From positions 1 to 49,100 of the forward strand of contig NZ_SNWX01000023.1 in assembly GCF_004362045.1 (NCBI RefSeq): a DNA stretch of 49,100 nucleotides, read 5' to 3'. Made by a program: the position numbers and the translations under genes. Below, one piece after another: positions 1-49,100 of the stretch (the stretch's first letter is position 1; each line of letters starts with the position of its first letter). The stretch comes from Halanaerobium saccharolyticum (lineage in GTDB: Bacteria; Bacillota; Halanaerobiia; Halanaerobiales; Halanaerobiaceae). The notes below the pieces were generated by a model. It did no database searches. It was not told the DNA's origin and was given only the letters and a program-made list of their open reading frames with translations.

Positions 1-102
1 CTGTATCTTATTTGAGCTGATTTTAGTGTAGAAAATACTGTTTAGAGTAATATTTTATCTTTTTTATTTTTTAAAAATCATTTGCGGAATCTCTGAATAC
101 TG

Positions 103-131
103 TTGTTCTTGTTTAACAATTAGTATATAAT
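103..131 (+). promoter_or_regulatory. Predicted sigma-A promoter of the rnf operon
   Basis: A -35 box TTGTTC (103-108) and a perfect -10 TATAAT (126-131) are separated by 17 bases. This gives a 5' leader of roughly 85 bases before rnfC. The rest of 1-223 is AT-rich, and I see no gene or structured leader in it. Confidence 0.6.
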
Positions 132-223
132 AATTTATGGTTTGGGTTCTAAATCTAGTTTATAGTAAATATTTCAATTATAAATTTTTATTAGAAAATA
201 TGGATAAGGGGTGAAATTGTATA

Positions 224-1549
224 GTGAAAGCTTTGACTTTTAAACAGGGTATACATCCTGAGTATAATAAAGAATTGACAAAGGATAAACCCTTAAAAAA
301 TGCGAAACGTCCTGAGGAAGTAATTATTCCTCTAAAACAGCATATTGGAGCACCTTTAAAAGTGCTGGTAAAAAAAGGTGATCAGGTTGATCTGGGACAG
401 AAGATTGCAGATGGAGATAGTTTTGTCTGTGCACCGATTCATGCTTCAGTTTCTGGAACTGTTAAGGAAATTAGAAAAGTAACAGATCCGGGTGGAAATA
501 TTGTTGATGCTGTAGTTATTGAGTCAGCAGAAGAGGATAAACTTAGCTCTGGTTTAGAAAAACATGATAATTTAGATCAACTCGATGCAGATCAAATCAG
601 AAAAATCATCAGGGAGGCAGGAATAGTAGGTATGGGGGGAGCAATGTTTCCCACTCATGTTAAGGTTTCTATTCCTGATGATAAAAGTGTTGATTATGTA
701 ATTTTGAATGGGGCAGAGTGTGAGCCCTATTTAACAGTTGACCACAGGGTAATGGTCGAAAGACCAAAAAGTATTGTTTTTGGTTTAAAAGCTTTAATGA
801 AAGCTGCAGATGCACCTGGAGGGTTTATTGGGATTGAAGAAAATAAACCTGAAGCTATAGAAAGTATGCAGGATGCAGTTAAGAATGAAAATAATATCGA
901 AGTTAAAGTTTTGGAAACAAAATATCCACAGGGTGGAGAAAAAATGTTGATTGAGGCTATACTGGGACGGGAAGTTCCTGCAGGTGGTCTACCGCTTGAT
1001 GTTGGAGTAGTGGTTAATAATACATCAACAGCAGCAGCTGTTGCGGATGCAATTAGAGATGGGAAACCATTATATGAAAGATCAATTTCTATAACTGGAA
1101 GAGGAATTAATAATCCTCAGAACTTAATTTATCGAATTGGTACCAATATTGGTGATCTGGTTGAAGAAGCTGGCGGCTTAAAAGAAGATGCTGCAAAAGT
1201 AATTACAGGTGGCCCCATGATGGGAGTGGCTCAAAAGCATTTAAATATTCCTGGAGTAAAGGGAACGTCCGGCATCCTGGTTTTAGTTGAAGATGAAGTT
1301 GAAGATTATGAGCCTTCTCCCTGTATTAATTGTGCTCGCTGTGTTGATGCCTGTCCTATGTTTTTAATGCCGACTCAACTGGCAAATTATGCAAAACATG
1401 ATATGGTCGACGAATTGGAGGAATGGCAGGTATTAAGCTGTGTTGAATGTGGTTCCTGTTCATTTGTCTGTCCCGCTAAAATACCTCTAGTTCATCATCT
1501 GCGTCTTGGTAAGGCACAGGTTATGGCTAAAAAAAGAGAAGAGAATTAA
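224..1549 (+). CDS. rnfC: Rnf complex subunit RnfC (ferredoxin:NAD+ oxidoreductase)
   Basis: This is the peripheral, NADH-side subunit of the Rnf complex, which couples electron transfer between ferredoxin and NAD+ to ion translocation across the membrane. The protein (441 aa, normal length) has the N-terminal RnfC barrel-sandwich region, a Gly-rich NADH/FMN-binding Nqo1-like region (GMGGAMFPTHVK near residue 135) and two C-terminal 4Fe-4S motifs, CINCARCVDACP (from C367) and CVECGSCSFVCP (from C406). The GTG start is supported by AAGGGGTG about 10 bases upstream. It is first of six genes in the order C-D-G-E-A-B usual for clostridial rnf operons. Confidence 0.97.
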   Translation: MKALTFKQGIHPEYNKELTKDKPLKNAKRPEEVIIPLKQHIGAPLKVLVKKGDQVDLGQKIADGDSFVCAPIHASVSGTVKEIRKVTDPGGNIVDAVVIESAEEDKLSSGLEKHDNLDQLDADQIRKIIREAGIVGMGGAMFPTHVKVSIPDDKSVDYVILNGAECEPYLTVDHRVMVERPKSIVFGLKALMKAADAPGGFIGIEENKPEAIESMQDAVKNENNIEVKVLETKYPQGGEKMLIEAILGREVPAGGLPLDVGVVVNNTSTAAAVADAIRDGKPLYERSISITGRGINNPQNLIYRIGTNIGDLVEEAGGLKEDAAKVITGGPMMGVAQKHLNIPGVKGTSGILVLVEDEVEDYEPSPCINCARCVDACPMFLMPTQLANYAKHDMVDELEEWQVLSCVECGSCSFVCPAKIPLVHHLRLGKAQVMAKKREEN

Positions 1550-1564
1550 GGAGGATAATCAATA

Positions 1565-2473
1565 ATGAATAAAGAATTAATTGTAACATCCTCACCACAT
1601 GTCAGAGCTCAGGATTCAGTCCAAAAAATAATGTGGTCAGTCGTAATTGCTCTGCTGCCAGCAGTTTTTGCTGCTGTGTATTTTTTTCAGGCAAGAGCAA
1701 TTTCGGTGGTTCTGACAGCTGTTGCTGGTGCGGTTTTAACAGAATACATATTTCAAAAAATCAGAAACAAAAAAATTATGATTAAAGATGGAAGTGCAGT
1801 TGTTACAGGTTTACTTCTGGCACTTACTCTTCCACCTTCGATTCCGCTCTGGACTGCTTTTTTTGGTGCAGTAGTAGCTATTGGCCTGGGAAAACAGGTT
1901 TTTGGTGGAATTGGTCAAAATCCATTTAATCCGGCCTTAGTTGGACGAGCGTTTTTGACAGCATCTTATCCTGTTTTAATGACTACCTGGACTGTAGATG
2001 GAGTATCTTCTGCAACACCTTTGAGTCAGATGAAGATGGATGGGATTGCAACTGATACCTGGAATCTTTTTGTGGGTCAAATAGGTGGTTCTCTGGGAGA
2101 AACATCAGCTCTTGCTCTTTTACTGGGTTTTGCCTATCTTTTATATAAGGGCTATGTTAACTGGAGAATTCCTCTGGCAATGGTGGGTACAGTATTTTTA
2201 GGTGCTTTTGCCTTTGGTGCAGATCCAATATTTCATCTTTTTGCAGGGGGACTAATGTTGGGTGCTTTATTTATGGCTACTGATATGGTTTCCAGTCCAA
2301 CCACCAAAGCCGGCCGCTGGATTTTTGGAATCGGAGCTGGTCTTTTAGTTGTCATAATTAGACTCTGGGGTGGTTATCCAGAAGGGGTAATGTACAGTAT
2401 TTTGTTGATGAACACAGCTGTCCCCTTAATTAACAGATATACAAGACCTCGCAGTCTGGGAGAGGTGAAATAA
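1565..2473 (+). CDS. rnfD: Rnf complex membrane subunit RnfD
   Basis: RnfD is an integral membrane subunit carrying covalently bound FMN and forming part of the electron and ion path. The 302-aa protein shows about eight to ten hydrophobic segments and the family motif GQNPFNPALVGRAF. The segment DGVSSATPL contains the SAT-type threonine to which FMN is attached in this family; attachment here is inferred. An AAGGAGG ribosome site precedes the ATG, and the stop codon directly abuts the rnfG start, so the two are translationally linked. Confidence 0.96.
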   Translation: MNKELIVTSSPHVRAQDSVQKIMWSVVIALLPAVFAAVYFFQARAISVVLTAVAGAVLTEYIFQKIRNKKIMIKDGSAVVTGLLLALTLPPSIPLWTAFFGAVVAIGLGKQVFGGIGQNPFNPALVGRAFLTASYPVLMTTWTVDGVSSATPLSQMKMDGIATDTWNLFVGQIGGSLGETSALALLLGFAYLLYKGYVNWRIPLAMVGTVFLGAFAFGADPIFHLFAGGLMLGALFMATDMVSSPTTKAGRWIFGIGAGLLVVIIRLWGGYPEGVMYSILLMNTAVPLINRYTRPRSLGEVK

Positions 2474-3034
2474 ATGGAAAAGAACAGTAAAAAAGCAATG
2501 ATTATTACTCTAGCTACAATTGGCATAATATCAGCCTTACTTTTATCTTTTGTTTACGAATGGACTACACCTTATATCCAGGCTAATCAAGCTCAAAAGC
2601 AGAAACAGGCAATTAATGAGGTATTACCAGGTGTAGTGGAAGTGAAAAAAGTAGAAAAAAATGGTAATATATTTTATGAAGGTTATGATGCTAATGGTAA
2701 CCGAGTTGGTGTTGCTTTTACAAGCACCGGTGGAGGTTACAATGGTGTAATTGAGGTTATGATTGGTGTCAATTTAGAACAGAATCAAATTTATAAAATC
2801 AGTATCTTAAATCACCAGGAAACACCTGGTTTAGGTGCAAGAATTACTGGTAAAGAATTTAAATCTAATTTTAATAATCAACCTTTTGGAAATTATAATG
2901 TTGTAAAAACTCCTCCTTCTAAAGAAATGCAGGTTCAGGCTATTGCAGGAGCAACTATTTCTTCCGAAAGTGTTACTGAGATTATTGAATCTGGATTAGA
3001 TAAAGTTACTTCTGCTTATGGAGGTGGAAACTAA
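2474..3034 (+). CDS. rnfG: Rnf complex flavoprotein subunit RnfG
   Basis: RnfG (186 aa) has one N-terminal membrane helix (about residues 8-28) and an extracytoplasmic FMN-binding domain. The C-terminal AGATISSESV matches the flavinylation motif in which ApbE joins FMN through a phosphoester to Thr; the modification itself is inferred, and no apbE lies in this window. Conserved HQETPGLGARI supports the FMN-binding fold. It starts immediately after the rnfD stop and overlaps rnfE by one base (TAATG). Confidence 0.95.
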   Translation: MEKNSKKAMIITLATIGIISALLLSFVYEWTTPYIQANQAQKQKQAINEVLPGVVEVKKVEKNGNIFYEGYDANGNRVGVAFTSTGGGYNGVIEVMIGVNLEQNQIYKISILNHQETPGLGARITGKEFKSNFNNQPFGNYNVVKTPPSKEMQVQAIAGATISSESVTEIIESGLDKVTSAYGGGN

Positions 3035-3642
3035 TGGCTTTAGATTTAAAAGAGATGTTTTCTGATTTTAAAAATGGACTCTGGGCTGAAAATCCAATAA
3101 TCCGTCTGGTTATCGGTATGTGTCCTACTCTAGCTGTAACCAATACAACTGAAAATGGTTTAGCAATGGGTTTAGCTACATCTTTTGTTCTTATTTCTTC
3201 GGAAATAGTAATTTCTTTAATTAAAAAATTAATTCCAGCAAATGTGAGAATACCAAGCTACATACTTATTATTGCTACTTTTGTAACCTTTGTTGATTAT
3301 TTTTTAAAGGCTTTTTACCCGGGAATTGCAGAATCGCTGAGTATTTTTGTGCCTCTGATTGTGGTAAACTGTCTTATTCTGGGCCGTCAGGAGGCCTTTG
3401 CTTCTCAGCATTCAACTCCAAGAGCGATAGCAGATGGAGTAGGTATGGGACTTGGTTTTACCTGGGTTTTAGTTTTGCTGGGGGCAATAAGAGAATTTTT
3501 TGGTATGGGATCAATTTTTGGTTTAACGCTTTTAGGAGAATGGTACCGGCCAATGGTTATTATGGTATTACCTGCTGGAGCTTTTATTACACTGGGAATA
3601 CTAGTTGGAATTATGAATTATATCAGCAGGGAGGGTAAATAA
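3034..3642 (+). CDS. rnfE: Rnf complex membrane subunit RnfE
   Basis: RnfE is a polytopic membrane subunit homologous to NqrD. The 202-aa protein has six predicted membrane helices and the conserved [17 protein letters not shown] and [14 protein letters not shown] segments, which include the paired Cys residues that hold the intramembrane iron-sulfur centre shared with RnfA. It is translationally coupled on both sides through TAATG overlaps. Confidence 0.95.
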
Positions 3643-4232
3643 TGGAAGAATTTACACAGATACTATTATTATTTATCAGTACTGTCTTAATTAACAACTT
3701 TATTTTGGTCAGATTTTTAGGAATCTGTCCCTTTTTAGGAGTATCAAAACAGGTTGAAACAGCTTTTAGTATGGGGCTTGCTACAACTTTTGTCATGACC
3801 CTGACTGCAGCTGCAACCTGGTTGATCAACACTTTTATTTTAGAAGCATTAAACTTACCATTTTTGCAGTATGTATCATTTATTATTGTAATTGCATCTC
3901 TGGTACAGTTTGTAGAAATGTTTATTAAAAAGACAAGTCCGGTTTTATATAAAGCATTAGGTATTTTTCTGCCTTTAATTACAACTAACTGTGCAATCTT
4001 GGGTCTGGCTTTACTGATTCCACTTAATGGTTATAGTTTTATTGCCAGTGTAGTTTTTGGTTTTGGTGCTGGAGTTGGTTTTACTCTGGCAATTGTATTA
4101 ATGGCAGGATTGAGAGAAAAATTAGAATTTGGCGATGTGCCGGGGGTCTTAAAAGGTGTGCCAGTTACATTGATTATTGCAGGTATTATGGCTATGGCTT
4201 TTATGGGCTTTTCCGGGCTCATCTCAATGTAG
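3642..4232 (+). CDS. rnfA: Rnf complex membrane subunit RnfA
   Basis: RnfA is the inverted-topology partner of RnfE (NqrE homologue). The 196-aa protein has six hydrophobic segments and the signatures [16 protein letters not shown] and [11 protein letters not shown]; the cysteines in them are the likely ligands of the shared intramembrane Fe-S site. It overlaps the rnfE stop by one base, and GGAGGTGG follows its stop to serve rnfB. Confidence 0.96.
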
Positions 4233-4252
4233 TGGAGGTGGCAGTAAATTAA

Positions 4253-5251
4253 ATGAATCCAACATATGTATATTCTTTAATTAGTATGGGGGGGATAGCG
4301 GCTTTATTGGCTGCAGTACTTGGTTTTGCTTCAGAACGTTTTAAAGTAGAGCAGGATCCCAGAGTTGGCAAAGTTGAAGATGCTCTCCCTGGTGCTAACT
4401 GTGGAGCCTGTGGTTATGCAGGTTGTGAGGCTTTTGCCGAGGCTGTTGTTAATGGTGAAGCTCCTGTCGGTGGCTGTCCTGTCGGTGGAGATAAAGTTGC
4501 ATCTGATATTGCAGATATTATAGGAGCAGATGCAGAAAGCTCGGATAAAGTTGTTGCCGAGTTAATTTGTGGTGGGGGAATCAAAGAAACCACAAAATCT
4601 GGTAAGTATCAGGGTATTGAAACCTGTAAAGCAGCAAATGCTGTAAATGGTGGCGAAAAAGAATGTCAGTACAGCTGTCTTGGTTTTGGTGATTGTGAGG
4701 TTGTCTGTCCTTTTGATGCAATTGAAATGAGCGAAAATGGTCTGCCTCAAATAAATTATGATAAGTGTACCGGGTGTGGTAAATGTGTAGAAGAATGTCC
4801 ACGTAATGTTCTACTGCTGGCACCATTAACTGCAAAAACACATATTAGATGTTCCTCTCACAATATAGGGAAAATTGTTCGTAAAACCTGTGAAGTGGGC
4901 TGTATTGGTTGTTCTCTCTGTGCAAAAACCTGTCCGGTAGATGCTATAGAGATGGTCGATAATCTGGCTGTTATGGATTACGAAAAATGTGTTAACTGTG
5001 GTAAATGTGCAGAAGTTTGTCCGACCGGCACCATTGAGTTTCAGGGTGAAATGATTGAAAAAGTTGAAATTAATGATAATTGTGTGGGCTGTACCCTCTG
5101 TGCCAAGGCCTGTCCGGTTGATGCAATAGAGGGAGAAGTAAGGAAACTGCATGAAATTGATCAGGAAATATGCATCCAGTGTGGACTTTGTTATGAAGCC
5201 TGTAATGTTGATGCAGTGGATTTATTTTATCAAGAAGAAAATAATAGTTAA
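4253..5251 (+). CDS. rnfB: Rnf complex multi-cluster ferredoxin subunit RnfB
   Basis: RnfB is the ferredoxin-side electron entry subunit. It has one N-terminal membrane helix (about residues 5-25) and an ARF-type 4Fe-4S motif (NCGACGYAGCEAF, from C50). After that come six further Cys clusters, among them CTGCGKCVEECP, CIGCSLCAKTCP, CVNCGKCAEVCP, CVGCTLCAKACP and a last CIQCGLCYEACN in which Asn replaces the usual Pro. At 332 aa it belongs to the long RnfB type of acetogens and relatives rather than the shorter proteobacterial form. The GGAGGTGG site sits about 11 bases from the ATG, slightly far. It is last in the operon; a strong terminator follows within 10 bases. Confidence 0.95.
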   Translation: MNPTYVYSLISMGGIAALLAAVLGFASERFKVEQDPRVGKVEDALPGANCGACGYAGCEAFAEAVVNGEAPVGGCPVGGDKVASDIADIIGADAESSDKVVAELICGGGIKETTKSGKYQGIETCKAANAVNGGEKECQYSCLGFGDCEVVCPFDAIEMSENGLPQINYDKCTGCGKCVEECPRNVLLLAPLTAKTHIRCSSHNIGKIVRKTCEVGCIGCSLCAKTCPVDAIEMVDNLAVMDYEKCVNCGKCAEVCPTGTIEFQGEMIEKVEINDNCVGCTLCAKACPVDAIEGEVRKLHEIDQEICIQCGLCYEACNVDAVDLFYQEENNS

Positions 5252-5258
5252 GATATTT

Positions 5259-5288
5259 AAACCCGTCCTTTTAAAAGGGCGGGTTTTT
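5259..5288 (+). terminator. Rho-independent terminator after rnfB
   Basis: A 14-bp stem (AAACCCGTCCTTTT pairing with AAAAGGGCGGGTTT, one G-T pair) is followed by a T tract. It closes the rnf operon eight bases after the rnfB stop. Confidence 0.9.
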
Positions 5289-5303
5289 GATAGTGCTCTA
5301 GTA

Positions 5304-5332
5304 TGGACATCAGACCGGAAAGATGTTAAAAT
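5304..5332 (+). promoter_or_regulatory. Predicted promoter of the NusG_II/Gx/maf genes
   Basis: TGGACA (5304-5309) and TAAAAT (5327-5332) have a 17-base spacer. It lies right after the rnf terminator, so the following genes probably have separate transcription. Confidence 0.5.
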
Positions 5333-5375
5333 ATAGAGTAATGGTAGTTAAAAAAGAAATTAGTGGTGATTTTAA

Positions 5376-5786
5376 TTGAAAATAAGAGATATTTTAACTT
5401 TTTATGATAAAATTTTAATTGTTTTTGTGATTATAGTTAGTCTAGTATTGCTGCTAATCCCTTTTTATTATTTCGGAACTTCTGCGGAAGATGAAGAATT
5501 AATTCTTAAGGTACAGCAGGGAGACCAGATAGTCAAAACTGTGGCCGTTGCTAATAGTTACCAGGAACCTATTATTTTTAAGATAAAAGGTCCAATAGGA
5601 ATTCATACTATAGAGGTTAATCAGGGTAGGGTTCGAGTTATGGAGGCTCCGGCTGCTGATCCACTAAAAATTTGCGAAAAAACAGGCTGGATTAGTAGAG
5701 AGGGACCAATTATTGTCTGTGTGCCAAATTCATTGAGCCTCTGGCTGGAAAGCACAAACTCTGACATAGATGGGATGAGCTGGTAG
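5376..5786 (+). CDS. NusG domain II-containing membrane-anchored protein
   Basis: This 136-aa protein has an N-terminal membrane helix (about residues 12-32) and an exported small beta domain resembling the NusG_II family: GDQIVKTV, an IHTIEVNQGRVRV strand pair, and the CEKTGWISREGPIIVCVPN motif with two Cys. The family is unrelated in role to transcription factor NusG; its function is poorly known. The TTG start is read directly from the frame. It is adjacent by one base to the Gx membrane protein, a pair often seen next to flavin-based electron transport genes, here Rnf. The neighbourhood suggests an accessory redox or flavin role; this is inference. Confidence 0.85.
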   Translation: MKIRDILTFYDKILIVFVIIVSLVLLLIPFYYFGTSAEDEELILKVQQGDQIVKTVAVANSYQEPIIFKIKGPIGIHTIEVNQGRVRVMEAPAADPLKICEKTGWISREGPIIVCVPNSLSLWLESTNSDIDGMSW

Positions 5787-5787
5787 G

Positions 5788-6315
5788 ATGAAAAAAACAA
5801 AAAAAATTGTGGTTATCTCATTATTAATCTCTTTAGGGCTTGTTTTACATCTTGTAGAAAGTTTTTTTCCACTTTCAGCAGTAGTTCCTGGAGCAAAACT
5901 TGGCCTGGCAAATATTGTGTCTTTAATTGCAATTTCCCTATTTGGATTTCCAGCTGCTTTCCAGGTTGTAATTTTCAGAGTAGTACTGGGTTCATTATTA
6001 GCAGGAACCTTTATGACTATAAATTTTTATTTGAGTTTTAGTGGTGGAATATTGAGTTTTATACTGATGTATTTAACTTATTATTATTTTAAAGACTACT
6101 TTTCTTTAATTGGAATTAGTATAATAGGTGCTGTTGCTCATAATACTGCTCAAATTACAGCTTCCTATTTCATTATAGCCAACATTGGTATATTCTATTA
6201 TTTACCGTTTTTGATTTTGCTTGCTCTGCCAACAGGTTTTGGGGTTGGTCTGGTCAGTTACTTTACTCTTAAACATCTGCCATATTCACTTACCGGAGGT
6301 AATTTTAATGATTAA
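5788..6315 (+). CDS. Gx transporter family membrane protein
   Basis: A 175-aa integral membrane protein with five to six hydrophobic helices and the family features LHLVESFFPLSA, PGAKLGLANIVSL and FRVVLGSLLAGTF. It belongs to the Gx_transp family, often labelled heptaprenyl diphosphate synthase component I and resembling ECF-type S components. Enzymatic prenyl synthase activity is doubtful, because this protein has no DDxxD motif. It follows the NusG_II gene by one base, and its 3' end overlaps maf by 8 bases. The substrate is unknown. Confidence 0.85.
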   Translation: MKKTKKIVVISLLISLGLVLHLVESFFPLSAVVPGAKLGLANIVSLIAISLFGFPAAFQVVIFRVVLGSLLAGTFMTINFYLSFSGGILSFILMYLTYYYFKDYFSLIGISIIGAVAHNTAQITASYFIIANIGIFYYLPFLILLALPTGFGVGLVSYFTLKHLPYSLTGGNFND

Positions 6316-6913
6316 AAAAGTAAATAATGTAAAAAGTAATTTAAAATTAGTTTTAGCCTCTGCTTCTCCCAGGAGAGAGGAAATTTTAGCACAGCTAAAT
6401 TTAAAATTTACTATAGTACCTTCTAAAATTGATGAAAAAGAATTTACAGAGAGTGATCCGATTAAGCTTGTAAAAATTCTTGCTGAGGAAAAAGCAAAAT
6501 CAGTCTCTAATCTAGTAGAAGAGGCAATTATTATAGCTGCAGATACTGTAGTAGTTCATAATGATCAGATTCTTGGTAAACCAGCTGGGAAATCGGAAGC
6601 TAAAAAAATGCTAAAAAAATTAAGTGCTGCTCAGCATCAGGTAATTACCGGGGTAGCAGTTTTAAATTCAAGTTCAGGCGAAAGTCATCTTGCTTATAAT
6701 ATTACTGAAGTCAAAATGGCTGCTCTTAGTCCAGAGGAGATAAATAATTATGTGGAAACAGGTGAACCTTTAGATAAAGCTGGTTCTTATGCTATTCAGG
6801 GTTTTGGAGCTCTTTTTATAGAAGAAATAAAAGGCTCTTATTATTCGGTGATGGGACTGCCCATTCACCAGCTTGCTAAATTATTGAATAAATTTAATTA
6901 TGGAATCCTATAA
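6308..6913 (+). CDS. maf: Maf family nucleotide pyrophosphatase
   Basis: Maf proteins hydrolyse non-canonical or modified nucleoside triphosphates (dTTP/UTP-type) and have been linked to septum inhibition. The 201-aa protein shows LASASPRREEIL at the N-terminus, the DEKEF segment, AADTVVV with its catalytic Asp, GKP, and DKAGSYAIQGFGALFIE near the end. The frame is open back to 6221, but the ATG at 6308 is preferred because CGGAGGT lies just before it and the family begins a few residues before the SASPRR motif. It overlaps the preceding gene by 8 bases and leads into radC-mreB. Confidence 0.93.
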   Translation: MIKKVNNVKSNLKLVLASASPRREEILAQLNLKFTIVPSKIDEKEFTESDPIKLVKILAEEKAKSVSNLVEEAIIIAADTVVVHNDQILGKPAGKSEAKKMLKKLSAAQHQVITGVAVLNSSSGESHLAYNITEVKMAALSPEEINNYVETGEPLDKAGSYAIQGFGALFIEEIKGSYYSVMGLPIHQLAKLLNKFNYGIL

Positions 6914-6930
6914 GAGAAAGGGGCTAATTT

Positions 6931-7629
6931 TTGATGGAGGGTCTGCAGACCAATTTCACCATCAAAGAACTACCAGCAGAGGAAAGACCGAGAGAAAAGT
7001 TATTGAAAAAAGGAAGTAAATATTTATCTACAGCGGAACTGCTGGCTTTAATTATCAGGACTGGAAATAGGGAGAGGACTGCTGTTGAACTGGCTCAGGA
7101 TGTACTTAGTTTTCATGGAGGTCTGTCAGGACTGCAGGATCTCAGCTGTGAGGAACTGCAAGAAATTAATGGAATTGGAACTGCTAAAGCAGCTCAGATT
7201 AAGGCGGTTACTGAATTAAGCCGCAGGATTTCCAGTCTCAAAAATCAAAAAAAAGATCTGGTAAGTAATCCTATTCAGGCAGCTGAACTTTTAGCAGCAG
7301 AAATGAGATTTTTAAAACAGGAAGTTTTGCGTGTTATCTTACTTGATGTGAAAAATAAAGTGATTGCTGTGCCCGAGATTTCTCGAGGGGGGCTCTCCAG
7401 TTCAATAGTTCATCCTAGAGAAGTTTTTAAGCAAGCGATCAGGCGCAGCAGTGCAGCAATGATTTTAGTTCATAATCATCCCAGCGGTGATCCGACTCCC
7501 AGTACTGACGATTTAAGCATTACTAAAAAGCTGGTCAAAACTGGCAAAATAATTGGCATAGAAGTAATGGACCATATTATTATTGCCGGAGATAAATATT
7601 TAAGTTTTAAAGAAAAAGGCTTATTTTAG
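6931..7629 (+). CDS. radC: RadC family JAB/MPN domain protein
   Basis: A 232-aa protein with an N-terminal helix-hairpin-helix region (ELQEINGIGTAKAAQI) and a C-terminal JAB/MPN+ metalloprotease-like domain with the zinc signature HNHPSGDPTPSTDD. The historical DNA repair label is not well supported; the true function is uncertain. The start is TTG 6931 or ATG 6934, with GAGAAAGGGG upstream serving either. The maf-radC-mreBCD-minCD order is common in Firmicutes. Confidence 0.93.
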   Translation: MMEGLQTNFTIKELPAEERPREKLLKKGSKYLSTAELLALIIRTGNRERTAVELAQDVLSFHGGLSGLQDLSCEELQEINGIGTAKAAQIKAVTELSRRISSLKNQKKDLVSNPIQAAELLAAEMRFLKQEVLRVILLDVKNKVIAVPEISRGGLSSSIVHPREVFKQAIRRSSAAMILVHNHPSGDPTPSTDDLSITKKLVKTGKIIGIEVMDHIIIAGDKYLSFKEKGLF

Positions 7630-7691
7630 TTTTTTATAATTTATCGGATTTTAGTCTAAGTTTTATTTAATTTGAAAGGGGTTTTAAATAA

Positions 7692-8732
7692 ATGGTTTTT
7701 AAATTTTTAAGTGCACCATTTTCAAGGGATATGGGTGTTGACCTTGGAACAGCAAATACATTAGTTTATATTAAGGGTAAGGGTATTTTGATTAGAGAAC
7801 CTTCAGTGGTTGCCCTAAAAAAAGATAAGCAGGAAGTTCTTGCTGTTGGAAATGAAGCAAAGAGAATGATTGGTAGAACACCTGGAAATATCATTGCAGT
7901 TAGGCCCATGAAAGATGGAGTAATTGCTGATTTTGATGTTACTGAATCAATGCTTCGCTATTTTATAACCAAGGCACATAAAAGAAGTAGAATGGTTAGA
8001 CCAAGAATAATTATTTGTGTTCCTTCGGGAGTGACAGAAGTTGAAAAAAGAGCTGTAATTGATGCGGCTGTTCATGCTGGAGCCAGAGAAGCTTATTTAA
8101 TTGAAGAGCCGATGGCAGCAGCGATTGGTGCCGGTTTGCCGGTCCATGAGCCCACTGGCAATATGATAGTTGATATCGGTGGAGGAACTACCGAAGTAGC
8201 AGTTATTTCTCTGGGAGGTATTGTAACCAGCCGTTCAATCAGAATTGGTGGAGATGATATGGATGCAGCAATTGTCCAATATGTAAAAAGAAAGTATAAT
8301 TTGATGATTGGAGAAAGAACTGCTGAAGAAATTAAAATAGATATTGGAGCTGCTTTTAGTGATGATCCAGAAGGTATTAAAGAAATAAGGGGGCGTGATT
8401 TAGTTAGTGGGCTACCTAAAACAATAGAAATTAATGGAGAAGAAATTCAAAAAGCTTTAGAAGAACCTGTGGTAAATATTATTGATGCTGTAAAAATGAC
8501 TTTAGAAAAAACTCCACCAGAGCTAGCTTCTGATGTAATGGATAGGGGTATTATTTTAACAGGTGGTGGAGCTTTATTACAGGGTCTTGATAAATTATTA
8601 ATTGATGAGACTCAGATGCCGGTTCATATTGCAGATGAGCCTCTGGATTGTGTTGCTAAAGGAACTGGTATTGCTTTAGAAGAAATTGACTCCTTAAAAA
8701 AGATCTTAATTACACCCAAAAAACTATCATAG
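7692..8732 (+). CDS. mreB: Rod shape-determining protein MreB
   Basis: MreB is an actin-like ATPase forming membrane-associated filaments that direct lateral peptidoglycan synthesis. The 346-aa protein has all actin-fold signatures: phosphate 1 [12 protein letters not shown], connect 1 near [12 protein letters not shown], phosphate 2 [15 protein letters not shown] and adenosine motif [10 protein letters not shown] hydrophobic, Phe-rich N-terminus ([11 protein letters not shown]) could be a membrane-contact helix. A GAAAGGGG ribosome site precedes the ATG. It is the first of mreB-mreC-mreD-PBP2. Confidence 0.98.
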
Positions 8733-8744
8733 GGGGTGTACCTG

Positions 8745-9680
8745 TTGTTTGAATTTAACAGGAATACACTAATTTCAGCAGCTATCATTCTCTTATTGAT
8801 TCTAATAATCGGCTTTGTTTATTTTAGTGATCTTAATCTACCTTTTATCAGCTGGTTGAGTGATCTAGTTTACAATTCGATCACACCAATTTTAAATATT
8901 ATTCATCAACTGGTCGAAAATATTACTGGTTTTTTTAATACTCTTTTTTCAATTGATGACATAACTCGGGAGATTGAAAAGTTAAGGCAGGAAAATAGTG
9001 TTCTAAAGAGACAGATACTTTTCCTGGAAAATATAAATCGAGAAAATAAGAGACTGAGAGAACTGCTTGAGTTTAAAGAAAAAGTTGACTATCAGATGGT
9101 GGGAGCTGAAGTAATTGCAAACTCTCCTTCTGTCTGGGAAAAAATGATTACAATTAATCGCGGCAGTCGTGATGGATTGAAAGAAAGAATGCCTGTAATT
9201 ACTTATCAGGGGTATTTAGTTGGTAGAATAGAAGAATTAGGCAGCAGTTCAGCTCAGGTCAGATTGATTACTGATCAGAATTTTGTGGTTGGTGGAATTA
9301 TCGCCAGAACAGAATCCAGAGAGATTGGTCTGGTTCGAGGTAGTGGGAGAGATGATCAGCCCAGTATTATGGATAATATTGCCTGGGATGCCGATATTCA
9401 ACCTGGTGATATTATTTTAACATCAGGCCTCTCTAATAATTTTCCTGCTGGCTTAAAAATTGGAAAAGTAACAGAAGTTGAAGTCGATAATTACGGCCTT
9501 TCTCAAAAAGCAAAAGTTAATTTATTTATCAGTAATATTACCCTGGAGGAAGTTATGGTTATTAAAAAATTTGATGTAGAGTCTAATAGTAATTTTGATG
9601 AAGAAGAAAATGAGGAAGAAATTAATTCAAATGAGGAAAGTGAAGAGAATGATAGCAATTCAGAAAGTGAAAATAATTAA
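8745..9680 (+). CDS. mreC: Rod shape-determining protein MreC
   Basis: MreC is a bitopic scaffold of the elongasome. It has an N-terminal membrane helix (about residues 8-30), a coiled coil (ITREIEKLRQENSVLKRQ region) and the beta domain with INRGSRDGLKERMPVI and the family pattern GDIILTSGLSNNFPAGLKIG. I prefer the TTG at 8745 over the GTG at 8736, because AGGGGGTG (8731-8738) then sits six bases upstream, whereas the GTG lies inside it. The last 30 or so residues form an extremely acidic Asn/Ser/Glu tail, probably disordered, which is unusual for MreC. Confidence 0.95.
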   Translation: MFEFNRNTLISAAIILLLILIIGFVYFSDLNLPFISWLSDLVYNSITPILNIIHQLVENITGFFNTLFSIDDITREIEKLRQENSVLKRQILFLENINRENKRLRELLEFKEKVDYQMVGAEVIANSPSVWEKMITINRGSRDGLKERMPVITYQGYLVGRIEELGSSSAQVRLITDQNFVVGGIIARTESREIGLVRGSGRDDQPSIMDNIAWDADIQPGDIILTSGLSNNFPAGLKIGKVTEVEVDNYGLSQKAKVNLFISNITLEEVMVIKKFDVESNSNFDEEENEEEINSNEESEENDSNSESENN

Positions 9681-9712
9681 GAGCATAATATATGTATGGT
9701 GGAGAGTTTAAA

Positions 9713-10210
9713 TTGAAAAAATATTTATTTAATATTTCAATATTAATCCTGCTTTTAATCTGTCAGCTGTCAATAGCGATTATATTTCCATCATTAAAAC
9801 TAATTCCAGATTTTATTTTAATTTTTATAGTTATCAGAGCTATAATTTTTGGTGCGAAAGATGCGATGATTTATGGAGCTATTGGTGGTCTGCTTCAGGA
9901 TGTCTTTTTAGCTTCTTTTATTGGACTTTTTACACCTGTTAAAATAGCTGTTGCCTTCTTAGCAGCTTTATTATCTGGCCGTTTTTTTCCGGAAAACCTA
10001 TTGATTCCTCCCCTGGGAGTTTTTATGGCCACAGTGGTGCATGAATTATTATATTTGCTGTTAAAAGAAAATTATCTTTTTTCAGCTGACTATTTGGTTT
10101 TGATTAAGGAAATAATTCTTCCACTTGCAGCACTTAATGCCCTGATTACTTTTTTTGTATATTTAATATATTTTCTGTGGGGAAGGTGGGATCTGAGTGG
10201 ACAGGCATAA
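9713..10210 (+). CDS. mreD: Rod shape-determining protein MreD
   Basis: MreD is a small integral membrane elongasome component. The 165-aa product has five to six hydrophobic helices and the family's PDFILIFIVIRAI and GAIGGLLQDVFLAS segments. The frame opens with an ATG at 9692, but GGTGGAG (9698-9704) would then be inside the gene; the TTG at 9713, eight bases beyond that site, is the more likely start. Its end overlaps the PBP2 gene by 14 bases. Confidence 0.93.
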   Translation: MKKYLFNISILILLLICQLSIAIIFPSLKLIPDFILIFIVIRAIIFGAKDAMIYGAIGGLLQDVFLASFIGLFTPVKIAVAFLAALLSGRFFPENLLIPPLGVFMATVVHELLYLLLKENYLFSADYLVLIKEIILPLAALNALITFFVYLIYFLWGRWDLSGQA

Positions 10211-12089
10211 AATCTTGAGAATAGTTATTCTTTTAATCTTCATTATTTTACTGTCCAGAGCGGCCTATCTGCAGGTTGTGCGTGGTAACTATTATTATGA
10301 ACTTTCAGAAGGAAACAGAATTTCTGTAAGACCAATTAATGCTCCGAGGGGTAGAATTTATGATCGAAGGGGAGAAATTATTGTCTCCAACCGACTTGCT
10401 TATAATTTATATTTGATGCAAAATGAGATTCCCCCGGAAAAAACAACTGAAGAAATTTTAACTGAGCTTTCAAATTTAAGTAGTTTAACGAAATCTCGTC
10501 TTCTCTCTAATTTTCATAGTGCAGAGGTGAACACAGCTGCTGAACCAATTCTTTTAGCAAGACACTTGAGCAAAGAAGATGTGGTAATTATTGCTGAGAA
10601 TAAAGATATCCTTTCTGGATTAGTAGTTAAAGAATCTTCATTAAGAGACTACATTTATCCAGAGCAACTGGTTCATACTACTGGCTATATTGGTGAAATT
10701 AATGAAGAAGAATTAATTAGTTTTACTGAAGCAGGTTATAATTATCGCGGCGGTGATTTTGTTGGTAAAACTGGACTGGAAAAAGAATATGAGTTTTATT
10801 TAAAAGGTAAACGAGGAGCCGAACAGGTTGAAGTAAATAGTAGAGGAGAAAAAATAAAAACTATTGGAATTAAAAAACCTGAGCCTGGTAATGACCTGAT
10901 CTTAAATATTGATTTTTCGCTTCAGTCAGCTGTAGAGAAATTAGTGGAGAAAAAATATCAGAAATTAAGAAATCTAGCAGAAGAAAATGAAGAAAGAGCG
11001 ATGCCTACCGGCATTTCAGCTTTAGTGATGGATATAGATAGTGGGGGTATAATTAGCAGTGTTAGCTTACCTGATTATAATCTAAATTTATTTGCCAGGG
11101 GCATTAGCAGCAGTGATTATCATAAATTAATTAATAACCCTCTCAAACCACTGATTAACCGGAATACTATGACTGCTGTACCTCCTGGATCAATTTTTAA
11201 ACTGGTTACCGGTACTGCGGCTATGGAGGAACTGGGAGTAAGAGCCAATACAAGTTTTTACGACTCAAATGGTACTTTTTATATTCCAGGCTGGTCAAGA
11301 CCTTTTCGTAACTGGAATCCAATTGGGGAAGGAAAAATGGATTTTGTTAAGGCAATTGCCCGTTCTAATAATATTGTTTTTTATGAACTGGGATATGAAT
11401 TATATAAAGAATATGGTGGAGAAATGCTAACTGAATATGCAGAGAAATATGGTCTGGGAAGTAAAACTGGTATAGATTTACCTGCAGAAAAAAAAGGTTT
11501 AGTTCCGGATGAAGAATGGAAACAAAAGCACTTAAATCAGAGCTGGTATCCTGGAGATTCAGTTAATCTGTCTATTGGACAGGGAAGTTTATTGACCACT
11601 CCTGTCCAGATTGTATCCTTAATTTCTGCTATTGCTGCTGATGGTCTCGCCTATAAACCTCAGATTGTGAAAAAAATAAAAAATTCTGAGGGGGAAGTTA
11701 TCAAAAGTTTTAAACCTCAAATTAATATTGATTTAAGAGATGAAATTGACAGTAGAGTTTTTGAAGCTTTAAAACAGGGGATGTATGATGTTGTAAATAA
11801 AAATTATGGTACTGCATCCAGACATTTTAATGATTTTCCTCTGTCAGTAGCTGGTAAAACTGGTACTGCTCAGACCGGTGGTGCCAACCACGCCTGGTTT
11901 GGGGGTTTTGCGCCTTACGAAGATCCGCAAATTGCTGTGGTAGTTTTTATAGAAAATGGAGGATCCAGTGCTTATTCAGTTCCAATTGCAAGAGAAATCA
12001 TGGAACTTTATTTTGGTTTTAAAAATCGTAATAATCTGCAGGATAAATTATATTACTATCAAAGAAAAATTATTAATCAAAATGACTAA
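10197..12089 (+). CDS. mrdA: Penicillin-binding protein 2 (elongasome transpeptidase)
   Basis: This class B PBP crosslinks peptidoglycan during cell elongation with RodA. The 630-aa protein has an N-terminal membrane anchor (residues 6-25), a PBP dimerisation domain beginning at NAPRGRIYDRRGEII, and a transpeptidase domain with the nucleophile in PGSIFKLV (S332), SNN (S390) and KTGTAQTG (K554). The GTG start has AAGGTGGG six bases upstream. It overlaps mreD by 14 bases, indicating coupling. Confidence 0.96.
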   Translation: MDRHKILRIVILLIFIILLSRAAYLQVVRGNYYYELSEGNRISVRPINAPRGRIYDRRGEIIVSNRLAYNLYLMQNEIPPEKTTEEILTELSNLSSLTKSRLLSNFHSAEVNTAAEPILLARHLSKEDVVIIAENKDILSGLVVKESSLRDYIYPEQLVHTTGYIGEINEEELISFTEAGYNYRGGDFVGKTGLEKEYEFYLKGKRGAEQVEVNSRGEKIKTIGIKKPEPGNDLILNIDFSLQSAVEKLVEKKYQKLRNLAEENEERAMPTGISALVMDIDSGGIISSVSLPDYNLNLFARGISSSDYHKLINNPLKPLINRNTMTAVPPGSIFKLVTGTAAMEELGVRANTSFYDSNGTFYIPGWSRPFRNWNPIGEGKMDFVKAIARSNNIVFYELGYELYKEYGGEMLTEYAEKYGLGSKTGIDLPAEKKGLVPDEEWKQKHLNQSWYPGDSVNLSIGQGSLLTTPVQIVSLISAIAADGLAYKPQIVKKIKNSEGEVIKSFKPQINIDLRDEIDSRVFEALKQGMYDVVNKNYGTASRHFNDFPLSVAGKTGTAQTGGANHAWFGGFAPYEDPQIAVVVFIENGGSSAYSVPIAREIMELYFGFKNRNNLQDKLYYYQRKIINQND

Positions 12090-12116
12090 GTTTAGTTTTA
12101 CAGCTATAATTTGAGT

Positions 12117-12145
12117 TTGATATCCCTACTATACTGTTTTAAATT
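12117..12145 (+). promoter_or_regulatory. Possible promoter before minC
   Basis: TTGATA (12117-12122) is followed after 17 bases by TAAATT (12140-12145). The match in the -10 box is weak. It lies in the 130-base gap between PBP2 and minC, the largest break in this part of the cluster, so an internal promoter is plausible. Confidence 0.3.
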
Positions 12146-12222
12146 AACCTAAGTAGGAGAAGCAGGATTTTCAATTTTATTAAAGAATATAATAAAAAGT
12201 GGACTAAATGAGGAGAGATCTT

Positions 12223-12825
12223 ATGGCTTCTGTATTTTCATTTCAGGCAGTTTCAGATGGAATAGTTATGAATTTTCGTGAAAGCAGTACTTTTGGCAGC
12301 ATAAAAAAAGCTGTCAGCCTCCATGCAGCTGAAGCCTCTGATTTTTTTACAGGTGTAAATCTGTATTTAAATTTAAGTGGACTGGAATTAGCTTACGAAC
12401 AGCTGGAAGAATTGATGGAGATAGTAAAAAATTATAATCAGGTAAATAAAATATACTTTACAGCCCGAAAAATCAAAGAAGAAAAAAGTGAAGATAATTA
12501 CTCAGATGCAGTAATTATCAATAGAACTCTCAGATCAGGTCAGAGAGTTAAACATCAGGCCAATATTGTAATTGTTGGAGATGTTAACCCGGGTGCTGAA
12601 GTTATAGCTGGTGGAGATATTATTGTTTTTGGTAGATTAAGAGGTGTTGTTCATGCAGGTGCTGGTGGAAGTAAAGATTCTCAGGTAGCAGCTTTAAAGT
12701 TAGATCCTACTCAGCTGCGAATTGCATCTTTAATTGCAAGATCACCTGATGACAGTGATAGTTCGAAATTACAGGCAGAAAGAGCATATATAGAAGATGA
12801 TCAGATTGTGGTAGAGAAAATTTAG
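12223..12825 (+). CDS. minC: Septum site-determining protein MinC
   Basis: MinC inhibits FtsZ polymerisation and works with MinD to keep the septum at midcell. The 200-aa protein has an N-terminal FtsZ-interacting domain and the C-terminal beta-helix typical of MinC (RTLRSGQRVKHQANIVIVG, then DVNPGAEVIAGGDIIVFGRLRGVVHAGAGG in two parts). The frame is open from 12208, but AGGAGAG (12211-12217) fixes the ATG at 12223. minD follows 24 bases later. Confidence 0.96.
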   Translation: MASVFSFQAVSDGIVMNFRESSTFGSIKKAVSLHAAEASDFFTGVNLYLNLSGLELAYEQLEELMEIVKNYNQVNKIYFTARKIKEEKSEDNYSDAVIINRTLRSGQRVKHQANIVIVGDVNPGAEVIAGGDIIVFGRLRGVVHAGAGGSKDSQVAALKLDPTQLRIASLIARSPDDSDSSKLQAERAYIEDDQIVVEKI

Positions 12826-12849
12826 TATAAAATCCAGGGGGGATGAAAT

Positions 12850-13644
12850 TTGGCAGGTAAAACGATTGTTATTACTTCAGGAAAAGGTGGAGTAGGTAAA
12901 ACTACTTCTTCAGCTAATATTGGTACTGCACTGGCAATGCATGGTAATAAGGTATGTTTAATTGATGCTGATATTGGTTTGAGAAATTTGGATGTTGTCA
13001 TGGGACTTGAAAATAGAATAGTTTATGATATTGTCGATGTTGTAGAGAATAACTGCCGATTGGAGCAGGCGATGATTAGAGATAAGCGTTATGATGGTTT
13101 ATATCTCTTACCAGCTGCTCAAACAAGAGATAAAACTTCTGTAACTCCTTTTCAGATGAAAGAGCTGATTGAGAAGTTAAAAGAAGATATGGACTATATT
13201 GTTGTTGATTCACCGGCTGGAATAGAGCAGGGTTTTAAAAATGCAATTGCTGGGGCAGATAGAGCTATCATTGTTACTACTCCAGAAATATCTGCTGTTC
13301 GAGATGCTGACAGAATTATTGGTTTACTGGAGGCAGAAGGACTGCGTGATCCAGAAGTGATCATTAACAGGATTAGAGCAGATATGGTTGAACGTGGAGA
13401 TATGATGGGTATTGAAGATATGATAGAGATTCTTGCCATTGAACTAATTGGTATTGTACCAGAAGATGAGGGTATTGTAGTTTCTACCAATAGAGGTGAA
13501 CCTATTGCCTTAAATGATAATGCTAAGGCAGGGCAGGCATATCGTAATATTGCCCGCAGAATTATGGGGGAAGATCTGCCAATGATGAAACTGGAAAAGG
13601 ATAGTTTTATAAGCAGATTCAAAAAATTAGTTGGTTTATCTTAA
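12850..13644 (+). CDS. minD: Septum site-determining ATPase MinD
   Basis: MinD is a ParA/MinD-type ATPase that binds the membrane and recruits MinC. The 264-aa protein has the deviant Walker A GKGGVGKTT near the N-terminus, switch I region, Walker B YIVVDSPAGIE and a C-terminal amphipathic membrane-targeting helix (FISRFKKLVGLS). The TTG start follows CAGGGGGGATG. It is immediately upstream of minE, whose first codons continue in the same frame after the minD stop. Confidence 0.97.
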   Translation: MAGKTIVITSGKGGVGKTTSSANIGTALAMHGNKVCLIDADIGLRNLDVVMGLENRIVYDIVDVVENNCRLEQAMIRDKRYDGLYLLPAAQTRDKTSVTPFQMKELIEKLKEDMDYIVVDSPAGIEQGFKNAIAGADRAIIVTTPEISAVRDADRIIGLLEAEGLRDPEVIINRIRADMVERGDMMGIEDMIEILAIELIGIVPEDEGIVVSTNRGEPIALNDNAKAGQAYRNIARRIMGEDLPMMKLEKDSFISRFKKLVGLS

Positions 13645-13662
13645 TATAAAGGGGGGAGTAAA

Positions 13663-13920
13663 ATCGATATATTAAAATGGCTCGGTTTGAAAAGTGATGA
13701 TAAAAAAAGTAAGAGTGTGGCAAAAGAAAGATTGCAATTTGTACTTGTTCAGGATAGAGTAAAACTAACTCCGGATGAGATGGATGCAATGCGGGACGAA
13801 TTAATAGAAGTTTTAAGTAAATATATAGATGTCGATTCTCAAAAAATTGAAATGGATGTCAGGCGAGAAGATGATATGACAGCCCTGGTTGCAAATTTTC
13901 CCCTCAAGGGTTCAAAGTAG
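13663..13920 (+). CDS. minE: Cell division topological specificity factor MinE, probable ATC start
   Basis: MinE stimulates MinD ATPase and drives the pole-to-pole oscillation of MinCD. From the TTG at 13687 the frame gives only 77 aa and lacks the MinE N-terminus. Reading upstream in frame gives IDILKWLGLKSDDK, which is the amphipathic membrane-targeting sequence that opens MinE proteins. No ATG, GTG or TTG exists in this frame between the minD stop (13642-13644) and 13687. GGGGGGAG (13651-13658) lies four bases before ATC (13663). I therefore call an ATC start and an 85-aa product. The core RLQFVLVQDR and the C-terminal domain are intact. ATA at 13669 is a less likely alternative. Confidence 0.85.
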   Translation: MDILKWLGLKSDDKKSKSVAKERLQFVLVQDRVKLTPDEMDAMRDELIEVLSKYIDVDSQKIEMDVRREDDMTALVANFPLKGSK

Positions 13921-13935
13921 TGGGGTTGTTTGATA

Positions 13936-15075
13936 ATGAACTGGAATAAAAAATTTCTGAGGTATTTAAATTTTAATGTCCCACTTGCTGTGGTGCTGTT
14001 AATTATTATTGGTTTTATTAGCATCAGTTCTGCTGTTGAAATCAATCATATGAACAATGGTGCTCTAAGGTTCTTACAAAAACAGGCAGTCTCAGTTGTT
14101 CTGGGGCTGCTCGTGATTTTTATTTTACAGGCTTTTGATTACAGAATCTTTAAAGAATATGCAGCAGTAATTTATGCTGTAATGCTGGTTATGTTAACTG
14201 CAACAATATTTTTTGGCCGCGGTGTTTCGGGAGGAGCACACTGGATCAGCATTGGTGCTTTTAATCTTCAGACTTCAGAATTATCAAAAATTATGTTAAT
14301 TTTAGTTCTGGCTGCTGTGATTGACAATAATTCTGATGATATGGGTTATTTAAAGGGAATGTTTTTACCCTCAATTATAGCCTTTATTCCTTTTGCTCTG
14401 GTAATTTTACAGAATGATTTAGGAACTGCCTTAGTTCTATTTTTTATTTATCTGGTAATGCTCTTTGCTGGTGGTGGAAATTTTAAATATATGGCGGCTG
14501 TGTTTGGGGGCGGATTTTTATTGGTTGTTTTAGTTATAACTGCCCATGTTACTCTCAAGACTCCACTTCCTTTTTTAAAGGAGTACCAGCTGAATAGATT
14601 AATTGTATTTATTAATCCCAATATAGATCCTCACGGCAGTGGTTATAATATTATTCAGTCAAAGATTGCTCTGGGTTCAGGAAGAATTTTTGGTAAAGGA
14701 TTATTTGCCGGTACTCAAAATCAGCTCAACTTTCTGCCGGAAAAGCATACTGATTTTATATTTTCGGTAATTGGAGAAGAATTTGGTTTTATTGGTTCGG
14801 CAATAGTAATTTTGTTATTTTTATATTTGCTCTGGCAGTTTTTAAATATTGCAGAAAATGCCAGAGATCGTTACGGTTATCTAATTGTGGTAGGGGTAAT
14901 GGCAATGTTTCTATTTCATATTCTGGAAAATATTGGGATGACAATGGGGATTATGCCGATTACTGGTATTCCACTTCCCTTTATTAGTTATGGAGGTACA
15001 TTTATGCTGACTTCGCTGACTGCAGTTGCAATCGTAATTAATGTAAACTTAAGAAAAAATAAATTGATGTTCTAA
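13936..15075 (+). CDS. rodA: Rod shape-determining SEDS glycosyltransferase RodA
   Basis: RodA polymerises lipid II into glycan strands during elongation, paired with the class B PBP encoded upstream. The protein (about 379 aa) has ten hydrophobic helices and SEDS signatures GGAHWISIG, NLQTSELSKI, LQNDLGTALV, FLPEKHTDFIFSVIGEEFG and the final GIPLPFISYGGT. The ATG at 13936 gives MNWNKKFL; a TTG at 13930 is also possible. I call RodA rather than FtsW from the mre/min context and the absence of murein precursor genes nearby. Confidence 0.93.
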   Translation: MNWNKKFLRYLNFNVPLAVVLLIIIGFISISSAVEINHMNNGALRFLQKQAVSVVLGLLVIFILQAFDYRIFKEYAAVIYAVMLVMLTATIFFGRGVSGGAHWISIGAFNLQTSELSKIMLILVLAAVIDNNSDDMGYLKGMFLPSIIAFIPFALVILQNDLGTALVLFFIYLVMLFAGGGNFKYMAAVFGGGFLLVVLVITAHVTLKTPLPFLKEYQLNRLIVFINPNIDPHGSGYNIIQSKIALGSGRIFGKGLFAGTQNQLNFLPEKHTDFIFSVIGEEFGFIGSAIVILLFLYLLWQFLNIAENARDRYGYLIVVGVMAMFLFHILENIGMTMGIMPITGIPLPFISYGGTFMLTSLTAVAIVINVNLRKNKLMF

Positions 15076-15091
15076 ACTTTGAGGTGGTTTT

Positions 15092-16969
15092 TTGCAATTT
15101 AAGAAAAAAATTATAGAAAATTTATATAAAATATCCAGTCCGGAAAGATATACTGGTAATGAATGGAATTCAATTAATAAGGAATGGGATCCAGAAAGCT
15201 TAAAGGTAGCGCTTGCTTTTCCAGATGTTTATGAGATTGGAATGTCTCATCTGGGTCTCAAAATTTTATATCATTTGATCAACAGGGAAGAAAACATGCT
15301 GGCAGAAAGAGTTTATGCTCCCTGGCAGGATATGGAAGAGTTAATGAAGGAAGAGGAGATTCCACTTTATACACTGGAATCTTACCATGAAATTAAAGAT
15401 TTTGACATTTTAGGTTTTACCTTACAGTACGAAATGAGTTATACCAATATTCTAAATATGCTTGATTTAAGCGGACTCGCTCTTTATGCTTCCGAAAGGG
15501 AGGATGCCGACCCGCTGATAATTGCCGGTGGTTCTACCGTTTTTAATTCTGAGCCGATAGCAGATTTTATAGATTTATTTTTTGTTGGAGAAGCAGAATC
15601 TTTAATTATAGAGCTTTTAAATGAATATCAAAATTTAAAAGCTGAAGCTTTAAGTAAAGATGAAATTTTAAAGAAATTAAACAAAATGCCAGGAGTTTAT
15701 GTTCCTTCTTTATATGGGGAGGAATATGGAAATAATGGTGAAATTTTAGCATTAAATTCTGCAGAGGGAGAAAAAGCAAGAGTAAAAAAACAGGTGGTTA
15801 AAAAGTTAGACCGGGCTTTTTATCCAACCGATTTTATTGTCCCTTACCGGGATACAGTCCATGAGAGAGTTGTCCTGGAGATTTCTCGAGGCTGCACTAG
15901 AAGCTGCAGATTTTGTGCAGCTGGAATGGCCTATCGACCTGTTAGAGAAAGAAGTGTTGAGCGCCTGCTGGACCTGGCCGAAAAAGCATTGAAGTCAACA
16001 GGTTATGATGAGATTTCTCTAACTTCTCTGAGCACAGTCGATTATACTGATGCCAAAAATCTGATTCAAAAAATGACCGAGAGATTCAGTGATCGTATGA
16101 TCAGTATTTCTTTATCTTCACTGCGGGTAGATAAATTTTCTGTAGAACTGGCCGAAGAAGTTAACAAAGTGCGAAAAACAGGTTTAACTTTTGCTCCAGA
16201 AGCTGGAACACAGCGGTTAAGAGATGTGATTAATAAAAATATCAGTGAAGAGGATATTTACAGTGCCGCCCGCTCTGCTTTTGAAAATGGCTGGTCTAAA
16301 ATTAAACTATATTTTATGATTGGACTGCCAACTGAGACAATGGAAGATGTCAGAGGGATTGCAGAGATGGCTCAAAAAATAAGAGATCTTGGACAGGAAA
16401 TTCGCAGAAACACTAAACAACGAATGCGGCGAATTGAAGTTTCAGTCAGTGTATCGACCTTTGTACCCAAAGTTTTTACTCCTTTTCAGTGGCATCAGAT
16501 GGATGATATTGAAACGATAATTAAAAAACATGATTATTTGAGAGATAATATTAAGGGCAGAAGTTTTTCTTTCAGCTGGAATGATCCAGAACTTTCTCGA
16601 TTGGAAGGTGTACTTGCCAGAGGAGACAGGCGTTTAGCAGATGTAATTGTTTCTGCCTGGGAAAAAGGCAGCCGTTTTGAAGGCTGGCATGAGTGTTTTA
16701 AACCCAGGATCTGGGGAGAAGCATTTAGAGAAAATGAAATCGAACCGGAAGAATATTTAAGGGAAAGAGGAGCAGAAGAGATTTTTTCCTGGGAAAAGCT
16801 TGATATCGGTATTCCTAAAACGTTTTTGTTGAAGGAGTATAAAAATGCCCGGCAGGAAGTGTTGATTGATGACTGCAGAACTGCTGAATGCCACGGTTGT
16901 GCAGTTTGCGGCAATTTTGAAGTTGATTTAGAGTTAGTAGGTGGTAGAAGAGATGAATTACAGAATTAA
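15092..16969 (+). CDS. TIGR03960-type B12-binding-domain radical SAM protein
   Basis: A 625-aa radical SAM protein of unknown reaction. It has an N-terminal region with a B12-binding-like fold (ALAFPDVYEIGMSHLGLKIL), the radical SAM cluster motif SRGCTRSCRFC (three Cys binding the 4Fe-4S) near residue 270, and a C-terminal Cys motif CRTAECHGCAVCG. This matches the family that is found beside a TIGR03936 partner upstream of RNase E/G in many Firmicutes. The TTG start follows TGAGGTGG. It overlaps the frame of the next gene, showing tight coupling. Conserved linkage with rng and ribosomal protein genes suggests an RNA or ribosome modification role, which is inferred. Confidence 0.88.
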   Translation: MQFKKKIIENLYKISSPERYTGNEWNSINKEWDPESLKVALAFPDVYEIGMSHLGLKILYHLINREENMLAERVYAPWQDMEELMKEEEIPLYTLESYHEIKDFDILGFTLQYEMSYTNILNMLDLSGLALYASEREDADPLIIAGGSTVFNSEPIADFIDLFFVGEAESLIIELLNEYQNLKAEALSKDEILKKLNKMPGVYVPSLYGEEYGNNGEILALNSAEGEKARVKKQVVKKLDRAFYPTDFIVPYRDTVHERVVLEISRGCTRSCRFCAAGMAYRPVRERSVERLLDLAEKALKSTGYDEISLTSLSTVDYTDAKNLIQKMTERFSDRMISISLSSLRVDKFSVELAEEVNKVRKTGLTFAPEAGTQRLRDVINKNISEEDIYSAARSAFENGWSKIKLYFMIGLPTETMEDVRGIAEMAQKIRDLGQEIRRNTKQRMRRIEVSVSVSTFVPKVFTPFQWHQMDDIETIIKKHDYLRDNIKGRSFSFSWNDPELSRLEGVLARGDRRLADVIVSAWEKGSRFEGWHECFKPRIWGEAFRENEIEPEEYLRERGAEEIFSWEKLDIGIPKTFLLKEYKNARQEVLIDDCRTAECHGCAVCGNFEVDLELVGGRRDELQN

Positions 16970-17654
16970 GTTTGCTAAATTAGAAGATTTGATGTATATT
17001 TCGCATCTGGAAGTAATTAAAACTTTAAGGAGAATAATTAGAAGAGCAGAGCTGCCGGCAGCTTTTTCTCAGGGCTATAACCCGAGAATCAATCTTGCTA
17101 TTGGACCACCACTTGCTGTTGGTTTAATCAGTAAAGGAGAATATTTCGATCTGGAGTTAGAAGTTGATCTGGAGCCAGAACAATTGCTGGCTGACTTAAA
17201 CTCTGCTTCACCGGAAGATTTAAGATTTTTAGAGGCAGTAAAAATACCGGCTGATATTAGATCACTTTCATCTTTAGTTGACACTGCGATTTATACTATT
17301 AATTTTAATTATAGAGAAGCCAAAAGTCTGGAAGAGGAAAAAAAAATGCTGGAAGAATTTATGAATCAGGAAGAAATTATGATTGTTAGACACCGCAGGA
17401 AGAAATCAGACAGAAAAATAGATTTAAAGGAAAGAATATTCGCTGCAAAAATTAAAGCAAAAAACAAATGGGAATTTGCAGTTGTTACCGGGAGTAGAGG
17501 AAATGTAAGACCGGAGGAGCTTAATAGAGCTCTAAGAGAAAAACATCCAGAAATAAAAGAGTTTTCACCTCTACAGGTTGTAAGAGAGGGAGTTTTTGTT
17601 AAAGATGAAGAAAAATTTAAGCCTCCCTATACAGAAAAATTTATCGGGAGTTGA
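16953..17654 (+). CDS. TIGR03936-type radical SAM-associated protein
   Basis: A 233-aa protein beginning MNYRIKFAKLEDLMYISHLE, with RRAELPAAFSQGYNPR and LAIGPPLAVGLISKGEYFD, typical of the TIGR03936/DUF2344 family. It has no Cys cluster of its own; in some lineages the domain is fused to the radical SAM protein. I choose ATG 16953 because TAGGTGG (16938-16944) lies eight bases before it; the GTG at 16941 is within that site. It overlaps the upstream gene by 17 bases and is followed five bases later by RNase E/G. Function is unknown, likely a partner of the preceding enzyme. Confidence 0.85.
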   Translation: MNYRIKFAKLEDLMYISHLEVIKTLRRIIRRAELPAAFSQGYNPRINLAIGPPLAVGLISKGEYFDLELEVDLEPEQLLADLNSASPEDLRFLEAVKIPADIRSLSSLVDTAIYTINFNYREAKSLEEEKKMLEEFMNQEEIMIVRHRRKKSDRKIDLKERIFAAKIKAKNKWEFAVVTGSRGNVRPEELNRALREKHPEIKEFSPLQVVREGVFVKDEEKFKPPYTEKFIGS

Positions 17655-17659
17655 GATAG

Positions 17660-19342
17660 ATGAGTAGACAAATAATTATTAATTCGGAATATAGAGAAAG
17701 ACGAGCAGCATTATTAAATAATAATTCGCTGGAAGACTTATTTTTTGAAAGAGATACCTATCATAAGATTGCAGGTAATGTTTATCGGGGAAGAGTGCAG
17801 GATGTACTGCCTGGAATGCAGGCAGCTTTTGTTGATATTGGAATTGCCCGCAATGCCTTTATTCACATAAATGATTTATATCCAATTTTAAGTAATGAGC
17901 AGAAAAAGAAGTTAAGCAAAAAAGAATTGAATGTTAAACATGTGTTACAGCCGGGACAGTGGTTGATGGTGCAGGTTGTCAAAGAGCCAATGGGAACTAA
18001 AGGGGCTAAAGTCACCTGTAAAATTTCGATTCCGGGTAGATTTTTTGTTTATATTCCTTCTGATAATAAAATTGGAATTTCACGCAGAATCAATGATGAT
18101 GGAGAGCGAGGACGCTTAAAATCAATCGCACAGGATTTAAAAGATGGTAAAGAAGGGCTGATAATTAGGACTAATGCCCGTGATGAAAGCTATACAAAGC
18201 TGCAAAATGATTATAATTTTTTATCTGGAACCTGGAAGAGAATTAGAAATGATTTCTTTCAGAAAAATGATATAGATATTTTATATCAGGAAGAAGATTT
18301 ACTCAAAAATTTAATTAGAGATTATTTAGATGAAAATATCGATCGAGTAGTAGTAGACGACAAAAAAGATTACCAGCGATTAATTGATCTAACCTCAGTT
18401 TTTGCACCGGATTTAAAAAATAGAATTGCACTTTATCAGCGCAATATTCCTATTCTGGCTGCATATAATATCGAAAAAGAAATAGAAAGTTTACTGCAGC
18501 GTAAAGTCTGGCTTAAATCGGGGGGATATCTGGTAATTGATCAGACAGAAGCTCTGGTATCTATTGATGTTAACACAGGTAAATTTACAGGTAAAAAGAA
18601 CCTGCAGGATACAATTGTTAAAACCAATAAAGAGGCTGTAGCTGAAATTGCCCGTCAGATTAAATTAAGAGATATTGGTGGTATAATTATAATTGACTTT
18701 ATAGATATGAACAATCACTCTGATCAGCAGTCAGTGACTGATCTGCTGGCAAATGAGCTGGATAAAGACAGAACTAAGACTTCTATTTTAGGTTTTACCC
18801 AGCTGGGACTGCTGGAGATGACCCGTAAAAAGGTAAGAGAAGGTTTTGGATCTTTAATGCAGAAGGATTGTCCAGTTTGTGGTGGAACCGGAAAGGTTTT
18901 ATCAGAGTCTACAGTAGCCATGAAGGTGATTCGTAAAATTGATGAGATTACCAGCAGAAAGAAATATCCTGCTGTTTCTTTAGAGCTGCATCCAGAAGTG
19001 GCAGCGGTTTTAATTGGAGCAGGTGGTGAAAAACTGCAGGAACTGGAAGATAAATTTGGGATTGATATTTTTATCAGCGGTAATGCAGAACTGAAATATG
19101 AGGATATGATTATTGAAAAAGGTAGTAAAGAGGATCTGCAGCCTGAAGTTTTAGATTTAGATGCAGGTGATCGAATCACAGTTAAAATTGAGGATCAGCA
19201 TGCCAGCAATCAAAATGCAGGTATTGCCCGCATAGATGGATATATTATTATAGTTAATGGTGCCGGGAATATGGTTGATAATGAAGTCGAGATTATAATT
19301 GATGATATGCACCGAACTTACGCCAGAGCACATCTGGCATAA
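17660..19342 (+). CDS. rng: RNase E/G family ribonuclease with KH-like and TRAM extension
   Basis: This endoribonuclease acts in rRNA maturation and mRNA decay. The 560-aa protein has an S1 domain inserted near the N-terminus (YRGRVQDVLPGMQAAFVDIG), the 5' sensor and RNase H-like region, catalytic Asp-containing segments SIDVNTGKF and IIIIDFIDM, and the zinc-link motif CPVCGGTGK (C404, C407). After that comes a KH-like segment (IGAGGEKLQELEDKFGIDI, about 452-470) and a C-terminal region (about 498-558) resembling a TRAM RNA-binding domain (AGIARIDGYIIIVNGAG). The TRAM assignment is by eye. Start ATG 17660 has GGGAGTTGAGA upstream. It belongs to the RNase G class rather than full RNase E, since there is no long disordered scaffold. 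Confidence 0.92.
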   Translation: MSRQIIINSEYRERRAALLNNNSLEDLFFERDTYHKIAGNVYRGRVQDVLPGMQAAFVDIGIARNAFIHINDLYPILSNEQKKKLSKKELNVKHVLQPGQWLMVQVVKEPMGTKGAKVTCKISIPGRFFVYIPSDNKIGISRRINDDGERGRLKSIAQDLKDGKEGLIIRTNARDESYTKLQNDYNFLSGTWKRIRNDFFQKNDIDILYQEEDLLKNLIRDYLDENIDRVVVDDKKDYQRLIDLTSVFAPDLKNRIALYQRNIPILAAYNIEKEIESLLQRKVWLKSGGYLVIDQTEALVSIDVNTGKFTGKKNLQDTIVKTNKEAVAEIARQIKLRDIGGIIIIDFIDMNNHSDQQSVTDLLANELDKDRTKTSILGFTQLGLLEMTRKKVREGFGSLMQKDCPVCGGTGKVLSESTVAMKVIRKIDEITSRKKYPAVSLELHPEVAAVLIGAGGEKLQELEDKFGIDIFISGNAELKYEDMIIEKGSKEDLQPEVLDLDAGDRITVKIEDQHASNQNAGIARIDGYIIIVNGAGNMVDNEVEIIIDDMHRTYARAHLA

Positions 19343-19438
19343 TCAGCATAAAAATTTAAATTATTTTTATAAATCATTAAAAATATAATTTTAAGGATAA
19401 GTGCCTTGATAATTTGCTAACTCATTTTGTTCATTCCC

Positions 19439-19467
19439 TTGACTAAAGGGCTCATTTATGCTAGAAT
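19439..19467 (+). promoter_or_regulatory. Predicted sigma-A promoter of rplU
   Basis: TTGACT (19439-19444) and TAGAAT (19462-19467) have a 17-base spacer. Transcription would begin near 19474, just before the structured L21 leader. Confidence 0.65.
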
Positions 19468-19479
19468 TTATATCTGGAG

Positions 19480-19577
19480 TTATTTATCCAGCCTTCATTT
19501 TGAAGGTGCCAAAACCGCACGGTACAGGCTGACAAATCTCTTGCAATAAAGGGTGCCTCATCCGGCGAGTCTGAGGT
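19480..19577 (+). ncRNA. Probable ribosomal protein L21 leader
   Basis: The stretch between the promoter and rplU is more GC-rich than its surroundings and folds: CCTTCattttGAAGG near 19493-19507, GTGCC pairing with GGTAC around ACCGCAC, and CCTCA (19556-19560) with TGAGG (19572-19576). Position and structure agree with the L21 leader known from Firmicutes, thought to allow autoregulation by L21. I assign it by location and structure, not by a covariance model. Confidence 0.65.
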
Positions 19578-19596
19578 AAGGGGGGTGTAACATATA

Positions 19597-19908
19597 ATGT
19601 ACGCTATTATTAAAACTGGCGGTAAACAATACCGCGTTGAAGAAGGTCAAATAATTAAAATTGAAAAGCTTTCTGCTGAGGAAGGCGAAAATGTAGAATT
19701 TGATCAGGTTTTAGCTTTTGCTGATGATAATGGTCTTAAAGCAGGTTCTCCAATGCTTGATGGAGCTTCTGTTAAGGGAAAGGTAATCGAACAGGGTAAG
19801 AATAAAAAGATTGTCGTTTTCAAATATAAGCCAAAGATCAGATATCGCAAGAAAACCGGTCACAGACAGCCTTACACTAGAGTTTTAATCGAAGACATTA
19901 ATGCTTAA
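19597..19908 (+). CDS. rplU: 50S ribosomal protein L21
   Basis: L21 (103 aa, normal length) binds 23S rRNA in the large subunit. The protein has [18 protein letters not shown] at the start and [19 protein letters not shown] at the end, both diagnostic. AAGGGGGGTG lies upstream of the ATG. It is first of rplU-rpmA. The gene for the cysteine protease Prp, usual between them in Firmicutes, is absent from the 99-base gap. Confidence 0.98.
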
Positions 19909-20007
19909 TTTTATAGATTAAAAAAATTAGCAGAGATATTAGCTCATTGAGGCTAATATTTAACTTATAGATATTTAAAAATTTATTTTCTAAGGGGGTG
20001 GAGTTAA

Positions 20008-20286
20008 ATGTCCCAGAAGAAGGGTGTTGGTAGTTCCCGGAATGGTCGTGATAGTGAATCGAAACGACTTGGTGTTAAGGAATTTGACGGCGAATTTGTA
20101 TCAGCTGGTAGTATTTTAGTGCGTCAGAGAGGTACTAAATTTAAGCCAGGTTTAAATGTTGGCCGTGGTAGTGATGATACTTTATTCTCCAAGGTTGACG
20201 GTTTTGTTAAATTTGAAAGAAAAGGTAAAAAGAATCGTCAAATCAGTGTGTATACAGAAGATCAGGTAGCAGCTATTGCTAACTAA
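20008..20286 (+). CDS. rpmA: 50S ribosomal protein L27
   Basis: L27 (92 aa) reaches the peptidyl transferase centre through its N-terminus. The sequence shows [19 protein letters not shown] and [23 protein letters not shown] features. The N-terminus is MSQKKGVGS, so it lacks the roughly nine-residue extension with LQFFA that Prp removes in most Firmicutes. TAAGGGGGTGG precedes the ATG. A terminator follows. Confidence 0.98.
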
Positions 20287-20302
20287 TATTATTGTATAAT
20301 GT

Positions 20303-20334
20303 CCCTCAGTGCTTTAGGTGCTGAGGGTTTTTTA
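20303..20334 (+). terminator. Rho-independent terminator after rpmA
   Basis: CCCTCAG (20303-20309) pairs with CTGAGGG (20321-20327), followed by seven Ts. It ends the rplU-rpmA transcript 16 bases after the rpmA stop. Confidence 0.88.
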
Positions 20335-20403
20335 ATATTAGAAATCATTTCAAATGTTTTCCTGTAAATATATATAATTGTTTAAATTTAATTTTTGTGA
20401 TGA

Positions 20404-21702
<1,299 letters not shown>

Positions 21703-21776
21703 ATTTTAATTTAAATCTGATAGTTAATTGATATTTATTATCTTAATTAATTATTAATCGGAAAGAAGGTGATATA

Positions 21777-22064
21777 ATGTTAACAGGAAAAAACAGAAGC
21801 TATCTCCGAGGAGAAGCAAATTCTTTGAATCCAGTTGTTCATGTTGGAAAAGATGGAATCACTGATTCTGTGATTGAGCAGTTAGATGCAGCTCTGGAAG
21901 ATCATGAGCTTTTAAAAGTGAGAATTTTAGAAAGCACAGGCAGAGAAACTCGTTCGGCAGCTGAGGAACTGGCAACAGCAACTGGTGCAGATGTAGTCCA
22001 GGTTATTGGTGGTATTGCAGTATTATTTCGACAGCGAGAGGAGGATTCGAACTTTAAACTTTAA
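21777..22064 (+). CDS. yhbY: CRM-domain RNA-binding protein YhbY
   Basis: A 95-aa single CRM-domain protein that binds pre-50S particles. It has LRGEANSLNPVVHVGKDGIT, with the GxxG-like loop, and VVQVIGGIAVLFRQ at the end. GAAGGTG precedes the ATG. It follows obg by 74 bases, a common neighbour in ribosome assembly clusters; nadD and rsfS, which often come next, are not here. Confidence 0.94.
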   Translation: MLTGKNRSYLRGEANSLNPVVHVGKDGITDSVIEQLDAALEDHELLKVRILESTGRETRSAAEELATATGADVVQVIGGIAVLFRQREEDSNFKL

Positions 22065-22108
22065 GTAAAGATTAAACCCGGGGGAGAGTTTCACAGGGAG
22101 GTATTTTT

Positions 22109-22981
22109 ATGTCAAAAGTTAAAATAATAACAGATAGCTGTTCTGATTTACCAGCAGATATTGTGGACAGCTATGATATTGAATTTTTAAATATAGAAGT
22201 AAATATCAATAATCAAAAGTATTATGATCGGGCTGATCTGCAGCCGGCAGAGTTTTATCATTTAATTAGTCAGCAGCAGGATGTTCCCAAAACCTCACGG
22301 ATTACTCCGGTAAAATTTAAAGAAGTATATCAAAAAGCTCTGAGAGAATATGATCAGGTACTGGTTATTGCTTTTTCTTCAAAATTGAGTGGGATATTAG
22401 AGTCCGCTGTAATTGCAAAAAGGGAATTGGGCAGTGATCGGATTAAAATAATTGATTCTAAAGCTGCCTCAGTTGGTCAGGGACTTTTAGTGTATCAGGC
22501 GGCAAAAATGCTGCAGGTTGGAAACTCGATTGAAGATGTTGTGGCAAAAGTGATGGATGATGCTTCCAGACTGGAACATATTTTTGCTGTTGGTGATCTT
22601 GAGATGCTCAAACGTGGAGGTCGTATTTCTAAAACTAAAGCGGTGATGGCTAATGTCTTAAATATCAAGCCCATTCTTCATATTCAGGATGGAGAAATTT
22701 TGCACCATGATAAAGTAAGAGGAAAAAAAAGAATGATTTCTTATCTCTTAAATGAGATAGAAAAAAAGGCAGATCAGCCAGAAAAACAGATAATAGCTCT
22801 GACTTATTCCCAGAATGAAGAATTTGCACTGAAATTAAAGGCTAAAATTGAATCAAGGTTTAAGCCGCAGGAAGTTTTTATCAGTGAAATTGGAGCTGCA
22901 GTTGGTTCTCACGCCGGTCCAGGAACACTGGCGGTAGTTTTTAAGAATAGCAAAAAAATTGCTAAACCGGAATTATATTAA
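22109..22981 (+). CDS. DegV family fatty acid-binding protein
   Basis: A 290-aa DegV (FakB-like) protein. In the family, it binds a fatty acid and presents it to the kinase FakA. The signatures are KIITDSCSDLP at the N-terminus, PKTSRITPVKF, IAFSSKLSGI, IIDSKAASVGQGLLVYQA and SHAGPGTLAVVF at the C-terminus. No fakA gene is visible in this window. CAGGGAGG precedes the ATG. Confidence 0.93.
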   Translation: MSKVKIITDSCSDLPADIVDSYDIEFLNIEVNINNQKYYDRADLQPAEFYHLISQQQDVPKTSRITPVKFKEVYQKALREYDQVLVIAFSSKLSGILESAVIAKRELGSDRIKIIDSKAASVGQGLLVYQAAKMLQVGNSIEDVVAKVMDDASRLEHIFAVGDLEMLKRGGRISKTKAVMANVLNIKPILHIQDGEILHHDKVRGKKRMISYLLNEIEKKADQPEKQIIALTYSQNEEFALKLKAKIESRFKPQEVFISEIGAAVGSHAGPGTLAVVFKNSKKIAKPELY

Positions 22982-23047
22982 TCTATTTTTATATTCAGAT
23001 TAGTTTATATTATAAATTATAAAGATAAAAGAAATGTGTGATTTAAA

Positions 23048-24985
23048 ATGGCTATTTTAAATATTAATAATCTCAAAAAAGAATATGGAATAGAGACTGT
23101 ACTTAAAGATTTTTCCTTAAATGTAAATCAGGGAGAAGCTGTTGCCTTAATTGGACCCAATGGGTCCGGTAAAACAACAATTTTCAGGATTATCACCGGT
23201 CAGGAGCACTACTCTGAAGGTACAGTTTCAGTTAGAAATGATATTGAGGTCGGATATTTAGATCAGTTACCCGATTTTAAATCTGAACTAACAATCTATC
23301 AGGAATTAGAAAAAGTATTTGAAAATGTTAAAAAGCAGATAAAAGAGATGCAGCGTCTGGAGCAAAAAATTGCTCATCATGGTGAACGAGCTGAAGACTC
23401 TCAAGCTCATTCTGACGATCTACAAAAAACTATGCGGGTCTATAGTGCTCTACAGCAAAAATTTGAAAAAGGGTTAGGTTATGAATATCAGAGTAAGATT
23501 CGACAGGTAGCTGCCGGTATGGGTTTTGATGAAACAGAAATAAACGAAAAAACTCTAGACCAGTTAAGTGGTGGAGAAAAAACAAGAGTTGGACTTTCTA
23601 AACTGCTTTTAATGGAGCCGGATTTACTTCTGTTAGATGAACCCACAAATCATCTTGATTTAAAATCAGTAGAATGGCTGGAAAACTATCTTAATTCTTA
23701 TCAGGGCAGTCTTTTAATTATCTCTCATGATAGGTATTTTCTGGATAATACAATCGAAAGAATTGTAGAAATTAAAAATGGAAAAAATGAAGATTACAGC
23801 GGTAATTACAGTTATTATCAGCAGGAACGGAAGAGGCGCTATCAGCAGCGTCTGCGTGAATATAAAAATCAGCAGAAAAAAATTAAGGAACTGGAAGATG
23901 CGATAGAACAGCTGTATATCTGGGGACGTTCCCGGGATAGCGAAAAAATGTTTAAAAGAGCAAAAGCGATGGAAAAAAGATTAGAAAGAATTGACCGTCT
24001 TGAAAAACCTCAACTTAAAGGCAAAAAGATGAATTTGGAGCTTGATGCTGAGATCCGGGGTGGAGATGATGTTCTATTTGTAGACAACTTAAGTAAAAGT
24101 TTTGAAGACTTAACACTTTTTCAAGATGTCAATTTTGAACTGCATCGGAGTGATAAAGCTGCCATTATTGGTGATAATGGGACCGGTAAATCTACAATTT
24201 TGAGAATTATAATGGGGGAAATAAGTTCGGATCAGGGTAGAGTTAAAATTGGTACTAACATTTATCCTGCTTATTATCGCCAGGAATTTGAGGGGTTTAA
24301 CCCCGAAGATGATCTTATAACTGCTCTCCAGCGGGAAACAGCTGTTACAAATTCGGAGGCAAGGGATATGCTGGCTTCCTTTTTATTTACCGGAGAAGAT
24401 GTATTTAAAAAGGTAAGGCAGTTAAGTGGCGGAGAAAAAAGTAGATTAAGACTGCTGCAGTTGATGAGTGGGAATTATAATTTTCTGATTCTTGATGAGC
24501 CCACAAATCATCTGGATCTACCGTCACGTGAAGTGCTGGAGGAAGCACTGCAGGAATATCAGGGTACAGTCTTAATCGTATCCCATGACCGTTATTTTCT
24601 GGATAAAGTTGTGGACTTTATTTATGAATTAGAAAATCAAAAACTGCAGAAATATTATGGGGATTACAGTTATTATAAAGAAAAAAAGAAAAAAGAACTC
24701 TCTGCTCAGTTAGAAAAAGAGCAAGAGGAAGAAAAAAGTGAAGGCAAACTTGATTATGAGGCTCAAAAAGAGGCCCGCAGCCGGGAAATGAGAAGACAGA
24801 AAAGGCTGAAAGAAATTGAGGCTGAAATAGAAAAACTGGAGAATAAATTATCAGAGTTAGAGGCAGAGATGACTGCCGAAAAAAATATAGATAAGTTTGA
24901 ACTTCTACAGGAATTAAAGGCTGAATATGAATCTAAAAATGAGAGGTTAGAAGATTTGTATCAGGAATGGGAAAAAATAGTTTAA
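23048..24985 (+). CDS. ABC-F family ATP-binding protein
   Basis: A 645-aa protein with two ATPase domains and no membrane segment, so it is an ABC-F translation factor type rather than a transporter. NBD1 has GPNGSGKTT, LSGGEKTRVG and LLLLDEPTNHLDL; NBD2 has GDNGTGKST, LSGGEKSRLR and LDEPTNHLDL. The interdomain linker is long, helical and charged (GRSRDSEKMFKRAKAMEKR region) and the last 90 residues form a Lys/Glu-rich coiled coil as in YdiF/Uup. A specific antibiotic resistance role cannot be read from the sequence; a housekeeping ribosome or rescue role is more likely. Confidence 0.93.
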   Translation: MAILNINNLKKEYGIETVLKDFSLNVNQGEAVALIGPNGSGKTTIFRIITGQEHYSEGTVSVRNDIEVGYLDQLPDFKSELTIYQELEKVFENVKKQIKEMQRLEQKIAHHGERAEDSQAHSDDLQKTMRVYSALQQKFEKGLGYEYQSKIRQVAAGMGFDETEINEKTLDQLSGGEKTRVGLSKLLLMEPDLLLLDEPTNHLDLKSVEWLENYLNSYQGSLLIISHDRYFLDNTIERIVEIKNGKNEDYSGNYSYYQQERKRRYQQRLREYKNQQKKIKELEDAIEQLYIWGRSRDSEKMFKRAKAMEKRLERIDRLEKPQLKGKKMNLELDAEIRGGDDVLFVDNLSKSFEDLTLFQDVNFELHRSDKAAIIGDNGTGKSTILRIIMGEISSDQGRVKIGTNIYPAYYRQEFEGFNPEDDLITALQRETAVTNSEARDMLASFLFTGEDVFKKVRQLSGGEKSRLRLLQLMSGNYNFLILDEPTNHLDLPSREVLEEALQEYQGTVLIVSHDRYFLDKVVDFIYELENQKLQKYYGDYSYYKEKKKKELSAQLEKEQEEEKSEGKLDYEAQKEARSREMRRQKRLKEIEAEIEKLENKLSELEAEMTAEKNIDKFELLQELKAEYESKNERLEDLYQEWEKIV

Positions 24986-25035
24986 GAGTATTGTGTAGTA
25001 ATTGACCCGGACTTTAAATATGTGAGGTAAAAACC

Positions 25036-26934
25036 ATGGATGATATTATGGAAAGATTAGAAATGAAGTCAAAAAAGATTGAAATTCCTGAAAAAACAAA
25101 GGAACAATGGCAGAAACTGCTGGAACTGCTGGTAGAGAAAGCGGTGGTTAAAGATGCCCTGCTGACTGAATATAATCAGCCTTTTTTAAGAATAATTAAA
25201 GTTAGTGAGCAGGGGGGAAATATTTTTTCGGAGGGTGATGAATTAAAACTATCCGGTCACTACTGTCAAACTGTTGTGGAGAGCCAGAAAAAACTAGAAA
25301 TAAATACTGCTGCTGAAAATCAGGTCTGGAGTAAGGCTCCAGATTTTAAACTGGGACTCAAGTCATATTTAGGATTTCCGGTTTTCTGGCCTACTGGCGA
25401 AATTTTCGGGACAATCTGTATTCATGACACTCAGGAGCGAGAATTTGATCCAGCAGTAAAAAAACAGCTGCAGTTTACTAAAGACATAATAGAAGATAAT
25501 CTTGAAATTTTTTATCAAAATCATTTAAATAACAATATAAAACAGTATTATTCTAAATTAATTGATATTTTACCTGTAGGAGTAATGATAGAAGATAAAC
25601 AGGGGAAGATTTTAAAAGTTAATAAAGCTATGGAAGAAATCACCGGCTATTCCAGAGAAAAGCTATTAAATAATACAGTTTTTGAGACAGTTGTCCCGGA
25701 AGATTATCAGGAAACTGCAAGTGAGAATATTCGAAGAATCTTGAACGGTGAAGTGATGGTCCATGAGCTGCCCTCTGCTAACAAAAGTGGTGAGGAGAGA
25801 TTTATCCGGCTTCAGGAAAGAAAAATAATTCTTCCCAATAATGAAGAGGGAATTGTTTCAATTCAGAGTGATATAACTGATAAAATTAAAAGTGAAGAGA
25901 AAATTAAGTATGCCAGTTATCATGATAGCTTAACTGATCTTTATAATCGCTCTTATTTGGAAAAGAAAATTCAAAACCTAAATCAGGAAATCAAACTTCC
26001 AACTGCACTGATCATGGCAGATTTAAATGGTCTTAAACTGGTAAATGACACCTACGGCCATAATGAAGGGGATAAGCTTTTACAAAAAATGGCCGGGATT
26101 TTAAAAGAAAGCTGTCGGGATAATGATCTGATTGCACGCTGGGGTGGGGATGAATTTGTTATTTTACTGCCGGAAACTGGTGCTGAAGCAGTTAAAAAGG
26201 TAGTTAAAAGAATTAATCAAAAGATTTCCAATACATTTTTGGAATTTGATGATGGAGGGAAATTACCGCTTTCCGCAGCTCTGGGATATGGGGTCAAAAA
26301 ACACTATTTTGAAGATTTTTTTGATATATTAGATGAGGCAGAATCTCAGATGTATAAAAATAAACTGACTGAAAGCAGGAGTATCAAAAGTAATATTTTA
26401 AATACACTTTTAAAAACTCTCAGTGAAAAAAGTCAGGAAACCTCAAGTCATTCAAACCGAATGGCAGATCTGGCCGTAAAACTGGCAGAAGAGATTGACT
26501 TAAGTCAGAATGAAATCAATAAATTAACACTGATTGCCAAGCTGCATGATATAGGCAAAACTGTAATTTCCGAAAAGATTTTAAATAAAAAAGGAAGCTT
26601 AACAGAAGCTGAATGGAAAGAAATTAAGTCTCATCCAGCAGTTGGTCACAGGATTTTAAATGCAACAGAGGAGTTTTCTCATATTTCTGAAGATGTTTTA
26701 TCACATCACGAAAGATGGGATGGTAGTGGTTATCCCCGGGGTTTAAAAGAAAAGGAGATACCTCTGCTCTCAAGAATAATTGCGATAGTTGATGCCTATG
26801 ATGTAATGACAACAGACCAAATTTACAAAGCTTCAGTATCTAAAAGAGAAGCCTTAGAAGAAATTAAGAAAAATGCGGGGAGTCAGTTTGACCCGGAGCT
26901 GGTCCATCTATTTGTAAATTTAATGTCAGATTAA
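25036..26934 (+). CDS. GAF-PAS-GGDEF-HD-GYP cyclic di-GMP signalling protein
   Basis: A cytosolic 632-aa protein combining synthesis and breakdown domains for c-di-GMP. A GAF domain (about 30-150, with GHYCQTVVES and LGFPVFWPTGEIFGTICIHD) is followed by a PAS domain (about 178-290, DILPVGVMIED to QSDITDK), an intact GGDEF domain (RWGGDEF with an upstream RDND inhibitory I-site) and an HD-GYP domain (HDIGK; HHERWDGSGYP; DAYDVM). Both catalytic motifs look complete, so it may be bifunctional and switched by ligands of GAF/PAS. Start ATG 25036; TGAGG lies upstream. No membrane segment. Confidence 0.92.
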   Translation: MDDIMERLEMKSKKIEIPEKTKEQWQKLLELLVEKAVVKDALLTEYNQPFLRIIKVSEQGGNIFSEGDELKLSGHYCQTVVESQKKLEINTAAENQVWSKAPDFKLGLKSYLGFPVFWPTGEIFGTICIHDTQEREFDPAVKKQLQFTKDIIEDNLEIFYQNHLNNNIKQYYSKLIDILPVGVMIEDKQGKILKVNKAMEEITGYSREKLLNNTVFETVVPEDYQETASENIRRILNGEVMVHELPSANKSGEERFIRLQERKIILPNNEEGIVSIQSDITDKIKSEEKIKYASYHDSLTDLYNRSYLEKKIQNLNQEIKLPTALIMADLNGLKLVNDTYGHNEGDKLLQKMAGILKESCRDNDLIARWGGDEFVILLPETGAEAVKKVVKRINQKISNTFLEFDDGGKLPLSAALGYGVKKHYFEDFFDILDEAESQMYKNKLTESRSIKSNILNTLLKTLSEKSQETSSHSNRMADLAVKLAEEIDLSQNEINKLTLIAKLHDIGKTVISEKILNKKGSLTEAEWKEIKSHPAVGHRILNATEEFSHISEDVLSHHERWDGSGYPRGLKEKEIPLLSRIIAIVDAYDVMTTDQIYKASVSKREALEEIKKNAGSQFDPELVHLFVNLMSD

Positions 26935-27046
26935 TTATCTTTGCTGAATATTTAGCATCCAATTTATTTAAAAATATTTTCAACTTAATTCTATATAGCA
27001 GATATAAATTAACCAGATACAATAAGTGAAGAAAAAGTGTAAAAAG

Positions 27047-27084
27047 AAAAACCCTGCCGAGAGAAGGAAAATCAATCGGGCAGG
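27047..27084. terminator. Bidirectional terminator between the HD-GYP gene and glnB
   Basis: AAAACCCTGCC-GA and TCGGGCAGGGTTTT form a stem with A tracts upstream and T tracts downstream. It can serve both convergent transcripts. The rest of 26935-27140 holds nothing else I can identify. Confidence 0.85.
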
Positions 27085-27140
27085 GTTTTCTTATTATATA
27101 ATATTATTATGTGATAGTTTAATAATATTATCAAATTTAG

Positions 27141-27479
27141 TTAAAGAGCTGCAGTTCCTTCTTCCCCAGTTCTAATTCTGATTGCATTTTCTACATCAGA
27201 GACAAATATTTTTCCATCTCCAACCTCACCGGTCCGAACTGCCTCTTTAATTGCTGCAACAATCTGATCAACCTCGGTATATTCGACAATTATTTCAACC
27301 TTTATTTTTTTGCGCAGTCTAATTCTATAGGTTACACCTCTATAGGTTTCTGAATGACCTTTTTGAGATCCATAGCCTTTAATTTCTGTAATATTTAACC
27401 CACTAATCCCAATTGCTTCGAGTTTATCAATTAAATTATCAGTTTTATTTGGCCTGATAATGGCTTCAATTCTTTTCAT
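27141..27479 (-). CDS. glnB: PII nitrogen regulatory protein
   Basis: PII proteins bind ATP/ADP and 2-oxoglutarate and control ammonium transporters and nitrogen enzymes. The 112-aa protein begins MKRIEAIIRPNKTDNLI and has the T-loop YGSQKGHSETYRGVTY, with a Tyr at the uridylylation position of enteric PII, and GDGKIFVSDVENAIRIRTGE at the C-terminus. The amt-PII linkage, 14 bases apart, fits a GlnK-type protein that gates Amt. GAGGAGG precedes the ATG. Confidence 0.96.
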   Translation of the reverse strand: MKRIEAIIRPNKTDNLIDKLEAIGISGLNITEIKGYGSQKGHSETYRGVTYRIRLRKKIKVEIIVEYTEVDQIVAAIKEAVRTGEVGDGKIFVSDVENAIRIRTGEEGTAAL

Positions 27480-27493
27480 TTAAAATTCCTCCT

Positions 27494-28834
27494 CTAATTT
27501 TCAGCTTTAACATTGACCATAAAATCTGGATAGGAATCGGCACCGTGTTCTGAGTAATCAAGACCCTCGATCTCATCTTCTTCGGAGACTCTGAGTCCAA
27601 TAACTGCATCGATTACCTTAAACAGGGCAAATCCAAGTCCAAAGGCCCAGACAAAAACAGCTGCCACTCCGATAATTTGAGTAATTAACAAACTGATTCC
27701 GCCTCCAAAAAGAAGTCCACCTTCTGTAGCAAAAAAGCCAACTGCAATTGTACCAAAGGCTCCACAGACACCGTGCACAGAAACAGCACCAACAGGATCA
27801 TCAATCTGCAGTTTATCAAAAAACTCAACCGCATAAATAACTATAATTCCTGCCAGTCCACCAATTATAACAGCTGATAAGTTTCCAACTGCTGCCGTAC
27901 CAGCAGTAATACCTACCAGACCGGCTAAAGCACCGTTTAAGGTCATACTTACATCTGCCTTACCGTATTTAATCCAGCTGACTATCATGGCCATTACTGC
28001 ACCTGCAGCTGCTGCCAGGTTGGTTGTTACAGCAATTGAAGCAATGGATAAATCAGTACCGGCTACTGTAGAACCGGGGTTAAATCCAAACCAGCCAAAC
28101 CAGAGAATGAAAACACCAAGTGCTGCCATTAACAGGTTATGTCCGGGCAGAGCGTTGGCACTGCCGTCTTCATTGTATTTACCAATTCTGGGTCCTAAAA
28201 CAATGGCTCCAGCTAGAGCAGCCCAGCCGCCAACAGAGTGGACAACAGTTGAACCGGCGAAATCAACAAGACCCATTTCGGCTAACCAGCCGCCACCCCA
28301 GATCCAGTGTCCAACAACAGGATAGATAAAGGCGGTAATTACGACACTGTAGGCTAAGTAACCGGAAAAATTAGTTCTTTCGGCCATGGCACCAGAAACA
28401 ATAGTTGCTGCTGTTGCAGCAAAAACAGTCTGGAAGATAAAAAAGGCTGCGATTGGAATATCCAGTCCTAAATTTGCAAATGCATCCTGCAGAAAATAAC
28501 CTGTAGAACCAATAAAGCTGTTGCCGCTGCCAAACATAAAGGCAAAGCCGACGGCCCAGAAAACTAAAGAACCTGAGGCAAAATCCATCATGTTTTTCAT
28601 AATAATATTACCAGCATTTTTGGCTCTGGTAAAACCGGCCTCAACCATAGCAAATCCAGCCTGCATAAAAAAGACAAGGAAAGCCGCAATTAAAGTCCAG
28701 ATGGTGTCAATAGCGACTGCATTGGCTGCTGCCTGTCCATCCTGGGCCAGAGCCAGACCGCTAAATAAGCCCACCAGTGTTAATGTCATCAAAATTGTTT
28801 GCATAAACTTGCTTTTTATTACTCTACTACTCAT
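27494..28834 (-). CDS. amt: Ammonium transporter Amt
   Basis: Amt is a trimeric channel-like transporter for ammonium. The 446-aa precursor has an N-terminal signal-like segment (about residues 10-30) followed by eleven helices. Motifs include FFMQAGFAMVEAG, the DFAGSTVVHSVGGWAALAG segment with the first pore His, and GAVSVHGVCGAFGTIAVG with the second pore His. The cytosolic C-terminal tail reaches the PII interaction region. AAGGAGG lies before the ATG. A sigma-A promoter and a CTGT/ACAG repeat cluster lie just upstream. Confidence 0.97.
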   Translation of the reverse strand: MSSRVIKSKFMQTILMTLTLVGLFSGLALAQDGQAAANAVAIDTIWTLIAAFLVFFMQAGFAMVEAGFTRAKNAGNIIMKNMMDFASGSLVFWAVGFAFMFGSGNSFIGSTGYFLQDAFANLGLDIPIAAFFIFQTVFAATAATIVSGAMAERTNFSGYLAYSVVITAFIYPVVGHWIWGGGWLAEMGLVDFAGSTVVHSVGGWAALAGAIVLGPRIGKYNEDGSANALPGHNLLMAALGVFILWFGWFGFNPGSTVAGTDLSIASIAVTTNLAAAAGAVMAMIVSWIKYGKADVSMTLNGALAGLVGITAGTAAVGNLSAVIIGGLAGIIVIYAVEFFDKLQIDDPVGAVSVHGVCGAFGTIAVGFFATEGGLLFGGGISLLITQIIGVAAVFVWAFGLGFALFKVIDAVIGLRVSEEDEIEGLDYSEHGADSYPDFMVNVKAEN

Positions 28835-28877
28835 AATAATTTCCTCCTTGTGTTAGGTAAATGTTAACTATGAGTAA

Positions 28878-28906
28878 ATTATATATATAGCTTACATAAA
28901 AAGCAA
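28878..28906 (-). promoter_or_regulatory. Predicted promoter of amt-glnB
   Basis: Reading on the - strand, TTGCTT (28906-28901) and a perfect TATAAT (28883-28878) have a 17-base spacer. Transcription would start near 28871, giving a leader of about 37 bases. Confidence 0.7.
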
Positions 28907-28914
28907 GGTTTTAA

Positions 28915-28936
28915 CTGTTTATATAACAGTATACAG
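28915..28936. promoter_or_regulatory. Candidate operator upstream of amt promoter
   Basis: CTGTTTATATAACAG (28915-28929) is an inverted repeat with 5-bp arms, and CAGTATACAG (28927-28936) overlaps its end. The cluster lies 8 bases upstream of the amt -35 box, a position expected for an activator. A close match, CTGTATACAG, lies upstream of glnA at 30661-30670. The regulator is unknown; the site does not match the 17-bp GlnR/TnrA spacing. Confidence 0.4.
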
Positions 28937-28982
28937 TAATTCAATTAAACCAGATAGAGTATAATTAATTCCTAAAAGCATT

Positions 28983-29013
28983 AGCCTCCCAGATAGAATT
29001 AGTCTGGGAGGCT
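28983..29013 (-). terminator. Hairpin between glnA and amt, probable glnA terminator
   Basis: AGCCTCCCAGA (28983-28993) pairs with TCTGGGAGGCT (29003-29013). On the - strand only a short CTTTT run follows at some distance, so termination may be inefficient. It lies about 150 bases after the glnA stop; between 29013 and 29160 I see only AT-rich sequence. Confidence 0.5.
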
Positions 29014-29160
29014 TCAAATTATAGGGGAGTTATGCTTATTACTTTTACTTCTTAAAAAGAAGAAATTTATTACTCCAATTATTAATTAAAATATTTAATT
29101 TTACTAAAGTATTATTATCTATAATAGTTAGCTTAGTCACTCAGTTAAGCAAACTGACAA

Positions 29161-30498
29161 TTAAAAGGTTGTCAAATATTTATCTAATTCCCACTGACTA
29201 ACCTGAGTTCTGTAATCATCCCACTCTACTTTTTTAGCTGCAACAAAGTGTTCTAAAACATGTTCACCTAAAACATCAGTAATTACCTCATCCTGTAAAA
29301 GCAGATTAACTGCGTCATTGATATTAGCAGGTAAACTTTCAATATCAAGTTCTGCCTTTCTATCAGCTGACATTTCATAAATATTTTCTAATACTTCTGC
29401 AGGTGGTTCAATTTCGTTTTTAATTCCATCCAGCCCCGCTTTTAACATTACTGCAATAGCAAGGTAAGGGTTAGCAGTTGGATCAGGATTTCTTAATTCC
29501 AATCTTGTACCTGCACCACGGGCAGCGGGAATTCTAATTAAGGCACTTCTATTGGCACTTGACCAGGCTAAATAAACTGGAGCTTCATAGCCGGGAACCA
29601 GACGTTTATAAGAATTAACAGAAGGGTTAGTAATAGCTGTAATTGCCCGGGCATGTTTTAGTAAACCGCCGATATAGTGGTAGGCAGTTTTGCTTAAGCC
29701 CAGGCGATCATTTTCATCATAAAAGGCATTTTCTCCATCTTTATATAAGGACTGATGGACATGCATTCCAGAACCATTTTCACCAAAAATAGGTTTGGGC
29801 ATAAAAGTTGCGTGCAGACCATGTTCGTGTGCAATTGACTTGGTTACAAATTTAAAAGTAGCAATATTATCAGCTGTTTTTAAGGCTGGAGCATATTTAA
29901 AATCAATTTCATGCTGACCGGGAGCAACTTCGTGGTGAGAAGCTTCTACTTCAAAACCCATTTCTTCTAAAGCCAGGACAATGCTGCGGCGGGCATTAAT
30001 TCCCTTATCAATTGGACCTAAATCAAAATAGCCACCTTCATCATGAGTTTTAGTTGTTGCATCACCATTTTCATCCAGCTGAAAAAGAAAAAATTCAGGT
30101 TCAGGTCCGACATTCATATCATAACCCATTTCTTCAGCTTCTTTTAAAGCTTCTTTTAAAACATTGCGGGGACCTCCAGAAAAAGGAGTTCCATCCGGCA
30201 TATAAACATCACAGATTAAGCGAGCAACTGCTCCACCTTCTTCTGGACGCCAGGGAAAAATAGTAAAAGTATCATAATCAGGTCTTAAATACATATCAGA
30301 TTCCTGAATTCTGGTAAAACCATCAATGGAAGAACCATCAAACATAATTTTGTTATCCAGGGCATCCTCCAGCTGTTTGGCTGTAATTGCAACATTTTTA
30401 ACTATTCCCAGAATATCAGTAAACTGCATTCTGATAAACTTAACATTTTTTTCTTCGGCCATTTTCAAAATATCTGCTTTGCTGTACTTTGACATCAT
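29161..30498 (-). CDS. glnA: Glutamine synthetase, type I
   Basis: GlnA condenses ammonia and glutamate with ATP. The 445-aa length and lack of an adenylylation-loop Tyr context fit the GSI-alpha class, typical of Firmicutes and regulated by feedback rather than adenylylation. Motifs: [10 protein letters not shown] near residue 53, [26 protein letters not shown] within [10 protein letters not shown], and [13 protein letters not shown]. Start ATG 30498 (or ATG 30495) has AGGAGAG six bases upstream. It is monocistronic, with its own promoter, on the opposite strand from nadE. Confidence 0.97.
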
Positions 30499-30541
30499 AA
30501 ACCACTCTCCTAATAATTTTTCATTTTCAAGTTCTGTCTTC

Positions 30542-30570
30542 AGTATAGTGTCTTTTTATAGTTTCGTCAA
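30542..30570 (-). promoter_or_regulatory. Predicted promoter of glnA
   Basis: On the - strand TTGACG (30570-30565) and TATACT (30547-30542) have a 17-base spacer, giving a leader of roughly 37 bases before glnA. Confidence 0.7.
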
Positions 30571-30660
30571 TAGAGCTAAAAAAATCAAAATAGTGCTTAT
30601 CATCTCTGTTGTTTCAATGATTAAGTAAATAATTAAATAAAAATAGTGGTTTTTAAATAC

Positions 30661-30670
30661 CTGTATACAG
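30661..30670. promoter_or_regulatory. CTGTATACAG palindrome in the glnA-nadE intergenic region
   Basis: A perfect 10-bp palindrome about 90 bases upstream of the glnA -35 box and 80 bases upstream of the nadE -35 box. It differs by one base from CAGTATACAG before amt. The significance of so short a match in AT-rich DNA is modest. Confidence 0.3.
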
Positions 30671-30750
30671 ATATAATAAACTATCATTCTGCTGTTTTGT
30701 AATATAATAATTAATAATAGAGTGTTAATTTCCAAAAAAATATTCTATTT

Positions 30751-30780
30751 GACACTCGGGAGAGAGATGGCATATAATTG
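30751..30780 (+). promoter_or_regulatory. Predicted sigma-A promoter of nadE
   Basis: A perfect TTGACA (30751-30756) and a perfect TATAAT (30775-30780) are 18 bases apart. Transcription would start near 30787, about 38 bases before the ATG. Confidence 0.75.
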
Positions 30781-30824
30781 CCTTAAATTAAACTCAGTCA
30801 ATAAATTTTTAGGAGTGGTGAATT

Positions 30825-32465
30825 ATGAAAATTAAAATAGCTCAATTAAACCCCATCATAGGAGATATTGAAGGAAACTTAAATAAACTGCAGCAGACTG
30901 TTTCTGAGCTGGAAAAAGGAACAGACTTAGTCATTTTTTCTGAACTTTTTTTAACAGGATATCCTCCGCGTGATTTGCTGGTCAAACCCTGGTTTATCAA
31001 AAAAATAAAATCTGCTCTTGCTGAAGTCAAAAAAATATCGCAAAAAGTGGAGGGCGGTATATTGCTTGGTACACCCATGCCAACCCAAAAAAAATACGGA
31101 AGAGGTTTATATAATTCTGCAGTTTTAATTTATCAGGGGGAGATAATTTTCAGTCAAAATAAATCACTTTTACCTACCTATGATGTTTTTGATGAAGCAC
31201 GCTATTTTGATTCTGCAGAAGAGATTAATCTTGTTAATTTTAAAGGAAAAAAACTGGGTATTTCTATCTGTGAGGATATGTGGAATGTAGAAGAACGCTG
31301 GCAGCAGAACAGATATGCCCGTAATCCAATTGAGGAACTGGCAGCAATGGGAGCTGGGATTTTAATTAATATTTCCGCTTCACCTTTTAGTATTGGCAAA
31401 GATAAAACAAGATATCAGATAATAAAAAATCATATACAAAAGTATAATTTACCTTTTATAATGGTCAATCAGGTTGGTAGTAATGATGAATTAATTTTTG
31501 ACGGCAGCAGTCTGGTAGTTGATCAGGCTGGAGAAATAATCGAAGAGTTAGCTTCTTTTACTGAAACTATTAAAACTGTGGATTTAAATAGGAAAGGGAG
31601 CAAAAAATATAACCCGCTGCCTGAAATTGAAGGCCTTTATCAGGCCCTTCTGCTTGGAATTAGTGATTATCTGGATAAATGTGGTTTTAAAAAAGCAGTA
31701 ATTGGTCTTTCGGGAGGAATAGATTCTTCAGTTAGCTGCTGTCTGGCAAAAGAAGCACTGGGAAAAGAGAATGTACTGGCTGTTACTATGCCCGGACCTT
31801 ATTCTTCTGCTGGTAGTGTTGAGGATTCGAAAGAATTAGCTAATAACCTGGGAATTGAGTTAAAAGAAATATCTATTTCTGAGATTAATAAATCTTATCT
31901 TGGGGTGTTAAATGATGATTTTAGGGACACAGAAGCTGGAGTTGCAGAAGAAAATATTCAGGCCAGAATTAGAGGCGATATCCTGATGGCGTTTTCCAAT
32001 AAATTTGGGCATCTTGTTCTCAGCCCCGGAAATAAAAGTGAGTTGGCCGTTGGTTACTGTACTTTATATGGAGATATGAGTGGTGGCTTAAGTATTATTT
32101 CTGATGTTCCTAAAACAATGGTCTATCAGCTTGCAGAACATATTAACAGCAGAGAAGAAATAATACCAGCCAGCATTCTTAATAAAGCTCCCTCAGCAGA
32201 ACTGCGGCCTGAACAGAAAGATGAAGATAGTCTACCTCCTTATGAAATTTTAGATCAAATACTTTATTATTATATTGAAGAAGGATATTCTGCTTCCGAA
32301 ATAATAGAATCAGGATTTGATACTCAAACAGTAAAAGAAGTAATCCGGCTGGTTGATGGAAACGAATATAAGAGAAGGCAGGCAGCTCCTGGGCTTAAAG
32401 TTACTTCTAAAGCATTTGGGATGGGGAGAAGAATGCCGATTGCTGCCAAATTTAATTCTAATTAA
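30825..32465 (+). CDS. nadE: Glutamine-dependent NAD+ synthetase
   Basis: NadE makes NAD+ from nicotinic acid adenine dinucleotide, ATP and ammonia released from glutamine. The 546-aa protein fuses an N-terminal nitrilase-type glutaminase (catalytic Glu in FSELFLTGYPPRD, Lys in NKSLLPTYDVFDE, Cys in ISICEDMW) to a synthetase domain with the PP-loop GLSGGIDSSVS near residue 293. TAGGAGTGG precedes the ATG. It has its own strong promoter and is followed by a T-box leader for the next gene. Confidence 0.96.
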   Translation: MKIKIAQLNPIIGDIEGNLNKLQQTVSELEKGTDLVIFSELFLTGYPPRDLLVKPWFIKKIKSALAEVKKISQKVEGGILLGTPMPTQKKYGRGLYNSAVLIYQGEIIFSQNKSLLPTYDVFDEARYFDSAEEINLVNFKGKKLGISICEDMWNVEERWQQNRYARNPIEELAAMGAGILINISASPFSIGKDKTRYQIIKNHIQKYNLPFIMVNQVGSNDELIFDGSSLVVDQAGEIIEELASFTETIKTVDLNRKGSKKYNPLPEIEGLYQALLLGISDYLDKCGFKKAVIGLSGGIDSSVSCCLAKEALGKENVLAVTMPGPYSSAGSVEDSKELANNLGIELKEISISEINKSYLGVLNDDFRDTEAGVAEENIQARIRGDILMAFSNKFGHLVLSPGNKSELAVGYCTLYGDMSGGLSIISDVPKTMVYQLAEHINSREEIIPASILNKAPSAELRPEQKDEDSLPPYEILDQILYYYIEEGYSASEIIESGFDTQTVKEVIRLVDGNEYKRRQAAPGLKVTSKAFGMGRRMPIAAKFNSN

Positions 32466-32554
32466 AATCAGATAAGTTAATTTTATATCTAGTAATTTAG
32501 TATTTTGAGACTGGATTAAAATCACTTGCTGGATTGCAATATACTGCGAGATTC

Positions 32555-32583
32555 TTGACAATTTTCAAAAAATAATATATACT
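32555..32583 (+). promoter_or_regulatory. Predicted promoter of the T-box-ilvB transcript
   Basis: TTGACA (32555-32560) and TATACT (32578-32583) have a 17-base spacer. Transcription would begin near 32590, right before the T-box stem I. Confidence 0.75.
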
Positions 32584-32604
32584 ATAAAAAATAAATAAAA
32601 TAAA

Positions 32605-32900
32605 AGTTATGAGAGGGAGTAAGATATCTTTAGTCGACTACAGAGAATCGGAGCAGCTGAGAACCGAGATCTAAAAAGATATTTTTGTAGCCCTTAAACT
32701 GCAGTATTGAATAAAAGTAGGTACTGCCGGGATTATGAATTAAAATGCATCCGTTATCAAGTGCAGAGGTATTGATTCTTTTATTACTATAAGATCAGTA
32801 CTTTAAGTGGCTGTTTTAACAGCAAGTTGGGTGGTACCGCGTGAGAGAACTCTCGTCCTGATTAATAGTTTAGCTATTAGTTAAGACGAGAGTTTTTTGT
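32605..32900 (+). ncRNA. T-box leader, probably isoleucine-specific
   Basis: The T-box sequence TGGGTGGTACCGCG (32828-32841) is perfect and precedes a terminator stem ACTCTCGTC (32849-32857) / GACGAGAGT (32885-32893) with a T run. In stem I, GATATCTTT pairs with AAAGATAT and the specifier-loop side reads CCGAGATCTAA, which puts ATC (Ile) at the specifier; CTA is a less likely reading. Uncharged tRNA would stabilise the antiterminator and allow ilvB expression. An Ile specifier suits acetolactate synthase. Confidence 0.9.
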
Positions 32901-32976
32901 TTTTAGAAGTGGAATTTTGATTATACTTTTTGAGTGATAATTTATATTTATTTTATTTAAAAAAGGAGTGAGTAGG

Positions 32977-34731
32977 ATGAGTAGGAATCAAAATAATGAA
33001 ATATCAGGAGCCGAAATTTTTGTTAAGTCACTGGAAGCAGAGGGTGTTGATACAGTATTTGGGTATATAGGAGCTAAAGTAATTGATATTTATGATGTAC
33101 TTTATGATTCTAAAATTAGACATATTATGCCCCATCATGAACAGGGAGGAGTACATGCTGCTGATGGCTATGCTCGCTCCAGCGGCAGGACAGGGGTTTG
33201 TATTGCAACCTCGGGTCCAGGAGCAGCCAATATGGTTACTGCTCTGGCAACAGCAAGTATGGATTCAGTTCCTCTGGTTGCTTTCACCGGTCAGGTTCCA
33301 AATACCATGATTGGAACAGATGGTTTTCAGGAAGCAGACATAAAAGGAATTACAATGCCTATAACCAAAAATAATTATATAGTTAATGAGGTAGACGAAC
33401 TTTCCCGGATAATTAAAGAAGCTTTTCATATTGCTTCTACCGGACGCCCGGGACCGGTACTGGTTGATATTCCTTCTAATATTCTTAAAGATAAAGCTGA
33501 ATTTCACTATCCAGATCAGGTAGGTCTTCCAGGCTATAGTCCTACCTATCGGGCCAACAAACTGCAGCTTAAAAGGGCAGCTGAGATGATCAACCAGGCA
33601 AATAAGCCGGTAATTTATGCCGGTGGAGGCACCATAATTTCTGGTGCAGACCAAGAAATTGCAGAGCTGGCTCAAAAAGCAGAAATTCCTGTGACTACAA
33701 CCTTAAATGGGATTGGCATTTTTGATGAGAACAACTATCTTTCTCTGGGAATGCTGGGGATGCATGGCACAACAGAAGCTAATCTGGCAATTTCTAATTC
33801 TGATCTGATAATTGCGCTGGGAGCCCGTTTTGATGACAGGGTTACTGGAAAAATCGAAGAATTTGCAGTTAAGGCTGAGGTAATTCACATTGATATTGAT
33901 CCGGCAGAGATTGGGAAAATTGTGGAAACTAAAGTTCCAATTACCGCTGATGTTAAACTGGCTTTAAAAGAACTTCTGCCAAAAATAAAGGAGGTTAAAC
34001 GCCCTGCCTGGATTAAAAAAATTGAAGAATGGAGAAAAATTGACGAGAAGTCTGATCCCGAAAAATCAGAAAAATTACTTCCTTCCGAAATTATTGAAAG
34101 TTTAGATGAACTAACTGCAGGAAACGCGATAATCACTGCTGGAGTAGGGCAGCATCAGATGTGGGCCGCTCAGTATTATAAATATTCAAAACCAAGAACA
34201 TTTATTAGCTCCGGTGGTCTGGGTACAATGGGTTATGGATTTCCGGCTGCTATTGGTGCTAAACTGGCAAATCCTGAGCGAGATGTTTTTGCGCTTGTGG
34301 GTGATGGTAGTTTCCAGATGAATATTCAGGAACTGGCAACTGCTGCTAAAAACCACATTCCCGTTAAAATAATACTTTTTAATAATCAATATCTAGGTAT
34401 GGTGCGTCAGTGGCAGGAATTATTTTATGATAAAAGATATTCTGCTACCTGTCTCCGTCGTCAGAGAGACTGTCCTCCTCACTGTTCAGCTCCAAATAAA
34501 AACTGTCCGGAGATGATTCCAGATTTTATCCAGGTAGCAAAAGGCTATGGTATTCAGGGAGAGACGGTAACAGAGCGCAGCGAAATTAAAACTGCTCTGA
34601 AGAATGCACTCAGGGCAGAGGGAAGTTATATTCTCAATTTTATGATCGAAGAAGAAGAAAATGTATTTCCCATGGTTTCGGCTGGTGGTAGTCTAGAAGA
34701 AATGATTTTAAGAAAAGATAATAAAAAATAA
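32977..34731 (+). CDS. ilvB: Acetolactate synthase large subunit with Cys-rich insertion
   Basis: This ThDP enzyme condenses pyruvate (with pyruvate or 2-oxobutyrate) in Val, Leu and Ile synthesis. The protein has the catalytic Glu region PHHEQGGVHAADGYARSSG, SGPGAANMVTALATA, ARFDDRVTG for FAD/substrate binding, and the ThDP motif GDGSFQMNIQELATAAKN. An insertion near residues 492-510 carries four Cys as Cx6Cx3Cx6C (34450-34506), within the ThDP-domain segment between RYSAT and PDFIQVAKGYG. The frame opens at GTG 32968, but AAAAGGAG places the start at ATG 32977 (584 aa). No regulatory-subunit gene (ilvH/ilvN) follows. It is under T-box control. Confidence 0.95.
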   Translation: MSRNQNNEISGAEIFVKSLEAEGVDTVFGYIGAKVIDIYDVLYDSKIRHIMPHHEQGGVHAADGYARSSGRTGVCIATSGPGAANMVTALATASMDSVPLVAFTGQVPNTMIGTDGFQEADIKGITMPITKNNYIVNEVDELSRIIKEAFHIASTGRPGPVLVDIPSNILKDKAEFHYPDQVGLPGYSPTYRANKLQLKRAAEMINQANKPVIYAGGGTIISGADQEIAELAQKAEIPVTTTLNGIGIFDENNYLSLGMLGMHGTTEANLAISNSDLIIALGARFDDRVTGKIEEFAVKAEVIHIDIDPAEIGKIVETKVPITADVKLALKELLPKIKEVKRPAWIKKIEEWRKIDEKSDPEKSEKLLPSEIIESLDELTAGNAIITAGVGQHQMWAAQYYKYSKPRTFISSGGLGTMGYGFPAAIGAKLANPERDVFALVGDGSFQMNIQELATAAKNHIPVKIILFNNQYLGMVRQWQELFYDKRYSATCLRRQRDCPPHCSAPNKNCPEMIPDFIQVAKGYGIQGETVTERSEIKTALKNALRAEGSYILNFMIEEEENVFPMVSAGGSLEEMILRKDNKK

Positions 34732-34747
34732 ATTGGGAGGAAAAACA

Positions 34748-35218
34748 ATGCCGGATATGCTGGTTAAATTGTATGATTTACCTGATTGGAAGCAGAAAGA
34801 AAGTGAATTGGAGGAAAAAGGAATTAAAATTAAACGAGCTATTCCTCCAGAAAAGGCAAGAGTTTTAGACTGGATTGATAAGCATTTTGAAAGGGCCTGG
34901 AGCTCTGAAGCAGATGTTGCTTTTTCTAAATCACCTTTAACAATTTTTATCGCTTATCAGGAAGATAAAATTTTGGGTTTTGCCTGTTATGATACTACTG
35001 CTAAAGGTTTTTTTGGCCCGACTGGAGTCTGTAAAGAGGCAAGGGGGAATGGTCTTGGCACTGTTTTATTACTTAAATCTCTTGCATCTCTAAAAGAAGG
35101 TGGTTATGCCTATGCTGTTATCGGGGGAGCCGGCCCTGTAGAGTATTATAAGAAAGTCTGCAATGCTCTGATTATTGAAAATAGTGAAGATAGTATCTAT
35201 CAGGATATGTTAATTTAA
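34748..35218 (+). CDS. GNAT family N-acetyltransferase
   Basis: A 156-aa GNAT-fold protein. The acetyl-CoA loop is CKEARGNGLGTVLLL (R/Q-x-x-G-x-G/A pattern as RGNGLG), preceded by the beta strand IFIAYQEDKILGFACYD. The substrate is unknown. GGGAGG (34735-34740) fixes ATG 34748 over TTG 34733. It begins 16 bases after the ilvB stop with no terminator between, so it should be expressed under the same T-box. Confidence 0.85.
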   Translation: MPDMLVKLYDLPDWKQKESELEEKGIKIKRAIPPEKARVLDWIDKHFERAWSSEADVAFSKSPLTIFIAYQEDKILGFACYDTTAKGFFGPTGVCKEARGNGLGTVLLLKSLASLKEGGYAYAVIGGAGPVEYYKKVCNALIIENSEDSIYQDMLI

Positions 35219-35280
35219 GGCAGTTGTTTCAACTTCTAAACCTTTTATAACAAAACTTCCAAAAAAATTTGCTTTTAATA

Positions 35281-35309
35281 TTGCATCAGAACTAAAAAAA
35301 GCATAACAT
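35281..35309 (+). promoter_or_regulatory. Possible promoter of the LtaS-like gene
   Basis: TTGCAT (35281-35286) and TAACAT (35304-35309) have a 17-base spacer in the 133-base gap after the GNAT gene. The match is moderate. Confidence 0.4.
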
Positions 35310-35351
35310 TAATATAGAGAACCGAAGTTAGTTTTTTGGAGGAGGATCAAG

Positions 35352-37229
35352 TTGAAACATTTAAATAATTTAAGCAGCAAGAAAAAGTCAATCTTTTTCT
35401 TGTTACTTATAGGATTTTTACTGAAATACAATTATTTTTACCGATATATATTTCAGACAATTTCAATATCTACTTTAATAATAAAAAACATTGTTATTAT
35501 TTTAATAGCTCTGATTAGTTTTAGTTTTATATTAAAAAACAAAAAAAGAATTTATATTGTTTTTTTCTTTTATCTGCTGTTCACAGCTTTCTTTTTTGCT
35601 AATTTGTGGTACAACAAATATTTTGGCAATTACCTAAGTGTTGCTGATATGACAATGGGACAGGGAATTCGACCATTTAAAGTGCTATTTAGACAGCTTA
35701 TTGGTTGGATTGATTTACTTTTTGTTTTTGAATTACCAGTTCTGGTTTATTTAATATTTTTTAGTGGAGATTTTAAAGAGGAGACAAGTTCCATTATTAA
35801 AAATAAGATTTATAGAAAAAAAGTTATAATAATTCTGCTTTTGATAATGGTACTGCTTGGAGTACATGTGTATCAGATAAATAATCTTTATGCAGTTAAC
35901 AGTTTTTTGGAACTATATGAGCAGAGTACTCCTGCCTTTGTCAGTGCGTATGGAATTATTCCACTTTATATTGCTGAATATATCAGTAGGCAGACCAAAG
36001 AACCGGAAGACATTAAACAGGTCAGTGAAGAAAAAATTGTTGGAGAAGAAGAGTTGAGTCCAGAATATGAGATAGAAAATATTAAAAATATTATTGTGAT
36101 CCAGCTGGAATCATTTGATGAGAAAATAATTGGTTATCAGCACAATGGCAAGCAGGTTACTCCATTTTTAAATAAATTAAGGCAGAATTCACTTTATTTT
36201 GATAATATATATGCTCAGCATGTTAATGGCAGTTTTGATGCGGAATTTTCATTTCTAACTTCTTTATATCCAATAAATAAAAATTATGCCTTTAAAACAA
36301 ATGATATGACAGAATTTAATTCTCTGGTAAAAGTTTTAAAAAAGAGAGATTATAAGGTTTTAGCTTTTCATGGAAATGACGGTGATTTTTTTTACAGGAA
36401 TAAAGGATATTCAGAAATGGGATTTGATCGTTTTTATTCCAGAAAAGATTTTACTATAAAAAATGCAGAAATTGGAGAAGAAAGCTATCTTGGGATTAAT
36501 GACTATGATTTGTTTGATCAGTCACTTCAATATTTAGAGCAGGCTGAAAAAAAATTTTTTGCTTTTTATATAACCGTGACCAGCCACACACCTTTTGATT
36601 TTTATCCGGAAAGGTTTTCCCAGGCAGAATTTGCTGATTTAGATCCAGTAATTGTCAGAGATTATTTTAATTCTGTTTATTTTACAGACAGGTCTCTTAA
36701 AACCTTTTTTGATGGTTTAAAAGAAAAAGGTTTATATAAGAATACTCTCTTTGTATTTTATGCAGATCACAGTTCTGATCTAAAAAAGGAAAGTTATAAT
36801 TCTGGTAATAACTTTTATCTGCAGAGCAATGTAAAAGAACCTGAGAATATTCCCTTAATGATTTTTCATCCGGAAATTGAAGCAGATACTATCCATAAAA
36901 TTGGAACCCATACCGATATTGCTCCAACAATTCTTGATATAATGGGAGACAGGGAAAAACCGGAAGGATTTTTAGGGGTATCCTTATTAAAAGAAACAGA
37001 AAATCCTGTTCTTTTTTTACATGAGATGCCGCAAATTCTTTATCATAATAATTTATTTTTGCGAATGCCGAGAGAACCAGAAAAAGAAAGTGAGTTTAAG
37101 CGGGTTGCATTAAAAGATGAAAACACTGAGAAAGTTTCTTTACCGAAATCAAAAAAAGAAAGAATAGTTAATGTGATTAATTATATGCAGGAGATTATGA
37201 AAAAGAAGATTACTGAAGAAGAAAATTAA
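35352..37229 (+). CDS. LtaS-like sulfatase-domain membrane enzyme
   Basis: A 625-aa membrane protein with five N-terminal helices (to about residue 175) and an extracellular alkaline phosphatase/sulfatase domain, the arrangement of lipoteichoic acid synthase LtaS and phosphoglycerol transferases. Visible metal-site residues are E253 (QLESFD), H412 (TSHTPF) and D472-H473 (YADHSSD). The nucleophile position reads GSFDAEF, with S294 where LtaS has Thr in TSDAEF. It probably transfers glycerol phosphate or a similar head group to an envelope polymer or lipid; the acceptor is unknown. The TTG start follows GGAGGAGG. The AsmA-like gene follows 20 bases later in a likely operon. Confidence 0.85.
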   Translation: MKHLNNLSSKKKSIFFLLLIGFLLKYNYFYRYIFQTISISTLIIKNIVIILIALISFSFILKNKKRIYIVFFFYLLFTAFFFANLWYNKYFGNYLSVADMTMGQGIRPFKVLFRQLIGWIDLLFVFELPVLVYLIFFSGDFKEETSSIIKNKIYRKKVIIILLLIMVLLGVHVYQINNLYAVNSFLELYEQSTPAFVSAYGIIPLYIAEYISRQTKEPEDIKQVSEEKIVGEEELSPEYEIENIKNIIVIQLESFDEKIIGYQHNGKQVTPFLNKLRQNSLYFDNIYAQHVNGSFDAEFSFLTSLYPINKNYAFKTNDMTEFNSLVKVLKKRDYKVLAFHGNDGDFFYRNKGYSEMGFDRFYSRKDFTIKNAEIGEESYLGINDYDLFDQSLQYLEQAEKKFFAFYITVTSHTPFDFYPERFSQAEFADLDPVIVRDYFNSVYFTDRSLKTFFDGLKEKGLYKNTLFVFYADHSSDLKKESYNSGNNFYLQSNVKEPENIPLMIFHPEIEADTIHKIGTHTDIAPTILDIMGDREKPEGFLGVSLLKETENPVLFLHEMPQILYHNNLFLRMPREPEKESEFKRVALKDENTEKVSLPKSKKERIVNVINYMQEIMKKKITEEEN

Positions 37230-37249
37230 TAAAAAAGGGAGGCCGCAGG

Positions 37250-38536
37250 ATGAAAAAATTTTTAAAAAAAGCCTCAATTTATATTTTAGTAATGATTTTA
37301 GCTGCAGGAGTAATTTTCAGTTTAAATTATTATTATGGGCAGAGAATATCAGAGGAGATAGAGACAGACATTGCTCAAATAGCGGAAAAAAACAATTATC
37401 AAATTCGTTATGTTGAGGTTGAAAGCAATCCTCTATTACAGGAAATAAGTCTGCAGAATTTAAATTTAATCAAAGCCGATCGTTTTAATTTAATAATTAA
37501 TCGGGCAGAAATAAAACTCAGCTGGCAGCAGATTATAAATTATATTCGTCAGCAGGACTTTCAGCTTGATAAAAACTTTGTCAGTACAGTCGAACAAATT
37601 AACTATTCTAATTTACAGGATAATTATCAGCTGAATCTCAGTAATTCCGAAATTAATTATGAGGGGAATATTCCTGGAGATATTTTGTCAGAGATGAGTT
37701 CAATTGAGGATCTACATCTGTTATTGGAAGATAATCACAATTTAGTTTTGAGGGCTGGGGAAGTAAAATATGATTTTCCTTATTATCGGAGTTATGGTTT
37801 GAATAATGAAAATTGGAATCGACTATCTACTTTTAATAATTTTATTATGAGAGCAAATTATAGTCAGGAAAATAGAAAATTAAGTATTGAAGAATTCAAT
37901 TTAAGTGGAGACCTTTTAAAAATTATTTTCAACTTAGAATCAGCTTTAAATTATGATCAGCAAAATGATAAAATAATATTTACTCAACTACAGGGAGATT
38001 ATAACTTTCTTTTAGCTGCTGAGGGGCTTCAATTTGAAGCTAATTCTTATTTTAAAAAACTTAATTTTAATCAGTTTGATTTCCAGGGGAGTCTTAATTT
38101 AGTGAGAAAAAAAGATCGTATTCAGGCCAATCAGTTGGATTTTAATTTAAACCTGAGTCAATTTAAGCTTATAATGTCAGATGCTTTAAGTCAGCAAATA
38201 AATCAAAATACTTTTGGAATTCTGGCTGCAGAAAATAAATTTGAACTTTTAATTGACAAATTTACTTATCAACAAAATTACAGCTATCCCAGTGGAAGCA
38301 GTCAGGCAACCCTGGATTCTTCTCTAGTTAAGGCTGAGCTTGAGGCAGAATATAATTATAGTGGAGGAACACCATATATCAGTACTGGTAGTTTTAGATA
38401 TAAGCCCCAGACATCTAAAGTTAGACAGTTTACTTCCTTTCTGCAGCTTGTTTTAAATCAAAGGTTGGAACAGAATGAGCAGGGCTATTATGTTCTGGAA
38501 TTCTGGGGAGAAGTTGATAATTTAAATTTCGAATAA
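37250..38536 (+). CDS. Membrane-anchored AsmA-like envelope protein, function unknown
   Basis: I do not recognise a precise family. The 428-aa protein has an N-terminal membrane anchor (about residues 7-28) followed by an exported region of alternating beta strands rich in Asn, Gln and Tyr. Repeated LSxxNLxL-like and FxLxxLNFxxFDFxG patterns and the closing EFWGEVDNLNF resemble AsmA/GspN/DUF945-type proteins, which form long beta grooves for lipid handling at the periplasmic side. No enzymatic motif is visible. GGGAGG lies upstream of the ATG. It is 20 bases after the LtaS-like gene, suggesting a shared envelope role; both points are inference. Confidence 0.6.
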   Translation: MKKFLKKASIYILVMILAAGVIFSLNYYYGQRISEEIETDIAQIAEKNNYQIRYVEVESNPLLQEISLQNLNLIKADRFNLIINRAEIKLSWQQIINYIRQQDFQLDKNFVSTVEQINYSNLQDNYQLNLSNSEINYEGNIPGDILSEMSSIEDLHLLLEDNHNLVLRAGEVKYDFPYYRSYGLNNENWNRLSTFNNFIMRANYSQENRKLSIEEFNLSGDLLKIIFNLESALNYDQQNDKIIFTQLQGDYNFLLAAEGLQFEANSYFKKLNFNQFDFQGSLNLVRKKDRIQANQLDFNLNLSQFKLIMSDALSQQINQNTFGILAAENKFELLIDKFTYQQNYSYPSGSSQATLDSSLVKAELEAEYNYSGGTPYISTGSFRYKPQTSKVRQFTSFLQLVLNQRLEQNEQGYYVLEFWGEVDNLNFE

Positions 38537-38601
38537 TGCTCATTTCATTTAAGGCAGCAGGATATTGAAACTAAAATTAAAGTAAATTTAGTAAAGATTG
38601 C

Positions 38602-38630
38602 TTTACAAGTCTTGTTTAAGATGCTAAAAT
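38602..38630 (+). promoter_or_regulatory. Predicted promoter of the riboflavin operon
   Basis: TTTACA (38602-38607) and TAAAAT (38625-38630) have a 17-base spacer, with transcription starting about 15 bases before the FMN aptamer. Confidence 0.6.
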
Positions 38631-38652
38631 ATAAATAGAAAATTTAATAAAA

Positions 38653-38759
38653 CTAACGAGGATGGGTGTGATTCCCTACCGGTGGTAATAGTCCACAAGT
38701 CCATTTTGGATTGATCTGATGAAATGCAGAACCGACAGTAAAGTCTGGAAGGGAGTTAG
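38653..38759 (+). ncRNA. FMN riboswitch (RFN element)
   Basis: The RFN consensus is plain: GAGGATGGGTGTGATTCCC, TACCGGTGGTAATAGTCC, AACCGACAGTAAAGTCTGGA and AGGGAGTTAG, with P1 formed by CTAAC (38653-38657) and GTTAG (38755-38759). FMN binding should allow the downstream terminator to form and switch off ribD-ribE-ribBA-ribH. Confidence 0.96.
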
Positions 38760-38852
38760 GTTATAAATTTATTAGTCTAATTTATTTTGTTGTTATTTAT
38801 TTCGCTGCAAAATAATTTGATTAAGAAATTTAAATTACAATCTTTAATTATT

Positions 38853-38884
38853 AAAGTCCTTCCAGGTTCTGGAGGGACTTTTTC
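38853..38884 (+). terminator. Riboswitch-controlled terminator
   Basis: AAAGTCCTTCCAG and the facing CTGGAGGGACTTT form a strong stem, followed by a T-rich tract. It lies 90 bases after the FMN aptamer; the AT-rich stretch between is where an antiterminator would form. Confidence 0.88.
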
Positions 38885-38973
38885 TTTTTTCTGATATTTT
38901 TAAATATATCAAAAAGCAAAAACAACTCTTAATTTATTATTAATTATTTAAATAAAGACATTGGAGGTAAAAG

Positions 38974-40116
38974 ATGGAGAATTTTACTATGGATGATCAA
39001 AAATATATGGCAAGAGCTTTATATCTGGCCCGACTGGGTGAGGGCAGGACTTCCCCAAATCCAATGGTGGGAGCGGTAGTTGTCAAAAATGGAGAAATTA
39101 TTGGGGAGGGATATCATCAGCAATATGGTGGTCCCCATGCAGAAGTAATTGCGCTCGAGGAAGCAGGAAAAAAGGCAGCTGGGGCGGATGTTTATGTAAC
39201 TTTAGAGCCCTGCAGCCATTATGGTAAGACACCTCCCTGTGCACAAAAATTAATTAATTTCGGTATTGAAAGAGCTGTAGTAGCAATGGTTGATCCTAAC
39301 TCCGAAGTGGCTGGAAGAGGAATCAAAATGCTCAGAGAGGCCGGAATCAAGGTTGAAGTGGGGCTTTTTAAAGAAGAAGCCCAGGTCTTAAATGAGATTT
39401 TTTTGAAATATATCCAGAGTGATTATCCCTTTATTTATTTAAAAAAAGCTCAAACTCTTGATGGTTATATTGCCAGCAAAAGCGGTGATTCTAAATGGAT
39501 TACTAATTCTGCAGCCAGACTGGAAGGTCATAAACTTCGTCATAGGGTTGATGCAATTATGGTTGGAATTGGGACTGTTCTGGCTGATAACCCATCCTTA
39601 ACAGCCAGATTAGAAGAAAAAGAAGGAATTGATCCCCTGCGTATTATTCTGGATCCTTTACTGGAAATTCCGCTGGATGCAAAAATAATAAATCAGGAAT
39701 CTGAGGCTGATACTCTGATAATTACTTCTACTAAATTTCCACCTGCAGCTGCAGCAGCTTCTCTTAAGAAAAAAGAAAAGTTATTAAAAAAAGAAAAAGT
39801 AAAAATTATGAGTTGTAAAAGCAGCAGTGATAATTATTTTAAGGTAAGAAAAATTTTAAAAGATTTACATCAGAAGAACACAGCCAGTATATTAATAGAA
39901 GGAGGAGCAAAATTAAGTCATACTTTTTTAAAAGAAGATTTAGTGGACAAATTTTATTATTTTATTGCTCCCAAAATCTACGGAGGTAGTGATGGGATAG
40001 CCTCTTTCTGCGGCAGTGGTCCGGAACTAATGTCAGATTCAGTTGATTTAAGAATAATTGAGCAGAAAAATCTTGGAGATAATTTATTGTTAATTGCTGA
40101 GAGAAAGCGGAATTAA
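38974..40116 (+). CDS. ribD: Bifunctional riboflavin deaminase/reductase RibD
   Basis: RibD performs the second (deamination) and third (reduction) steps of riboflavin synthesis. The 380-aa protein has an N-terminal cytidine-deaminase fold with GPHAEVIAL and the zinc site LEPCSHYGKTPPCA, and a C-terminal reductase domain (LKKAQTLDGYIASKSGDSKWI; IEGGAKLSHTFL). TGGAGG precedes the ATG. It is the first gene after the FMN riboswitch. Confidence 0.96.
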   Translation: MENFTMDDQKYMARALYLARLGEGRTSPNPMVGAVVVKNGEIIGEGYHQQYGGPHAEVIALEEAGKKAAGADVYVTLEPCSHYGKTPPCAQKLINFGIERAVVAMVDPNSEVAGRGIKMLREAGIKVEVGLFKEEAQVLNEIFLKYIQSDYPFIYLKKAQTLDGYIASKSGDSKWITNSAARLEGHKLRHRVDAIMVGIGTVLADNPSLTARLEEKEGIDPLRIILDPLLEIPLDAKIINQESEADTLIITSTKFPPAAAAASLKKKEKLLKKEKVKIMSCKSSSDNYFKVRKILKDLHQKNTASILIEGGAKLSHTFLKEDLVDKFYYFIAPKIYGGSDGIASFCGSGPELMSDSVDLRIIEQKNLGDNLLLIAERKRN

Positions 40117-40167
40117 CAAAGTAGATAATATTTATAAAATTAGTTATTCTAACTGGAGGTGGAAAAT

Positions 40168-40821
40168 TTGTTTACCGGTATAATTCAGGAAAAGGGAAAG
40201 TTTTTAAGAAAGTATAAAGGCAGCAGCAAATATCAGCTGGAAATTAAAGCAGAAAAAGTTTTAGCTAATATAAAAAAAGGAGACAGTATTGCAGTTAATG
40301 GGGTCTGTTTGACTGTGGTTGACTTTGGCAGTGATTATTTTAGAGCTGATGTGATGCCGGAAACACTTAAGGCAACCAATTTAGGCGAACTGCAGCGGGA
40401 TGCGGTTGTGAATTTAGAACAGTCTTTAAGACCGGATGATTTTATTGGGGGACATTTTGTTACTGGTCATGTTGACAGTACAGCAGTAGTTAATTCCATA
40501 AAAACTGAAGAGAACGCTCGAGTTGTTGAGCTAAAAGTGGATCAGGAAACAGAAAAATTTATAGTGCAGAAGGGATCTGTTGCTTTAAATGGAGTCAGTT
40601 TAACGGTAATGGAAATTGATAATAATATTTTAAAAGTATCACTGATTCCAGAAAGCTGGTCTGAAACAAATTTATCAATGCTGGCTGCGGGTGACAGAGT
40701 TAATATAGAAACTGATATGCTCGGCAAATATGTTTACAAAATGCTGGCTAATTCAAAAGAAACAGAGCAGTCAGAATCTGAAATATCAAAAAACTTTTTA
40801 GCAGAAAATGGATTTATTTAA
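40168..40821 (+). CDS. ribE: Riboflavin synthase alpha subunit
   Basis: This enzyme dismutates two 6,7-dimethyl-8-ribityllumazine molecules to riboflavin. The 217-aa protein has two tandem lumazine-binding repeats, each with a VNGVCLTV / LNGVSLTV motif, and GGHFVTGHVDS. I choose TTG 40168, which gives the family N-terminus MFTGIIQEKG and puts GGAGGTGG (40155-40162) five bases upstream; the earlier GTG 40159 overlaps that site. Confidence 0.95.
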   Translation: MFTGIIQEKGKFLRKYKGSSKYQLEIKAEKVLANIKKGDSIAVNGVCLTVVDFGSDYFRADVMPETLKATNLGELQRDAVVNLEQSLRPDDFIGGHFVTGHVDSTAVVNSIKTEENARVVELKVDQETEKFIVQKGSVALNGVSLTVMEIDNNILKVSLIPESWSETNLSMLAAGDRVNIETDMLGKYVYKMLANSKETEQSESEISKNFLAENGFI

Positions 40822-40886
40822 AATTAAATTAAGATCTAAAAAACTAAAATAACTAAAATAAAATTTTTTCCGAAAGGAGAATTAAG

Positions 40887-42077
40887 ATGGATAAAATAGA
40901 AGCTGCAATAGAAGATATTAAAGCAGGAAAAATGGTAGTAGTTGTTGATGATGAAGACAGGGAAAATGAAGGTGACCTGTTAATGGCTGCCGAAAAAGTG
41001 GATCAGGAATCTATTAACTTTATGATTAAAGAAGCAAGAGGTCTGGTCTGTACACCACTGGAAGAAGAAGTGGTTAAAAATCTTGATTTACCAATGATGG
41101 TAGATAAAAATACTGAGACTCACGGGACAGCTTTTACTGTATCGGTTGATCATCAGGATGTAACAACTGGTATTTCGGCTCAGGAGAGAGCACTAACTAT
41201 CCAAAAACTAGTTGATCCAGATTCAAGAGCGGGAGACTTTATGCGTCCCGGTCATGTGTTTCCTCTAATTGCTAAAAAAGGAGGAGTTTTAAGAAGAGCT
41301 GGTCATACTGAGGCAGCAGTTGATTTAGCCAGACTGGCCGGCTTAAAACCAGCCGGTGTAATCTGTGAGATTATCAAAGAAGATGGAGAAATGGGTCGAC
41401 TGCCTTATCTTAAAGAATTTGCCAGAAAACATGATTTAAAATTAATTTCAATTAAAGATCTAATTAAATACAGAAAAGAAAAAGATAAACTGATCAATCT
41501 GGCTGCTGAAGCCCAATTGCCAACTGAATTTGGTGATTTTAAAATTAAGGTTTATACAACAAAAGTTGATGATAAAGAGCATATTGCTATCATTAAAGGT
41601 GATATAAAAAATGAGGAAGATGTACTGGTCAGAGTTCATTCCCAGTGTATTACAGGCGATATATTTGGCTCTAAACGCTGTGACTGTGGTGAACAGCTGG
41701 CAGCAGCTTTACAATTAATAGAAGATGCAGGTAAAGGTGTTGTCCTCTACATGAGGCAGGAGGGTCGGGGAATTGGTCTGGTCAATAAGATCAAAGCTTA
41801 TCAACTGCAGGATCAGGGAATGGATACTGTGGAAGCAAATGTTGCTCTGGGTTTTGATCCTGATTTAAGGAATTATGGAATTGGGGCTCAGATACTTTCA
41901 GACCTTGGTCTCTCAGCTATCCGCCTGCTGACAAATAACCCAACCAAAATTGTCGGGCTGGAAGGTTATGGACTCAAAGTGAGTGAGAGAGTCCCCTTAG
42001 AAATTGATCCCAACAAAGAGAATGAATTTTATCTCAAGGTCAAAAAAGACAAGATGGGACATCTTCTGGACTTATAG
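40887..42077 (+). CDS. ribBA: DHBP synthase / GTP cyclohydrolase II RibBA
   Basis: A 396-aa fusion providing both precursors of riboflavin. The N-terminal half (about 1-200) is 3,4-dihydroxy-2-butanone 4-phosphate synthase with [16 protein letters not shown] and [15 protein letters not shown]. The C-terminal half (about 205-396) is GTP cyclohydrolase II with the zinc cluster [15 protein letters not shown] and [10 protein letters not shown]. Both halves look complete. GAAAGGAG precedes the ATG. Confidence 0.97.
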
Positions 42078-42097
42078 ACTTAATTTATAGGTAGATA

Positions 42098-42128
42098 CCA
42101 GGTACTAAAATCGATTTCGGGTACCTGG
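42098..42128. repeat. REP-like hairpin between ribBA and ribH
   Basis: CCAGGTAC (42098-42105) and GTACCTGG (42121-42128) form an 8-bp inverted repeat with a 15-base loop. No T tract follows, so it is not a classic terminator. GGTACC-type palindromes of this kind resemble dispersed extragenic repeats, but only one copy is present here. Confidence 0.4.
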
Positions 42129-42175
42129 GACAAAATAAATGTATCACAAAACATAAAAAGGAGACTGATAAAAAA

Positions 42176-42640
42176 ATGAAAACTTTTGAAGGAAAATTAA
42201 ACGCAGAGGGAATGAAGACTGCAATTGTAGTTGGACGTTTTAATGAATTTATTTCTGGAAAACTGCTTGAGGGAGCAGTAGATGCTCTAAAAAGGCACGG
42301 AATGGATGAGGCTAAGATTGATGTAGTCTGGGTTCCGGGAGCATTCGAAATTCCTTTAACTGCAAAAAAGTTAGCTGCTAAAGAAGATTATGATGGGGTA
42401 ATAGCGTTAGGGGCTGTTATTAGAGGAGAAACTCCACATTTTGATTATGTTTCAGCAGAGGTTTCAAAAGGAGTTGCTAAAGCCGGATTGGATACTGAAA
42501 AACCTGTAATATTTGGTGTTCTGACAACTGATACAATTGAGCAGGCAATCTCTAGAGCCGGCACAAAATCTGGAAATAAAGGTTATGATGCTGCAGTTTC
42601 CCTGATTGAAATGGTAAATTTGTTTAAAGAAATTGACTAG
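42176..42640 (+). CDS. ribH: 6,7-dimethyl-8-ribityllumazine synthase
   Basis: RibH joins the RibB and RibD products to make lumazine. The 154-aa protein has [35 protein letters not shown] and [21 protein letters not shown], with the catalytic His in the last motif. It is the last gene of the rib operon. AAAAGGAG precedes the ATG at moderate distance. Confidence 0.97.
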
Positions 42641-42676
42641 AATTTTTTTATTATTCCAAAAAAATTTAAAATTCCC

Positions 42677-42705
42677 TTGACTTATCTTTGATAATTTCTT
42701 ATACT
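42677..42705 (+). promoter_or_regulatory. Predicted promoter of the rubrerythrin gene
   Basis: TTGACT (42677-42682) and TATACT (42700-42705) have a 17-base spacer. The -10 box overlaps a 14-bp palindrome. Confidence 0.7.
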
Positions 42706-42715
42706 ATTAATAGTA
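42702..42715. promoter_or_regulatory. Candidate operator overlapping the rubrerythrin -10 region
   Basis: TACTATTAATAGTA is a perfect 14-bp palindrome covering the end of the -10 box and the likely start of transcription; AATAATTATT lies directly after it. The placement would suit a repressor, for example a PerR/Fur-type protein, given the gene's role in peroxide defence. The match to a PerR box is only general (AT-rich dyad). Confidence 0.4.
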
Positions 42716-42766
42716 ATAATTATTGATAAGGATCTATTTTATCAAAATAAAAAGGAGGAATACATA

Positions 42767-43192
42767 ATGGATTTAAAATTTGACCATGAAGTTGAGTTAG
42801 GACTTACAGAAGGTACAGAGGTAGAGGATCCAGTTAAAATGAATTTTGAGGGTGAAACAGAGGAAGCAGGACTTTATCTAGCTATGGCCCGTCAGGCACA
42901 GCGTGAAGGTTATGCAGAAGCTGCAGAGGTGCTGAAGAGAATTGCCTGGGAAGAAGCAGAACATGCTTCTCATTTTGCTGAATTAAATGGAATGATTTCT
43001 GAGAGCACTAAGGAAAATATAGAAGAGATGCTTAAAGGTGAACAGGGTGCAAATAAAGGTAAAAAAGGTGCTGCAGATAAAGCAGAAGAATTAGGACTTG
43101 AGGCTGCTGCATCATATTTTAATGAGTCATCTCGAGATGAAGCTCGTCACGCTCAAATGCTGCAGGGTATTTTAGATAGATATTTTGCCTAA
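42767..43192 (+). CDS. Rubrerythrin-like diiron protein without rubredoxin domain
   Basis: A 141-aa ferritin-like four-helix protein. Glu/His ligand motifs are visible: GETEEAGLY in helix 1, WEEAEHASH in helix 2 and [13 protein letters not shown] in helix 4. There is no Cys-rich rubredoxin domain, so an external electron donor would be needed. In anaerobes such proteins reduce hydrogen peroxide. The N-terminal 25 residues are an unusual acidic lead-in. AAAGGAGG precedes the ATG. Confidence 0.88.
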
Positions 43193-43242
43193 AACATTCT
43201 ATAATAAATTGTATACTATCTAATTAAAAATTCGGATTTTTA

Positions 43243-43298
43243 AATTCCCTTTAGAAAATAGATTTTAAGCAGATCTATTTCTAAAGGGATTTTTTTAT
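43243..43298 (+). terminator. Rho-independent terminator after the rubrerythrin gene
   Basis: ATTCCCTTTAGAAAATAGAT (43243-43262) pairs with ATCTATTTCTAAAGGGAT (from 43272), an 18-bp near-perfect stem with an A bulge, followed by seven Ts. Confidence 0.9.
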
Positions 43299-43325
43299 TT
43301 AAAAAGTGTATTTGCTTAATTGATA

Positions 43326-43354
43326 TTGATTTAAGCTCCAGGATTAGATATACT
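43326..43354 (+). promoter_or_regulatory. Predicted promoter of the phosphohexomutase gene
   Basis: TTGATT (43326-43331) and TATACT (43349-43354) have a 17-base spacer. The resulting leader to the ATG at 43520 is about 160 bases, long for this window. Confidence 0.6.
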
Positions 43355-43392
43355 ATAAAATGAATGATATTCCTTTAAATTCAGGGTAAAAA

Positions 43393-43473
43393 ATGATTAA
43401 AAAGTCTCTGAGAGCTTTTTTGATTGCAGGTAAAAGAAAACTTTTCGGGAATTTATTAGCCAGGCAGATTTAG
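43393..43473 (+). CDS. Possible small leader peptide, 26 aa, basic amphipathic
   Basis: A short frame in the phosphohexomutase leader, beginning ATG 43393 and ending TAG 43471-43473. Its product starts MIKKSLRAFLIAGKRKLFG and is Lys/Arg-rich with spaced hydrophobic residues. A weak CAGGG site lies upstream. The frame overlaps a small hairpin (AAAAAG-CTC / GAG-CTTTTTT near 43399-43421). It may be a regulatory peptide or chance; coding is not proven. Confidence 0.3.
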   Translation: MIKKSLRAFLIAGKRKLFGNLLARQI

Positions 43474-43519
43474 CAGTACAGCAGTCTAAAAAGGCAAAAA
43501 TAAAATTGGAGTGATTTTA

Positions 43520-45049
43520 ATGTCAAAAATAAAATGGGAAAAACTTATCAGTGGGACAGATGTTAGAGGCAAGGCAATAGCAGCTGAGGGAGAAGAAGCT
43601 AATTTGACAGAGAATGCTGCAGAGGGGATTGGTTTTTCTTTTGTTAAGTGGCTTGAGGATAATTTAAATAAGGAAAGTCGGGAAATCAAACTGGCAATTG
43701 GTCATGATTCCAGGTTGAGTGCTGACAGTCTTAAATTTGCACTTGCCAGAGGCATGAAACTGGCTGGTGCTGATGTTTATAGTACTGGTCTGGCCTCAAC
43801 TCCAGCGATGTTTATGTCGACAGTTTTAGAAGGTCATCAGTATGATGGATCAATAATGATTACGGCCAGCCACCTTCCTTATGATAAGAATGGTTTCAAG
43901 TTTTTTACCCGTAATGGCGGTCTGGAAAAAGAAAATGTATTAGAAATCTTAGCTATTGCAGCTGAGAAAGAAGATCATTTTTTTAAAAAAGAACTGCCAG
44001 CAATTGACCCATTAAATAAAATAGATTTAATTTCTGATTATGCAGAGCATATAAAAACAGTTATTCGAGAAAATTTAAGTTCAGAGGTTGATCAGAAGCA
44101 ACCACTGGCTGATTTTAAAATTGTAGTTGATGCTGGTAATGGTTCAGGGGGGTTTTTTGTAGAAAAAATCCTGGAGGAACTGGGTGCAGATACTGAAGGT
44201 AGTCAATTTTTAGAACCGGATGGTAATTTCCCCAATCATGCTCCTAATCCAGAAGATAAAGAAGCGATGCATTCGATTCAGAAAGCAGTTTTAGAAAATG
44301 ATGCTGATTTAGGAATTATTTTTGATACTGATGTTGATCGGGCGGCGGTAGTAGATAGCAGTGGTCAGGAAATAAATCGGAATAAATTAATTGCTCTGGC
44401 TGCAACAATTGTTTTAGAAAATAATCCCGGTGCAACTATCGTTACTGATTCTGTAACTTCTGTTGGCCTCAAGGAATTTATTGAAAATAAATTAGGTGGA
44501 GTTCACCACCGCTTTAAAAGAGGTTATAAAAATGTAATAAACGAAGCTAAAAGATTAGAAACTGAAGGAATTACTGCTCCTCTTGCCATTGAAACTTCAG
44601 GTCATGCTGCTTTTAAAGAAAATTATTTTCTTGATGATGGTGCTTATCTGGTAGCTAAAGTGCTGATCAAAATGGCTAATTTAAAGGTAGAAGAAAACAG
44701 AAAAATTGGGGATCTAATTGCAGATTTAAAAGAAGCAAATATCAAAGAGGAATATAGGATGACAATTCAGCTAAATGAATTTAAGGAATACGGCCAGCAG
44801 ATTTTAGCTGATTTAAAAGAATTTATTAAAGAAATTGATGAGTGGGAAATTGCCCCTAAAAATTATCAGGGAGTACGTGTCAACTGTGGCGGTAATGACT
44901 GGTTTTTATTAAGATTGTCTCTCCATGATCCTGTTGTAGTTTTAAATGTGGAATGTGATAAAAAAGAAAGTTTAGCTTCAATTTTAAAAAAAATTAAAGA
45001 GTTTTTAAGTAATTATAATAAACTAAAACTTGATGCTTTAAATCAATAA
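43520..45049 (+). CDS. Phosphohexomutase (phosphoglucomutase/phosphomannomutase family)
   Basis: An alpha-D-phosphohexomutase interconverting hexose 1- and 6-phosphates. The active-site serine loop reads TASHLPYDKNGFKFF (a variant of TASHNPxxYNGxK), the metal loop is DTDVDRAAVVD, and the sugar-binding loop is ETSGHAAFKENYFLDDG. The C-terminal phosphate-binding region is present (NYQGVRVN near the end). The 509-aa length is normal for the long subgroup. GGAG (43508-43511) with ATG 43520 is preferred over GTG 43511. Substrate preference cannot be read from the sequence. Confidence 0.9.
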   Translation: MSKIKWEKLISGTDVRGKAIAAEGEEANLTENAAEGIGFSFVKWLEDNLNKESREIKLAIGHDSRLSADSLKFALARGMKLAGADVYSTGLASTPAMFMSTVLEGHQYDGSIMITASHLPYDKNGFKFFTRNGGLEKENVLEILAIAAEKEDHFFKKELPAIDPLNKIDLISDYAEHIKTVIRENLSSEVDQKQPLADFKIVVDAGNGSGGFFVEKILEELGADTEGSQFLEPDGNFPNHAPNPEDKEAMHSIQKAVLENDADLGIIFDTDVDRAAVVDSSGQEINRNKLIALAATIVLENNPGATIVTDSVTSVGLKEFIENKLGGVHHRFKRGYKNVINEAKRLETEGITAPLAIETSGHAAFKENYFLDDGAYLVAKVLIKMANLKVEENRKIGDLIADLKEANIKEEYRMTIQLNEFKEYGQQILADLKEFIKEIDEWEIAPKNYQGVRVNCGGNDWFLLRLSLHDPVVVLNVECDKKESLASILKKIKEFLSNYNKLKLDALNQ

Positions 45050-45060
45050 GGAGGCTAATC

Positions 45061-46017
45061 ATGAAATACAGATATCTTGGAAATTCCAACTTAAGAGTTT
45101 CTGCTGTGGGACTTGGAACCTGGGCCTATGGAAATGATACTTTTGGTCAGGTTGAGGATCAGCAGTCAATTAGAGCAATTAGAGCGGCTGTTGATGCAGG
45201 CATAAATTTAATTGATACTGCTCCTGCTTATGGTGCTGGACATGCCGAAAAAGTTGTGGGACAGGCAATTGAAGGAATAAGAGATAAAGTGATTATTGCT
45301 TCAAAATGTGGAACCCACAGAGATGGTCCCAAATATATTAGGGACTTACGTCCAAAAAGAATCCGTAAGGAATTAGAAGATTCTCTCAGGAGATTAAATG
45401 TTGAGCAGATTGACCTTTATCAGATTCACTGGCCGGATCCGGATACTCCCCTGGAAAAAAGTGTTGAAGAGCTGCTAAAATTAAAAAAAGAAGGTAAATT
45501 TAAATATCTTGGAGTTTGTAATTTTGAATTAGATATGCTGGACAAGATTTCCAGGATGACAGATGTAATTTCTTTACAGCCCCAGTATTCTCTACTTAAA
45601 AGAGATATTGAAACTGAAATTTCAACTTATTTAATAGATAATAATTTGGGTGCATTAAGTTATGGAACTCTCGGTGGTGGTATTTTAAGTGCTAAATATA
45701 AAGAAAGACCTGAATTTGATGATGAAAAAGATAAACGGTCAGGATTCTATCCATTCTTTAAGAAAGAAAACTGGCCTCAGACACAGAGCCTGATCAGACT
45801 GCTGGAAGAGATGGCCGATAAGCAAAACCAAACACCTGCCCAGATAGCGATTAACTGGTCAATAAATCGTCCCGGGATCACAACAGCTTTAGTTGGAGCC
45901 AAAAATGAGAAGCAGGCTCGAGAAAATGCAGCAGCAGCGGATTTTGAACTTACTGAAGCAGAGATGCTTGCTTTAACTCAGGAATCAGATAAAGTTATCA
46001 AAAATCTAAAAATATAG
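45061..46017 (+). CDS. Aldo/keto reductase
   Basis: A 318-aa NAD(P)H-dependent (beta/alpha)8 oxidoreductase. The catalytic tetrad is visible: Asp and Tyr in IDTAPAYGAG, Lys in IIASKCGT, and His in QIHWPDPDTPL. The C-terminal cofactor segment TTALVGAKNEKQARENA is typical. It lies 11 bases after the mutase gene and is probably co-transcribed with it. The substrate is unknown. Confidence 0.93.
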   Translation: MKYRYLGNSNLRVSAVGLGTWAYGNDTFGQVEDQQSIRAIRAAVDAGINLIDTAPAYGAGHAEKVVGQAIEGIRDKVIIASKCGTHRDGPKYIRDLRPKRIRKELEDSLRRLNVEQIDLYQIHWPDPDTPLEKSVEELLKLKKEGKFKYLGVCNFELDMLDKISRMTDVISLQPQYSLLKRDIETEISTYLIDNNLGALSYGTLGGGILSAKYKERPEFDDEKDKRSGFYPFFKKENWPQTQSLIRLLEEMADKQNQTPAQIAINWSINRPGITTALVGAKNEKQARENAAAADFELTEAEMLALTQESDKVIKNLKI

Positions 46018-46093
46018 TTATCTTGTTTTAAAATAAGTAAAAAAGAACATTTATTCTGAATCCTAATTAATAAGTAGCTGAATAATTTTCTTC

Positions 46094-46125
46094 AAAAAGC
46101 AGTCCCTTTGGGCTGCTTTTTTGAG
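46094..46125 (+). terminator. Rho-independent terminator after the aldo/keto reductase
   Basis: AAAAAGCAGtCC and GGgCTGCTTTTTT pair around a CTTT loop. The T tract runs into the -35 box of the next promoter (46121). Confidence 0.85.
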
Positions 46126-46149
46126 TTAACTATGTTTTTAGTATATAAT
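46121..46149 (+). promoter_or_regulatory. Predicted promoter of the diguanylate cyclase gene
   Basis: TTGAGT (46121-46126) and TATAAT (46144-46149) have a 17-base spacer; the -35 box overlaps the terminator T tract. Confidence 0.7.
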
Positions 46150-46199
46150 TAATGTATACCTGCAAATTAATTTTAAGTGATTTATTGAGGATGGTAATT

Positions 46200-47741
46200 A
46201 TGAAAAAATTTGTTTTTTTATCTAATAGATACTACTTGATGACTTTATTTTTGGTCATTATAATATTTTTTGTCTTTGTTTCTTTCAACTATTATGAAAA
46301 AATTGATGAAGAAAAATTTTTCTTAAATAAAAGTTTGAATAGACTTGAATCTGAGGTTGATATAATTTTAAATACCTATAATATAGCTGCAGATGCTGTA
46401 TATAATAATGTTCTGAACAGTACCAAACTTAAAAGAATAGTTTATTATGGCTGGAAATTTGAAGATCGTCGTGACAACTACCGTCTGTATTTAAAATCTG
46501 AGCTGGAACCCTTATATGCGGATCTAAAGAAATATTATATCAGACAGCTGCATTTTCATTTTAAGGATGGCACAAGCTTTTTACGAATGCAGCACCCTGA
46601 ACTTTATGGTGATCAGCTGTTTGGGTTTAGAGAAAGTGTGAAATATGTAAACACTGAACAAAAGAAATTTGTCGGCTTTGAAGAAGGTCGGATTATTAAC
46701 GGTTATCGTTATATTTATCCTTTAAGTTATAAGGGGGAGCATATCGGATCAGTGGAATTGAGTTTATCTTTTCAGGCAGTAACTGAATTATTAAAGAACA
46801 ATTTTGGTGGTTCAAAAGTCTTTATGATTAAAAATGAACTGGTAGAGGAAATTGCACTCCCTGTAGAACAGAATAAATATAAAACTTCTTCTACTTTTGA
46901 AAACTACAGTTATGACCAGGAAATTTATGCAGATTTGCTGCAGTCAGATAATGAGATTTCTCTGGATATTATTAAAAAAATAAATCACAAAAATAAAGAA
47001 GAACTGCTGGCCCGGACTGATGCCGAAAAATCTTTTATAGTTTCAAGTAGAATTGACGGAAATTATTATACAGCCAGCTTTATTAATATTAGAGGCATAG
47101 ATGGAGAAACTAAAGCCTATTTAATTAGCTATCAGCAGAGTGAATCTCTTAACTTTATCAACCAAAAGTTCTTTACTACGATTATTATTTCACTTATTTT
47201 TTTAATTCTGACCATTATTTTACTGACCATTATTTTTTCCCATAATAATAAATTGAGATTTTTGGCTCACAATGACCAGCTAACGGGAGTCAGCAACCGC
47301 CGTGATTTAACTAATATACTGGAAAAAGAGTATGAACGCAGTCAGAGGTATAATAATACTTTTTCTTTTATAATTTTTGATATCGATCATTTTAAGTTAA
47401 TCAATGATAATTACGGTCATAATACGGGTGATAGAATCTTAAAAGAGTTAAGTAATTTAGTTCAGACTAATATCCGTAAAAGTGATTATTTTGGCCGCTG
47501 GGGTGGAGAAGAATTTGTAGTGATTGCTCCTGAAAATAATCTGCAGTCAGCTAAAAAATTTGCTGAAAAATTAAGAAAAGAAATAGATAGATATAATTTT
47601 ATTGAAGAAAGTAATGTAACTGCCAGTTTTGGAGTGGCAGAAATAGCTGCAGATGAAAATGTTGATCGATTGATAAAAAGGGCAGATGATGCACTGTATA
47701 GAGCTAAGGAGAAAGGTAGAAACAGAGTCGAAATTGATTGA
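46200..47741 (+). CDS. Membrane Cache-domain diguanylate cyclase
   Basis: A 513-aa sensor enzyme making c-di-GMP. Two membrane helices (about residues 8-28 and 330-355) bracket an extracytoplasmic Cache-type domain with LHFHFKDGTSFLRMQHPELYGDQL split over its core strand, the pattern of double-Cache sensors. The cytosolic GGDEF domain has FDIDHFKLINDNYGH, the active motif RWGGEEF and an RKSD inhibitory I-site upstream. GAGG (46187-46190) fixes ATG 46200; the frame is open back to 46152, which lies at the promoter and is unlikely. Confidence 0.93.
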   Translation: MKKFVFLSNRYYLMTLFLVIIIFFVFVSFNYYEKIDEEKFFLNKSLNRLESEVDIILNTYNIAADAVYNNVLNSTKLKRIVYYGWKFEDRRDNYRLYLKSELEPLYADLKKYYIRQLHFHFKDGTSFLRMQHPELYGDQLFGFRESVKYVNTEQKKFVGFEEGRIINGYRYIYPLSYKGEHIGSVELSLSFQAVTELLKNNFGGSKVFMIKNELVEEIALPVEQNKYKTSSTFENYSYDQEIYADLLQSDNEISLDIIKKINHKNKEELLARTDAEKSFIVSSRIDGNYYTASFINIRGIDGETKAYLISYQQSESLNFINQKFFTTIIISLIFLILTIILLTIIFSHNNKLRFLAHNDQLTGVSNRRDLTNILEKEYERSQRYNNTFSFIIFDIDHFKLINDNYGHNTGDRILKELSNLVQTNIRKSDYFGRWGGEEFVVIAPENNLQSAKKFAEKLRKEIDRYNFIEESNVTASFGVAEIAADENVDRLIKRADDALYRAKEKGRNRVEID

Positions 47742-47746
47742 TAAGC

Positions 47747-47776
47747 AAAAATCTGGGTTGATCAACCCAGATTTTT
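47747..47776. terminator. Bidirectional palindromic terminator
   Basis: A 28-bp perfect palindrome, AAAATCTGGGTTGA followed by its reverse complement (47747-47774), has A and T tracts at its ends. It separates the cyclase (+) and ytfJ (-) transcripts. Confidence 0.9.
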
Positions 47777-47800
47777 TGCTGCCTTGTTTAACCTCAGCAA

Positions 47801-48190
47801 TTATTCTTCTTTAGTCTGGGACTCTGATTTTTCTTGATCGGTGGCAGCTTTTTCTTTTCTATTCTTTGCTGCTTCAATTTTATCGATAAGCTCAGGTACT
47901 TTGTCAATTAATTTGTCCAGAGAGCCCTTGTTTTTTACAGGCATCATTGTTACTTCTGAGCCTCTAATTACTAAAATTGCGTCAGGCGAAATTTTACAGC
48001 CGACACCACCACCGCCCCCTCCGGACTTTTCTTCTTCTCCGATTCCACCGCCGAGACCAAAAGAAGCAGTAATAATTGGAATTAATGTCACCTCTCCAGC
48101 TTCAATGGGATCTCCAACAACTGTTTCAGTTTTTAAGAAATGGTCAAGTTTTTCATACATGGTTTCCAGAACATTTTCAGTACTCTGCAT
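47801..48190 (-). CDS. ytfJ: GerW/YtfJ family protein
   Basis: A 129-aa protein of the GerW (YtfJ) family. It has TVVGDPIEAGEVTLIPI, SFGLGGGIG, a run of six or so glycines and GCKISPDAILVIRGSEVTMMPV, then a charged, probably disordered Lys/Glu C-terminus. In Bacillus, YtfJ is a spore protein with a role in germination; homologues also exist in non-sporulating bacteria. AAAGGATG fixes ATG 48190 rather than 48199. It follows the DUF2953 gene by five bases, the usual ytfI-ytfJ pairing. Confidence 0.9.
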   Translation of the reverse strand: MQSTENVLETMYEKLDHFLKTETVVGDPIEAGEVTLIPIITASFGLGGGIGEEEKSGGGGGGVGCKISPDAILVIRGSEVTMMPVKNKGSLDKLIDKVPELIDKIEAAKNRKEKAATDQEKSESQTKEE

Positions 48191-48195
48191 TTTAA

Positions 48196-48897
48196 TCATC
48201 CTTTCTTAGAATTTGATTTATAGAGCTGCCAGAATATTTTTAGACTTCTGATTGAGAAAATAAATATTAAAAAATGAGCAATAATTTTTAATGGTATTAT
48301 TTTACCACCTGTAGAACCCTCAGCTTCAAACATCACCTCCTGCCAGTTTATTCTTGCTTTAAAGTCTGGATAATCAAATAATTCTTTAAAAGTGTAATAA
48401 TAGGCCAGAAAAATTCCATTATAGTAGGGATCAGCAAAGGAGAAAACAAGATTTAATTTTAAATAATCCATTTTTAAAATTTTTATAAGTTTTACAATGA
48501 ATCTAAAAATGTGATTTAAATTTTTTTTATTAATCAGACTAAAATCAAATTTAAATTTAGATTTCTTTCTGGATTCTTCCGGCTTTTCTTTTTTGTTTTC
48601 AGCAGTTTTATTTACAATTTTTTCTTTAATTACCTTTTTGGATTTATTCTTCATGAATTTTGCTATGTTGTTCTCATTTATATTGATTTTCTTTTTGTAG
48701 TTTAAAATTTTAAAAAAGAATAATTGTCCCCCTGAGTCAGCTGTAAAAATAAACTGCAAAAAAAACAGTGAAAAAGCAAAGCGGAATTTTAATTGTTTTT
48801 TATATTCGAAATCAAAGGCATAATAATAGGGTAGAGCTAAGAACAGAATTATAAAGAAAATTACAAAAATTATAAATAAAAATAAAAACTGCAGCAA
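48196..48897 (-). CDS. DUF2953 domain membrane protein (YtfI-like)
   Basis: A 233-aa protein with an N-terminal membrane helix (about residues 2-22), a Lys-rich central region, an LKMDYLKLNLVFSFADPY segment and a C-terminal hydrophobic stretch. This fits DUF2953 by pattern and by its position upstream of ytfJ. Function is unknown. The frame opens at ATG 48918, but AAAGGAGG lies within that extension and points to TTG 48897. A TATACA-17-TATAAT promoter (48951-48923, - strand) just upstream agrees with the shorter form. Confidence 0.8.
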   Translation of the reverse strand: MLQFLFLFIIFVIFFIILFLALPYYYAFDFEYKKQLKFRFAFSLFFLQFIFTADSGGQLFFFKILNYKKKININENNIAKFMKNKSKKVIKEKIVNKTAENKKEKPEESRKKSKFKFDFSLINKKNLNHIFRFIVKLIKILKMDYLKLNLVFSFADPYYNGIFLAYYYTFKELFDYPDFKARINWQEVMFEAEGSTGGKIIPLKIIAHFLIFIFSIRSLKIFWQLYKSNSKKG

Positions 48898-48922
48898 TTT
48901 ATTTCCTCCTTTGCACATTTAT

Positions 48923-48951
48923 ATTATACACAAAAAATAATTATTTGTATA
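48923..48951 (-). promoter_or_regulatory. Predicted promoter of the DUF2953-ytfJ pair
   Basis: On the - strand TATACA (48951-48946) and TATAAT (48928-48923) have a 17-base spacer. Transcription would start near 48916, leaving a 19-base leader that contains only the ribosome site. From 48952 to 49100 I see no gene; TATACT near the end may belong to a + strand promoter outside the window. Confidence 0.5.
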
Positions 48952-49100
48952 GTAATCTTTTTAACAAATATCTGGATAATTCTATCTCAAATTGTATAAA
49001 TTTAAGCCTCTTCGCTATTTAGTGTGGGTTTTCATTGTTCTTTTATTTAATATAGTTGAATTTATTCATTTTCATATCCAATTATGGTATACTTTACCTA

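Follow-up and report, generated by a model that had tools for sequence, protein, structure and literature searches.

Sequence comparison strongly supports a clade-wide ATC-type start codon for minE in the Halanaerobiales

Which codon starts minE when its frame offers none of the usual ones ahead of the conserved protein? The question arises in a contig of Halanaerobium saccharolyticum, of which the 49,100 nucleotides analysed here are called the window, and in which minC, minD and minE lie consecutively on the forward strand. The first gene, minC (12208–12825), was taken from the list of open reading frames and named by eye from its position and sequence. It is followed by minD (12850–13644), which has a TTG start, encodes 264 amino acids with CbiA/ParA-type ATPase domains and ends with TAA at 13642–13644. 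A forward-strand rodA/ftsW-like gene (13930–15075; same list, named by eye from sequence) lies downstream of minE. After the minD stop the minE frame reads TAT AAA GGG GGG AGT AAA ATC GAT ATA TTA AAA TGG CTC GGT TTG. A Shine-Dalgarno (SD)-type G-run, GGGGGGAG, occupies 13651–13658 (duplex energy with the anti-SD string, -11.3), and four bases separate it from the ATC at 13663–13665, which itself lies 18 nt from the minD stop. The first-pass annotation, which had proposed initiation at this ATC, had correctly described both the SD site and the lack of any in-frame ATG, GTG or TTG between the minD stop and TTG 13687.

Read from this ATC, minE spans 13663–13920 (85 codons plus stop). Its identification was borne out by a profile search (PF03776, E 1.1e-23, 83.4 bits against a cut-off of 25), which matched the topological specificity domain at residues 16–82 of the protein read from ATC. 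The N-terminal stretch IDILKWLGLK is conserved in the family loci, and solved structures align only from query residue 20; in E. coli MinE, the N-terminal stretch has a membrane-targeting role. The MinE of H. saccharolyticum MSL 17.2 is identical to that of the window. A promoter/terminator scan gave nothing noteworthy above shuffles.

Comparison of family loci revealed ATC, closely preceded by an SD run, as the minE start codon in 14 of 14 genomes. Across the order (Halanaerobiales), minE was found in all 38 genomes searched, and its starts were called with the same script throughout, which required an anti-SD duplex energy of -4 or lower and considered codons up to 40 from an AKERL-type motif. 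In 32 of the 38 there was no SD-led standard start, and an SD-led ATC, ATT or ATA was present instead. Read by eye, these were 26 ATC, one ambiguous ATT/ATC (G018), three ATT (G023–G025) and two ATA (G019 and G022). The remaining six genomes comprised one with a good, clear ATG start (G032) and five ambiguous cases: G020 has an SD-led ATC plus a TTG three codons downstream, while G026–G029 have an in-frame ATG two bases past the SD (energy -4.8) and an ATT at the best spacing (-11.7). The rare codon is conserved across the clade, with G032 and possibly G020 and G026–G029 as exceptions, and shifts among ATC, ATT and ATA. The first-pass annotation had suggested this alignment and had named a sequencing error creating ATC from ATG, or ATG in relatives, as what would speak against its proposal. 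The error is ruled out, as independent genomes carry the same codon; a clear ATG does exist in G032 and G026–G029 are ambiguous, but the rest of the order lacks a clear ATG. Comparison of the 38 genomes strongly supports the ATC start of minE as real and clade-wide, and the first-pass annotation had read it correctly.

Outside the order, minE was matched in 20 genomes of the class, all with an ATG, GTG or TTG start; one further class genome, 57% complete, gave no minE match. A search of the phylum detected MinE in 167 of 199 genomes. Among 70 of these outside the class (the 30 best-scoring, the 20 next and 20 lower of the 167, which is not a random draw), the start was standard in 67 and uncallable by motif in three, and neither the 20 class genomes nor the 67 showed the combination of an SD-led ATH and no SD-led standard start. 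In many genomes of sister orders the TTG, GTG or ATG start lies at most about two codons away from the ATC position. The window's MinE belongs to the known MinE family (PF03776) and has the family's minC-minD-minE order, but differs in its start codon from the 87 callable relatives outside the order.

The start ATC was also compared with ordinary isoleucine codons. Across the 14 family genomes, 24 columns of minD plus minE are always isoleucine; 23 of them mix codons, and the minE start alone keeps a single one. ATC is the rarest isoleucine codon there (33 of 489 other isoleucine codons in these two genes); the pattern used to extract the codons contained ATCGAT, and the 14 of 14 invariance of the start rests on the separate comparison of family loci. 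By this comparison, ATC at the minE start is beyond chance and more than an ordinary isoleucine codon.

Several readings of the locus would dispense with an ATC start. The invariance of ATCGAT in the 14 family genomes might reflect selection for a binding site in the DNA or RNA, but outside the family the equivalent sequence varies (ATCGGT, ATCGAC, ATAGAA, ATTAGT) and the ATH codon at SD spacing persists, so that a binding site is quite improbable. Translation from a downstream standard codon is very improbable: TTG 13687 (13687–13689) and GTG 13717 are the first in-frame candidates, but their SD energies are only -1.5 and -0.6, a standard start is missing at these places in many relatives, and the conserved IDILKWLGLKS would be lost. 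TTG 13687 in particular, which the first-pass annotation had kept as the alternative, is a TTG in only 4 of the 14 family genomes. A MinD-MinE fusion, by readthrough of the minD stop or a frameshift near it, would fit the frame that the two genes share in the window. In relatives, however, the distance from the minD stop to the ATC is 17 nt (loci L010 and L012) or 16 nt (L013), and the minE frame of these loci contains other stops; as these spacings are no multiple of three, readthrough is excluded as a shared mechanism, and we regard a fusion as extremely improbable.

To see how common such starts are, we screened sixty 20-kb stretches (52% of the genome) of the relative G005, in which 1000 genes passed the coding score (above 15); SD energy had to be at most -6 for standard and at most -7 for non-standard codons. 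SD-led standard starts were called in 833 of the 1000 genes (650 ATG, 133 TTG and 50 GTG). In 13 of the remaining 167, an SD-led non-standard codon comes ahead of the first standard one, a result that depends on the thresholds and misses genes with an SD-led standard codon also near. About six of the 13 are plausible by eye: infC (ATC), minE (ATC), maf (ATT), a C_GCAxxG_C_C protein (ATT), an ECF transporter-like gene (ATA; L115 from 12345) and a Zn-dependent phospholipase C-like gene (CTG; L228 from 6797). The last three owe their family assignment to the profile search. The other seven resemble noise, gene fragments or weakly coding sequence. The screen recovered infC and minE without gene names as input, and the stretches around both known places were among those chosen.

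Conservation was found for infC and minE only, among these candidates. The ATT of maf without a standard start is private to G005, as of the 30 loci examined (38 were found) 29 carry an ATG or GTG close to the motif. In G005 (L124), maf seems to be ATT-started: its AAG ATT corresponds in several relatives to an ATG and then ATT, ATA or ATC; the window copy of maf has ATG at 6308. The C_GCAxxG_C_C redox protein gene of G005 (L227:8015-8536, minus strand) has AAGGAGG followed by ATT and no in-frame standard start; in five relatives, ATG or GTG precedes the motif in two, and in three the gene was not found by the motifs used.

A weak ATC-type start is otherwise best known from infC, the gene for the translation factor IF3. 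In the order, infC was found in 36 genomes, and all 30 loci examined (L067–L096) have an ATC (29 loci) or ATT (L095) start with a strong SD. Like infC of E. coli and Streptomyces, with their AUU/AUC starts, minE has a conserved AUH start with a strong SD; in the window and 31 others of the 38 genomes it shows the infC-type combination of no usable ATG, GTG or TTG and an AUH codon at SD spacing. The two differ in that minE is a division gene, for which no autoregulation and only a putative response to IF3 would be expected. IF3 itself looks canonical. An altered IF3 was considered as a cause and rejected, since the protein aligns normally with solved IF3 chains.

The initiator tRNA was then analysed. 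ARAGORN assigned it the anticodon CAU in the five genomes tested. Its anticodon stem in the order is A29-U41/G30-C40/G31-C39 instead of three G-C pairs, and the usual G29-C41 is absent: all 46 initiator-stem matches, from 24 of the 38 genomes (the other 14 gave none), are of the A29-U41 type. Eight of the 46 additionally have G31-U39, as one copy in several Halanaerobium genomes. A stricter pattern had matched only one of the 38 genomes, a consequence of the altered stem. The initiator tRNAs of the window's genome lie outside the window (G000:C6:3870-3946 and G000:C33:301-377) and lack G29-C41. A study reportedly treats unusual initiator tRNAs and start codons in mycoplasmas. The three G-C pairs are called highly conserved (PMC10486304), and 16S G1338 and A1339 contact the base pairs 29-41 and 30-40 (PMC11497404).

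Two explanations accept the ATC start and assign it to this machinery. That a variant initiator tRNA with a GAU anticodon reads AUC as its cognate start has a negligible probability in our judgement: some GGGYTGATAACCC strings are present in relatives, but they are absent from the window's genome and from G002 and G005, ARAGORN recognised neither an Ile nor a Met tRNA at the loci retrieved for these strings, and the initiator-type tRNAs found carry CAU. Such a tRNA was not found by pattern searches and ARAGORN. The main rival holds that AUC is merely tolerated, the unusual initiator stem (A29-U41, sometimes G31-U39) reading it while the codon drifts without regulatory meaning. The uniform A29-U41 matches speak for this, as does a change of the neighbouring pair G30-C40, which in E. 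coli lowers start-codon discrimination (PMC11497404). However, the genome screen turned up very few non-standard starts, one family never varies the third base, and drift should have given ATG more often. Moreover, G044 and G045 have the A29-U41 tRNA but standard minE starts. The sister family f9 likewise shares A29-U41, f8 is mixed, and f10 and f11 mostly have G29-C41; as f9 has standard minE starts, A29-U41 is a shared background and not by itself the cause. Mere tolerance therefore appears unlikely. With the A29-U41 pair, AUC may be a less weak start here than it is in E. coli, which counts against weak initiation.

The explanation that we consider probable is that conserved weak, IF3-sensitive initiation at AUC 13663 by the CAU initiator holds MinE below MinD. 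The ordinary initiator tRNA would pair with the AUC despite a mismatch at the third position and deliver fMet, and ribosomes ending minD would probably help initiation at the strong SD-led start 18 nt after its stop. The weak codon would keep MinE below MinD and would itself have been retained throughout the order, strong initiation being harmful. That the codon stays within ATH and has seldom changed to ATG suggests that weak initiation is selected for. The strong SD partly offsets the weak codon, which counts against weak initiation. A strong minE start is not lethal everywhere, since G032 uses ATG and G026–G029 have an in-frame ATG.

Because IF3 discriminates against AUH codons, MinE synthesis would follow IF3 activity in parallel with infC. 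IF3 disfavours weak third-position codon-anticodon pairs in vitro (PMC10158994), and in Streptomyces, where infC starts with ATC, the natural GTC start of sigR lowers SigR below its partner and is repressed by IF3 (PMC5472188). By analogy with sigR and the IF3 studies, AUC should lower MinE relative to MinD and confer IF3 sensitivity. Sequence comparison itself shows where the codon lies, that it is conserved, that no alternative start exists, that infC shares it and that the initiator anticodon is CAU; from this we infer lower MinE expression, IF3 dependence and an effect on division. The sigR gene resembles minE in having a rare start within an operon whose two products need a fixed ratio, and in a regulatory layout conserved across the genus; it differs in using GTC and not ATC, in that IF3 repression was shown for sigR, and in lying upstream of its partner, whereas minE lies downstream (PMC5472188). 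The dose of MinE is expected to matter, since in E. coli oscillation is slower at a high MinD/MinE ratio and cells without MinE form filaments (PMC6803595). Low MinE and IF3 sensitivity fit the conservation pattern and the ATC start shared with infC. A wider circuit, in which the AUC starts of minE and infC couple the MinE:MinD ratio, and hence Min oscillation and the placement of the division site, to IF3 activity and so to translation-initiation capacity across the order, with an initiator tRNA lacking the canonical three G-C pairs, is a tentative and rather doubtful extension.

The literature listed contained no description of a non-standard start of minE in Halanaerobium, a weak absence, as "mine" and "mind" match ordinary English. 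To our knowledge, very few genes have a conserved start outside ATG, GTG and TTG. The ATC start suggests that MinE production is deliberately low or tied to translation-initiation capacity. minE would be a second such gene beside infC, encoding a protein whose ratio to MinD sets the division plane, and would show that deliberately weak initiation is under selection. It may well be mis-started in annotations of the order, and its ATC would give a simple one-codon handle on how the dose of MinE is set.
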